The notes beneath the pieces were generated by a model. The model was given only the letters and a program-made list of their open reading frames with translations, had not been told where the DNA came from and ran no database searches. The position numbers and the translations under genes are program-made. Below, in pieces: positions 1-36,077 of a stretch of DNA of 36,077 nucleotides (position 1 is its first letter; every line of letters begins with the position of its first letter). Source of the DNA: Eubacteriales bacterium (GTDB lineage: Bacteria; Bacillota; Clostridia; Lachnospirales; Lachnospiraceae); assembly GCA_030524715.1 (NCBI GenBank), contig JAUNGB010000057.1:1-36077 (forward strand), given 5' to 3'.

Positions 1-343
1 TTTTTAAGTTTCGTCATGTTATAGTTCCCCTTGGGGTGGTTTACAGTATACATCAAAAATAAAATAGCAGGCGGAATAAAAGAATGAGAGTGGCTGCTGT
101 TTTAAAATCAATTTATAACTACTAATTAATCAATAAATAGATGTATTAATATATTTATATTCGACATTTACACGCGCGCCTTTCTGATTGCTTTAGTCTG
201 TCGATACTCTGCGGATTTTTTTGAGTAAAAAAATAATAACTTTTCTTCCTATTTTAATTTACACATCCTTAAATATTTGATATCGTAATTGTATCAACAA
301 AATAGCTGGTGTAAAACAATATTCATACAAAGGAGGAAGTTCT
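1..343. other. AT-rich intergenic region upstream of the serine recombinase
   Basis: No convincing gene lies here. The stretch is very AT-rich and holds a short palindrome CCCCTTGGGG (27-36) and an inverted repeat TTGATA/TATCAA (277-282 and 292-297) just upstream of the recombinase. ATGTTATAGTT (16-26) recurs at 3004-3014 on the far side of the recombinase-lysozyme pair. Large serine recombinases usually have their attachment site next to their own gene, so an att site could lie here, but none can be defined from one sequence. The recombinase ribosome binding site (AAAGGAGG) ends about 7 bases before its ATG. Confidence 0.5.
16..26 (+). repeat. Left copy of 11-bp direct repeat flanking the recombinase-lysozyme pair
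   Basis: ATGTTATAGTT occurs here and again at 3004-3014. The two copies bracket exactly the serine recombinase and lysozyme genes. It could be the product of site-specific insertion (att core), or a chance match, because both copies look like a -10 promoter element in AT-rich DNA. Confidence 0.35.
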
Positions 344-1849
344 ATGAAGAGAATCAACGCAATTTATGCAAGACAGTCAGTGGACAGACCAGATAGTATT
401 TCTATCGAAAGCCAGATTGAGTTTTGCAAATATGAATTGAAGGGAGGGAGCTTTAAAGAGTACAAGGATAGAGGATACAGCGGGAAGAATACAGTGCGTC
501 CGCAGCTTCAGCAGTTACTGCAGGATATCCGGCGGGGAGAGATTGCAAAAGTTATCGTGTATAAGCTGGATAGAATCAGCAGATCTATTCTGGATTTTTC
601 GAATATGATGGAACTGTTTCAGGAGTATCATGTGGAGTTTGTATCGTCTACAGAAAAGTTTGATACATCCACTCCAATGGGAAGGGCAATGCTGAATATC
701 TGTATTGTATTTGCACAGTTGGAACGTGAAACGATTCAAAAACGGGTAAGTGATGCGTATTATTCCCGCAGCCAAAAAGGTTTTCGTATGGGAGGGCGTC
801 CGCCGTATGGGTTTAATGCGGAGGAAGTAGTGATTCAGGGAATCCATACAAAGAAGCTTATAGAGGTACCGGAACAGGCGGAGCATGTAAGGAAAATGTT
901 TGAAATGTATGTGGAGCCAAAAACCTCATACGGAGATATTACCAGATATTTTTCGGCAGAAGGAATTCAATTTTACGGAAAAGATTTGATCCGGCCTATG
1001 CTTGCTCAGCTTTTGCGGAATCCGGTGTATGTACGTGCGGATAAAGAAATTTACCGTTTTTTTAAAAGTCAGGGAACGATAATTGTCAGCGGGGAAGAAG
1101 AGTTTGATGGTATTCATGGATGTTATCTTTATCAGGGACGTAACGTAAAGGAGGATAAGAATAAGAGCCTGAAGGGACAGATGTTGGTGGTGGCCCCGCA
1201 CGAGGGCCTGATTTCGTCAGATTTATGGCTGCGCTGCCGCATCAAGCTTTTTGCAAATCCCACGATACAGGCAAATCGTAAAGCTGTGAATACCTGGCTT
1301 GCTGGTAAAATTAAATGCGGCAGATGCGGATATGCCCTGATGAGTGTAAAAAGTCGTTCCGGAAGACAGTATTTACGCTGTGTGAAACGTTTGAATAATA
1401 AAGCATGCCCCGGTTGCGGAAAAGTTTATACAGCGGATGTTGAAGCTTATGTGTATCAGCAGATGTTGGACAAACTGCGGGAAAATCAGACTCCAATTGG
1501 TTATACTCAATCCAATCAGAATCCGCGTATCAAAGAGCTTAGTGATGAATTGGACGAACTGGATGAGGAAATCGAGCGCCTTATAGATTCCTTAATTGGT
1601 TCCGGAGAGACGTTGACGTCTTATATTAATAAGAGAGTAGAAGAACTGGAAACAATCCGTCAGGAAAAAATGAATGAGATTATTGTACAAATGGGAAAAA
1701 CAACTTCCCCTGAGCAATTGGAGAAAATAGTGGCAAGCATCAGTGATTGGGAACATGCGGGATTTGAGGAAAAGCAGTTTGCTCTTGATAAGCTTGTTAC
1801 CACAGTAAAGGCTACAGAAATGGGGACAGAAATTATCTGGAAAATTTAA
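344..1849 (+). CDS. Large serine recombinase (site-specific integrase/resolvase family)
   Basis: A 501-aa large serine recombinase that would catalyse integration or excision of a mobile element through a 5'-phosphoserine intermediate. The resolvase catalytic domain spans about 1-145, with the nucleophile Ser12 in YARQS and the conserved LDRISR at 75-80. The recombinase DNA-binding domain begins near GRPPYGF (151-157). A zinc ribbon follows with Cys325, Cys328, Cys346 and Cys355/358, and then a coiled coil at about 395-447. The ATG has a strong AAAGGAGG site. Length and domain order are complete, so it looks functional. It is followed by an endolysin-like gene with no other phage genes, suggesting a minimal cassette or the remnant edge of a prophage or integrative element. 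The family call is firm; the element type is inference. Confidence 0.95.
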   Translation: MKRINAIYARQSVDRPDSISIESQIEFCKYELKGGSFKEYKDRGYSGKNTVRPQLQQLLQDIRRGEIAKVIVYKLDRISRSILDFSNMMELFQEYHVEFVSSTEKFDTSTPMGRAMLNICIVFAQLERETIQKRVSDAYYSRSQKGFRMGGRPPYGFNAEEVVIQGIHTKKLIEVPEQAEHVRKMFEMYVEPKTSYGDITRYFSAEGIQFYGKDLIRPMLAQLLRNPVYVRADKEIYRFFKSQGTIIVSGEEEFDGIHGCYLYQGRNVKEDKNKSLKGQMLVVAPHEGLISSDLWLRCRIKLFANPTIQANRKAVNTWLAGKIKCGRCGYALMSVKSRSGRQYLRCVKRLNNKACPGCGKVYTADVEAYVYQQMLDKLRENQTPIGYTQSNQNPRIKELSDELDELDEEIERLIDSLIGSGETLTSYINKRVEELETIRQEKMNEIIVQMGKTTSPEQLEKIVASISDWEHAGFEEKQFALDKLVTTVKATEMGTEIIWKI

Positions 1850-1978
1850 CGGCTGAAATATAGAATACAAAAAGTTATTATTGTTATACCCCTTGCGATA
1901 TTCACCGTTCGCAGATTCTGAACAAAATTTCCGCGTTTGCATATTTTATCAAGAACAATATTGTTATGGTGGATGATT

Positions 1979-2971
1979 ATGGATATAAAAGGTATTGACG
2001 TCAGCGCATTTAATGGCGTGATCGATCATAAAAGGGTTGCGGAAGACAGGGTGAAAATTGCAATATTGCGCATTACGGAACGAGGAAATACAGTTGATCC
2101 TACTTTTGAGGCTAATTATAGCGGATTTCGTACGGCAGGCATTAAAATGGGGGTATATAAGTACAGCTATGCTTTAAAGACCGCGGAGGCGCAGGAAGAG
2201 GCACGAAAGGTAATAGAAGCTTTAAAGGGAAGACCATTAGAATTTCCGGTATTTTATGATATGGAATGGTCTCAGCAGAGACAGCTTCCCAGGGAGGAAG
2301 TGACGGCAATTGTGGAGGCATTTCGTAATGTTATCGTAAAAGCCGGTTATTTGTTTGGAATTTACTGTAATACAGACTGGTATTACCATGTGCTGGATAC
2401 AGCAAAGCTGCCGTATGATTATTGGTTGGCTGCTTATCCTTATAATGATCGTGGTACGATCGTTGAATCCCTGCGCCCTCCGGTAGGAATTGGCTGGCAG
2501 TACAGTTCAAAAGGCAGGGTGGCAGGAATTTCGGGCAATGTAGACATGGATGTATTTTATAAAATGTATGAAACTGTAAAGCCGGATGAAAAATATATAA
2601 TTTATATAATCAAAAAAGGAGATACACTGGCAGCTATTGCCGATGAATATCATACAACGGTACAAGAACTTGCAGAACTTAACAGTATCGAGAATGTTAA
2701 TTTAATTATAGCCGGGCAGACGTTAAAAGTTCCAGGGGAAACAAGGCCATATAAAAAATGGGTGGGCAAATGTACTGGCAACGGCGTTAACGTACGGCGT
2801 GGACCCGGTTTAGAATATACGGCAATAGAAGGGTATCCATTTCTGAATAAGGGAAATCTTGTGGATGTTATCGGAGAGAAAACTGCACTTGATAAGGAGG
2901 TATGGTACCATATCCGGGTAGCAGAAAAATATGAAGGATATGTTCGCCATGATTATATCGAAAAAGTGTAA
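1979..2971 (+). CDS. GH25 lysozyme with LysM and SH3 domains (endolysin-like)
   Basis: A 330-aa N-acetylmuramidase that would cleave peptidoglycan. The GH25 domain covers about 1-200, with Asp7 in GIDVSAFNG and the catalytic pair Asp94/Glu96 in FYDMEW. A LysM domain (about 207-252, [13 protein letters not shown]) and a bacterial SH3 domain (about 260-330, GVNVRRGPG) would bind the wall. No signal peptide is seen, as in phage endolysins that leave through a holin; no holin gene is nearby. I chose the ATG at 1979 because GGTGG lies 6 bases upstream and the protein then begins at the typical GH25 N-terminus; a TTG at 1937 would add 14 unlikely residues. Its position directly after the recombinase suggests prophage origin. 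Confidence 0.92.
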
Positions 2972-2985
2972 TATAATTTTCTTTT

Positions 2986-3013
2986 TTGACAAAATTGTTC
3001 ATAATGTTATAGT
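2986..3013 (+). promoter_or_regulatory. Predicted sigma-A-type promoter of spmA
   Basis: TTGACA (2986-2991), 16-bp spacer, TATAGT (3008-3013). The -10 box lies inside the right copy of the 11-bp repeat, so if that repeat is an insertion junction the -35 box is supplied by the mobile cassette. In Bacillus subtilis spmA belongs to a sporulation-controlled operon, so a vegetative-type promoter here would be odd. Confidence 0.5.
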
Positions 3014-3014
3014 T
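3004..3014 (+). repeat. Right copy of 11-bp direct repeat (ATGTTATAGTT)
   Basis: Identical to positions 16-26. It lies 32 bases after the lysozyme stop and 47 bases before the likely spmA start. See the left copy for interpretation. Confidence 0.35.
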
Positions 3015-3061
3015 TTGGAATACAATGATAAAAATTGAAAAGAATGAACCGGGTAGAAGAG

Positions 3062-3655
3062 ATGACTTATTTGTGGAGCGGTATGATTTTGATTGGAATT
3101 TTTTACGGAACGCTTACAGGAAATCTTCAGGAGGTTACAGATGCGGCAGTGGCTTCCTCAAAAGAAGCAATTCAGCTTGCCTTTGCTATGGCAGGAATTA
3201 CTGCTATGTGGACCGGATTAATGAAGATTGCGGAAAAAACCGGGTTAGTTGCTCAGTTGTCCCGGGGGCTGCGCCCTGTTTTAAAAATTTTATTTCCGAG
3301 GCTTTCTCCCGATTCTAAAGCCGGCAGTTATATTTCTCTGAATTTTCTTGCTAATTTCCTGGGGCTTGGCTGGGCGGCGACGCCTGCGGGATTGAAGGCG
3401 ATGGAAGAACTGGAGAAACTGAAAGAGAAAAAGGGAGATACGCCCCGTGATGTGGCGAGTAGTGAAATGTGCACTTTTTTGATACTTAATATCTCGTCAT
3501 TGCAGCTCATTCCGGTCAATATCATCGCTTACCGGGCTCAGTACGGGAGCGTGAATCCGACGGCAATCGTAGGGCCGGGGATACTGGCGACGGCGGTGAG
3601 TACAGCGGTGGCTGTCGTGTTTTGTAAGGTGATGGATCGAAGAAAGAATAGTTAA
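3062..3655 (+). CDS. spmA: Spore maturation protein A
   Basis: A 197-aa integral membrane protein of the nucleoside-recognition (Gate) family, close in length to B. subtilis SpmA. SpmA acts with SpmB in spore core dehydration. Recognisable family stretches are FAMAGITAMWTGLMKIAEK, LSPDSKAGSYISLNFLANF followed by GLGWAATPAGLKAMEEL, and a C-terminal IVGPGILATAVSTAVAVV membrane segment. The start is uncertain: ATG at 3062 gives the family-like N-terminus MTYLWSGMILIG but has a weak Shine-Dalgarno; ATG 3044 or TTG 3035 would add 6 or 9 residues. Its normal partner spmB is not adjacent but 6.6 kb downstream, beyond an accessory gene block. Confidence 0.9.
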   Translation: MTYLWSGMILIGIFYGTLTGNLQEVTDAAVASSKEAIQLAFAMAGITAMWTGLMKIAEKTGLVAQLSRGLRPVLKILFPRLSPDSKAGSYISLNFLANFLGLGWAATPAGLKAMEELEKLKEKKGDTPRDVASSEMCTFLILNISSLQLIPVNIIAYRAQYGSVNPTAIVGPGILATAVSTAVAVVFCKVMDRRKNS

Positions 3656-3715
3656 ATTTAAATGAGTTTACCTGACGACGATTCGGTCTACACCCTGAAA
3701 AAAGTAAATAAAGTG

Positions 3716-3741
3716 TACCAGAGAAAGTGTGTTTTCTGGTA
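3716..3741. other. Imperfect hairpin downstream of spmA
   Basis: TACCAGA and TCTGGTA form the base of a stem-loop about 60 bases after the spmA stop. It has no strong U-tract, so its role as a terminator is uncertain. It lies at the presumed left boundary of the accessory insert. Confidence 0.35.
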
Positions 3742-3818
3742 TACAAATTAAGAGAAAACTGATAAACTTATTTTAGTAACAGAACGGCTGCACTTATTAT
3801 GAAAAGAGGCTGAAAGTA

Positions 3819-4973
3819 ATGTCATATTACCTGAAGAATTTTGATGAAATATTACTTGAATTTACAATTGGGAAAACAGGACTTGAAGAACGTGTAACAG
3901 AAATCTATTACGTAAATGAAGAAAAAAAACATCTTCTTCCTGCAGGGTTGGAGTTATCCGTAAACGGGCTTACAAAATGGCTTCAGCGCCGTAGTATACC
4001 GAAGAACAGAGCTTTTGTACATGAGATTCTCGCTGCCTATGGTCTGAAGCAGGGAGATTTTAAAGGAATTATTGATATCTGTAAAGGATTGTCTGTAAAT
4101 GACAGTTACTGGATCGTGGATTCCGAATTTAAGGGCAGCTTTCAGGATTACAATTTGTATGATAATTCGTTTTCAGAAGCATTGGCATTAGTTGCGTATA
4201 CTGGTTATAATACGTCTATTCGGGAATTATCTACTTCGCCGGAATTTACCACTGCAGGAATGCTTCCAAAAGCATGGAGGAGAATAAACGGAGAGATATT
4301 TCTATATAAAGGTGGGACGAGAGGATTTGCGAATTCCGGAATGGAACCATATAGCGAATTTTATGCTTCGCAGATTGCAGAAAGGATGAATCTCCACCAT
4401 GTTTCCTACGGATTGGAACAATGGAAAGGAATCCTGGCGTCAACCTGTAAACTATTTTCGACGAAGGATGTGTCTTATGTACCTGCAGGGCTTATTGTAA
4501 AGGAAGGCGGAATGGATGCGGTAATTGATTTCTATAGGCGGTTAGGCGAAGCGTGTTTTGAAGAACTTGCAAGTATGCTTGTATTTGATGCCCTGATTTA
4601 TAATGAAGACCGACATTATGGAAATTTCGGACTTTTAAGGGATAGCCATACAGGAGAATATATAGGGTGCGCTCCGATTTTTGATAATGGATATTCTTTA
4701 TTTGCAACTGCAATGAAAAGTGATCTGGAAAAGATAAATGCGTATGCGGAAGAAAGAAGTTATGCTTCCTGTGGAATCCTGCATGATGAACTGGTAAAGA
4801 ACCTGTGCGGTCCCAGACAGCAGGAACAGTTACGGCATATGATTAATTTTAAATTTGCCAGACATTCACAGTATAATTTACCGGAAGAAAGGCTGGTTGT
4901 CCTGGAAAGCTTTATTAATCAGCGTGTAGAAGAATTATTGAAGATGCCGAAGAAAATAATGCCAAGCCCATGA
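3819..4973 (+). CDS. HipA-like kinase-fold protein (orphan)
   Basis: A 384-aa protein that I place in the HipA-like Ser/Thr kinase superfamily. It has an N-terminal segment with LTKWLQRRSIPKNRAFV (51-67), a probable ATP-binding lysine in FLYKGGT (Lys163), the catalytic-loop motif YNEDRHYGNFG (261-271; Asp264, His266, Asn269) and a metal-binding IFDNG (288-291; Asp289). Classical HipA toxins phosphorylate glutamyl-tRNA synthetase and are paired with a HipB DNA-binding antitoxin; no HipB-like gene is adjacent, so function is open. The gene looks more AT-rich than spmA and the ATPase operon, which fits separate acquisition. It converges on the minus-strand helicase, with a perfect inverted repeat between them. 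Confidence 0.75.
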   Translation: MSYYLKNFDEILLEFTIGKTGLEERVTEIYYVNEEKKHLLPAGLELSVNGLTKWLQRRSIPKNRAFVHEILAAYGLKQGDFKGIIDICKGLSVNDSYWIVDSEFKGSFQDYNLYDNSFSEALALVAYTGYNTSIRELSTSPEFTTAGMLPKAWRRINGEIFLYKGGTRGFANSGMEPYSEFYASQIAERMNLHHVSYGLEQWKGILASTCKLFSTKDVSYVPAGLIVKEGGMDAVIDFYRRLGEACFEELASMLVFDALIYNEDRHYGNFGLLRDSHTGEYIGCAPIFDNGYSLFATAMKSDLEKINAYAEERSYASCGILHDELVKNLCGPRQQEQLRHMINFKFARHSQYNLPEERLVVLESFINQRVEELLKMPKKIMPSP

Positions 4974-4980
4974 CCTTTAG

Positions 4981-5021
4981 AGCGTGTTTGAAAATTGCGG
5001 GAATGAATTTTCAAACACGCT
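4981..5021. repeat. Perfect 16-bp inverted repeat between convergent genes
   Basis: Left arm 4981-4996 (AGCGTGTTTGAAAATT), 9-base loop, right arm 5006-5021, fully complementary. It sits between the HipA-like stop (4973) and the helicase stop (5054, minus strand). It may act as a bidirectional terminator through the A/T-rich inner arm, although no U-tract follows on either strand. The half-site recurs at 13842-13858 upstream of ispE and, in altered form, at 35171-35189. Confidence 0.7.
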
Positions 5022-5053
5022 TCAGGCCGTGGGCAGTTGACATGAAAGCGTTG

Positions 5054-6622
5054 TTAGGATAATAACTCTGCTATTTTCTTCATGCATATCCAATAATTTT
5101 TATCCTCCGTATGTCTTGCCGATTTTATTTTGTTGCTGATATTGCCATATCCTGACATCCAGTCGGAGCGGATACATCCAAGGCGCAGGCAGCGCCGGGC
5201 TTCTGAGAGCTTGTCCGCGCTTGCCCCTTTAGATTTCATTTCGGCTAATAATTTTGCCGCGGCCCTGTCATAGAGGGGATTTTTAAATTCCCGGGTGTCA
5301 GAGAGATATTCCAGTTCAAATAAATGGTCCTCTCCGGAATTGGGGAGAAAACATCTATCCTCTATGGTGTCCTTCAGGTGCAGATAGTACAGAGAAGCCC
5401 TGTCTTTTTTCTCTTTTTTCCGGATGACGCGGCCCAGACGCTGGATACGCTGACGTTGTACGGAGGTTCCGGAGAGAATGATCCCTACGGCCGCATCCGG
5501 GATATCAATTCCTTCATCCATGGATTTGCAGGCGATCAGAATACGGATTTCGCCGTCACGGAAGCGGTTCAGAGTGTTTTTGTTTGCCAATGGACCGATT
5601 TTTGAATGGCAGCGCCCTACTTTTTCCGGGTATTGTTTCTGCAGAAGCTGATAAAGCTCTTCAGCCTGGCTGATGCGTTCTCCGAAAATAATGATCTTTT
5701 CAGAAAGCTGCAACCTTTCTATTAAAGCGCACGCACATGCAATTCGGGCGGACGCCAGGCAGATCAGGGTTCTTCTTTTGTAAGAAAGCTTTATATACAG
5801 AGAGGCCGTTTCTGCGAGCTTACGGTTCTGGCCGCCTGCGAGAACCGTAAGCATATCAAAAAGCTCTTTTTGGTTCATATCTCTTAAGAAGGGATCCATC
5901 TGAAGCAGCCTGCGGTATAGAGTTCCCATCCAATCTGTGATTTCCTGATACTCGTCGCTTTCTGTATGCTGAAAGGACAAGCTGATATGAAAGATATCAT
6001 ATTTGCACACGGTGTGCATTGCCGCCGCCTTGGTCATTCCATAGCTGTATATTTTTCGCCCGAGGACTGACGCAAGATAGCTTTGCGACTGGCCATGGGG
6101 CAGAGTTGCAGACAAACCCAGTGAGAAAAAACGGGTTTCATATGGCTGTATATATGGAAGAAATTCAAATATCAGGCGGTTTTGATCGCTTTCATAGCGG
6201 TGGCATTCATCCGCAATGAGAAGGACGGCGGCGCCGCTTCGGAGCTCAGATAAAATTTGCCTTGCCAGTTCGTACCGGGCTGAATTGATCACATAAATCA
6301 TATATTTGCGGTTGGATGAAGCTTTATATCCGGCGCCCCGCAGGCCGATCTCCCGTTGGATATCTGCCGGCTGGCGTTTATTACCGCCGGATTCCGCAAG
6401 AAAATTTCTTAGGGCCTGATTCCACTGGCGCATTAAAGCGCCGGTAGGAACAACAATCTTCACACGAAGTTCCTGATTCAGTTGTTTTTCCAGTCTTTCG
6501 GCTGCCGTCAGGGCAAGAAGAGTTTTGCCGGAACCGGTAACTGCCTGTACCATTCCTCTGCCATGATTTGCAAACCATCGTTCCAGACATTCCTCCTGCC
6601 ATTGATAAAGGACTTTTTTCAT
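5054..6622 (-). CDS. SF2 DEAD/DEAH-type helicase, BrxHI-like
   Basis: A 522-aa superfamily 2 helicase/translocase. Motifs in order: YQWQEECLERWF near the N-terminus, Walker A AVTGSGKT (27-34), DECH (138-141), LSATL (170-174), CKSMDEGIDIPDA (365-377) and QRIQRLGRVIR (391-401). The compact type-III-restriction/XPB-like layout resembles BrxHI helicases found beside BrxD ATPases in some BREX loci. It is transcribed away from the three-gene ATPase operon, and the 317-base gap between them must hold both promoters. No nuclease domain is visible. The C-terminal 100 residues are basic and unrecognised. The helicase call is firm. Membership of a system with the ATPases is inferred from proximity and from family precedent. 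Confidence 0.92.
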   Translation of the reverse strand: MKKVLYQWQEECLERWFANHGRGMVQAVTGSGKTLLALTAAERLEKQLNQELRVKIVVPTGALMRQWNQALRNFLAESGGNKRQPADIQREIGLRGAGYKASSNRKYMIYVINSARYELARQILSELRSGAAVLLIADECHRYESDQNRLIFEFLPYIQPYETRFFSLGLSATLPHGQSQSYLASVLGRKIYSYGMTKAAAMHTVCKYDIFHISLSFQHTESDEYQEITDWMGTLYRRLLQMDPFLRDMNQKELFDMLTVLAGGQNRKLAETASLYIKLSYKRRTLICLASARIACACALIERLQLSEKIIIFGERISQAEELYQLLQKQYPEKVGRCHSKIGPLANKNTLNRFRDGEIRILIACKSMDEGIDIPDAAVGIILSGTSVQRQRIQRLGRVIRKKEKKDRASLYYLHLKDTIEDRCFLPNSGEDHLFELEYLSDTREFKNPLYDRAAAKLLAEMKSKGASADKLSEARRCLRLGCIRSDWMSGYGNISNKIKSARHTEDKNYWICMKKIAELLS

Positions 6623-6757
6623 TTTATGATACCTTTATGTAAATGAGATTATTATTTTGATACAGTTTATCCTATGATCAATATCGAGGTTGATACGATT
6701 TCCTCCATGACCGCACCATTATTTTACCATGACAGGTTCATTTGTGAAACATTTTTA

Positions 6758-6786
6758 TTGAAAACAACTGCCGTTTCGTATATACT
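6758..6786 (+). promoter_or_regulatory. Predicted promoter of the three-gene ATPase operon
   Basis: TTGAAA (6758-6763), 17-bp spacer, TATACT (6781-6786). Transcription would begin near 6793, leaving a leader of about 147 bases before the first ATG at 6940, which contains the 10-bp repeats and the stems. Confidence 0.65.
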
Positions 6787-6800
6787 TTTTATAGTTTCAT

Positions 6801-6830
6801 ACTGTTACTTACTATTACTTATTATTACGG
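6801..6830 (+). repeat. Three consecutive 10-bp direct repeats in the operon leader
   Basis: Units 6801-6810, 6811-6820 and 6821-6830 read actgttactt, actattactt and attattacgg. The first two differ at one base, and the third shares its ATTAC core. A 10-bp period puts each unit on the same helical face, as expected for repeated protein-binding sites. Confidence 0.5.
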
Positions 6831-6939
6831 CTGCTAACCGGCAGTGTTTGTGAACATACGGAACAGATATTATTTGTTTCGATTCTGCCTGCGGCAGCGG
6901 AACTCTTTTACAATCTCATAAAACAAAGGATGAAAATAA

Positions 6940-7707
6940 ATGAATTACGAAGATTTTTATTTAAGTATGCAGCCTCAGAACAAGACGGTAAAAGACAGTC
7001 TGGCATCTCTGCAGAAGCTCTTTAAGGCGATCAGCCGGGAAACCGAAAGCGGAGACGTCAAAAGCCTCACCCGGGATCTGAATGCTATGGCGGAGGCGGC
7101 TGCTTCCGTTTCCGCGGCGTTGGACGGAATGAAGGATACGATATCAGGTTTTGATACCAGAGCTTATTTTGAAAGCGGGGAATTTGCAGAGCAGATGCTT
7201 TCCGCCTGCCGGGAGCAGGGCGTGGATGTGCGCGGAGATTTCCCGGTTTATGAAATGTTCCCTTACCGGGTGAAGTTGGATACGGAAAATCAGGATATCT
7301 ATCTTGACCGTAAAAAAGTGCAGTGTATGCGTCCGCAGAGCTTTGTCGAGACTGTCAGAAACGGGCAGGAAAAGCTTAATAAGGCTCCGTTTAAGGCGGC
7401 TGTTTTTGTTAATGAGCTTGCCGATGCTTATGATCTTGCTGCTTTGAAGCTGAATAAGAATCCGGAGTCGGATATTTATCTGACCAGTCTGTATAAATTC
7501 CTGGCTCCCATGAGCCGTTTCAGGAAGGACTATGACCAGCAGAGCTTTGCATTTGACCTTGCAAGGCTGTATGCCTCAGATGTGGAAGAAACGAAAAACG
7601 GAAGGAAGTACCAGTTCGGTCCCAGCAGGAACCAGAACAAGGCCATCCGGATTTTGGACAAGGACGGACAGGAACAGTATCTTGCGACGATCCGCTTTTA
7701 TAAATAA
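6940..7707 (+). CDS. Unrecognised 255-aa protein, first gene of the BREX-like ATPase operon
   Basis: I do not recognise a named family. The first 75 or so residues are predicted helical with a possible coiled coil (QNKTVKDSLASLQKLFKAI and an Ala-rich stretch). The middle has a compact block, GDFPVYEMFPYRVKLD, followed by IYLDRKKVQCMRP. The C-terminal third is mixed and ends with RNQNKAIRILDKDGQ. There is no signal peptide, membrane segment, Walker motif or evident nuclease motif. It is followed 12 bases later by the first ATPase and is almost certainly co-transcribed with both. In comparable loci the first gene often supplies a structural or DNA-recognition subunit, but that is speculation here. 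Confidence 0.85.
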   Translation: MNYEDFYLSMQPQNKTVKDSLASLQKLFKAISRETESGDVKSLTRDLNAMAEAAASVSAALDGMKDTISGFDTRAYFESGEFAEQMLSACREQGVDVRGDFPVYEMFPYRVKLDTENQDIYLDRKKVQCMRPQSFVETVRNGQEKLNKAPFKAAVFVNELADAYDLAALKLNKNPESDIYLTSLYKFLAPMSRFRKDYDQQSFAFDLARLYASDVEETKNGRKYQFGPSRNQNKAIRILDKDGQEQYLATIRFYK

Positions 7708-7718
7708 GGAGAAGCACT

Positions 7719-8951
7719 ATGGAATCAGAATTCATTGAAAGAGAATTCATTGAAAGCCCGCAAAAGCTGCAGGGAAATGAAGAGCCGTGCGGCATTCCAA
7801 ACGGCAGGGAGTTTGGCTGCGGGGTTCGTTTTCTTACTGATTTCTGGCAGGAAAAGTACCTTCAGGAATATATCCGTGACGGCGGCAGCAAGATTAAATT
7901 CGTGACGGGCCGTCAGGGCAGCGGGAAAACATATTTTCTGCAGTCGATGATTTCCATTGCACAGAAAGAAAATTATAAAACAGTCTGGTTTTCTGCAAAG
8001 GATATCTGGATGCATGATTTTAAGGAAATTTATCTGGAGATTTTCCGTCAGTGCGACATTATGGAGTGCTTAAGCGCCGCAAGCCGTAAACTGATACGGG
8101 AAATGGGATTTGATGAGAACGATATTCCCGAAGGGATGAAATTTATTGATTATCTTTCCCAGAACGGGATGGGGGATGCGCTCACAAGAAGGGAGATCCG
8201 TTCGCTGCTGAAAAAGCTGTTTCTGGATAATCCCATGCTGGATAATAATTTTGCCCTGGCATGCAGCATGCTTACGGGAAGTATCCTTGGCTATCCTGTT
8301 CTGGAAGAGCAGAACCGTGATCTGCTTCTTGCATGGCTGGAAGGGGATCGGACCATAAAGCTTTCCCAATTACGGGCTTTGGATTTTTATCCCAGCCGGA
8401 TCACAAAATATAATGCAAGGCATATGCTCCGTTCTCTGGCGGAGGTTATCCGTATGGGCGGATATTCCGGGCTGTTTGTTGCTGTTGACGATCTGGAAAT
8501 TCTGATCAGCCGATCCAGTCTGGAACTGATCCATTATACTAAAATGAAGCGTGAAGATACCTATGAAAGCATTCGTCAGCTCATTGATGATATTGACAGT
8601 ATGAAGAATATCATGTTCGTATACGCCTTTGACCGGAAGCTGATAGATGACGAAAATGCCGGACTGAAATCCTATCAGGCGCTTTGGATGAGGATACAGA
8701 ACGAAATCGTGGGAGAGAGGTTCAACCGTTTTGCCGATATGGTGGATCTGGACCGGCTGGCAGCACAGGAATATACGCCGGAGGTGATCGTTTCCATATC
8801 GGAGAATATTGCACAGCAGCAGAAAAGCGCGCCGCTCTCGCCTCTGGATCTGAATGAGGCGGAAGAGCTTGTGCGGCAGGCGCATACCGGAGCTGTGGGC
8901 ATACCGGGATTGATTCAGATTGCTATGCAGGAGGTAAAAAAGGATGTATGA
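7719..8951 (+). CDS. BREX-type P-loop ATPase 1 (BrxC/BrxD-like)
   Basis: A 410-aa AAA-like ATPase of the BREX ATP-binding (DUF2791-like) group. Walker A is GRQGSGKT (64-71), Walker B LFVAVDDLE (252-260), and a sensor-like MFVYAFDRKLIDDE (299-312) is followed by ERFNRFADMVDLDRL (333-347), the type of arginine-bearing region seen in these ATPases. The first 30 residues are acidic and contain two near-copies of EFIE. The start has GGAG 9 bases upstream, 12 bases after the preceding stop. The last 8 bases overlap the next gene, so the two ATPases are translationally coupled and may form a heteromer. Full BREX loci pair such proteins with PglX and PglZ; neither is present here. Confidence 0.82.
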   Translation: MESEFIEREFIESPQKLQGNEEPCGIPNGREFGCGVRFLTDFWQEKYLQEYIRDGGSKIKFVTGRQGSGKTYFLQSMISIAQKENYKTVWFSAKDIWMHDFKEIYLEIFRQCDIMECLSAASRKLIREMGFDENDIPEGMKFIDYLSQNGMGDALTRREIRSLLKKLFLDNPMLDNNFALACSMLTGSILGYPVLEEQNRDLLLAWLEGDRTIKLSQLRALDFYPSRITKYNARHMLRSLAEVIRMGGYSGLFVAVDDLEILISRSSLELIHYTKMKREDTYESIRQLIDDIDSMKNIMFVYAFDRKLIDDENAGLKSYQALWMRIQNEIVGERFNRFADMVDLDRLAAQEYTPEVIVSISENIAQQQKSAPLSPLDLNEAEELVRQAHTGAVGIPGLIQIAMQEVKKDV

Positions 8952-10134
8952 TTTTGAGGCCAGACACATCATTGAAGCGCTGCGTTCAGGGGTTCCCTCC
9001 CGTGCTGTGGGACAGTACTTTTCGGAGGCGCGTCCCAGGATCATGAAGGAAATCTCAAACCGGCTGGACATGGTATGTGAGCAGGGGAAATCAAGCGGAA
9101 TGATCATCAGCGGAAAGTACGGGGAGGGGAAAACTCATCTGCTGAATACAGTGTTTAATCTTGCCCATTCCAATAACATGGTTGTTTCTTATCTTTCTTT
9201 GAGCAAGGAAACTCCTATGGATAAGCTTTATCTGGTTTATCAGAAGATTATACAGAATACATATCTTCCCATGCGCAGGCAGCCGGGCTTTATGCATGAG
9301 CTGGAAAAGATATCGGCCAACAGTCCGATAGCGAACGAGATGCTTTTGTATGCGGCAAAGCATCTGGAGACAGATAAGCTGTATTATCTTTTCCGTTCCT
9401 ATCTGAATACGGAGGACTCTGATGAAAAGTTTCTTCTGCAGGCAGATCTGGAAGGGGATTTTATTGCCAATGCTCCTTTGAAAAAAATATACCGCCGTAT
9501 TTTTAATCAGACGGTAAAATATAATGTAAACTTTACGAAAACCAGACATTGCGGAGATTATCTTTCTTTTATGAGCCATCTGTTTACGCAGATGGGGTAT
9601 CATGGATGGGTGATCCTGATCGATGAGACAGAGCTTATGGGACGTCTGGGAAAAAAAGCGCGGCTGAATGCTTACCGGAATATGGCGCGTTTTCTTCTTC
9701 CGGAGAAATGCCCGGAAGCTACTTTGAGTATTTTTGCGCTCAGCGCTTCCTACACAGAGGATGTGATCGAAGGAAAGCACGAGTATGAAAACCTGGAGGC
9801 TGTTTACCCGGATGAGCCGGAGCCTGCCAGAACCGTTTTGAATCTTCTTGCCGGAGCTCCGCAGCTTCTTCCTCTGACCAGAGATGAAATTAATGAAGTA
9901 TTATATAAGATACAGGACTTTCATGGGAGAGCTTATGGCTGGAATCCGGATCTTTCCATAGATACTTTGGCGGAGTCTACGCTGTCAGGAGGTTATCTGC
10001 TCCGCACAAAGATACGTGCGGCTATCGAATTTCTGGATCAGCTTTATCAGTATGAGAAGGTTGGAAAAACAACCATCAGTGAACTGGGCAAAGAAGTCTT
10101 TACAGAAGACGTCCCCTCTCTGGAGGGATTTTAA
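8944..10134 (+). CDS. BREX-type P-loop ATPase 2 (BrxD-like)
   Basis: A 396-aa ATPase that matches BrxD-like proteins well. The N-terminal signature is ARHIIEALRSGVPSRAV (6-22), Walker A GKYGEGKTH (57-65), Walker B WVILIDETELMG (222-233), and near the C-terminus GGYLLRTKIRAAIEFLDQLY (349-368), typical of the family. The ATG overlaps the end of ATPase 1 by 8 bases and has GGAGG upstream. It ends 88 bases before spmB with no terminator in between, so read-through into spmB is possible. The function is presumably nucleotide-driven DNA sensing or remodelling together with the helicase and the 255-aa protein. The family is well supported and the role is inferred. Confidence 0.87.
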   Translation: MYDFEARHIIEALRSGVPSRAVGQYFSEARPRIMKEISNRLDMVCEQGKSSGMIISGKYGEGKTHLLNTVFNLAHSNNMVVSYLSLSKETPMDKLYLVYQKIIQNTYLPMRRQPGFMHELEKISANSPIANEMLLYAAKHLETDKLYYLFRSYLNTEDSDEKFLLQADLEGDFIANAPLKKIYRRIFNQTVKYNVNFTKTRHCGDYLSFMSHLFTQMGYHGWVILIDETELMGRLGKKARLNAYRNMARFLLPEKCPEATLSIFALSASYTEDVIEGKHEYENLEAVYPDEPEPARTVLNLLAGAPQLLPLTRDEINEVLYKIQDFHGRAYGWNPDLSIDTLAESTLSGGYLLRTKIRAAIEFLDQLYQYEKVGKTTISELGKEVFTEDVPSLEGF

Positions 10135-10222
10135 TAAGAGTGAAATTAATGGACAGAATAGCCCGGGCCGTGCATATAATCTACAGAGAATGTGATAAAA
10201 CAGGTTCAAAACCGGAGGGAAT

Positions 10223-10750
10223 ATGAAAGCAGTTTCTTATCTGTCTAATCTTATTATTCCTTTTTTGTTGTTTTATGTGATCGGCTTCGGGTTGCTGTCA
10301 AAGCGGGATATTTACAGTGATTTTCTGGACGGCGCCAAAGACGGTCTGAAAACCGTTGTGGGAATTGTTCCCACGCTCGTGGGGCTTATGACCGCTGTGG
10401 GAATCCTCCGTGCCTCCGGGTTCCTGGATTTTCTGGGCGGACTTCTGGGAAAGCTGACGGAATATATCGGTCTTCCGCCCTCCCTTGTTCCGCTGTCTCT
10501 TGTCCGGATGTTTTCTTCCAGCGCTGCAACGGGACTGCTGCTTGATATTTTCAAGGAATTCGGGACGGACTCCAAGGTGGGATTTATGGCGGGGATCGTC
10601 ATGAGCGCCACAGAAAGCGTTTTTTATTGTATGAGTCTTTATTTCAGCTCCGTAAAAATACGGAAGACCAGATATACGCTGCCGGGAGCGCTCCTGGCTA
10701 CGCTCGCCGGGATTGCCGCGGCAGTATGGATCACAAACTGCCTGATATAG
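10223..10750 (+). CDS. spmB: Spore maturation protein B
   Basis: A 175-aa polytopic membrane protein of the nucleoside-recognition (Gate) family, matching B. subtilis SpmB in length and pattern. Diagnostic stretches are DFLDGAKDGLKTVVGIVPTL, GLPPSLVPLSLVRMFSSSA, and MSATESVFYCMSLYFSSVKI. It acts with SpmA in spore maturation. The ATG follows CCGGAGGG. A TATAAT at about 10175 might be part of its own promoter, but no good -35 matches it, so it may be transcribed from the upstream ATPase operon. It is separated from spmA by the accessory insert and followed by a strong stem-loop. Confidence 0.92.
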   Translation: MKAVSYLSNLIIPFLLFYVIGFGLLSKRDIYSDFLDGAKDGLKTVVGIVPTLVGLMTAVGILRASGFLDFLGGLLGKLTEYIGLPPSLVPLSLVRMFSSSAATGLLLDIFKEFGTDSKVGFMAGIVMSATESVFYCMSLYFSSVKIRKTRYTLPGALLATLAGIAAAVWITNCLI

Positions 10751-10768
10751 GAGAGGGTCATGAGGACA

Positions 10769-10815
10769 AAAAATAAGAGCCGACAAACGAAGCTGTTCTG
10801 TTGGTTCTTATTTTT
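10769..10815. terminator. Bidirectional terminator between spmB and plsC
   Basis: Stem of about 17 pairs, including G-T pairs: AAAAATAAGAGCC (10769-10781 region) against GGTTCTTATTTTT (10803-10815). A-tract and U-tract at the two ends make it usable on both strands, serving spmB (plus) and plsC (minus). Confidence 0.8.
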
Positions 10816-10819
10816 GTGG

Positions 10820-10873
10820 ATTATACATTTTTTTGTAGCTTATACATCTTTTAGTGTTTATACATCTTTTTTG
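10820..10873. repeat. Triplicated TTATACATYTTTT at the 3' end of plsC
   Basis: Three copies of TTATACAT followed by T-rich sequence occur about 20-25 bases apart. The last one encodes the C-terminal residues and stop of plsC on the minus strand. It looks like local tandem duplication of the gene end. Confidence 0.6.
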
Positions 10874-11598
10874 TTCTTGATGATCATTTGGCGGATAATG
10901 TTCTGGGTATAAGCGCCCAGCTTTTTTTTGTCCTCTTTATTTAACTGTTCCGGATAAATGGGTTCCCCATACTCAAGGATCACATGGCACGGTTTGACTT
11001 TGGGGGAATGAGCTTCCCAGATCTGCGCCGTATTATTCAGAGCAATGGGAATAATGGGACAGTTTGCTCTTGTTGCGATTTTGAAGCTTCCTTCATGAAA
11101 GGGAAGCATGTCTTCATCGTTCTCATTGCGGTTTCGGGTGCCTTCCGGGAAAATACAGATGGAAATTCCGGATTTTATTTTTTCTATGGCTTCCAAAATA
11201 GTTTTCAGGCCCTGCTTGATATCCTGCCGATCCAGAAACAGACAGTGCAGGTACCGCATCCAGTTGGAAAGCAGAGGGAATTTTTCCATTTCTTTTTTGG
11301 CCACATAACCTGTCCGGATAGGGCAGCGGCTGTAGGTCAGAAGAATATCAAAATAGCTTCTGTGGTTCCCTATGTAAAGGACAGGGGTATCTTTGGGTAC
11401 ATTTTCTTCTCCGATGACCGTTACCTTCACTCCTGTGAGAAACAGGATAAACCGGAATACTGCCTGAATGATCCGAAGAGAACTGATATCCTTGGCATAA
11501 GGCGCGAATTTGCCAATGATCCATTCCACAAGCAGAATGGGGATGGATAAGATCAGGAAGCCGACGACAGTGATACAAACCAGTATAAAACGTATCAT
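10858..11598 (-). CDS. plsC: 1-acyl-sn-glycerol-3-phosphate acyltransferase
   Basis: A 246-aa membrane-associated acyltransferase making phosphatidic acid from lysophosphatidic acid and an acyl donor. An N-terminal hydrophobic anchor (1-24) is followed by the catalytic HX4D motif in NHRSYFD (78-84), then FPEGTRNR (150-157), which binds the glycerol phosphate. Length is normal for PlsC. I chose the ATG at 11598, which has an AAAGGAA site and starts at the membrane anchor; an upstream in-frame ATG at 11691 would add 31 residues with no hydrophobic character. It is transcribed divergently from the PrcB-like lipoprotein. Confidence 0.93.
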   Translation of the reverse strand: MIRFILVCITVVGFLILSIPILLVEWIIGKFAPYAKDISSLRIIQAVFRFILFLTGVKVTVIGEENVPKDTPVLYIGNHRSYFDILLTYSRCPIRTGYVAKKEMEKFPLLSNWMRYLHCLFLDRQDIKQGLKTILEAIEKIKSGISICIFPEGTRNRNENDEDMLPFHEGSFKIATRANCPIIPIALNNTAQIWEAHSPKVKPCHVILEYGEPIYPEQLNKEDKKKLGAYTQNIIRQMIIKNKKDV

Positions 11599-11722
11599 AA
11601 ACAGTAAATTCCTTTCTTTAGAATACTTGCAGTTATTATTATAATGATTTTTTGAAATACTTGCAATAAATCTTTTGGTCATTACATACAATAAATACTA
11701 AGGAACGGATAGGGGCTGCACT

Positions 11723-12130
11723 ATGAAAAGAAAAGTCTCCCTGTTTTGTCTTATAGCGGCATTGCTTCTGACGCTCTGCGGATGCCGTATTATCCGTATC
11801 GAGGAAGAAGAAAGAAAACCGCTGGAATATACGGTGGTAAACCAGGAAGAGGTTCCGGACGAAATATTGTCCCTGATAGAAGAAAAAAAGTCTAAGGAAT
11901 TTCAGATGACGTATCAAAGCGGAGAAGACCTTTATCTGATCAAAGGCTATGGGCAGCAGATGAGCGGAGGCTACAGTATTCAGGTGGAAGAACTGTCCTG
12001 TTCAGATAATGCCGTTTTCTTCAAAACAAAGCTTCTGGGACCGTCCGACGACAGTGGGCGAGGGGAACCATCTTATCCGTATATTGTTGTAAAAATGCAG
12101 TACTGCAAGGAGCCGGTACAATTTGTATAG
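11723..12130 (+). CDS. Small lipoprotein, PrcB-like
   Basis: A 135-aa secreted lipoprotein. The signal peptide ends in LTLCGC, a good lipobox. The rest (about 45-135) resembles the PrcB C-terminal domain found in clostridial and spirochaete lipoproteins: EFQMTYQSGEDLYLIKGYGQ, then GGYSIQVEEL and a conserved YPYIVVKM near the end. The role is unknown; in treponemes PrcB is a partner of a surface protease complex. It lies 23 bases before the SipL-like gene, so it may be transcribed with it. Confidence 0.72.
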   Translation: MKRKVSLFCLIAALLLTLCGCRIIRIEEEERKPLEYTVVNQEEVPDEILSLIEEKKSKEFQMTYQSGEDLYLIKGYGQQMSGGYSIQVEELSCSDNAVFFKTKLLGPSDDSGRGEPSYPYIVVKMQYCKEPVQFV

Positions 12131-12153
12131 GAATGGTGAAAGGGGAATGGATC

Positions 12154-13710
12154 GTGGAATTAAAAAGAGAAGATATTCAGATGATGCGCGTGAAAAGCAA
12201 GGCGACTACGCAGGTGACTTTTGATGTGGACTATAATGTACCTGATGTAAAACCGGATATTGGCCGTATGATCCAGAATAAGGGGAAGGTGGCTATGGAT
12301 GAGGTGCGCTTAAGCGACGGCCACGCATTCCTGAAGGGCAGCCTTCATGTGGATCTGCTCTATGTAGGCGAGGAGGAAGGCCATATCTACAGCCTTTCGG
12401 CAAAGCTTCCCATGGAAGAGACGCTGAATCTGGAAGGGATCGTAAGCGGAGATAAGATGTGCCTGAAATGGGAAATCGAAGATTTAAGCCTTCATCTCAT
12501 TCATTCCAGGAAGCTGAATATCAAGGCGATCGTTACGTTTTATGCCGTTGTTGACGAGCTTGCAGGCATCCGGCTTCCGGTTGCTGTGGATGAAGAGGGG
12601 CTTTCCCTGCGAAAGAAACGGATGCGGCTGTTAAATCTTGCTGTACATAAAAAGGATACGCTGCGTGTGAAGGAAGAAGTCACTCTTGCCTCTAATAAGC
12701 CTAATATCGCGGAGCTTTTGTGGTATACTGCCGAAGTGCGCGGGCTGGATCTGCGCCCGGAAGAAAATTCGGTGAAGGCAAAAGGGGAGTTGTTTGTTTT
12801 TGTGCTGTATGAGGGAGATGACGAGGGAAATCCCCTGCAATGGCTGGAATATTCCCTTCCTTTTAATGGAGAAGTAGAGTGCCAGGGCTGCACGGAGGAA
12901 ATGATTCCGAATATGGAAGCATCTATTATCAATCAGGGTATAGAAGTCAAGCCTGACGCTGACGGAGAGGAACGGGTTTTGGTGGTGGATGTGGTTTTGG
13001 AATTGGATATGAAGCTTTACCGGGAAGAAGAGCATGAGGTGATCCTTGACGTCTATACCCCTTTGAAGGAATGCATTCCTCATGGGAAAAAAGAAATTCT
13101 GGAAAGCCTTCTTATCCGTAATTTCTCCAAATGCAGACTGTCTGACAGGATAGAGGTAAAGGAAACCCAGGGAAAAATCCTGCAGATCTGCCACAGCCAG
13201 GGGAAAGTGAAGGTGGATAAGACGCAGATTGTGGAAAACGGGGTTCAGGTGGACGGAATTGTCCATATGAAGGTTCTTTATATTATCGGAAATGATGATA
13301 TGCCATTTTATTCCATGGAAGCGATGATCCCTTTTTCGCATGTGGTGGAGGCGAGGGGAATTACGCCTGATTGTGAATATTATCTCCGCACAGATTTAGA
13401 GCAGTTGTCCACAACGATGGTGGACAGCAATGAGATCGAAGTAAAGGCTACCGTCAGCCTGAATGTGCTTGTGCTCAATTGTCGGGAGGAAGCGATTATT
13501 GACCGTGTGGAGGAGCAGCCTCTGGATATGAAAAAAATCCGCAGTATGCCTGGAATTACTGTCTACATGGTAAAACCGGAGGACAGTTTGTGGGATATTG
13601 CAAAACGGTTTTATACGACTGTGGATGAAATCTGCGCCTTAAATGAACTGGAAAATGAGACGATTTCGCCATTTCAGCCTTTGTTATTGGTAAAAAAAGT
13701 CGGAAGTTGA
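12154..13710 (+). CDS. DUF3794 and LysM protein, SipL/SpoVID-like spore morphogenesis factor
   Basis: A 518-aa cytoplasmic (mother-cell) protein. Repeated DUF3794 segments fill most of the length; the N-terminus, FDVDYNVPDVKPDIGRMI, is the typical signature. A C-terminal LysM domain (VYMVKPEDSLWDIAKRFYTT) ends the protein. C. difficile SipL has this architecture and binds SpoIVA through its LysM domain to anchor the coat. I chose the GTG at 12154 because AAAGGGG lies 8 bases upstream and it gives the usual start MELKRED; an ATG at 12133 would add 7 residues and overlap that site. The orthology call is good by architecture, but the symbol is left blank because sequence identity was not measured. 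Confidence 0.85.
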   Translation: MELKREDIQMMRVKSKATTQVTFDVDYNVPDVKPDIGRMIQNKGKVAMDEVRLSDGHAFLKGSLHVDLLYVGEEEGHIYSLSAKLPMEETLNLEGIVSGDKMCLKWEIEDLSLHLIHSRKLNIKAIVTFYAVVDELAGIRLPVAVDEEGLSLRKKRMRLLNLAVHKKDTLRVKEEVTLASNKPNIAELLWYTAEVRGLDLRPEENSVKAKGELFVFVLYEGDDEGNPLQWLEYSLPFNGEVECQGCTEEMIPNMEASIINQGIEVKPDADGEERVLVVDVVLELDMKLYREEEHEVILDVYTPLKECIPHGKKEILESLLIRNFSKCRLSDRIEVKETQGKILQICHSQGKVKVDKTQIVENGVQVDGIVHMKVLYIIGNDDMPFYSMEAMIPFSHVVEARGITPDCEYYLRTDLEQLSTTMVDSNEIEVKATVSLNVLVLNCREEAIIDRVEEQPLDMKKIRSMPGITVYMVKPEDSLWDIAKRFYTTVDEICALNELENETISPFQPLLLVKKVGS

Positions 13711-13722
13711 AATTTATTTATA

Positions 13723-13751
13723 TTGAAATCGTAGCGGAAATCATATAAAAT
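13723..13751 (+). promoter_or_regulatory. Predicted promoter of ispE-gntR
   Basis: TTGAAA (13723-13728), 17-bp spacer, TAAAAT (13746-13751). The leader of about 120 bases contains the repeat element at 13807-13861. Confidence 0.6.
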
Positions 13752-13806
13752 AGAATTTAAAGAATACTGTATACAAAGTACAAAAAATGATAAGTATATC
13801 AGATGT

Positions 13807-13861
13807 GGGATGACTCCCGCCTTTATAGGCGGTGAGTAACGAATTTTCAAACACACTTTAA
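13807..13861 (+). repeat. Intergenic repeat element with hairpin upstream of ispE
   Basis: Begins GGGATGACTCCCGC (13807-13820), which recurs at 20012-20025. It includes a hairpin with 9-bp stem and one bulge (13813-13837, ACTC-CCGCC against GGCGG-T-GAGT), then ends AATTTTCAAACACACTTT, resembling the inverted repeat arm at 5006-5021. It looks like a member of a dispersed intergenic repeat family. Confidence 0.55.
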
Positions 13862-13878
13862 GAATACCGGAGGGATTT

Positions 13879-14760
13879 ATGCGATTAAGAGCACTTGCGA
13901 AGATAAATTTGGGATTGGATATTATCCGTAAGAGAGAGGACGGATACCATGAGGTACGTATGATCATGCAGACGATCCAGATGTATGACGTTCTGGAGAT
14001 CTATCGGAGGGCGGAGCCCGGGATTACCCTGACTTCCAATCTGCCCTATGTACCCAGCGATGAGCGGAACCTGGCATATAAGGCGGCAAAGCTTTTGATG
14101 GACGAATTTCAGATAAAAGAAGGACTTTCCATGAAGCTGGAGAAATCCATTCCGGTGGCAGCAGGCATGGCGGGAGGAAGTTCGGACGCTGCCGCTGCCT
14201 TTGTGGGAGTGAACCGTCTGTTTGACCTGGGATTAAGCGAGCGGGAGCTGATGGAGCGGGCGGTAAAGGTCGGCGCGGATGTTCCTTATTGTGTTATGCG
14301 GGGGACGGCGCTGGCAGAGGGTATCGGGGAGAAGCTGACACGGATCCCACAGGTTCCCAGATGTTATGTGCTTATCGGCAAACCAGGCATCAATGTTTCT
14401 ACGAAGCTTGCCTATGAGAATCTGAACCTGAAGGGAATTACTTCCCATCCGGATATTGACGGAATGCTGGAGGATATCAGGAAAGGCGATCTATATGGCA
14501 TGACGTCCAAAATGGCAAATGTTTTTGAGCCGGGGATCATCCGGAAATATCCGGTGATTCAGGAAATTAAGGATTTGATGGAGGCAAACGGGGCGCTGAA
14601 AGCGCTGATGAGCGGAAGCGGCCCCACCGTATTCGGGATTTTTGACGATGCGGCTAAAATGGCGGAGGCGGCAGCCGTCCTCCGCAGGAGTAACCTGGCG
14701 AAAACTGTATTTGCTACGGAAGTTTATAACCGAAATGGAGGAGCTACTAATGACAAGTGA
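13879..14760 (+). CDS. ispE: 4-diphosphocytidyl-2-C-methyl-D-erythritol kinase
   Basis: A 293-aa GHMP-family kinase of the MEP isoprenoid pathway, phosphorylating CDP-methylerythritol. The start LRALAKINLGLDI carries the conserved substrate-binding lysine (Lys8). The ATP-binding motif is PVAAGMAGGSSDAAAAF (92-108), the third motif region LMSGSGPTVFGIF is near the C-terminus, and DVPYC is also conserved. Length is normal. CGGAGGG precedes the ATG. The end overlaps the GntR regulator by 11 bases, so the two are co-expressed. Confidence 0.95.
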   Translation: MRLRALAKINLGLDIIRKREDGYHEVRMIMQTIQMYDVLEIYRRAEPGITLTSNLPYVPSDERNLAYKAAKLLMDEFQIKEGLSMKLEKSIPVAAGMAGGSSDAAAAFVGVNRLFDLGLSERELMERAVKVGADVPYCVMRGTALAEGIGEKLTRIPQVPRCYVLIGKPGINVSTKLAYENLNLKGITSHPDIDGMLEDIRKGDLYGMTSKMANVFEPGIIRKYPVIQEIKDLMEANGALKALMSGSGPTVFGIFDDAAKMAEAAAVLRRSNLAKTVFATEVYNRNGGATNDK

Positions 14761-15433
14761 TTTTTCTGTGCACATGAATGAATATCTGCCGCTGAGAGAC
14801 GTTGTTTTTAATACTCTGCGTCAGGCAATTTTAAAAGGAGAGCTGAAGCCGGGAGAGCGGTTAATGGAGATTGCCCTGGCGGAGCGTCTGGGAGTAAGCC
14901 GTACTCCCATCCGTGAAGCTATGCGTAAGCTGGAACTGGAAGGACTCGTTGTGATGATACCGCGCCGGGGCGCGCAGGTGGCTAATATTACGGAGAAGGA
15001 TCTGAACGATGTCCTGGAGGTCCGTATTGCTCTGGAAAACATGGCGATCGAAAAGGCATGCAAGCGGATGAATGAAGAACAGATGGGGAAGCTGTGGATT
15101 GCGGCCAGAGAATTTGAGCATACTATAGAAGAGGGAGATCTGGTGAAGCTTGCGGAAGCAGATGAAGCTTTCCACGAGATTATCTATCAGGCTGCAGACA
15201 ATATGCGTCTGAATCAGGTCCTTAACAATATGAGGGAGCAGATCTACCGTTACCGTGTGGAATACCTGAAAGAAGGAGAGACAAGGGAGGTGCTGGTAAG
15301 GGAGCATGAGGAGCTTTATTATGCGATACGGGAGCGCGATGTGCAGAAGGCACAGGAGATTTCCTTCCATCATCTGGAAAATCAACGGAAGGCTATCATC
15401 CGTTCTATTGAGGCGGAGAACAGAAATAAATGA
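14750..15433 (+). CDS. GntR-family transcriptional regulator, FCD subfamily
   Basis: A 227-aa one-component regulator. The winged helix (about 15-80) shows the FadR-type signature LKPGERLMEIALAERLGVSRTPIREAMRKLE in parts, and the all-helical FCD effector domain (about 85-215) includes a likely metal-binding set around AEADEAFHEIIY and the C-terminal EISFHHLENQR. Ligand unknown. I chose the ATG at 14750 because GGAGG lies just upstream and homologues start near MxxxYLPLRDVV; a longer in-frame reading from 14642 would lie inside ispE. It overlaps ispE by 11 bases. Just past its stop, the DNA repeats the CAGAAATAAAT unit several times. Confidence 0.92.
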   Translation: MTSDFSVHMNEYLPLRDVVFNTLRQAILKGELKPGERLMEIALAERLGVSRTPIREAMRKLELEGLVVMIPRRGAQVANITEKDLNDVLEVRIALENMAIEKACKRMNEEQMGKLWIAAREFEHTIEEGDLVKLAEADEAFHEIIYQAADNMRLNQVLNNMREQIYRYRVEYLKEGETREVLVREHEELYYAIRERDVQKAQEISFHHLENQRKAIIRSIEAENRNK

Positions 15434-15473
15434 GCAGAAATAAATAAACAGAAACAGAACAGAAATAAATAAA
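15420..15473 (+). repeat. Short tandem repeat at the end of the GntR gene
   Basis: CAGAAATAAAT-type units occur three times (with a shorter degenerate CAGAAACAGAA between) across the stop codon of the GntR gene. It looks like slippage duplication of the gene end. Confidence 0.6.
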
Positions 15474-15503
15474 GTATAAAATCCGAAAATACGGATATTC
15501 TAG

Positions 15504-15532
15504 GAGAGATACGGGAAGTGTCTCTCTTTTTT
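15504..15532 (+). terminator. Intrinsic terminator immediately upstream of the gerA-type gene
   Basis: GAGAGATAC (15504-15512), 5-base loop, GTGTCTCTC (15518-15526), then TTTTTT. It lies only about 8 bases before the AGGAGG of the germination gene. A small second stem (ATCCG/CGGAT, 15481-15496) lies upstream. Confidence 0.8.
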
Positions 15533-15552
15533 ATTCCACAGGAGGAACGGAA

Positions 15553-17040
15553 ATGGAAGAAATGAAAATTTCCAGTGTTTTAAGAGATAATGAGAAGTAT
15601 ATCCGGGAACGGTGTGAAAACTGCGCGGATATTTTAGTGCGTCCCATGAAGCTTGGAGACGAACGGAAAATAGACTGTCTGATGGTTTATCTTGAGGTGG
15701 CTGTTTCTAATATGATGCTGGATGATTCCGCCATTGGCAAGATGATCAATCATTTCTGGGAGGTGTCGTCTGAGCAGATTCAGGATTTTATAAAAAACAA
15801 CAGTCTTGGAATTGCGGACGTAAAAAAGCTTGAGTCCATGGAAGAAGCTTTTGCGGCTCTTTTGGCGGGGAACGCCGTATTTTTTATAGACGGCTATGAT
15901 AAGGCAATGAAAATTTCCAGCAAGGGGTATCCCGGAATGGGCGTTTCTGAAGCGGAATCGGAAAAGGTTCTCCGCGGCTCCAAAGAGGGTTTTTCTGATT
16001 CGGTAAAAACCAATTCCGCTCTGATTCGGAAGCGTCTGAGGGATACCTGCCTCAAGGTTGTGGAGCAGCAGGCGGGAACTCGTTCCCATACTACGATTCA
16101 GATCCTTTATATTGAAGATCTGGTACATGAAGGGCTTCTGGAAGAGATTAAAGAACGTCTGGAAGCCTATGAAATAGACGGGATCCTGGACAGCGGAATG
16201 TTGGAACAGCTTGCGGAGGATAACTGGTATTCTCCCTTTCCGCAGTTCCAGTCAACAGAGCGCCCGGACCGTGCGGCGCAGGAGCTTCTCAACGGAAAAA
16301 TCGTGATCCTCTGTGACAATTCGCCGGAGGCATTGATTTTACCCAGCGCCTTTAACGGGTTTATGGAAAGCAGCGAGGACTGGTATCACCGATTTGAAAT
16401 GGCTTCCTTTCTGAGAGTTCTCCGCTACGTGGCCCTTGCTTCGGCCACCTTGCTGCCGGGGCTGTATCTGGCAGTGATACGTTTCCATACTCAGATTCTG
16501 CCGACCAATCTGATCCTTTCTTTTGCGGAAGCCAGGGAAGGGGTGCCCTTTTCCAGTATTGTGGAGCTGGTGTTTCTGGAGCTGGCCTTTGAGCTTATCC
16601 GTGAAGCCGGCGTGCGGATCCCCGGTTCCCTGGGGAATGCCATTGGGATCGTAGGCGGCCTGATCATCGGCCAGGCCGCAGTGAGCGCGAATCTGGTCAG
16701 TCCTATTGTGGTGATGATCGTGGCTTTGACAGCGCTTGGCTCCATGACGATTCCAAACGAGGAATTTGCGGCCTCTTTCCGGCTTCTGAAATATGGCTTT
16801 TTATTTTTGGGAGGGTATCTGGGAATGTTTGGGATCGTCCTTGGGATTTACCTGACTTTGTCTCATCTGTCAGGGCTTCTGAGCTTCGGGATGCCTTACC
16901 TGATGCCCTTTGTGAAGAAAGAACCCATGCGGGACGTGGGGGACGGGATTCTTCGGATACCCTTTCAAAAAAGGCGGCAGCGCCCGATTTATGCCAGACG
17001 TGAGGAAAGCCTTCGCCTGAAAAGGAGGGAAAAACCATGA
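15553..17040 (+). CDS. Spore germination protein, GerA family (A subunit)
   Basis: A 495-aa germinant-receptor A subunit of the spore inner membrane. A large soluble N-terminal region (1 to about 290) includes GNAVFFIDG and the family hallmark DGILDSGMLEQLAEDNWYSPF in part, plus QSTERPDRAAQELLNGKIVIL. A membrane domain with several helices follows (about 290-440), with SIVELVFLELAFELIREAGVR and GNAIGIVGGLIIGQAAV, both typical. AGGAGG precedes the ATG. The stop overlaps the start of the fused B-C gene by 4 bases, so they form one operon. Which germinant is sensed cannot be told. Confidence 0.94.
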   Translation: MEEMKISSVLRDNEKYIRERCENCADILVRPMKLGDERKIDCLMVYLEVAVSNMMLDDSAIGKMINHFWEVSSEQIQDFIKNNSLGIADVKKLESMEEAFAALLAGNAVFFIDGYDKAMKISSKGYPGMGVSEAESEKVLRGSKEGFSDSVKTNSALIRKRLRDTCLKVVEQQAGTRSHTTIQILYIEDLVHEGLLEEIKERLEAYEIDGILDSGMLEQLAEDNWYSPFPQFQSTERPDRAAQELLNGKIVILCDNSPEALILPSAFNGFMESSEDWYHRFEMASFLRVLRYVALASATLLPGLYLAVIRFHTQILPTNLILSFAEAREGVPFSSIVELVFLELAFELIREAGVRIPGSLGNAIGIVGGLIIGQAAVSANLVSPIVVMIVALTALGSMTIPNEEFAASFRLLKYGFLFLGGYLGMFGIVLGIYLTLSHLSGLLSFGMPYLMPFVKKEPMRDVGDGILRIPFQKRRQRPIYARREESLRLKRREKP

Positions 17041-18713
17041 AATTTGCGGAAAATAACAGAATTTCACATCGCCAGATGTATCGTCAGATGAACCTTACGT
17101 TCCTGGCGCCTTTCCTGTTGTGCCTGTTCGGGAGGGGACAGCTTCAGGGCTTATCCGGCTTGGTGGGTATCGCCGCTGCTGTAGTTGTTTTACTTTTTTA
17201 TGTTATTTTTCTGATCCGCCTTGGACCCTATTATGCAGATATGGAAAAGACGGCCGGTTCCGTGGGATGTCGGCTCATAGGCATTTTTTTAATCGTTTAT
17301 ATTCTGCTTACCGGAGCGTATCTTCTGGCTGTAACAGAGGAGGTCGTGCCCGCCAGCCTGCTTACCGGAGTTTCCGGGAGGTGGATTTCTTTTTTTGCGG
17401 TGATTGTGTGCAGCTTTGGCGCTCACAAGGGAATGCAGCGAAGGGGACGGATGGCGGAGGTATCGGGCGGCTTTCTTTTGGGCGGAATCCTTCTGATGAT
17501 GATTTTGTGTCTGGGACAGAGCAGATTTTCTTATTTTCAGGAAATGCTGACAGCCTCTTTCCTGACAGGCGCAGGGTGTCTGAAAAGCTTTTATGGTATT
17601 TTGTGTGCGTTCTCAGGTATCGGCCTGATCCCTTTTGTTCTGGAGAATGTGGAAAAACAGGGAAGCGCCTGGAAGCCCGCCGTGCTGGGAATTCTGACCC
17701 TTGGAGGTATCCTGCTGGGAATGCTTTTATTATTTCCGGCAGTGTTTGGCTGGCAGCGCCTTCTTACGGAGCCTTATCCGGTTCTTCCTCTTTTGGCAGG
17801 GGCGGATCTTCCGGGAAATGTTCTTGCACGTTTTGATGTTTTGTGGATGGGCTTCCTGATATACAGCCTTTTGTTCGCCATCGGAAGCCTGTTCCATTAC
17901 GGACATCAGATTATCCGCCGGTCCCATTTGGGAACCGGGCGCTTTTGGCTGGCGGCAGTTATGTATTTTTTGTCCATATGGGATTTTGGAGCAGGAGGGA
18001 TCAGCGGGTATTACGGAAGCTATCTGGCATATATTTTTGTTCCGGGGCTGCTGCTGATACAGATTTTTCTTATGCTCCGGGGAAAGCTGCGCCGCAAAAA
18101 AAGAGCGGCTGCCGTGACGGCTTCTTTGCTGATGCTTTCTTTGTTTTTTACGGGATGCTCCGGCATAGAGCCTGAGAAGCGAATGTACCCTCTGGCACTT
18201 GGGGTAAATACCAGCGAAAACGGATTTTCCATGACCTACGGAATGCCGGATCTTCCTCAGGCGACAGGACAGGAAAAACAGGAGGAATCGGACAGTACTT
18301 CTGTTCTTACAATAGAGGGAGAGAACTTTTCCGGGATTGAGGCCGCATATAACCGCTCTCAGGAAAAGTATCTGGATATGGGGCATCTGCAGGTGTTGAT
18401 TCTGGGAAATGATATTCTGGAAAATGGGAAATGGGTTTTACTTTTGGATTATCTTGAACAGGAGCCTTATGTGGGAGAAAATGTCTATGTATTCCGCACA
18501 GAAGATCCCCGGGCGGTTCTGGATTGGAAGTCAAAAAGCGGTACTTCTGTAGGAGAATACCTTACCGGGCTTTTGGAGAACAGGACTTCCGGACAGCAAA
18601 AGCGGGGCGTTACCCTCCGTCAGCTTTATCATGAACGCTACCAGTCCGGCACGCTTCCCGCTATGCCGGAAATCCGTCTGGACCAAGCGGGTATTCAGGT
18701 GTACGATGTGTAA
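17037..18713 (+). CDS. Fused GerB permease - GerC lipoprotein (truncated C part)
   Basis: A 558-aa protein joining two germinant-receptor subunits that are normally separate. Residues 1-350 are an APC-type GerB permease with about ten membrane segments. After LRRKKR (351-356) comes a signal-like hydrophobic stretch ending in a lipobox, LSLFFTGC (Cys374), then the first GerC domain (374-558; MYPLALGVN, AAYNRSQEKYLDMGHLQVLI). A full GerC is roughly twice as long, so its C-terminal domain is missing. No Shine-Dalgarno is seen before the internal ATG at 18075, so a continuous fusion is the simplest reading. The membrane topology works: an extra helix would place the C domain outside. No frameshift is visible at the junction. 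Confidence 0.87.
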   Translation: MKFAENNRISHRQMYRQMNLTFLAPFLLCLFGRGQLQGLSGLVGIAAAVVVLLFYVIFLIRLGPYYADMEKTAGSVGCRLIGIFLIVYILLTGAYLLAVTEEVVPASLLTGVSGRWISFFAVIVCSFGAHKGMQRRGRMAEVSGGFLLGGILLMMILCLGQSRFSYFQEMLTASFLTGAGCLKSFYGILCAFSGIGLIPFVLENVEKQGSAWKPAVLGILTLGGILLGMLLLFPAVFGWQRLLTEPYPVLPLLAGADLPGNVLARFDVLWMGFLIYSLLFAIGSLFHYGHQIIRRSHLGTGRFWLAAVMYFLSIWDFGAGGISGYYGSYLAYIFVPGLLLIQIFLMLRGKLRRKKRAAAVTASLLMLSLFFTGCSGIEPEKRMYPLALGVNTSENGFSMTYGMPDLPQATGQEKQEESDSTSVLTIEGENFSGIEAAYNRSQEKYLDMGHLQVLILGNDILENGKWVLLLDYLEQEPYVGENVYVFRTEDPRAVLDWKSKSGTSVGEYLTGLLENRTSGQQKRGVTLRQLYHERYQSGTLPAMPEIRLDQAGIQVYDV

Positions 18714-18883
18714 AAACGGGTTTCGCGTTCTTGTGTATAATTTTTTCCGCAATTGTCTATACTCCAGAGGAAAACAAAGGGCAGGAAATTTCTGACAGTT
18801 ATGCATGATTGAACCTAATATACCGCAAAGTGGGGAGCGCAGATTGCAGGGAATGTTCCTGTCCGCGGATTAAGGAGGAACTA

Positions 18884-19147
18884 ATGCTTACAAAATGGAT
18901 AAAAAACAGGATCAACCGTATTTTTATTTCTATTATCATAGCTTTGACAGCAGTATTTTTAGCGGCGGGTAAGATACCTTCCGCATCATTCGGGCATCCG
19001 GCCACAGCATGGTGGGGAACAATGTATCCGGGCTTCTGCTTCTCAGAGAGGCCCGGTAAAAGCTCTTCCCCGGGGAAAAACAGTGAAGGCTCTGAGATTG
19101 CCGGACGAAAGATATCCTTCTGGCTTGCGAAAGCTCTTGATTGGTGA
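18884..19147 (+). CDS. Small membrane protein, unrecognised
   Basis: An 87-aa ORF preceded by a strong TAAGGAGGAACTA site, the main argument that it is real. It has a basic N-terminus (MLTKWIKNRINR), one hydrophobic segment (FISIIIALTAVFLAAG) and a short external part with WWGTMYPGFCFS. No family recognised. It lies between the germination operon and murI. An upstream in-frame ATG at 18809 lacks a binding site. It could be a sporulation or germination accessory protein, but only position suggests this. Confidence 0.55.
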   Translation: MLTKWIKNRINRIFISIIIALTAVFLAAGKIPSASFGHPATAWWGTMYPGFCFSERPGKSSSPGKNSEGSEIAGRKISFWLAKALDW

Positions 19148-19185
19148 TAAAATAAAGGCACTAAAAAGAGATGGAGAGCCTTATA

Positions 19186-20007
19186 ATGAATATAGACAGA
19201 AATGCTCCCGTCGGCGTATTCGATTCAGGAGTCGGCGGACTGACAGTGGCCCGCGAGATCATGCGGAACCTCCCTTCGGAGAAAATCGTATACTTCGGCG
19301 ATACGGCGAGAGTACCTTACGGCAGTAAATCAAAGGAGACGGTTATCCGTTACTCACGCCAGATCATCCGTTTCCTGCAGGAGCAGAAGGTGAAAGCCAT
19401 TGTAATTGCCTGCAATACTGCCAGCGCTTTTGCGCTTGATGAGGTTCAGCATGATCTGGATATTCCGGTATTAGGCGTTATAGAATCCGGCGCCAAAGTA
19501 GCCGCGGCAGAAACCCGCAACAACCGGATCGGCGTGATCGGTACCATCGGTACTGTAGGCAGCGGTATTCATGCATCCTATTTAAAGAAACTCAATCCGG
19601 AGATTACTGTGATCGGAAAAGCCTGTCCGCTTTTCGTGCCTTTGGTGGAGGAAGGCTGGCTTCATGATCCTGTGACTGTGGAAGTGGCCCGAAGGTATCT
19701 GCATGAATTACAGGAAGAAAATATTGATACTCTGATTTTGGGCTGCACCCATTATCCTCTGCTGCGGTCAACCATACAGAAGGTGATGGGAGAGGATGTA
19801 CGGCTGGTCAATCCGGCCTATGAGACTGCTTTGGAGCTTGGCAGGCTGCTTGCCGAGAAAGAACTTCAGAGCACAGGGACAGGACAGGAGGAATTTCCGT
19901 ATCGTTTTTATGTAAGCGACCTTGCGGATGAATTTAAAAGCTTTGCCAATTCTATTCTGCCCTATGACGTAGAGATGACTCAGAAGATCGATATTGAAAA
20001 ATATTAG
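19186..20007 (+). CDS. murI: Glutamate racemase
   Basis: A 273-aa cofactor-independent racemase producing D-glutamate for peptidoglycan. Motifs: PVGVFDSGVGGLTV (9-22; Asp13, Ser14), IACNTASAFA with catalytic Cys76, and LGCTHYPLL with catalytic Cys187. I chose the ATG at 19186, since GGAGAG lies 7 bases upstream; an ATG at 19171 would put that site inside the coding region. Length is normal. The next gene starts 72 bases later, after a short copy of the GGGATGACTCCCGC repeat. Confidence 0.96.
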   Translation: MNIDRNAPVGVFDSGVGGLTVAREIMRNLPSEKIVYFGDTARVPYGSKSKETVIRYSRQIIRFLQEQKVKAIVIACNTASAFALDEVQHDLDIPVLGVIESGAKVAAAETRNNRIGVIGTIGTVGSGIHASYLKKLNPEITVIGKACPLFVPLVEEGWLHDPVTVEVARRYLHELQEENIDTLILGCTHYPLLRSTIQKVMGEDVRLVNPAYETALELGRLLAEKELQSTGTGQEEFPYRFYVSDLADEFKSFANSILPYDVEMTQKIDIEKY

Positions 20008-20011
20008 AGGG

Positions 20012-20025
20012 GGGATGACTCCCGC
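20012..20025 (+). repeat. Second copy of GGGATGACTCCCGC
   Basis: Identical to 13807-13820. It sits just after the murI stop. The rest of the element seen at 13821-13861 is not conserved here. Confidence 0.6.
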
Positions 20026-20079
20026 AAAATGATAACACAAAACGATAATATAAAACGATTACATAGCAGGAGAACAAAT

Positions 20080-20526
20080 ATGGAAAAAGATGTACTGATA
20101 CACGTGCGCGGCCTGCAGATGATAGACACTGCAGACGGCGACGAGGCAATTGAGATGGTGGTTCCCGGCCAGTATTATTTCCGCAATGGAAGCCATTATC
20201 TGAGATATGAAGAGCGGATGGAGGATTTTTCCCAGCCTACTATTAATTACATCAAGATGTCCCCTACCGGTATGGAGGTAAGGAAGCAGGGTGTGGTTAA
20301 TGTGCACATGGTTTTTGAACAGGGCAAAAAAAATATGACCTTCTACACGACCCCTTATGGAACCCTGCAGATGGGAATTGCCGCTACTAATCTGGAATTA
20401 AAAGAAAGCGACAGCGGAATCAACATGAAGGTAGACTATGCACTGGATATGAATGAAGAGCATGTTGCGGACTGTTATCTGACTGTTCAGGCAGAGCCTA
20501 AAAATTCCGCCGGATTTGTGCTTTAA
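20080..20526 (+). CDS. DUF1934 (YwiB-like) beta-barrel protein
   Basis: A 148-aa protein of the DUF1934 family, predicted to have a calycin-like beta-barrel fold. Typical parts: MEKDVLIHVRGLQ at the start, GQYYFRNGSHYLRYEE, IKMSPTGMEVRKQG, and FYTTPYGTLQMGI. No signal peptide or catalytic residues known. GCAGGAGAA precedes the ATG at 20080; an in-frame ATG at 20029 has no binding site. It is followed by two stem-loops. Family is well supported and function unknown. Confidence 0.88.
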   Translation: MEKDVLIHVRGLQMIDTADGDEAIEMVVPGQYYFRNGSHYLRYEERMEDFSQPTINYIKMSPTGMEVRKQGVVNVHMVFEQGKKNMTFYTTPYGTLQMGIAATNLELKESDSGINMKVDYALDMNEEHVADCYLTVQAEPKNSAGFVL

Positions 20527-20540
20527 AGAATAAAAGAAAT

Positions 20541-20562
20541 CCGCGTAGCTTTAGATACGCGG
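20541..20562. other. Stem-loop after the DUF1934 gene
   Basis: CCGCGTA (20541-20547) and TACGCGG (20556-20562) form a 7-bp perfect stem. It has no U-tract of its own and precedes the main terminator. Confidence 0.6.
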
Positions 20563-20582
20563 TTCAGGAAACAAAAGATTTA

Positions 20583-20625
20583 CCGCCGCAGGGGCAGCCT
20601 GCGGCGGATTATTTTATTTATTTTG
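20583..20625. terminator. Strong intrinsic terminator between convergent genes
   Basis: CCGCCGCAGG (20583-20592), loop of 5, CCTGCGGCGG (20598-20607), then a T-rich run. Ends transcription of the DUF1934 gene; on the other strand it could serve the minus-strand gene that stops at 20635. Confidence 0.9.
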
Positions 20626-20634
20626 TCTTTTCTT

Positions 20635-21090
20635 TTATTTCTTTTCTTCTTTGTTAAAGAGACGCTTGAAAAAGCCTTTTTTCTTTTTGGGTGGGGCTTC
20701 CAGAGAACCGCGGATACCGCGGACGCCTACAATGTAAAGGCCGCTCACTTCTGCTTTGATTTCCTTCTTAACAGGAATCAGATCGAAAACTTTTTCGTCA
20801 GCGATCAATATGGAAATCTTCGGGCCGACTTTGGCTTTGACAATAGGAAGCTTGGAACGGCGCATTAGCTTCGGGGTCTGATCAATGACCATCTGCGGAA
20901 GGCCGGATTCCTTGAGCGGAAGACGCTTCTTGTCAATGACCAGCATGGAAACGGTCTGTTTGGTAGCCTCGATTTGTGCCTGTTGTTCTTCCTGTTTTTT
21001 TTGTGCTTTCTTTCCGAAGAAATATAAGGCAATTAATACACCGATCAGAATAACCAGGATAACAAGAAGGACGATGGTTACTGTATTCAT
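20635..21090 (-). CDS. Single-pass membrane protein, unrecognised
   Basis: A 151-aa protein with one N-terminal membrane helix (MNTVTIVLLVILVILIGVLIALYFF), a short coiled coil (KKAQKKQEEQQAQIEATKQ), then a beta-rich soluble domain (VSMLVIDKKRLPLKESGLP, VKAKVGPKISILIADEKVFDLIPV) and a basic tail (PPKKKKGFFKRLFNKEEKK). The likely topology puts the soluble part in the cytoplasm. I do not recognise a named family. Start at 21090: AGGAGG is close upstream; the longer reading from 21135 is less likely. Confidence 0.82.
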   Translation of the reverse strand: MNTVTIVLLVILVILIGVLIALYFFGKKAQKKQEEQQAQIEATKQTVSMLVIDKKRLPLKESGLPQMVIDQTPKLMRRSKLPIVKAKVGPKISILIADEKVFDLIPVKKEIKAEVSGLYIVGVRGIRGSLEAPPKKKKGFFKRLFNKEEKK

Positions 21091-21198
21091 AAGTATCCTC
21101 CTAAATGTATGATATTGCAGTAAATTCTTACGCAAAGTTCATTTTACCATTATTTATGGAAAAAGGCAATTATTAAAAAGCAAATACAGGGAAAAAGA

Positions 21199-21227
21199 GT
21201 GGAAATTTGTAATATGACAGGGTATAA
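21199..21227 (+). promoter_or_regulatory. Possible promoter of the first deacetylase-like gene
   Basis: TGGAAA, about 17 bp, then TATAAT (near 21222-21227). The -10 is consensus and the -35 weak. It leaves a leader of about 100 bases before the start at 21334. Confidence 0.4.
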
Positions 21228-21333
21228 TGGAGCAGGTGAGAACTGTAACAAGCGTGTGACGATTCCCATGCGGATAAAAAATATTTATCGGGTTATGCTA
21301 TAGTAAACGACAGCCTTTATGAAGGAGAAAGAA

Positions 21334-23268
21334 ATGAAGGAAAAGGAAGTTGAAAAGATACAGCCGCAGGAAGAAGTAAATACCGAACCGAAGGATAAGT
21401 CTGAAGGCCCGGAGTCCGCGGTGGATACCGGGTTTATTGAGAAAGCGTCTGATGGGAAAGGTTCAGAACCGGAAACGGAGCCCGGAGTTATAGATTCAGG
21501 GTCGGAAACAGAGTCCGGAGTTAAAGGCATAGAGTCGGAAAGAGAGCCCGGAGTTAAAGGTTCAGAGTTTGAATCAGAGTCTGAGGCGACAGGCTCAGAA
21601 CAGAAATCCGAGTCTGCCAGCGATAAGGATAAGGCAGCTTCAGAAGTTCCGGAAACTTCAGAAGCTTCTGAAGCGGGGAGCATACTTGGAATCGAGCCAT
21701 GGAGCGAAGAAGACGAGGCGGCGGCGCGCGCGGAGCAGGAGGCTTATGAGCAGCGGCGGGCTGTCCGCATGGAACGGCTGGCTCTTCGTAAAAAGAAAAG
21801 AAGAAGGCAGAAAATGGTCATTGTGGGAGCATTGCTGCTTGGGGTATTTGGAGCGGCGGCGCTTGGAGCGTACCGTATGGGGCTTTTTGAACAGGTAATG
21901 ATACAGACTGCAGATCAGGCAGCCGTTAATGACCGTAAGTCTGATACGGCTTCGGAAGGAGAGGCGGAGCAGGAATCCAATGAGAACGCAGAAGGAGATA
22001 CGGAAAGCCAGGAAGCCGATCCTGCAGCTTCTCAGTCTGTGGAAGAAGAAAGCGAACCTGCCTACACTCCGGATGCGGAGGATGTTTCTACTCTGGAGCA
22101 GGCACGGCTGTTAGCCGCACAGTATGATTATGATAAAGCGATCAAATTGCTGAAAAAAAGTAAAAATTATAAAAAAAATAAAGATATGCAGGCGGCGGTA
22201 AAGGAATTTAAGGAAACAAAAGCTACCTGTACTTCGTGGCCTCTGGAAGAGGTCACCCATGTGTTTTACCATACTCTTATTAAGGATACGTCCAAAGCCT
22301 TTGACGGCGACTATAAATCCGGCGATTATAATCAGGTTATGACTACGATCGATGAATTCAATAAGATCACGCAGACTATGTACGACAGGGGATACGTGAT
22401 GGTGAGCATCTATGACATGGCGTCAGTAAACGAGGACGGCACTATGACCCGGGGTGAGATTCTGCTCCCGCCGGGAAAAATTCCCTTTGTACTCTCTCAG
22501 GACGACGTAAGCTATTATCATTATATGGATGGCGACGGGTACGCTTCAAAGCTGATCGTGGATGAAGAAGGCAAGGTTCGGAACGAGTATGTGGAAGATG
22601 ACGGAAGCATTTCCGTAGGCGACTATGATATGGTTCCGCTGATCGACCGGTTTGTGGAAGAACATCCGGATTTTTCATACAGAGGGGCGAAAGGGATCGT
22701 GGCCCTGACAGGATATAACGGGATTCTGGGCTACCGGACGGACAGCAGCTATGAGACGCGTCCGGCGGATCTGGATGCGGATAAAGTGAAATGGCTGGAC
22801 GATCATCCGGAATTTAACCTGGAGGAAGAAAGGGCAGGAGCCAAAAAGGTAGCGGACGCCATGAAGGAAGAGGGATGGCTGTTCGCAAGCCATACCTGGG
22901 GGCATAAGAACGTGGCGGATGCGTCCATGGAGCGGCTTCAGACGGATACTCAGTTGTTTAAAGAAAATGTAGATCCCCTTATCGGAGGAACAGATATCAT
23001 TATTTTTGCGTTTGGGACGGACATGGTTTCACAGGGAGAATATTCCGGGGAAAAATTTGAGTATTTCAAAAGCCAGGGCTATAATTATTATTGTAATGTG
23101 GATTCCAGTAAATATTATGTACAGATCCGCGACAGGTATTTCCGGCAGGGACGCAGAAATCTGGACGGCTACCGGATGTACTACAATCCGGAGCTTCTGG
23201 AGGATCTGTTTGACGCGGGATCGGTGCTTGACGCCGCCAGACCGCTTCCGGTACCGGAGATGGATTGA
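21334..23268 (+). CDS. Membrane-anchored polysaccharide-deacetylase-like protein
   Basis: A 644-aa protein. Residues 1-140 are cytoplasmic and very Glu/Ser-rich with imperfect repeats (SEPETEPGVIDSG type). A basic stop (RKKKRRRQK, 152-160) precedes one membrane helix (161-180). Outside come another acidic linker, a helical TPR-like segment (LEQARLLAAQYDYDKAIKLL) and a deacetylase-like domain: LSQDDVSYY replaces the usual TFDDG, and SHTWGH supplies the HxxxH metal site. I chose the ATG at 21334 because AGGAG lies 6 bases upstream; an ATG at 21319 overlaps that site. The next gene is a close paralogue. The substrate is probably a wall or surface polysaccharide. Confidence 0.82.
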   Translation: MKEKEVEKIQPQEEVNTEPKDKSEGPESAVDTGFIEKASDGKGSEPETEPGVIDSGSETESGVKGIESEREPGVKGSEFESESEATGSEQKSESASDKDKAASEVPETSEASEAGSILGIEPWSEEDEAAARAEQEAYEQRRAVRMERLALRKKKRRRQKMVIVGALLLGVFGAAALGAYRMGLFEQVMIQTADQAAVNDRKSDTASEGEAEQESNENAEGDTESQEADPAASQSVEEESEPAYTPDAEDVSTLEQARLLAAQYDYDKAIKLLKKSKNYKKNKDMQAAVKEFKETKATCTSWPLEEVTHVFYHTLIKDTSKAFDGDYKSGDYNQVMTTIDEFNKITQTMYDRGYVMVSIYDMASVNEDGTMTRGEILLPPGKIPFVLSQDDVSYYHYMDGDGYASKLIVDEEGKVRNEYVEDDGSISVGDYDMVPLIDRFVEEHPDFSYRGAKGIVALTGYNGILGYRTDSSYETRPADLDADKVKWLDDHPEFNLEEERAGAKKVADAMKEEGWLFASHTWGHKNVADASMERLQTDTQLFKENVDPLIGGTDIIIFAFGTDMVSQGEYSGEKFEYFKSQGYNYYCNVDSSKYYVQIRDRYFRQGRRNLDGYRMYYNPELLEDLFDAGSVLDAARPLPVPEMD

Positions 23269-23362
23269 GCGCGCAGACCTGAGGATAAAAAGAGGGGATC
23301 AGTGACGGTACAGAGCAGATATGAAGAAACAAGAAACAAAGGAAAGAAAGGAGAACCACGAA

Positions 23363-24766
23363 ATGAGAAAAACAGCCGCAATACTGTCAGCAGTTATTTG
23401 CGTTTCCATGTTAGGAGGCTGTGGCCTGCTTCCTTTTGAGGAAGATATTCCTCTTGCCAAAAAAGAACAGGCAGAGATGATACAGACGCCGTCGGAAGAA
23501 CCTGCAGAGGAAACGGATGCCGCGGCAGAGCCAACTGCCGAACCGGAGCCGGAGGCGGAGGAAACGGCTAATGATGCCGCGCAGGATTTTCTGGCGCAGG
23601 CAGAAAAGCTGGCTGTGCAGTATGACTATGACGGAGCCATTGAGCTTTTAAAGAGCCAGCCGGAGTATGAGTCCAGCCAGGCGATGCAGGATGCCGTGGC
23701 AGGATATGAGAGTACAAAGGCCACCTGTGTGGAATATCCTTTGGAGCAGATCACCCATGTGTTTTACCATACGCTGATTAAGGATACGTCCAAGGCTTTT
23801 GACGGAGACAGTGATGAAGCCGGTTATAATCAGATGATGACAACCATTGATGAATTTAACCGTATTACGCAGATCATGTATGATAAAGGCTATGTGATGG
23901 TCAGTCCCCATGATATGGCGACAGTAAATGAGGACGGAACCATGAGCCGGGGAAGTATTTTACTGCCGCCGGGAAAGATTCCTTTTGTTCTTTCTCAGGA
24001 TGATGTGAGCTATTATCATTACATGGATGGGGACGGCTTTGCGTCAAGGCTTGTACTGGATGAGAACGGGGAAGTCAAGTGCGAATACATTGAGGACGAC
24101 GGAAGCGTTTCTGTGGGGGATTATGATATGGTTCCTCTGATCGATGCTTTTGTGAAGGAGCATCCGGATTTTTCCTATCATGGGCGGAAGGGAATCCTGG
24201 CTATGACAGGGTACAACGGAGTTTTTGGCTACCGGACGGATATCGCCTATAAAACAGGGGAAAACCTTCAGGACGACCAAAGACAGTATCTGGACAGCCA
24301 TCCGGATTTCGATTATGACTGGGAAGTGCAGCAGGCTACCGCTATCGCGGACGCGCTGAAGGCAAACGGATGGGAATTTGCAAGCCATACCTGGGGACAT
24401 AAAAATGCTACGGAGTCCTCTGCGGAGACACTTCAGACAGATAACGAGAAATGGGAGGCTTATGTGGCTCCGATCCTTGGAAAAACGGATATGATCATTT
24501 TTGCGTTTGGGGCGGATATCGGAAACTGGGAAGGATATACCATGGATAATCCGAAATTTGCGTATTATAAAAGCAGAGGCTATAATTATTACTGCAATGT
24601 AGACTCTAATCAGTATTGGGTGCAGATTACAGACCAGTATTTCAGGCAGGGACGAAGAAATCTGGACGGGTACCGGATGTACTATAATCCTGAGATGCTC
24701 AGCGACCTGTTCGATGTTTCAGAGGTGTGGGATTCTTCCAGGCCAACCCCTGTGCCTGAAATGTAA
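23363..24766 (+). CDS. Lipoprotein polysaccharide-deacetylase-like protein (paralogue)
   Basis: A 467-aa lipoprotein: signal peptide ending VSMLGGC, an acidic Glu/Ala linker, a TPR-like helical segment (AEKLAVQYDYDGAIELLKSQ) and the same deacetylase-like domain as the preceding gene. Long stretches are nearly identical between the two, for example VTHVFYHTLIKDTSKAFDGD and LPPGKIPFVLSQDDVSYYHY. SHTWGH is kept. The pair is a tandem duplication in which only the anchor differs. Start at 23363 has AGGAG upstream and begins the signal peptide; an ATG at 23321 adds a hydrophilic 14 residues that would spoil it. Confidence 0.83.
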   Translation: MRKTAAILSAVICVSMLGGCGLLPFEEDIPLAKKEQAEMIQTPSEEPAEETDAAAEPTAEPEPEAEETANDAAQDFLAQAEKLAVQYDYDGAIELLKSQPEYESSQAMQDAVAGYESTKATCVEYPLEQITHVFYHTLIKDTSKAFDGDSDEAGYNQMMTTIDEFNRITQIMYDKGYVMVSPHDMATVNEDGTMSRGSILLPPGKIPFVLSQDDVSYYHYMDGDGFASRLVLDENGEVKCEYIEDDGSVSVGDYDMVPLIDAFVKEHPDFSYHGRKGILAMTGYNGVFGYRTDIAYKTGENLQDDQRQYLDSHPDFDYDWEVQQATAIADALKANGWEFASHTWGHKNATESSAETLQTDNEKWEAYVAPILGKTDMIIFAFGADIGNWEGYTMDNPKFAYYKSRGYNYYCNVDSNQYWVQITDQYFRQGRRNLDGYRMYYNPEMLSDLFDVSEVWDSSRPTPVPEM

Positions 24767-24807
24767 AAAGAGGATATAGGAAATCTTAAAAAAGAATGAA
24801 ATGACGG

Positions 24808-24874
24808 GACAGGCTTTCTTTTTGGACGGAAATGTGATATAAAACACTTAGAGGCTTCAGAAGGAAAGCCTGTC
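24808..24874. other. Inverted repeat in the leader of the trigger-factor-like gene
   Basis: GACAGGCTTTC (24808-24818) and GAAAGCCTGTC (24864-24874) are perfect complements separated by 45 bases that contain TATAAA (about 24838). It ends about 7 bases before the AAAGGAG of the next gene. It may be an operator spanning a promoter or an RNA stem. Confidence 0.55.
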
Positions 24875-24897
24875 TGTATATCAGAAAGGAGTAATTT

Positions 24898-26205
24898 ATG
24901 AAGAAAAAAGCGTTTCTGGCAGTGCTTGCAATGTGCATGATTTTGACGGCAACTGCCTGTGGGAATGATAATAATAAAGAGGATGATACGAAACAGCAGA
25001 CAGAGGCCGGACAGGATGCAGAGGCGGATGCGGCGGACGAGAAGGAAGAGCCAACCTCCTTTGGGGAGCGTCTGGTTTCTGTAGATGACGTAAGTAAATA
25101 TATAACTATTGGCGAATATAAGGGTCTGGATCTGGATAAGGTCGTGGAAGAGGTGACGGAGGCGCAGATCGAGTCGCAGATTTCCACCGAATTGCAGAAT
25201 AACAGAGAAGAAGTAACTGACAAAGACGGCGCCGTTCAGGACGGCGACCTGGTTACCATTAATTTTGTGGGCACTAAGGACGGCGAGACCTTTGACGGCG
25301 GAACGGCAAATAATTATGACCTGACCATCGGAGAAGGCGGAATGATAGACGGTTTTGAAGACGGCATCATCGGCATGAAAAAGGGTGAGACGAAGGAGCT
25401 TCCGCTGACTTTTCCGGAGGAATACCCTGCGGAGGATCTGGCCGGAGAGGATGTGGTATTTAAGATCACCCTGCAGAACTTCCGTCGTGCGCCGGAGCTG
25501 ACAGACGAATGGGTGGCAGAGAATACGGATGTTTCTACTGTGGACGAGTACCGGGAGAAGGTACGCGCCCAGCTTCAGGAGGACGCTGTGGAAACTGCGG
25601 AAGATACGATGAAATATAATGCATGGAACCTTGTCCTGACAAATTCTGAGATCATCGAATATCCGGAGGAAGATATCCAGAATGGAATCGCGGAATACAA
25701 AAGCCTCTGCAGTAATTACGCGGCTCAGGCGGACATGGAACTGGAGGATTTCGTAGAAGCCCAGAACATGACAATGGACGACTTTGAGGATGCGTGCCGT
25801 CAGTATGCGGAGAGTAAGGTGAAGCAGAACCTGATCATACAGGGCATCATGGATGCGGAAGGGATGAGCCTGAGCGATGAAGAAAGCCTGAAGATTCAGG
25901 ATCAGCTTATTGCGGATTATAATGCTGCAGATCTGGCGGAAATGGTGGACAGGTACGGGCAGGCTCTTGTAGATGAATCCATCGGACTTTTGAGAGTAGA
26001 AAACTTTATCGCAGAGAATGCGAATATCACAGAAAAGGTTTCCAATGGCGACGTCATTGCAGAAAGCGGCGACGCAGGCGACTCTATGAACGGCACGGAA
26101 GCAGAGGCGGAAGAAGAAATAGAAGAAGAAACAGAGGATACAGAAGAAGCGGCAGATACAGAAGAAACAGAAGCTTCAGAAGAAGAAAATACAGAAGAAA
26201 ATTGA
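24898..26205 (+). CDS. Trigger-factor-like FKBP peptidyl-prolyl isomerase lipoprotein
   Basis: A 435-aa extracytoplasmic protein. It has a signal peptide with a lipobox-like end (ILTATAC), an acidic linker, an FKBP-type domain (about 115-195; GDLVTINFVGTKDGETFDGG, MIDGFEDGIIGMKKGETKEL) and a trigger-factor C-terminal chaperone domain (about 200-385). The last 50 residues are a Glu/Thr-rich tail. The ribosome-binding N-domain of cytosolic trigger factor is replaced by the lipoprotein signal, so it probably folds secreted or wall proteins, possibly including the neighbouring deacetylases. AAAGGAG precedes the ATG. Downstream nagA starts 47 bases later, across a hairpin. Confidence 0.88.
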   Translation: MKKKAFLAVLAMCMILTATACGNDNNKEDDTKQQTEAGQDAEADAADEKEEPTSFGERLVSVDDVSKYITIGEYKGLDLDKVVEEVTEAQIESQISTELQNNREEVTDKDGAVQDGDLVTINFVGTKDGETFDGGTANNYDLTIGEGGMIDGFEDGIIGMKKGETKELPLTFPEEYPAEDLAGEDVVFKITLQNFRRAPELTDEWVAENTDVSTVDEYREKVRAQLQEDAVETAEDTMKYNAWNLVLTNSEIIEYPEEDIQNGIAEYKSLCSNYAAQADMELEDFVEAQNMTMDDFEDACRQYAESKVKQNLIIQGIMDAEGMSLSDEESLKIQDQLIADYNAADLAEMVDRYGQALVDESIGLLRVENFIAENANITEKVSNGDVIAESGDAGDSMNGTEAEAEEEIEEETEDTEEAADTEETEASEEENTEEN

Positions 26206-26209
26206 GAAA

Positions 26210-26233
26210 CAGCTTCCGGGGAAACGGAAGCTG
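26210..26233 (+). other. Perfect 9-bp hairpin between the FKBP lipoprotein gene and nagA
   Basis: CAGCTTCCG, loop of 6, CGGAAGCTG. It is followed by the nagA ribosome binding region (GGGGAGG), not a U-tract. It may separate the expression of the two genes or protect mRNA ends. Confidence 0.6.
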
Positions 26234-26252
26234 ATGGGGAGGCGGATCCAGG

Positions 26253-27356
26253 ATGATCATTAAAAACGGAGAGGTATTTCAGGAGGACGGAAGCTTTCAG
26301 GTGAAGGATATTTATGTGGAGAACCATAAGATCGTTGCTTCACAGGAAGAGGTGACAGATAAGACTGTTGTGGACGCGGAGGGGCTTCTGGTTCTTCCGG
26401 GACTTGTGGATATTCACAGCCACGGCGCTTACGGCCATGATTTTTCGGATGCGGATGGGGAAGGTCTGAAGAAAATCCTGAAATACGAAAGAAGCTGCGG
26501 GATTACTTCGTATTGCCCCACGTCTATGACGCTGCCGGAGGCAGAGCTTGAGAAGATTTTTGCAACTCTGAAAGAGGCTGCGGGAACTGAGGGCGGCGCG
26601 GTGATCCGGGGAATTAATATGGAGGGCCCGTTTTTGGATCCCAAGAAAAAGGGCGCTCATGTGGAGGAATATATCCGTAAACCGTCCGCAGAGTTTTTCC
26701 GCAGGCTGAACACCTCATGCGGAAATATGGTGAAGCTGGTCACGCTGGCGCCTAACGTCGAGGAAGCAATGGAATTTATCGATGAAGTGCACGATGAAGT
26801 CTGTATATCCCTTGGACATACAGGAGCTGATTATGAGACAGCGTCAGAAGCAATGAAAAGGGGAGCGCATCATGTGACTCATCTTTATAATGCCATGATG
26901 CCCCTGGCTCACAGGGATCCGGGACTTATCGGAGCCGCGTCAGACGACCCGGAATGTATGGTGGAGCTGATCTGTGACGGTCTGCATATCCATCCCTGTG
27001 TTGTCCGTGCAACCTTCCGGATTTTCGGAAGCGAAAGAGTCATCCTGATCAGTGATTCCATGATGGCAACAGGTATGGCAAACGGAACCTACCAGCTTGG
27101 GGGACAGGAGGTTACTGTAAAGGACCGCAAAGCGACTTTGAGCGATGGAACCATTGCCGGATCCGCTACTAATCTTTACGATTGTATGCGCAAGGCGGTT
27201 TCTTTTGGAATCCCTCTTGCGCAGGCAGTATTCGCGGCAACAAGAAACCCGGCGAAGAGTATTGGCATTTATGACAGGGTGGGCTCTTTAAGCGCAGGCA
27301 AAGAGGCGGATATCCTTTTGACGACGAAGGAACTGGAGCTGAAGCAGGTAATATAG
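26253..27356 (+). CDS. nagA: N-acetylglucosamine-6-phosphate deacetylase
   Basis: A 367-aa amidohydrolase converting GlcNAc-6-P to GlcN-6-P and acetate in amino-sugar recycling. Metal and catalytic residues are visible: VDIHSHG (His55, His57), NMEGPFL (Glu124), SLGHTGADY (His189), HVTHLYNAM (His210) and the catalytic Asp268 in LISDSM. Length is slightly short of the usual 380 but all motifs are present. GGGAGG lies upstream. No nagB is seen in the window. Its neighbours suggest a link with peptidoglycan or surface-glycan turnover. Confidence 0.95.
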   Translation: MIIKNGEVFQEDGSFQVKDIYVENHKIVASQEEVTDKTVVDAEGLLVLPGLVDIHSHGAYGHDFSDADGEGLKKILKYERSCGITSYCPTSMTLPEAELEKIFATLKEAAGTEGGAVIRGINMEGPFLDPKKKGAHVEEYIRKPSAEFFRRLNTSCGNMVKLVTLAPNVEEAMEFIDEVHDEVCISLGHTGADYETASEAMKRGAHHVTHLYNAMMPLAHRDPGLIGAASDDPECMVELICDGLHIHPCVVRATFRIFGSERVILISDSMMATGMANGTYQLGGQEVTVKDRKATLSDGTIAGSATNLYDCMRKAVSFGIPLAQAVFAATRNPAKSIGIYDRVGSLSAGKEADILLTTKELELKQVI

Positions 27357-27395
27357 CAGGTTAGATATTCCATGATTTTACAGACGGCTGCCAAT

Positions 27396-27420
27396 AGTGA
27401 ACTTTTTTGGTTCACTTTTC
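27396..27420 (+). terminator. Terminator after nagA
   Basis: AGTGAAC (27396-27402), T-rich loop, GTTCACT (27410-27416), followed by TTTC. Confidence 0.7.
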
Positions 27421-27440
27421 CTGAATTTATTGGAATGCCA

Positions 27441-27469
27441 TTGTATTTCCATGGTAAATGGTGTATGAT
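27441..27469 (+). promoter_or_regulatory. Predicted promoter of the CE4 deacetylase gene
   Basis: TTGTAT (27441-27446), 17-bp spacer, TATGAT (27464-27469). The expected start site, near 27476, falls inside the inverted repeat that follows. Confidence 0.5.
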
Positions 27470-27504
27470 TATCCTGACCGGAGTAATTTTGGTCAGGATA
27501 TTTT
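27470..27504 (+). promoter_or_regulatory. Perfect 10-bp inverted repeat with T-tract at the predicted +1
   Basis: TATCCTGACC (27470-27479), 11-base loop, GGTCAGGATA (27491-27500), then TTTT. It has terminator form but lies directly after the promoter, so it could be an operator overlapping +1 or an early attenuator. If the promoter is not real, it is a second terminator of nagA. Confidence 0.6.
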
Positions 27505-27549
27505 CAGGTTTTACAAAGGGATTGTTTAATTAGATAGGTGGGGTACAAA

Positions 27550-28881
27550 ATGGATAAAAAAGCTTATCGGGAGCGGATGCGCAGGAAGAAGCGCCAGATG
27601 ATGATACGCCGTTACACAAGACTTGCGGCATATGCCGCGGCATTGGTTCTGGTGTGCGTATTCGTGGTCCGCGGAATTATCATTCCGATCGCCCATTGGG
27701 TCGGAGGGAAGGAGCCGGGGGAGACAGTACCGGTACAGGCGCAGACGGCGGAGGCAGACCCGGATGCGGCGATCCGCCAGCCCTTAAAGGGACAGGGCGA
27801 TCTGTCGAAGGCATCCGAAATGACTGCCGGATGGCATGAGGATGAAAACGGACGCTGGTATCAGAATGCGGACGGTACATATTTCAGCAGCGGGTTACAG
27901 GATATTGACGGCGTTACATATTGTTTTGACGATAATGGATACATTCAGACAGGATGGGTGACTAAGGGAGTTAAGGATTTATATTTTAATGACGACGGCT
28001 CCTATAATCCGGAAATGAAACGTAAGATGATAGCGCTGACCTATGACGACGGGCCGGGAGAGTATACACAGACGCTTCTGGACTGCCTGGAAGAAAATAA
28101 TGCCCATGCGACGTTTTTTATGGTGGGACCGAATGTACAGGCTTATCCGGATGCGCCCAAAAGAATGCTGGAGCTTGGATGTGAGCTTGGCAATCATACC
28201 TGGGATCATTACCAGCTAACTACATTAACTCTGGACGCGGCAGTGAAAGAGGTTACTGATACGGATGATGCCCTGATAGAGGCATGCGGACAGGCGTCCA
28301 CTGTTGTCAGGGCTCCTTACGGAGATTATAACCAGAGCATTATTGATGCGGTGGGAAAGCCTTTCTTCATGTGGAGTCTGGATTCCCTGGACTGGCAGTA
28401 TAAGGATGCGGATCTGGACTACAACGAGATCATGAATGGGGATCTGTCAGATGGCACGATTATCCTGATGCATGACATTCATGAACCATCCGTACAGGCA
28501 TCTTTGCGTATCATACCGGAACTGGTAGCCCAGGGCTATAAGCTGGTAACGGTCAGTGAACTGGCGGCAGCCAAGGGAGTAACTTTGCAGAACGCATCCT
28601 ATACAGATTTCTGGGACAGTACCCTTGCAAGCGGCAGCGTTGCGGGATATGAAGGCAATACCACAGAAGATACCTCCGGTGAGGACGGAACCTCAGAGGA
28701 CGGAATCAGCGACGGCTCCGACAGTGAGAGCGATGATTACAGCGACGGAACGGATGATTACAGCGACGGAGAAGACAGCTACAGCGATGGCAGTGATGGC
28801 TCAGGCGAAGATTCTTACAGCGATGGAGAGGACGGCTATAGTGATAGCTCTGACAGTGAAAGCTATAGCGACGGAGGGTAA
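27550..28881 (+). CDS. CE4 polysaccharide deacetylase with wall-binding repeats and acidic tail
   Basis: A 443-aa membrane-anchored enzyme, probably a peptidoglycan or chitooligosaccharide N-deacetylase. Basic N-terminus and membrane helix (about 25-49); a stretch of choline-binding-like repeats (about 95-150; GWHEDENGRWYQNADGTY, CFDDNGYIQTGW); then a canonical CE4 domain: LTYDDGPG (Asp166/Asp167), GNHTWDH (His216, His220), RAPYGDY (254-260), DSLDW, and LMHD (His308). The last 70 residues are Ser/Asp/Gly-rich with YSDG repeats. I chose the ATG at 27550 because GGTGGGG lies just upstream; a GTG at 27538 would overlap that site. All catalytic motifs are intact. Confidence 0.93.
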   Translation: MDKKAYRERMRRKKRQMMIRRYTRLAAYAAALVLVCVFVVRGIIIPIAHWVGGKEPGETVPVQAQTAEADPDAAIRQPLKGQGDLSKASEMTAGWHEDENGRWYQNADGTYFSSGLQDIDGVTYCFDDNGYIQTGWVTKGVKDLYFNDDGSYNPEMKRKMIALTYDDGPGEYTQTLLDCLEENNAHATFFMVGPNVQAYPDAPKRMLELGCELGNHTWDHYQLTTLTLDAAVKEVTDTDDALIEACGQASTVVRAPYGDYNQSIIDAVGKPFFMWSLDSLDWQYKDADLDYNEIMNGDLSDGTIILMHDIHEPSVQASLRIIPELVAQGYKLVTVSELAAAKGVTLQNASYTDFWDSTLASGSVAGYEGNTTEDTSGEDGTSEDGISDGSDSESDDYSDGTDDYSDGEDSYSDGSDGSGEDSYSDGEDGYSDSSDSESYSDGG

Positions 28882-28952
28882 TAGAAAAATACGGTTTGTT
28901 TTAAGACTAATGATATTTTAAGGATAGCTAACCGCATGTATGGCCATATAAA

Positions 28953-29008
28953 AATCCCTTCGGATAAACAAGGAATCAAACACCTTGAATCCGAAGGGAT
29001 TCTTTTCT
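28953..29008. terminator. Bidirectional terminator
   Basis: AATCCCTTCGGAT (28953-28965) pairs perfectly with 28989-29001, with an inner AAGG/CCTT stem. CTTTTCTT follows on the plus strand and the opposite side is also T-rich, so it can serve both convergent genes. Confidence 0.9.
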
Positions 29009-29047
29009 TATGTATAAAGCTTTTCGTGTGTATGAAACAAAAAACTG

Positions 29048-30757
29048 TTATTTAACCACTACCTTTTTTACCTCGGACCATGCGCTGAATTGTTTGCTCT
29101 TATCAGAGCCGTTGCCTCTGATATAGGCGTGCAGGCGGCAATAATAGGTACCCGGCTGTATATTCTTCATTGTGATTGTAGACGAAGTCTGATTCTTTTT
29201 TACATAAGAAGCGCCATAGCCACTGGGCCATTCTGACAATGTTACATTATAGCCAACTTTTGCATTGGGATCCTTAATAAAATTCAGCTTATTCGTTTTT
29301 ACAGTGATCGTTTTTCCCTTCGCCTGAATGGACTTTATCGAAGGAGTATATGGGGATTCCGTACGGAATTCTCCGGCTTCCGACCAGCCCGTATAAACTT
29401 TTTTTCCATTTGCGTCTTTATGCCATGCGCGGCAGTATACACTCCCTCCATGTTGTTCCAACTTTGAGAATATCGTGCTGGGAGTTTTACAGTTTTTATG
29501 TACAGATCGAAACTTCTTTGTAGTAAGGCAATCATAACTGCCAAGAACAAAATCGTACCCTTGCGCCCCTTCAACAGCTTCTACACTGAATTTTGCATTA
29601 CAGTTATTCAGCTTTTCTACCTGCATATATCGGGGGCCGGCAGTATTGATCCATGCATAATAAATGTTGGAAACATCGCTGTAGATCTTCTGACCGTTTT
29701 CTCCATATTTCCATGCAGTTACGATAAAGCGGTAGGTCCCATTTTGATTCACAGTAAAATCGGCATATGTATTTGAGGTTTCTTTTTTTACGGTAGAAGT
29801 AAGTGAACCATCATCATCAATTTCTTTAACAAGTTCATAGATATAACCGTCTGCCCCGGGGATCTTCTCATCCAGAGATATTCTTAACTTTTTACCATTT
29901 GATTCATCGGAAGATATTTCAGGCCGCTTCAATTCGTCCACATCGGAAAGTACAGACTGTTCATCTGCCAGAACCTCAAACGCAAATCCGTTTTGCTTTG
30001 CATAACGTTCAGCCGCTGTTCCCCTCTCTCCATAAATGATCGGGTCATCACAACCAGAAAGGGCGCCTTCTCCGATAAAAGTAACTCTCGACGGAATATG
30101 TACCTTTTTCAGCTTCGGGTAATTAGATAAAGCTTTTTTTTCAATGACGAGCGGGGTACGTCCGCCCTGGATATCAATTTTGGTCAGCCATGGCGCATCC
30201 GTCAGCGCATGCTCTGCAGTTGGTGCATCTGGCAGTATCTGCCCTTCAGAAGGAGAACTGAGGACGGTTACAGTAGAAGGTATTATTACAGAACGAGCCC
30301 GACTGTAAGTCAGTATTTCTCCATCATGGTAATTATAATCGTAAACATCACTGGAAAATCTTGTAACCGGTATCTTTTTTCCATCTATATAAACGTAATC
30401 TTTGATCAGGACATTACGAATCTTGTCATTTTCATAATTATAATCTTCACAGTCCAATGCATCTGGTATATACAATATAGCTTCATAAGAATTTTCTTTT
30501 TCACGGTATTTATACCAGATATAATTATCCTTAAAATCATATTTATGCCATGGAATATCATATGGATTCTCATATCCCAATTGATTCTCTATTGTATCGG
30601 CTTCTTCTGTAAATGTTTCCGTATCTGAAAAAATCTCATCATTTACAGATTCATCTGTAAACTCTTCAGAGATATCTGTAAATTCACTGGCTGATACTGA
30701 TGCGCCGCTGCTTAGACAAAGACTTCCCACCAATAAAAAAATTGCAATCTTTTTCAT
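29048..30757 (-). CDS. Secreted surface protein with LRR-like and fibronectin-like parts
   Basis: A 569-aa secreted protein. The signal peptide (MKKIAIFLLVGSLCLSSGASVSA) is followed by an acidic Thr/Glu-rich segment. A BspA-type leucine-rich section has VIPSTVTVLSS and YPKLKKVHIPSRVTFIGEGALSG, ending in the typical GERGTAAERYAKQNGFAFEVL. Two or three fibronectin-III-like modules follow (WKYGENGQKIYSDVS, AWHKDANGKKVYTGWSEAG, and a C-terminal LHAYIRGNGSDKSKQFSAWS). No LPXTG or catalytic domain. It likely binds host or surface material. The gene is more AT-rich than its neighbours. Start at 30757: the AGGAAAGGAAA site and signal peptide fit; the ORF could otherwise begin at 30775. The terminator at 28953-29008 follows it. 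Confidence 0.8.
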   Translation of the reverse strand: MKKIAIFLLVGSLCLSSGASVSASEFTDISEEFTDESVNDEIFSDTETFTEEADTIENQLGYENPYDIPWHKYDFKDNYIWYKYREKENSYEAILYIPDALDCEDYNYENDKIRNVLIKDYVYIDGKKIPVTRFSSDVYDYNYHDGEILTYSRARSVIIPSTVTVLSSPSEGQILPDAPTAEHALTDAPWLTKIDIQGGRTPLVIEKKALSNYPKLKKVHIPSRVTFIGEGALSGCDDPIIYGERGTAAERYAKQNGFAFEVLADEQSVLSDVDELKRPEISSDESNGKKLRISLDEKIPGADGYIYELVKEIDDDGSLTSTVKKETSNTYADFTVNQNGTYRFIVTAWKYGENGQKIYSDVSNIYYAWINTAGPRYMQVEKLNNCNAKFSVEAVEGAQGYDFVLGSYDCLTTKKFRSVHKNCKTPSTIFSKLEQHGGSVYCRAWHKDANGKKVYTGWSEAGEFRTESPYTPSIKSIQAKGKTITVKTNKLNFIKDPNAKVGYNVTLSEWPSGYGASYVKKNQTSSTITMKNIQPGTYYCRLHAYIRGNGSDKSKQFSAWSEVKKVVVK

Positions 30758-30814
30758 TTTCCTTTCCTCTTCCATTAATCTTTTGGTGCTGTTTATGACG
30801 ATAGCTTTTCTAAA

Positions 30815-30843
30815 ATGTTACTATTGTTTTGTATAAAAGTCAA
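30815..30843 (-). promoter_or_regulatory. Predicted promoter of the surface-protein gene
   Basis: Read on the minus strand: TTGACT (30838-30843), 17-bp spacer, TAACAT (30815-30820). It lies about 60 bases upstream of the start codon. Confidence 0.6.
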
Positions 30844-30921
30844 TGGTTTAAAACGTAAAAGTTAAGAACATATTACATTTTGGCCGCTGTTTGCACTGTA
30901 GATGTGAATAGCAATGTGAAA

Positions 30922-31134
30922 ACAGGTTATCATTCTACCTGCCTTTATATATATCTGCACATTATCCCAATACGTACGCAGACTTTAAAGGCATCTGCTA
31001 AAGTACAGGATAATTTTCTGGCTCTTTCGAGCAGAAACATTATCCGTACAGCAGACCCTTTCTGGTTCCTGCGTTGATAGTTGTATTGTTATGCAGTATA
31101 TAAAGAAAGGCAGGTGGAAATGTAACCTATCTGT
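30922..31134. repeat. 213-bp imperfect palindrome (fold-back element or structured RNA)
   Basis: The two halves are complementary around a centre near 31027. Perfect blocks, outside to inside: GGTTA 30925-30929 with 31123-31127; ACCTGCCTTT 30937-30946 with 31106-31115; ACGCAG 30976-30981 with 31069-31074; AAAGG 30987-30991 with 31057-31061; TCTGCT 30994-30999 with 31050-31055; GTAC 31003-31006 with 31046-31049; GGATAAT 31008-31014 with 31039-31045; and TTTCT-GCTC around a TTTC loop. No U-tract follows. It could be a MITE-like element or a structured RNA. Confidence 0.75.
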
Positions 31135-31204
31135 TATTGGTTACACCGCAGGTACGAACGGTAACACGAAAACAGCGTTGTGTACGTAGTAACGTGAATT
31201 TTAA

Positions 31205-31233
31205 TTGACGGAAACATTGCGCGTTGGTATAAT
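31205..31233 (+). promoter_or_regulatory. Predicted promoter of the amylase gene
   Basis: TTGACG (31205-31210), 17-bp spacer, TATAAT (31228-31233), near consensus. The -35 box occupies the TTG that would otherwise be the first in-frame start, which argues for the downstream start at 31331. Confidence 0.75.
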
Positions 31234-31330
31234 AAAATCAGCAGAAAGACAGGATATCCGCCAAAGCCTGGAATGGTGTTTTCGGCAGATTCCGGGAGGA
31301 TATTCCAGTCAGAAACAGGAGGACAACGTA

Positions 31331-32683
31331 TTGGGCAGATGGTTTGAAGAAGCAGTATTTTATCACATGTATCCTATCGGAATGACGGGAGCGCCGAGGA
31401 GAAATGAAGGGACAGAGGTCGTGCATCGTTTTGATAAGCTGATGGAATGGCTTCCGTATATCGCTTCGCTTGGCTGTACCGCTATTTATATAGGGCCTTT
31501 ATTTGAATCCACTTCACACGGATATGACACCAGAGATTATAAGCTGGTGGACAGGAGGCTGGGCGACAACGATGATTTCAGGAACTTTGTGAAGAAAGCC
31601 CACGCGCTTGATATAAAAGTGGTGGTGGACGGAGTATTTAATCATACGGGAAGAGAATTTTTTGCATTTCAGGATATTCAGAAAAACCGGGAGCGGTCGC
31701 CGTACTGCTGCTGGTATAAGGGAATTAATTTCGGATGGAATTCCCCGTATAACGACGGCTTCGGATATGAGGCATGGAGAAACTGCTTTGAGCTTGCCAA
31801 TCTGAACCTCTGGGAGCCTCAGGTAAGAAATTATCTTTTGGATGTTATCGGCTTTTGGATCGATGAATTCGACATTGACGGGATCCGGCTGGACTGTGCG
31901 GATTGTCTGGAATTTTCGTTTATGGAGGATATGCGGAGATTTACCAATGAGAAAAAGGCGGATTTCTGGCTGATGGGCGAGGTGATCCATGGGGATTACA
32001 GCCGTTATGTGAAGCCGCACATGCTGGACAGCGTAACGAACTATGAGCTGCACAAGGGGCTGTATTCAGGGCATAACGACCATAATTATTTTGAGATCGC
32101 GCATACGATCCGCAGAGAATTCGACCAGAACGGAGGCATTTACAGGGGAATGAAGCTGTATTCCTTTGTGGATAATCATGACGTTGACAGAATTGCATCC
32201 AAGCTTAAGGTACCGGGGCATATTTATCCGGTTCATACGCTGTTATTTACCCTTCCGGGAATTCCATCTATTTATTACGGCTCTGAGTGGGGGATTCAGG
32301 GACGTAAGGAAGGCGGAAACGACGATCCCCTTCGTCCGGAGATCGACCTGAAAGAAGCGTTAAAAGATGTGCCGGATCCGGAATTGCTTGCATGGATCCG
32401 TACGCTCGGGAAAATCCGTAAGGAGAATCCGGCGATCGCAGACGGTCGGTATCAGGAACTGCTCCTAACAAACAGACAATATGCTTTTGCAAGGATATCG
32501 GGAGAAGAGGGCGTTGTTGTTGCGGTAAATAATGATGAGAAGGATGCGCAGCTTCGTATCAGGGTGCCGGGCGCGGGTAAAGTATATAAAGACCTTATCA
32601 GCGGGGAAGAGGTGCAGGAGGACAATGGCGCGCTGTGCGTCAGCCTGAAACCGAACGAGAGTCTGATTTTATCTTTCGAATAA
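31331..32683 (+). CDS. GH13 alpha-amylase family glycosidase
   Basis: A 450-aa alpha-glucan hydrolase, cytoplasmic (no signal peptide). The GH13 motifs are complete: DGVFNH (100-105), GIRLDCAD with nucleophile Asp188, MGEV with acid/base Glu217, and DNHD with Asp284. HMYPIGMTGAP near the start and the C-terminal beta domain (VVVAVNNDEKDAQLRIRV) fit maltodextrin-type enzymes. The start is a TTG at 31331 with AGGAGG 8 bases upstream; the longer reading from 31205 begins inside the promoter and adds 42 residues lacking family similarity. It precedes glgB by 52 bases, so the two are probably one glycogen/maltodextrin unit. Confidence 0.9.
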   Translation: MGRWFEEAVFYHMYPIGMTGAPRRNEGTEVVHRFDKLMEWLPYIASLGCTAIYIGPLFESTSHGYDTRDYKLVDRRLGDNDDFRNFVKKAHALDIKVVVDGVFNHTGREFFAFQDIQKNRERSPYCCWYKGINFGWNSPYNDGFGYEAWRNCFELANLNLWEPQVRNYLLDVIGFWIDEFDIDGIRLDCADCLEFSFMEDMRRFTNEKKADFWLMGEVIHGDYSRYVKPHMLDSVTNYELHKGLYSGHNDHNYFEIAHTIRREFDQNGGIYRGMKLYSFVDNHDVDRIASKLKVPGHIYPVHTLLFTLPGIPSIYYGSEWGIQGRKEGGNDDPLRPEIDLKEALKDVPDPELLAWIRTLGKIRKENPAIADGRYQELLLTNRQYAFARISGEEGVVVAVNNDEKDAQLRIRVPGAGKVYKDLISGEEVQEDNGALCVSLKPNESLILSFE

Positions 32684-32735
32684 TCAAACGAAAGATTTAG
32701 AAACATAGTAAATAAGTTTAGGGAGGTACTTATTA

Positions 32736-34622
32736 ATGGGAGAGAAGTTACAATTCACGGATTTGGACCAGTATTTGTTTGGCCAGGGCACACACTATGA
32801 TATTTATAAAAAGCTGGGCGCCCATCCGACCACTGTACGTCGTAAAAAAGGGGTCTATTTTGCCGTATGGGCGCCTAACGCCCAATCTGTTTCCGTGATC
32901 GGGGAGTTTAATAATTGGGATGAGACGGCAAATCCAATGGAAAAGGTCGGGCCTATCGGGGTTTTTGAGGTCTTTGTGCCCAAAGTTAAGGTAGGAGACC
33001 TGTATAAGTTTTATATTGTGGGGATGCATGGCGAGAAGCTGTATAAAGCAGACCCATATGGAAATTCCTCAGAAATGCGTCCGGGCACGGCTTCCAGAGT
33101 TGCTGATATCGGCAGCTATAAATGGAAGGATGGGGACTGGATGAAGCAGCGTCCGGAGTTTGATGAGAATAAAGATGCAATGGCAATTTATGAAGTGCAT
33201 CCGGGTTCCTGGAAAAAGCATCCCCAGACGGAAGAGGATCCCACAGGCTTCTATAATTACCGTGAGTTTGCCCATGAGCTTGCAAAATATGTAAAGAAAA
33301 TGGGCTATACCCATGTGGAACTGATGGGAATCGCGGAGCATCCCTTTGACGGTTCCTGGGGATATCAGGTAACAGGCTATTATGCGCCGACCTCCCGCTA
33401 CGGAACTCCGGAAGATTTTAAATATATGGTGGATTATCTGCATCAGAAAAAGATCGGCGTTATCCTGGACTGGGTACCGGCACATTTCCCGAAAGACGCC
33501 CATGGCCTTGCGAATTTTGACGGAACCGCTGTTTATGAGCATGAGGATCCAAGACAGGGCGAGCATCCGGACTGGGGAACCAAGATTTATAATTACGGAC
33601 GCCCGGAGGTTAAGAATTTCCTGATCGCCAATGCCCTTTTCTGGGTTGAGGAATGCCACGTAGACGGCCTGCGTGTGGATGCGGTTGCTTCCATGCTGTA
33701 TCTGGATTACGGCAAGAGCGACGGACAGTGGGTGGCCAATAAATACGGCGAGAATAAGAACCTGGAGGCTATTGAGTTCTTCAAGCATTTGAATACGGTG
33801 CTGCTGGGCAGAAATCACGGAACCGTGATGATCGCTGAGGAATCTACCGCATGGCCGAAGGTAACCGGTAAGGCGGAAGACGACGGCCTTGGATTTTCAC
33901 TGAAATGGAATATGGGATGGATGAACGACTTTTTGGAATATATGAAACTGGATCCGTATTTCAGAAAGTATAATCATAATAAAATGACCTTCTCCATGGC
34001 TTATGCATACAGCGAAAAATATGTGCTGGTGCTTTCCCATGATGAGGTTGTGCATTTGAAATGCTCCATGCTCAATAAGATGCCGGGCTTCCTGGACGAT
34101 AAGTTCAAGAACCTGAAAGCGGCGTATACATTTATGTTTTGCCATCCGGGCAAGAAGCTTCTCTTCATGGGACAGGAGTTCGGACAGCTCCGGGAGTGGA
34201 GCGAGGAAAGAGAACTGGATTGGTATCTGCTGGGAGAAGAAAATCATCAGAAGCTGCAGAGTTTTGTGAGCGATCTTCTTCACATGTACAGGAAATATCC
34301 GGCGCTGTATGCGGTAGATAATACGCCTGACGGGTTTGAATGGATCAATGCGGATGACTGCGACAGAAGTATTTTCAGCTTTGTGAGAAAGTCGCCGACC
34401 AAGAGAAATAATATTCTGGTAGTCTGCAATTTCACTCCGGTAGAGCGCAGCGATTACCGTGTAGGCGTGCCGAAAAATAAACAGTATAAGCTGATCATGG
34501 ATGAAAATGGTAAGCTGGCCAAGCCTGTGACCTTTAAGGCGGAGAAGCAGGAATGCGATAACAGGGAGTTTTCTTTCGCCTATTCTCTGCCTCCTTACGG
34601 AGTTGCTGTTTTTACTTATTAG
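32736..34622 (+). CDS. glgB: 1,4-alpha-glucan branching enzyme
   Basis: A 628-aa glycogen branching enzyme forming alpha-1,6 branches. The N-terminal CBM48 domain (about 20-115; YFAVWAPNAQSVSVIGEFNNW) is followed by the GH13 domain with DWVPAHF, GLRVDAVASMLYLDYG (nucleophile Asp315), MIAEES (acid/base Glu368) and LSHDEVVH. An all-beta C-terminal domain ends LPPYGVAVF. Length is normal. GGGAGG precedes the ATG. No glgA, glgC or glgP is in view, but the amylase upstream supports glycogen metabolism. Confidence 0.97.
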   Translation: MGEKLQFTDLDQYLFGQGTHYDIYKKLGAHPTTVRRKKGVYFAVWAPNAQSVSVIGEFNNWDETANPMEKVGPIGVFEVFVPKVKVGDLYKFYIVGMHGEKLYKADPYGNSSEMRPGTASRVADIGSYKWKDGDWMKQRPEFDENKDAMAIYEVHPGSWKKHPQTEEDPTGFYNYREFAHELAKYVKKMGYTHVELMGIAEHPFDGSWGYQVTGYYAPTSRYGTPEDFKYMVDYLHQKKIGVILDWVPAHFPKDAHGLANFDGTAVYEHEDPRQGEHPDWGTKIYNYGRPEVKNFLIANALFWVEECHVDGLRVDAVASMLYLDYGKSDGQWVANKYGENKNLEAIEFFKHLNTVLLGRNHGTVMIAEESTAWPKVTGKAEDDGLGFSLKWNMGWMNDFLEYMKLDPYFRKYNHNKMTFSMAYAYSEKYVLVLSHDEVVHLKCSMLNKMPGFLDDKFKNLKAAYTFMFCHPGKKLLFMGQEFGQLREWSEERELDWYLLGEENHQKLQSFVSDLLHMYRKYPALYAVDNTPDGFEWINADDCDRSIFSFVRKSPTKRNNILVVCNFTPVERSDYRVGVPKNKQYKLIMDENGKLAKPVTFKAEKQECDNREFSFAYSLPPYGVAVFTY

Positions 34623-34628
34623 AATGCC

Positions 34629-34657
34629 TTGCAATTTACGGAAAGTTGCGATATAAT
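34629..34657 (+). promoter_or_regulatory. Predicted promoter of the small HPr-like gene
   Basis: TTGCAA (34629-34634), 17-bp spacer, TATAAT (34652-34657), starting only 7 bases after the glgB stop. It leaves a leader of about 125 bases. Confidence 0.75.
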
Positions 34658-34671
34658 GTGAGCGCAGATGA

Positions 34672-34773
34672 GTATTCCTCGCCTCGGGTGCGCAGAGCGC
34701 CAAGCGGCGGATATGGGAATGCTTTACAATTAATAGGATAAATACAAATATTTTATGGGCCTGCGCAGCAGGC
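34672..34773 (+). other. Structured leader of the small HPr-like gene
   Basis: AGTATTCC and GGAATGCT (one G-U pair) close a GC-rich segment with further local stems around GGTGCGC/GCGCC, then GCCTGC/GCAGGC (34759-34773) lies just before the GAAAGGAG site. No known riboswitch is recognised. Confidence 0.4.
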
Positions 34774-34788
34774 GAAAGGAGATAGACA

Positions 34789-35022
34789 ATGAAAGTATCT
34801 AATATTAAAGATGTGGAGAAATTTTTTAAGGTTATCGATAGCTGTTCCGGTAAGGTAGAACTGGTAACAGGAGAAGGGGACAGACTGAACCTGAAGTCCA
34901 AGCTGTCTCAGTATGTTTCTCTGGCAAACATCTTTTCCGGCGGAGAAATTCCGGAGCTGGAGATCGTAGCTTATGAGAAAGAAGATATTGACAAGCTGAT
35001 GCATTTTATGATCAATGGCTGA
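34789..35022 (+). CDS. Small HPr-like protein
   Basis: A 77-aa cytoplasmic protein. NLKSKLSQYVSLANIF followed by PELEIVAYEKEDIDKLMHFM resembles the second half of the HPr phosphocarrier fold, but the N-terminal region has no active-site histidine, so a PTS phosphotransfer role is doubtful. Such short HPr-like proteins occur in Lachnospiraceae next to metabolic genes; the function is not known. AAAGGAG lies 9 bases upstream of the ATG and a clear promoter precedes it. The HPr relation is a judgement from pattern only. Confidence 0.7.
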   Translation: MKVSNIKDVEKFFKVIDSCSGKVELVTGEGDRLNLKSKLSQYVSLANIFSGGEIPELEIVAYEKEDIDKLMHFMING

Positions 35023-35051
35023 TCGCAGGCATTTGCCATGGTAGAATTTAT

Positions 35052-35098
35052 GGGGGCATGACAGATTTGTATGGTTATGATACGAGGGTCATGTCCCC
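35052..35098 (+). other. Hairpin upstream of the CobW-type gene
   Basis: GGGGGCATGAC (35052-35062) pairs with GTCATGTCCCC (35088-35098) through 11 pairs, one of them G-U. It is the first of three stems in the leader. Confidence 0.6.
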
Positions 35099-35130
35099 GT
35101 TACTATACACACATAAGCACAAAAGGGAAA

Positions 35131-35156
35131 ACCAGGGGGCGAAGCTGCTTCCTGGT
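35131..35156 (+). other. Second stem in the leader of the CobW-type gene
   Basis: ACCAG (35131-35135) pairs with CTGGT (35152-35156), and inside it GAAGC (35141-35145) pairs with GCTTC (35147-35151), leaving a bulge of five on the left. Confidence 0.5.
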
Positions 35157-35170
35157 CAAAGTTGGTTTAG

Positions 35171-35189
35171 AGTGTGTTTTAAACACACT
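35171..35189. repeat. Palindrome AGTGTGTTT-T-AAACACACT
   Basis: Nine-base arms around a single T, 19 bases upstream of the CobW-type start. It resembles the half-site repeats at 4981-5021 and upstream of ispE (CAAACACACTT), each placed shortly before a gene or between genes. Confidence 0.6.
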
Positions 35190-35207
35190 TCGGAAAGGGG
35201 TACAGAA

Positions 35208-36065
35208 ATGACAAAGATTGATATTATTTCCGGCTTTTTGGGAGCCGGCAAAACAACATTGATTAAAAAGCTTTTAAAAGAGGCGTTTCAGGATGAACAG
35301 GTAGTGCTGATCGAGAATGAATTTGGTGAGATCGGCATCGACGGCGGCTTTCTGAAGGAGGCTGGAATCGAAATCCGTGAAATGAATTCCGGATGCATCT
35401 GTTGTTCCCTGGTAGGAGATTTCGGGGCTTCCCTGAAGGAGGTAATCGAAAAATATCATCCGGACAGGATTCTCATCGAGCCGTCCGGCGTCGGCAAGCT
35501 TTCGGATGTGATCAAGGCAGTACAGGATGTTCAGGAGGAAACAGGCCTTGTGCTGAACAGCTACACTACTGTGGTTGACGCTAAAAAATGCAGGATGTAT
35601 ATGAGAAACTTCGGAGAATTCTTTAATAATCAGGTGGAATATGCCGGAGCGATCATTATGAGTCGTACCGATATTATAGATGAGAAAAAAGCAACGGAGG
35701 CCATGGAGCTTTTGAGAGGTATTAACGCAAAGGCTGCGATTATCACAACTCCTATTGCCAGTCTGGACGGAAAGAAGCTTCTGGAGGTTATGGAGAAACC
35801 GGTTTCTCTGGAACAGGAGATGATGGAAGAAGCAGTCTGCCCGGAATGCGGCCATATCCATGAGCATGGACATCACCACGACCATGACCATCATCATGAT
35901 CACGAGCATGGAGGACACCACGACCATGAGGAACACTGTGGCCATGACCATGAAGAACACCATGACCACGATCATGAAGAGCACCATGATCATCATCATG
36001 ACCATGAGGTACATTGTGACTACGATCATGAAGAACATTATGATCATCATCATGAGCATGAATAG
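35208..36065 (+). CDS. CobW/G3E-family GTPase with His-rich tail
   Basis: A 285-aa metal-chaperone GTPase. Walker A is GFLGAGKTT (9-17), the metal-binding CICC is at 63-66, IEPSGVG at 90-96, and SRTD (152-155) stands for the usual NKxD. After CPEC (211-214), 70 residues are dominated by His, Asp and Glu, suggesting binding of Zn, Ni or Co. I chose the ATG at 35208 (AAAGGGG upstream, canonical N-terminus) over the longer reading from 35058. The usual CobW C-terminal domain is absent. The stop TAG at 36063 sits inside the His-rich DNA repeat, which continues in frame afterwards (His-Cys-Asp-His), so the gene may be truncated by a nonsense change or end naturally. The window ends 12 bases later. 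Confidence 0.85.
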   Translation: MTKIDIISGFLGAGKTTLIKKLLKEAFQDEQVVLIENEFGEIGIDGGFLKEAGIEIREMNSGCICCSLVGDFGASLKEVIEKYHPDRILIEPSGVGKLSDVIKAVQDVQEETGLVLNSYTTVVDAKKCRMYMRNFGEFFNNQVEYAGAIIMSRTDIIDEKKATEAMELLRGINAKAAIITTPIASLDGKKLLEVMEKPVSLEQEMMEEAVCPECGHIHEHGHHHDHDHHHDHEHGGHHDHEEHCGHDHEEHHDHDHEEHHDHHHDHEVHCDYDHEEHYDHHHEHE

Positions 36066-36077
36066 CATTGTGACCAC

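Follow-up and report, generated by a model that had tools for sequence, protein, structure and literature searches.

What kind of system is encoded by a helicase gene that diverges from a gene of no recognised family, the latter followed by two overlapping ATPase genes? The question is raised by four ORFs at 5054-10134 of the window, by which we mean the whole 36,077-nucleotide stretch of DNA from a bacterium of the Eubacteriales that was analysed. A first-pass annotation had listed them as a divergent SF2 helicase, an unrecognised 255-aa protein and two coupled BrxC/BrxD-type ATPases, and this listing was confirmed (Table 1). The reading that we prefer, with about an even chance of being right, is that the window holds an example of a modular defence system that has not been described, in which a constant trio (U255-ATP1-ATP2) is combined with a variable ATP-driven motor. 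No description of the trio was found in the open-licence PMC literature; it may have been described elsewhere.

Gene layout and protein families

Table 1 Features of the module in the window.
Feature	Description	Position	Strand	Basis
HEL	SF2 helicase, assigned to the XPB/RAD25-PbeA type	5054..6622	-	522 aa ORF
HEL-U255 gap	Divergent intergenic region, promoter-like sites on both strands	6623..6939	.	Promoter scan
U255	Hallmark protein of the module, without named family	6940..7707	+	255 aa ORF
ATP1	BrxC/BrxD-family (PF10923) AAA+ ATPase	7719..8951	+	410 aa ORF
ATP2	Second BrxC/BrxD-family AAA+ ATPase	8944..10134	+	396 aa ORF

Coupling of ATP1 and ATP2 is plausible because their ORFs overlap by 8 bp, the start codon of ATP2 lying inside the end of ATP1. 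The region 6600-6960 holds five promoter-like sites (four on the plus strand and one on the minus strand), compared with a mean of 2.2 (sd 1.4) in shuffled sequences. A shared operator could not be shown in the HEL-U255 gap, where the repeats are weak only, and the long palindrome of locus L008 that was considered for this role is absent from the window. A HipA-like gene at 3819-4973 was rejected as a fifth member, since it does not adjoin the module in any of the other three carriers of the genus and does not recur across the near loci. Upstream of the module the window also carries a serine recombinase gene and a lysin-like gene.

HEL is a complete SF2 protein with Pfam matches to ResIII (5.7e-22), Helicase_C (1.4e-17) and also ERCC3_RAD25_C. 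Its best profiles are PbeA in PADLOC (6.8e-61) and TIGR04095 in NCBIfam (2.6e-42), the closest solved structure is RAD25/XPB (8.7e-25), and by these matches HEL is classed with the XPB/PbeA type. The earlier label “BrxHI-like” is ruled out by the same matches together with a BLASTP comparison to the SngC/BrxHI-type helicase of a relative, which gave an E value of 2.0 only; neither BrxHI nor SngC is among the best 25 of the 47 PADLOC matches. The alignment of HEL to the PbeA profile is confined to PbeA 252-627, and an alignment of four relatives shows a C-terminal extension of approximately 110 aa. The likeness to the PbeABCD system lies in the helicase part. According to the passages cited from PMC6459918 and PMC10853773, PbeA has a PLD/HKD domain, which is missing in HEL: the Pfam search found no nuclease family in it, PLD/PLDc included. 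Neither the CxC ABC ATPase (PbeC) nor the DndE-like PbeD is among the matches of the five proteins of 3819-10134 or the ten of 344-11691, and HEL was rejected as part of a PbeABCD system because both the PLD domain and the partners are missing.

The assignment of the two ATPases held up in the Pfam profile check, where both exceeded the cut-off of PF10923 BrxC_BrxD (ATP1 3.5e-31, ATP2 1.6e-26). In PADLOC, ATP1 matches BrxD (1.6e-19) and SngB (1.3e-17), and ATP2 matches BrxD (1.1e-14), SngB (2.5e-14) and BrxC (0.019). With 68.5 and 52.6 bits, respectively, ATP1 and ATP2 are both below the NCBIfam BrxD equivalog cut-off of 350 bits, and the SngB-like proteins of relatives reach approximately 1e-123 against the same SngB profile. 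Read by eye, ATP1 of the window has the Walker A motif TGRQGSGKT and a Walker B-like VDDLE, and ATP2 has SGKYGEGKT and IDETE, the intact motif pair expected of ORC/Cdc6-like AAA+ loaders. By pattern, Walker A and Walker B are found in 125/132 and 99/132 members of the ATP1 family, and in 120/133 and 132/133 members of the ATP2 family.

U255 belongs to a conserved family, with identity of approximately 20% at its far end. It has no match in Pfam, NCBIfam, PADLOC (E to 0.1) or PHROGs (E to 0.01), and TerB or another known domain was rejected on these profiles, which a very divergent TerB might escape. Searches with the U255 sequence against the PDB gave no E value better than 0.42. A first fold from four alignment rows was poor (pLDDT 63); AlphaFold2 with 67 rows (pLDDT 90.1, pTM 0.76) predicts a helical hairpin at the N-terminus (residues 3-69) and, after it, an alpha+beta part. 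No match to PDB or viral models was obtained at E<=0.001, and in the VIA-align rows the hairpin alone was matched, to generic coiled coils, and not the alpha+beta part. U255 could serve annotation tools as a hallmark for many unlabelled loci in the phylum.

A three-gene core with exchangeable motors

The proposed co-occurrence of the genes across genomes proved to be strongly conserved. With U255 as bait, ATP1 and ATP2 follow in 77 of 80 near loci, the remaining three being truncated by the contig end, and HEL adjoins the trio in 72 of the 80; in five loci (L042, L075, L076, L081, L082) it is rearranged but still adjacent. Over all distinct loci found with U255, the adjacency U255-ATP1-ATP2 is present in 134/140 and the other six run into a contig edge; the count was 135/141 before L054 and L205, which are one place, were merged. 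Two loci were kept outside the 140, namely L124 (in G104; E 1.7e-4, without adjoining ATPases) and L203, whose U255 frame has an E value of 6.9e-8 though it comes with ATP1, ATP2 and a more distant BrxL. When ATP2 was used as bait in the same 398 genomes, U255 was present in 17 of the 18 strong carriers (E<=1e-30). The 18th, G346, has just C-terminal pieces of ATP2, ATP1 and HEL and is a deletion remnant. It is clear that the recurrence of U255-ATP1-ATP2 is far beyond chance.

Over 11 close pairs, HEL being included in seven, dN/dS calculated from frames taken stop to stop was 0.035-0.22 (the window is not among the pairs, and the pair L178-L183 has a very low dS). The genes of the module are under strong purifying selection in the pairs tested.

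The helicase is replaced elsewhere. In another class of the phylum BrxL is found directly 3' of ATP2 in 19 of 39 loci; 45 places were found in this class, of which 40 were added to the set, three were part of it already (L119, L120, L123) and two (G956 and G860:C161) were left out. Counted over all loci, the motors other than HEL are BrxL (20), a Shango-type SngB-SngC pair beside the trio (5), an SNF2 helicase (5) and an SF1 helicase (2), and one clade of four loci is located among cas genes. The ATP2 tree, which samples 21 of the 80 near loci and does not have the window as a row, needs 14 changes of motor type, where the minimum possible is 7 and the shuffled mean is 43.2; therefore each clade tends to keep its motor, and different clades have different ones. 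Of the four-gene stand-alone system proposed at first, the gene content and the lack of pglX and pglZ as parts of it were retained, while the conserved core is reduced to the three genes U255-ATP1-ATP2 and the helicase becomes the lineage-specific part.

A recognised motor is missing near the trio in at least 7 of the 39 loci of the BrxL-rich class (L179, L180, L185, L187, L190-L192), and three near-clade loci have no HEL nearby. L119 was scored as motor-free although its last ORF resembles, by eye, the start of BrxL. In L071, L073, L080, L179, L180, L187 and L190-L192 no recognised motor accompanies the trio despite surrounding room, as would be expected if the trio by itself were the active system and the adjoining motors incidental. 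We think this quite unlikely, as HEL is retained in most near loci even when rearranged, BrxL so often comes straight after ATP2, and the motor type tracks the ATP2 tree.

Known systems and a possible mode of action

Among the nearest known systems are BREX types 2/6 (BrxD-BrxHI) and 1/4 (BrxL), which likewise combine a PF10923 ORC/Cdc6-like ATPase with a DNA motor. In the passages cited, BrxD is an ORC/Cdc6 AAA+ protein and a suggested loader or activator of BrxHI (PMC12839542), BrxL is MCM-like (PMC10164562), and some other BREX types have helicases in place of BrxL (PMC13326643); as far as these passages go, the motor varies between BREX types as it does between trio loci (PMC12839542, PMC13326643). 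The module differs by its two ATPases and U255, by HEL being of XPB/PbeA type where BrxHI is Ski2-like, and by the lack of a 1200-aa BrxC, PglX and PglZ. The PF10923 search of the window's genome returned only ATP1 and ATP2 (410 and 396 aa) and no BrxC/PglY-type large ATPase (about 1200 aa), and PF08665 (PglZ) has no match in that genome. No methyltransferase (PglX/BrxX) was found among the ten proteins of 344-11691, nor does a PglX/BrxX-type family occur among the 25 commonest of the 133 flanking proteins analysed (see below).

Consistent linkage to pglZ, set beforehand as the finding that would speak against the proposal, was not seen: among 38 comparable genomes pglZ is on the contig of the module in one, and 13 of the 14 genomes that have it carry it on other contigs only. 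Over all carrier genomes, 23/79 have a pglZ match (21 over the cut-off) and 56/79 have none at E<=0.001. Methyltransferase and PglZ are not parts of the module. A BREX-type locus in reduction or decay, with both of these lost, would share the PF10923 family of ATP1 and ATP2 and the BrxL after the trio in one class; it would also fit the distant locus L115, where the trio is 14 kb from pglZ and near a BrxC-PglY (DUF6079) gene, and the decayed HEL-module remnant in G346. Such an origin is very unlikely in our view, considering the pglZ counts, the constraint on the genes in the dN/dS pairs and the absence of U255 from every BREX profile in NCBIfam and PADLOC.

Shango (PMC10250203), like the module, is a compact ATPase-plus-helicase system without modification enzymes. 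The module may also resemble it in the weak SngB matches of both ATPases, which are of much the same strength as those to BrxD; in five related loci a SngB-SngC pair adjoins the trio. The module differs from it by having no TerB by profile, two ATPases instead of one, and a helicase that is not SngC. The Shango names, as used generally and in PADLOC, denote a TerB protein (SngA), an ATPase (SngB) and a helicase (SngC). Ter-linked loci also combine ATPase and helicase genes, and comparative genomics predicts that they process DNA during stress or for defence; the module would differ from them in that U255 has no Ter-family match.

From these comparisons we infer how the preferred modular system might work. 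ATP1 and ATP2 most likely form a heteromeric ORC/Cdc6-like AAA+ assembly, with U255 as a putative coiled-coil adaptor or DNA/target-sensing subunit. The trio would load or switch on the motor, here HEL, on invading DNA, presumably a phage, a plasmid or its replication intermediates, and the motor could then strip or unwind the target or block its replication, with neither a dedicated nuclease nor a modification mark involved. It is a tentative further proposal, and more probably wrong than right, that one heteromeric AAA+ loader takes interchangeable motors (XPB-like, BrxL, SNF2, SngBC, SF1) and senses foreign DNA by its state, e.g. by intermediates of replication or transfer; self-marking would be absent, most versions would have no nuclease of their own, and the whole would constitute a new class of immunity. 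How BREX-family ATPases and motors (BrxL, BrxHI, SngC) block phages is still debated, and the module would be a minimal natural version in which three genes stay constant and a single motor is exchanged. Since the unit has just four genes and no methyltransferase or PglZ, the loader-motor idea is directly testable, and the natural motor swaps between lineages are ready-made comparisons.

Distribution, neighbourhood and mobility

The carriers are Lachnospiraceae gut bacteria and distant relatives, and presence is patchy: 4 of 61 relatives (own genome counted), 6 of 391 genomes in the class and 42 of 151 in another class. Blautia schinkii DSM 10518 (L056) and Schaedlerella arabinosiphila DSM 106076 (L034) are cultured carriers. 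Among genomes of the genus that are >=90% complete and <=5% contaminated the module is found in 0/36; the other three carriers in the genus are 78-83% complete. Copies from Sphaerochaeta (Spirochaetota) are nested in the HEL clade of the ATP2 tree with support of 98/99, which suggests that the module has likely moved between phyla, to Spirochaetota.

Defence genes near the trio in other lineages comprise BrxL, SngB/SngC, cas genes and the BrxC-PglY gene. HEL-type loci have no recurrent defence neighbours. In the flank test, which covered 133 of 178 proteins from at most 45 of the 80 loci (15 proteins above 700 aa, 18 random ones and 12 more were dropped), the commonest PADLOC family matched 4 of the 133, and the commonest Pfam families, among the 25 listed, are metabolic or regulatory. 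The defence-island signal for the HEL clade is weak. These non-defence flanks, the RAD25/XPB structure as nearest solved relative of HEL, and the strong purifying selection would all suit a cellular accessory of DNA repair or replication restart, with the XPB-like helicase and the ORC-like pair acting on the host chromosome. We consider such a role unlikely in view of the sparse presence, the likely transfer to Spirochaetota and the BrxL, SngB-SngC or cas genes adjoining the trio elsewhere. Judged from sequence, the module is probably a defence against foreign DNA.

The likely transfer between phyla, as well as the serine recombinase and the lysin-like gene in the window, could also be read as signs that the genes serve an integrative element for addiction, maintenance or self-transfer. 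This is highly improbable, as the 80 near loci have no recurrent integrase or transfer gene (ORFs >=80 aa) next to the unit, and as U255 was found neither in plasmid records nor, by a pattern scan, in IMG/VR. Searches with ATP2 found nothing among phages and a single weak match among plasmids (32% over 26% of the query).

The four genes and the conserved core

The window is the entire contig C195 (36,077 bp) of a 5.28 Mb genome with an estimated contamination of 5%, and the four open reading frames placed there by the first-pass annotation, including the overlap between the two ATPase genes, are present. Both ATP1 and ATP2 exceeded the Pfam cut-off for BrxC_BrxD and were the only BrxC_BrxD genes found in the genome, and the 255-aa protein U255 gave no family match in four libraries (Pfam, NCBIfam, PADLOC, and PHROGs). 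HEL is a full SF2 helicase, but its description as BrxHI-like was ruled out by sequence comparison, PbeA and XPB/RAD25 being its closest relatives.

Features of the module and its surroundings in the window
Feature	Position	Strand	Note
Serine recombinase and GH25-LysM-SH3 lysin-like gene	344-2971		upstream of spmA
Region holding the module and the HipA_C-like gene	3035-10750		both lie between spmA-like and spmB-like genes
HipA_C-like protein kinase gene	3819-4973		beside the module
HEL	5054-6622	-	ORF
U255	6940-7707	+	ORF
ATP1	7719-8951	+	ORF
ATP2	8944-10134	+	ORF; 8 bp overlap with ATP1

Loci were collected with U255 alone as bait. Among 61 sampled relatives U255 was present in four, own genome counted, all within the genus, and the other three carriers also had ATP1, ATP2, and a divergent HEL; it was absent from all 36 genomes of this sample with at least 90% completeness and at most 5% contamination. 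When each species was scanned through a single genome, 86 encoded a relative of U255 and the best 80 loci were retained; in 77 of these U255 was followed by ATP1 and ATP2, the contig edge being reached within 1.3 kb in the other three. HEL adjoined this trio in 72 of the 80. Four of the remaining eight have U255 within approximately 730 bases of the contig start, one (L043) shows HEL only as a 44-residue fragment, and in L071, L073, and L080 it was not found nearby. Since HEL was shifted or inverted in five loci and yet still adjoined the trio, the linkage reflects more than an inherited layout. Across eleven close pairs of relatives (HEL in seven pairs) dN/dS was 0.035-0.22.

In a phylum-wide sample U255 was found in 18 of 398 genomes (own genome counted), and ATP1-ATP2 adjoined it in 17 of 17 fetched loci with a firm U255, at identities down to approximately 20%. 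The class of G267 had U255 in 42 of 151 genomes and the full trio in 36 of 39 fetched firm-U255 loci, three being cut by contig ends, while the window's own class had U255 in 6 of 391 genomes with all five other loci complete (L205 is the same place as L054 and was counted once). Overall the trio was complete in 134 of 140 distinct loci, the remaining six being truncated by contig ends. The conserved core is three genes, U255-ATP1-ATP2; HEL is the lineage-specific part and is replaced in other clades.

Because U255 had been the first bait, ATP2 was used as a second bait against the same 398 genomes. It matched 18 genomes at E<=1e-30, and 17 of these were the U255 carriers. The eighteenth (G346) has a decayed deletion remnant of the HEL version: at approximately 885-2488 of L244 (G346:C6:1-9000) the C-terminal parts of ATP2, ATP1, and HEL remain next to one another, while U255 and the N-terminal halves are gone. 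Intact ATP2 without U255 was therefore not seen in this sample. Two more genomes gave weak ATP2 matches (1e-11 to 2e-14), the level expected of BrxD-like relatives.

Exchange of motors and relation to BREX and Shango

Near the trio, the 140 distinct loci carried HEL (78), BrxL (20), SNF2 (5), or cas genes (4), and one had a BrxC-PglY (DUF6079) gene; further reference sequences added SngB-SngC at five loci and an SF1 helicase at two. No partner was identified in 25 loci, several of which are truncated by a contig end. Pfam confirmed BrxL in two loci (BrxL_ATPase, 1.2e-90 in L120 and 2e-91 in L172), and it was assigned by sequence similarity in the rest; its frame either starts where ATP2 ends or overlaps that end, and five BrxL loci additionally have a DpdF-like helicase. 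A tree of ATP2 was built from 75 rows, and the motor types on it require 14 changes, where shuffling gives a mean of 43.2. Its HEL clade (27 rows, support 98/99) includes Sphaerochaeta, from a different phylum, and transfer of the module between phyla is likely; deep joins in the tree are uncertain owing to long branches.

In L199 the matches to SngB and SngC reached 8e-123 and 1e-168, and L193, L194, L196, L199, and L202 share the six-gene row P298-SngB-SngC-U255-ATP1-ATP2, where P298 is an unrecognised protein at the position expected for SngA (TerB). The SF1 helicase lies immediately upstream of U255 (L175:9061-12144 and L201:4930-7968); that of L175, with a C-terminal PLD match under the cut-off (1.4e-4), is the only motor here hinting at a nuclease domain. 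In L111-L114 the trio lies within or next to CRISPR-cas loci, with Cas1 and Cas3 genes adjoining it in L111-L113 and a Cas6 gene in L114; a small protein in L111 and L112 is presumably DUF4282-like. In L122 (3874-8574) three genes of the same strand come after the trio, encoding an unknown protein, one that resembles HSP70 by eye, and a 545-aa protein with no PADLOC match; no motor was recognised. In three loci the gene ahead of the trio encodes a long protein that carries an XRE-type helix-turn-helix (by Pfam in L115, by similarity in L118 and L121) and is a possible regulator.

The distribution of PglZ speaks against membership of BREX. PglZ gave no match in the window's genome, and it was present in 23 of 79 carrier genomes (E<=0.001; 21 of them pass the cut-off). 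The module's contig is known for 38 of these genomes, 14 with PglZ, and only in G232 did PglZ share that contig, 14 kb from the L115 trio; the other 41 (9 with PglZ) came via loci and give presence only. Profile searches found no TerB in U255 and no PLD in HEL. SngC was not among the best 25 of 47 PADLOC matches of HEL, and BLASTP of HEL against a SngC/BrxHI-type helicase gave E 2.0.

BrxD has been described as an AAA+ ATPase of the ORC/Cdc6 kind that is tightly linked to BrxHI and may load or activate it (PMC12839542), BrxL is a DNA-bound, MCM-like AAA+ ring (PMC10164562), and helicases take the place of BrxL in some other BREX types (PMC13326643). An exchange of this kind, around a constant ATPase pair, is likewise seen here between clades. 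The module can be placed among the BREX/Shango-type ATPase-motor systems, as a variant whose hallmark protein, U255, has no family. A search of open-licence PMC papers listed no description of the trio, nor is it mentioned in the passages of PMC12839542 that were consulted.

Possible mode of action and possible role in defence

The simplest reading of motor exchange around constant ATPases is that the pair would act as a loader for exchangeable motors, with U255, the first gene of the trio and kept with it, likely serving as adaptor or sensor. The AlphaFold2 model of U255 (67 alignment rows; pLDDT 90.1, pTM 0.76) has a helical hairpin at 3-69 followed by an alpha+beta part, and a search with the whole model gave no PDB or viral-model match at E<=0.001. 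As the HEL version shows no evident nuclease, DNA would more likely be obstructed or unwound than cleaved, unless a host nuclease completes the work. The sequence of steps that the loader model proposes is, taken alone, somewhat less likely than not, and for a modular defence core acting through its motor we see about even chances.

That the module acts on foreign DNA appears fairly probable, given that in related clades it is linked to BrxL, to Shango genes, or to cas genes, that its presence is patchy, and that transfer between phyla is likely. However, the 133 proteins flanking HEL-type loci gave few PADLOC matches at 1e-10, most commonly mad3 (4), PDC-S01 (2), and DrmC (2), with single matches among the best 25 of 86 families to Wadjet jetA, jetD, reverse transcriptase, Cas1, and a homing endonuclease, and the commonest listed Pfam families in these flanks were metabolic, transport, and regulatory. 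Also speaking against defence, U255 had no match in plasmid records or IMG/VR, and ATP2 had one weak plasmid match and none in phage records.

Genomic setting of the window's copy

The spmA and spmB genes abut in 8 of 22 same-genus spmB loci (L217-L223, L229), and other gaps in the genus were seen by eye to hold HTH/peptidase/PIN-like genes, a glucosidase, a MATE transporter, or carboxypeptidase-like genes, which marks this junction as a site where insertions vary. The HipA_C-like gene in the window, under the Pfam cut-off and matching PADLOC PDC-M03A at 1.8e-17, is not conserved with the module in relatives. The serine recombinase and the lysin-like gene are possible mobile-element remnants, and a homologue of the recombinase lies near spmA in L222.
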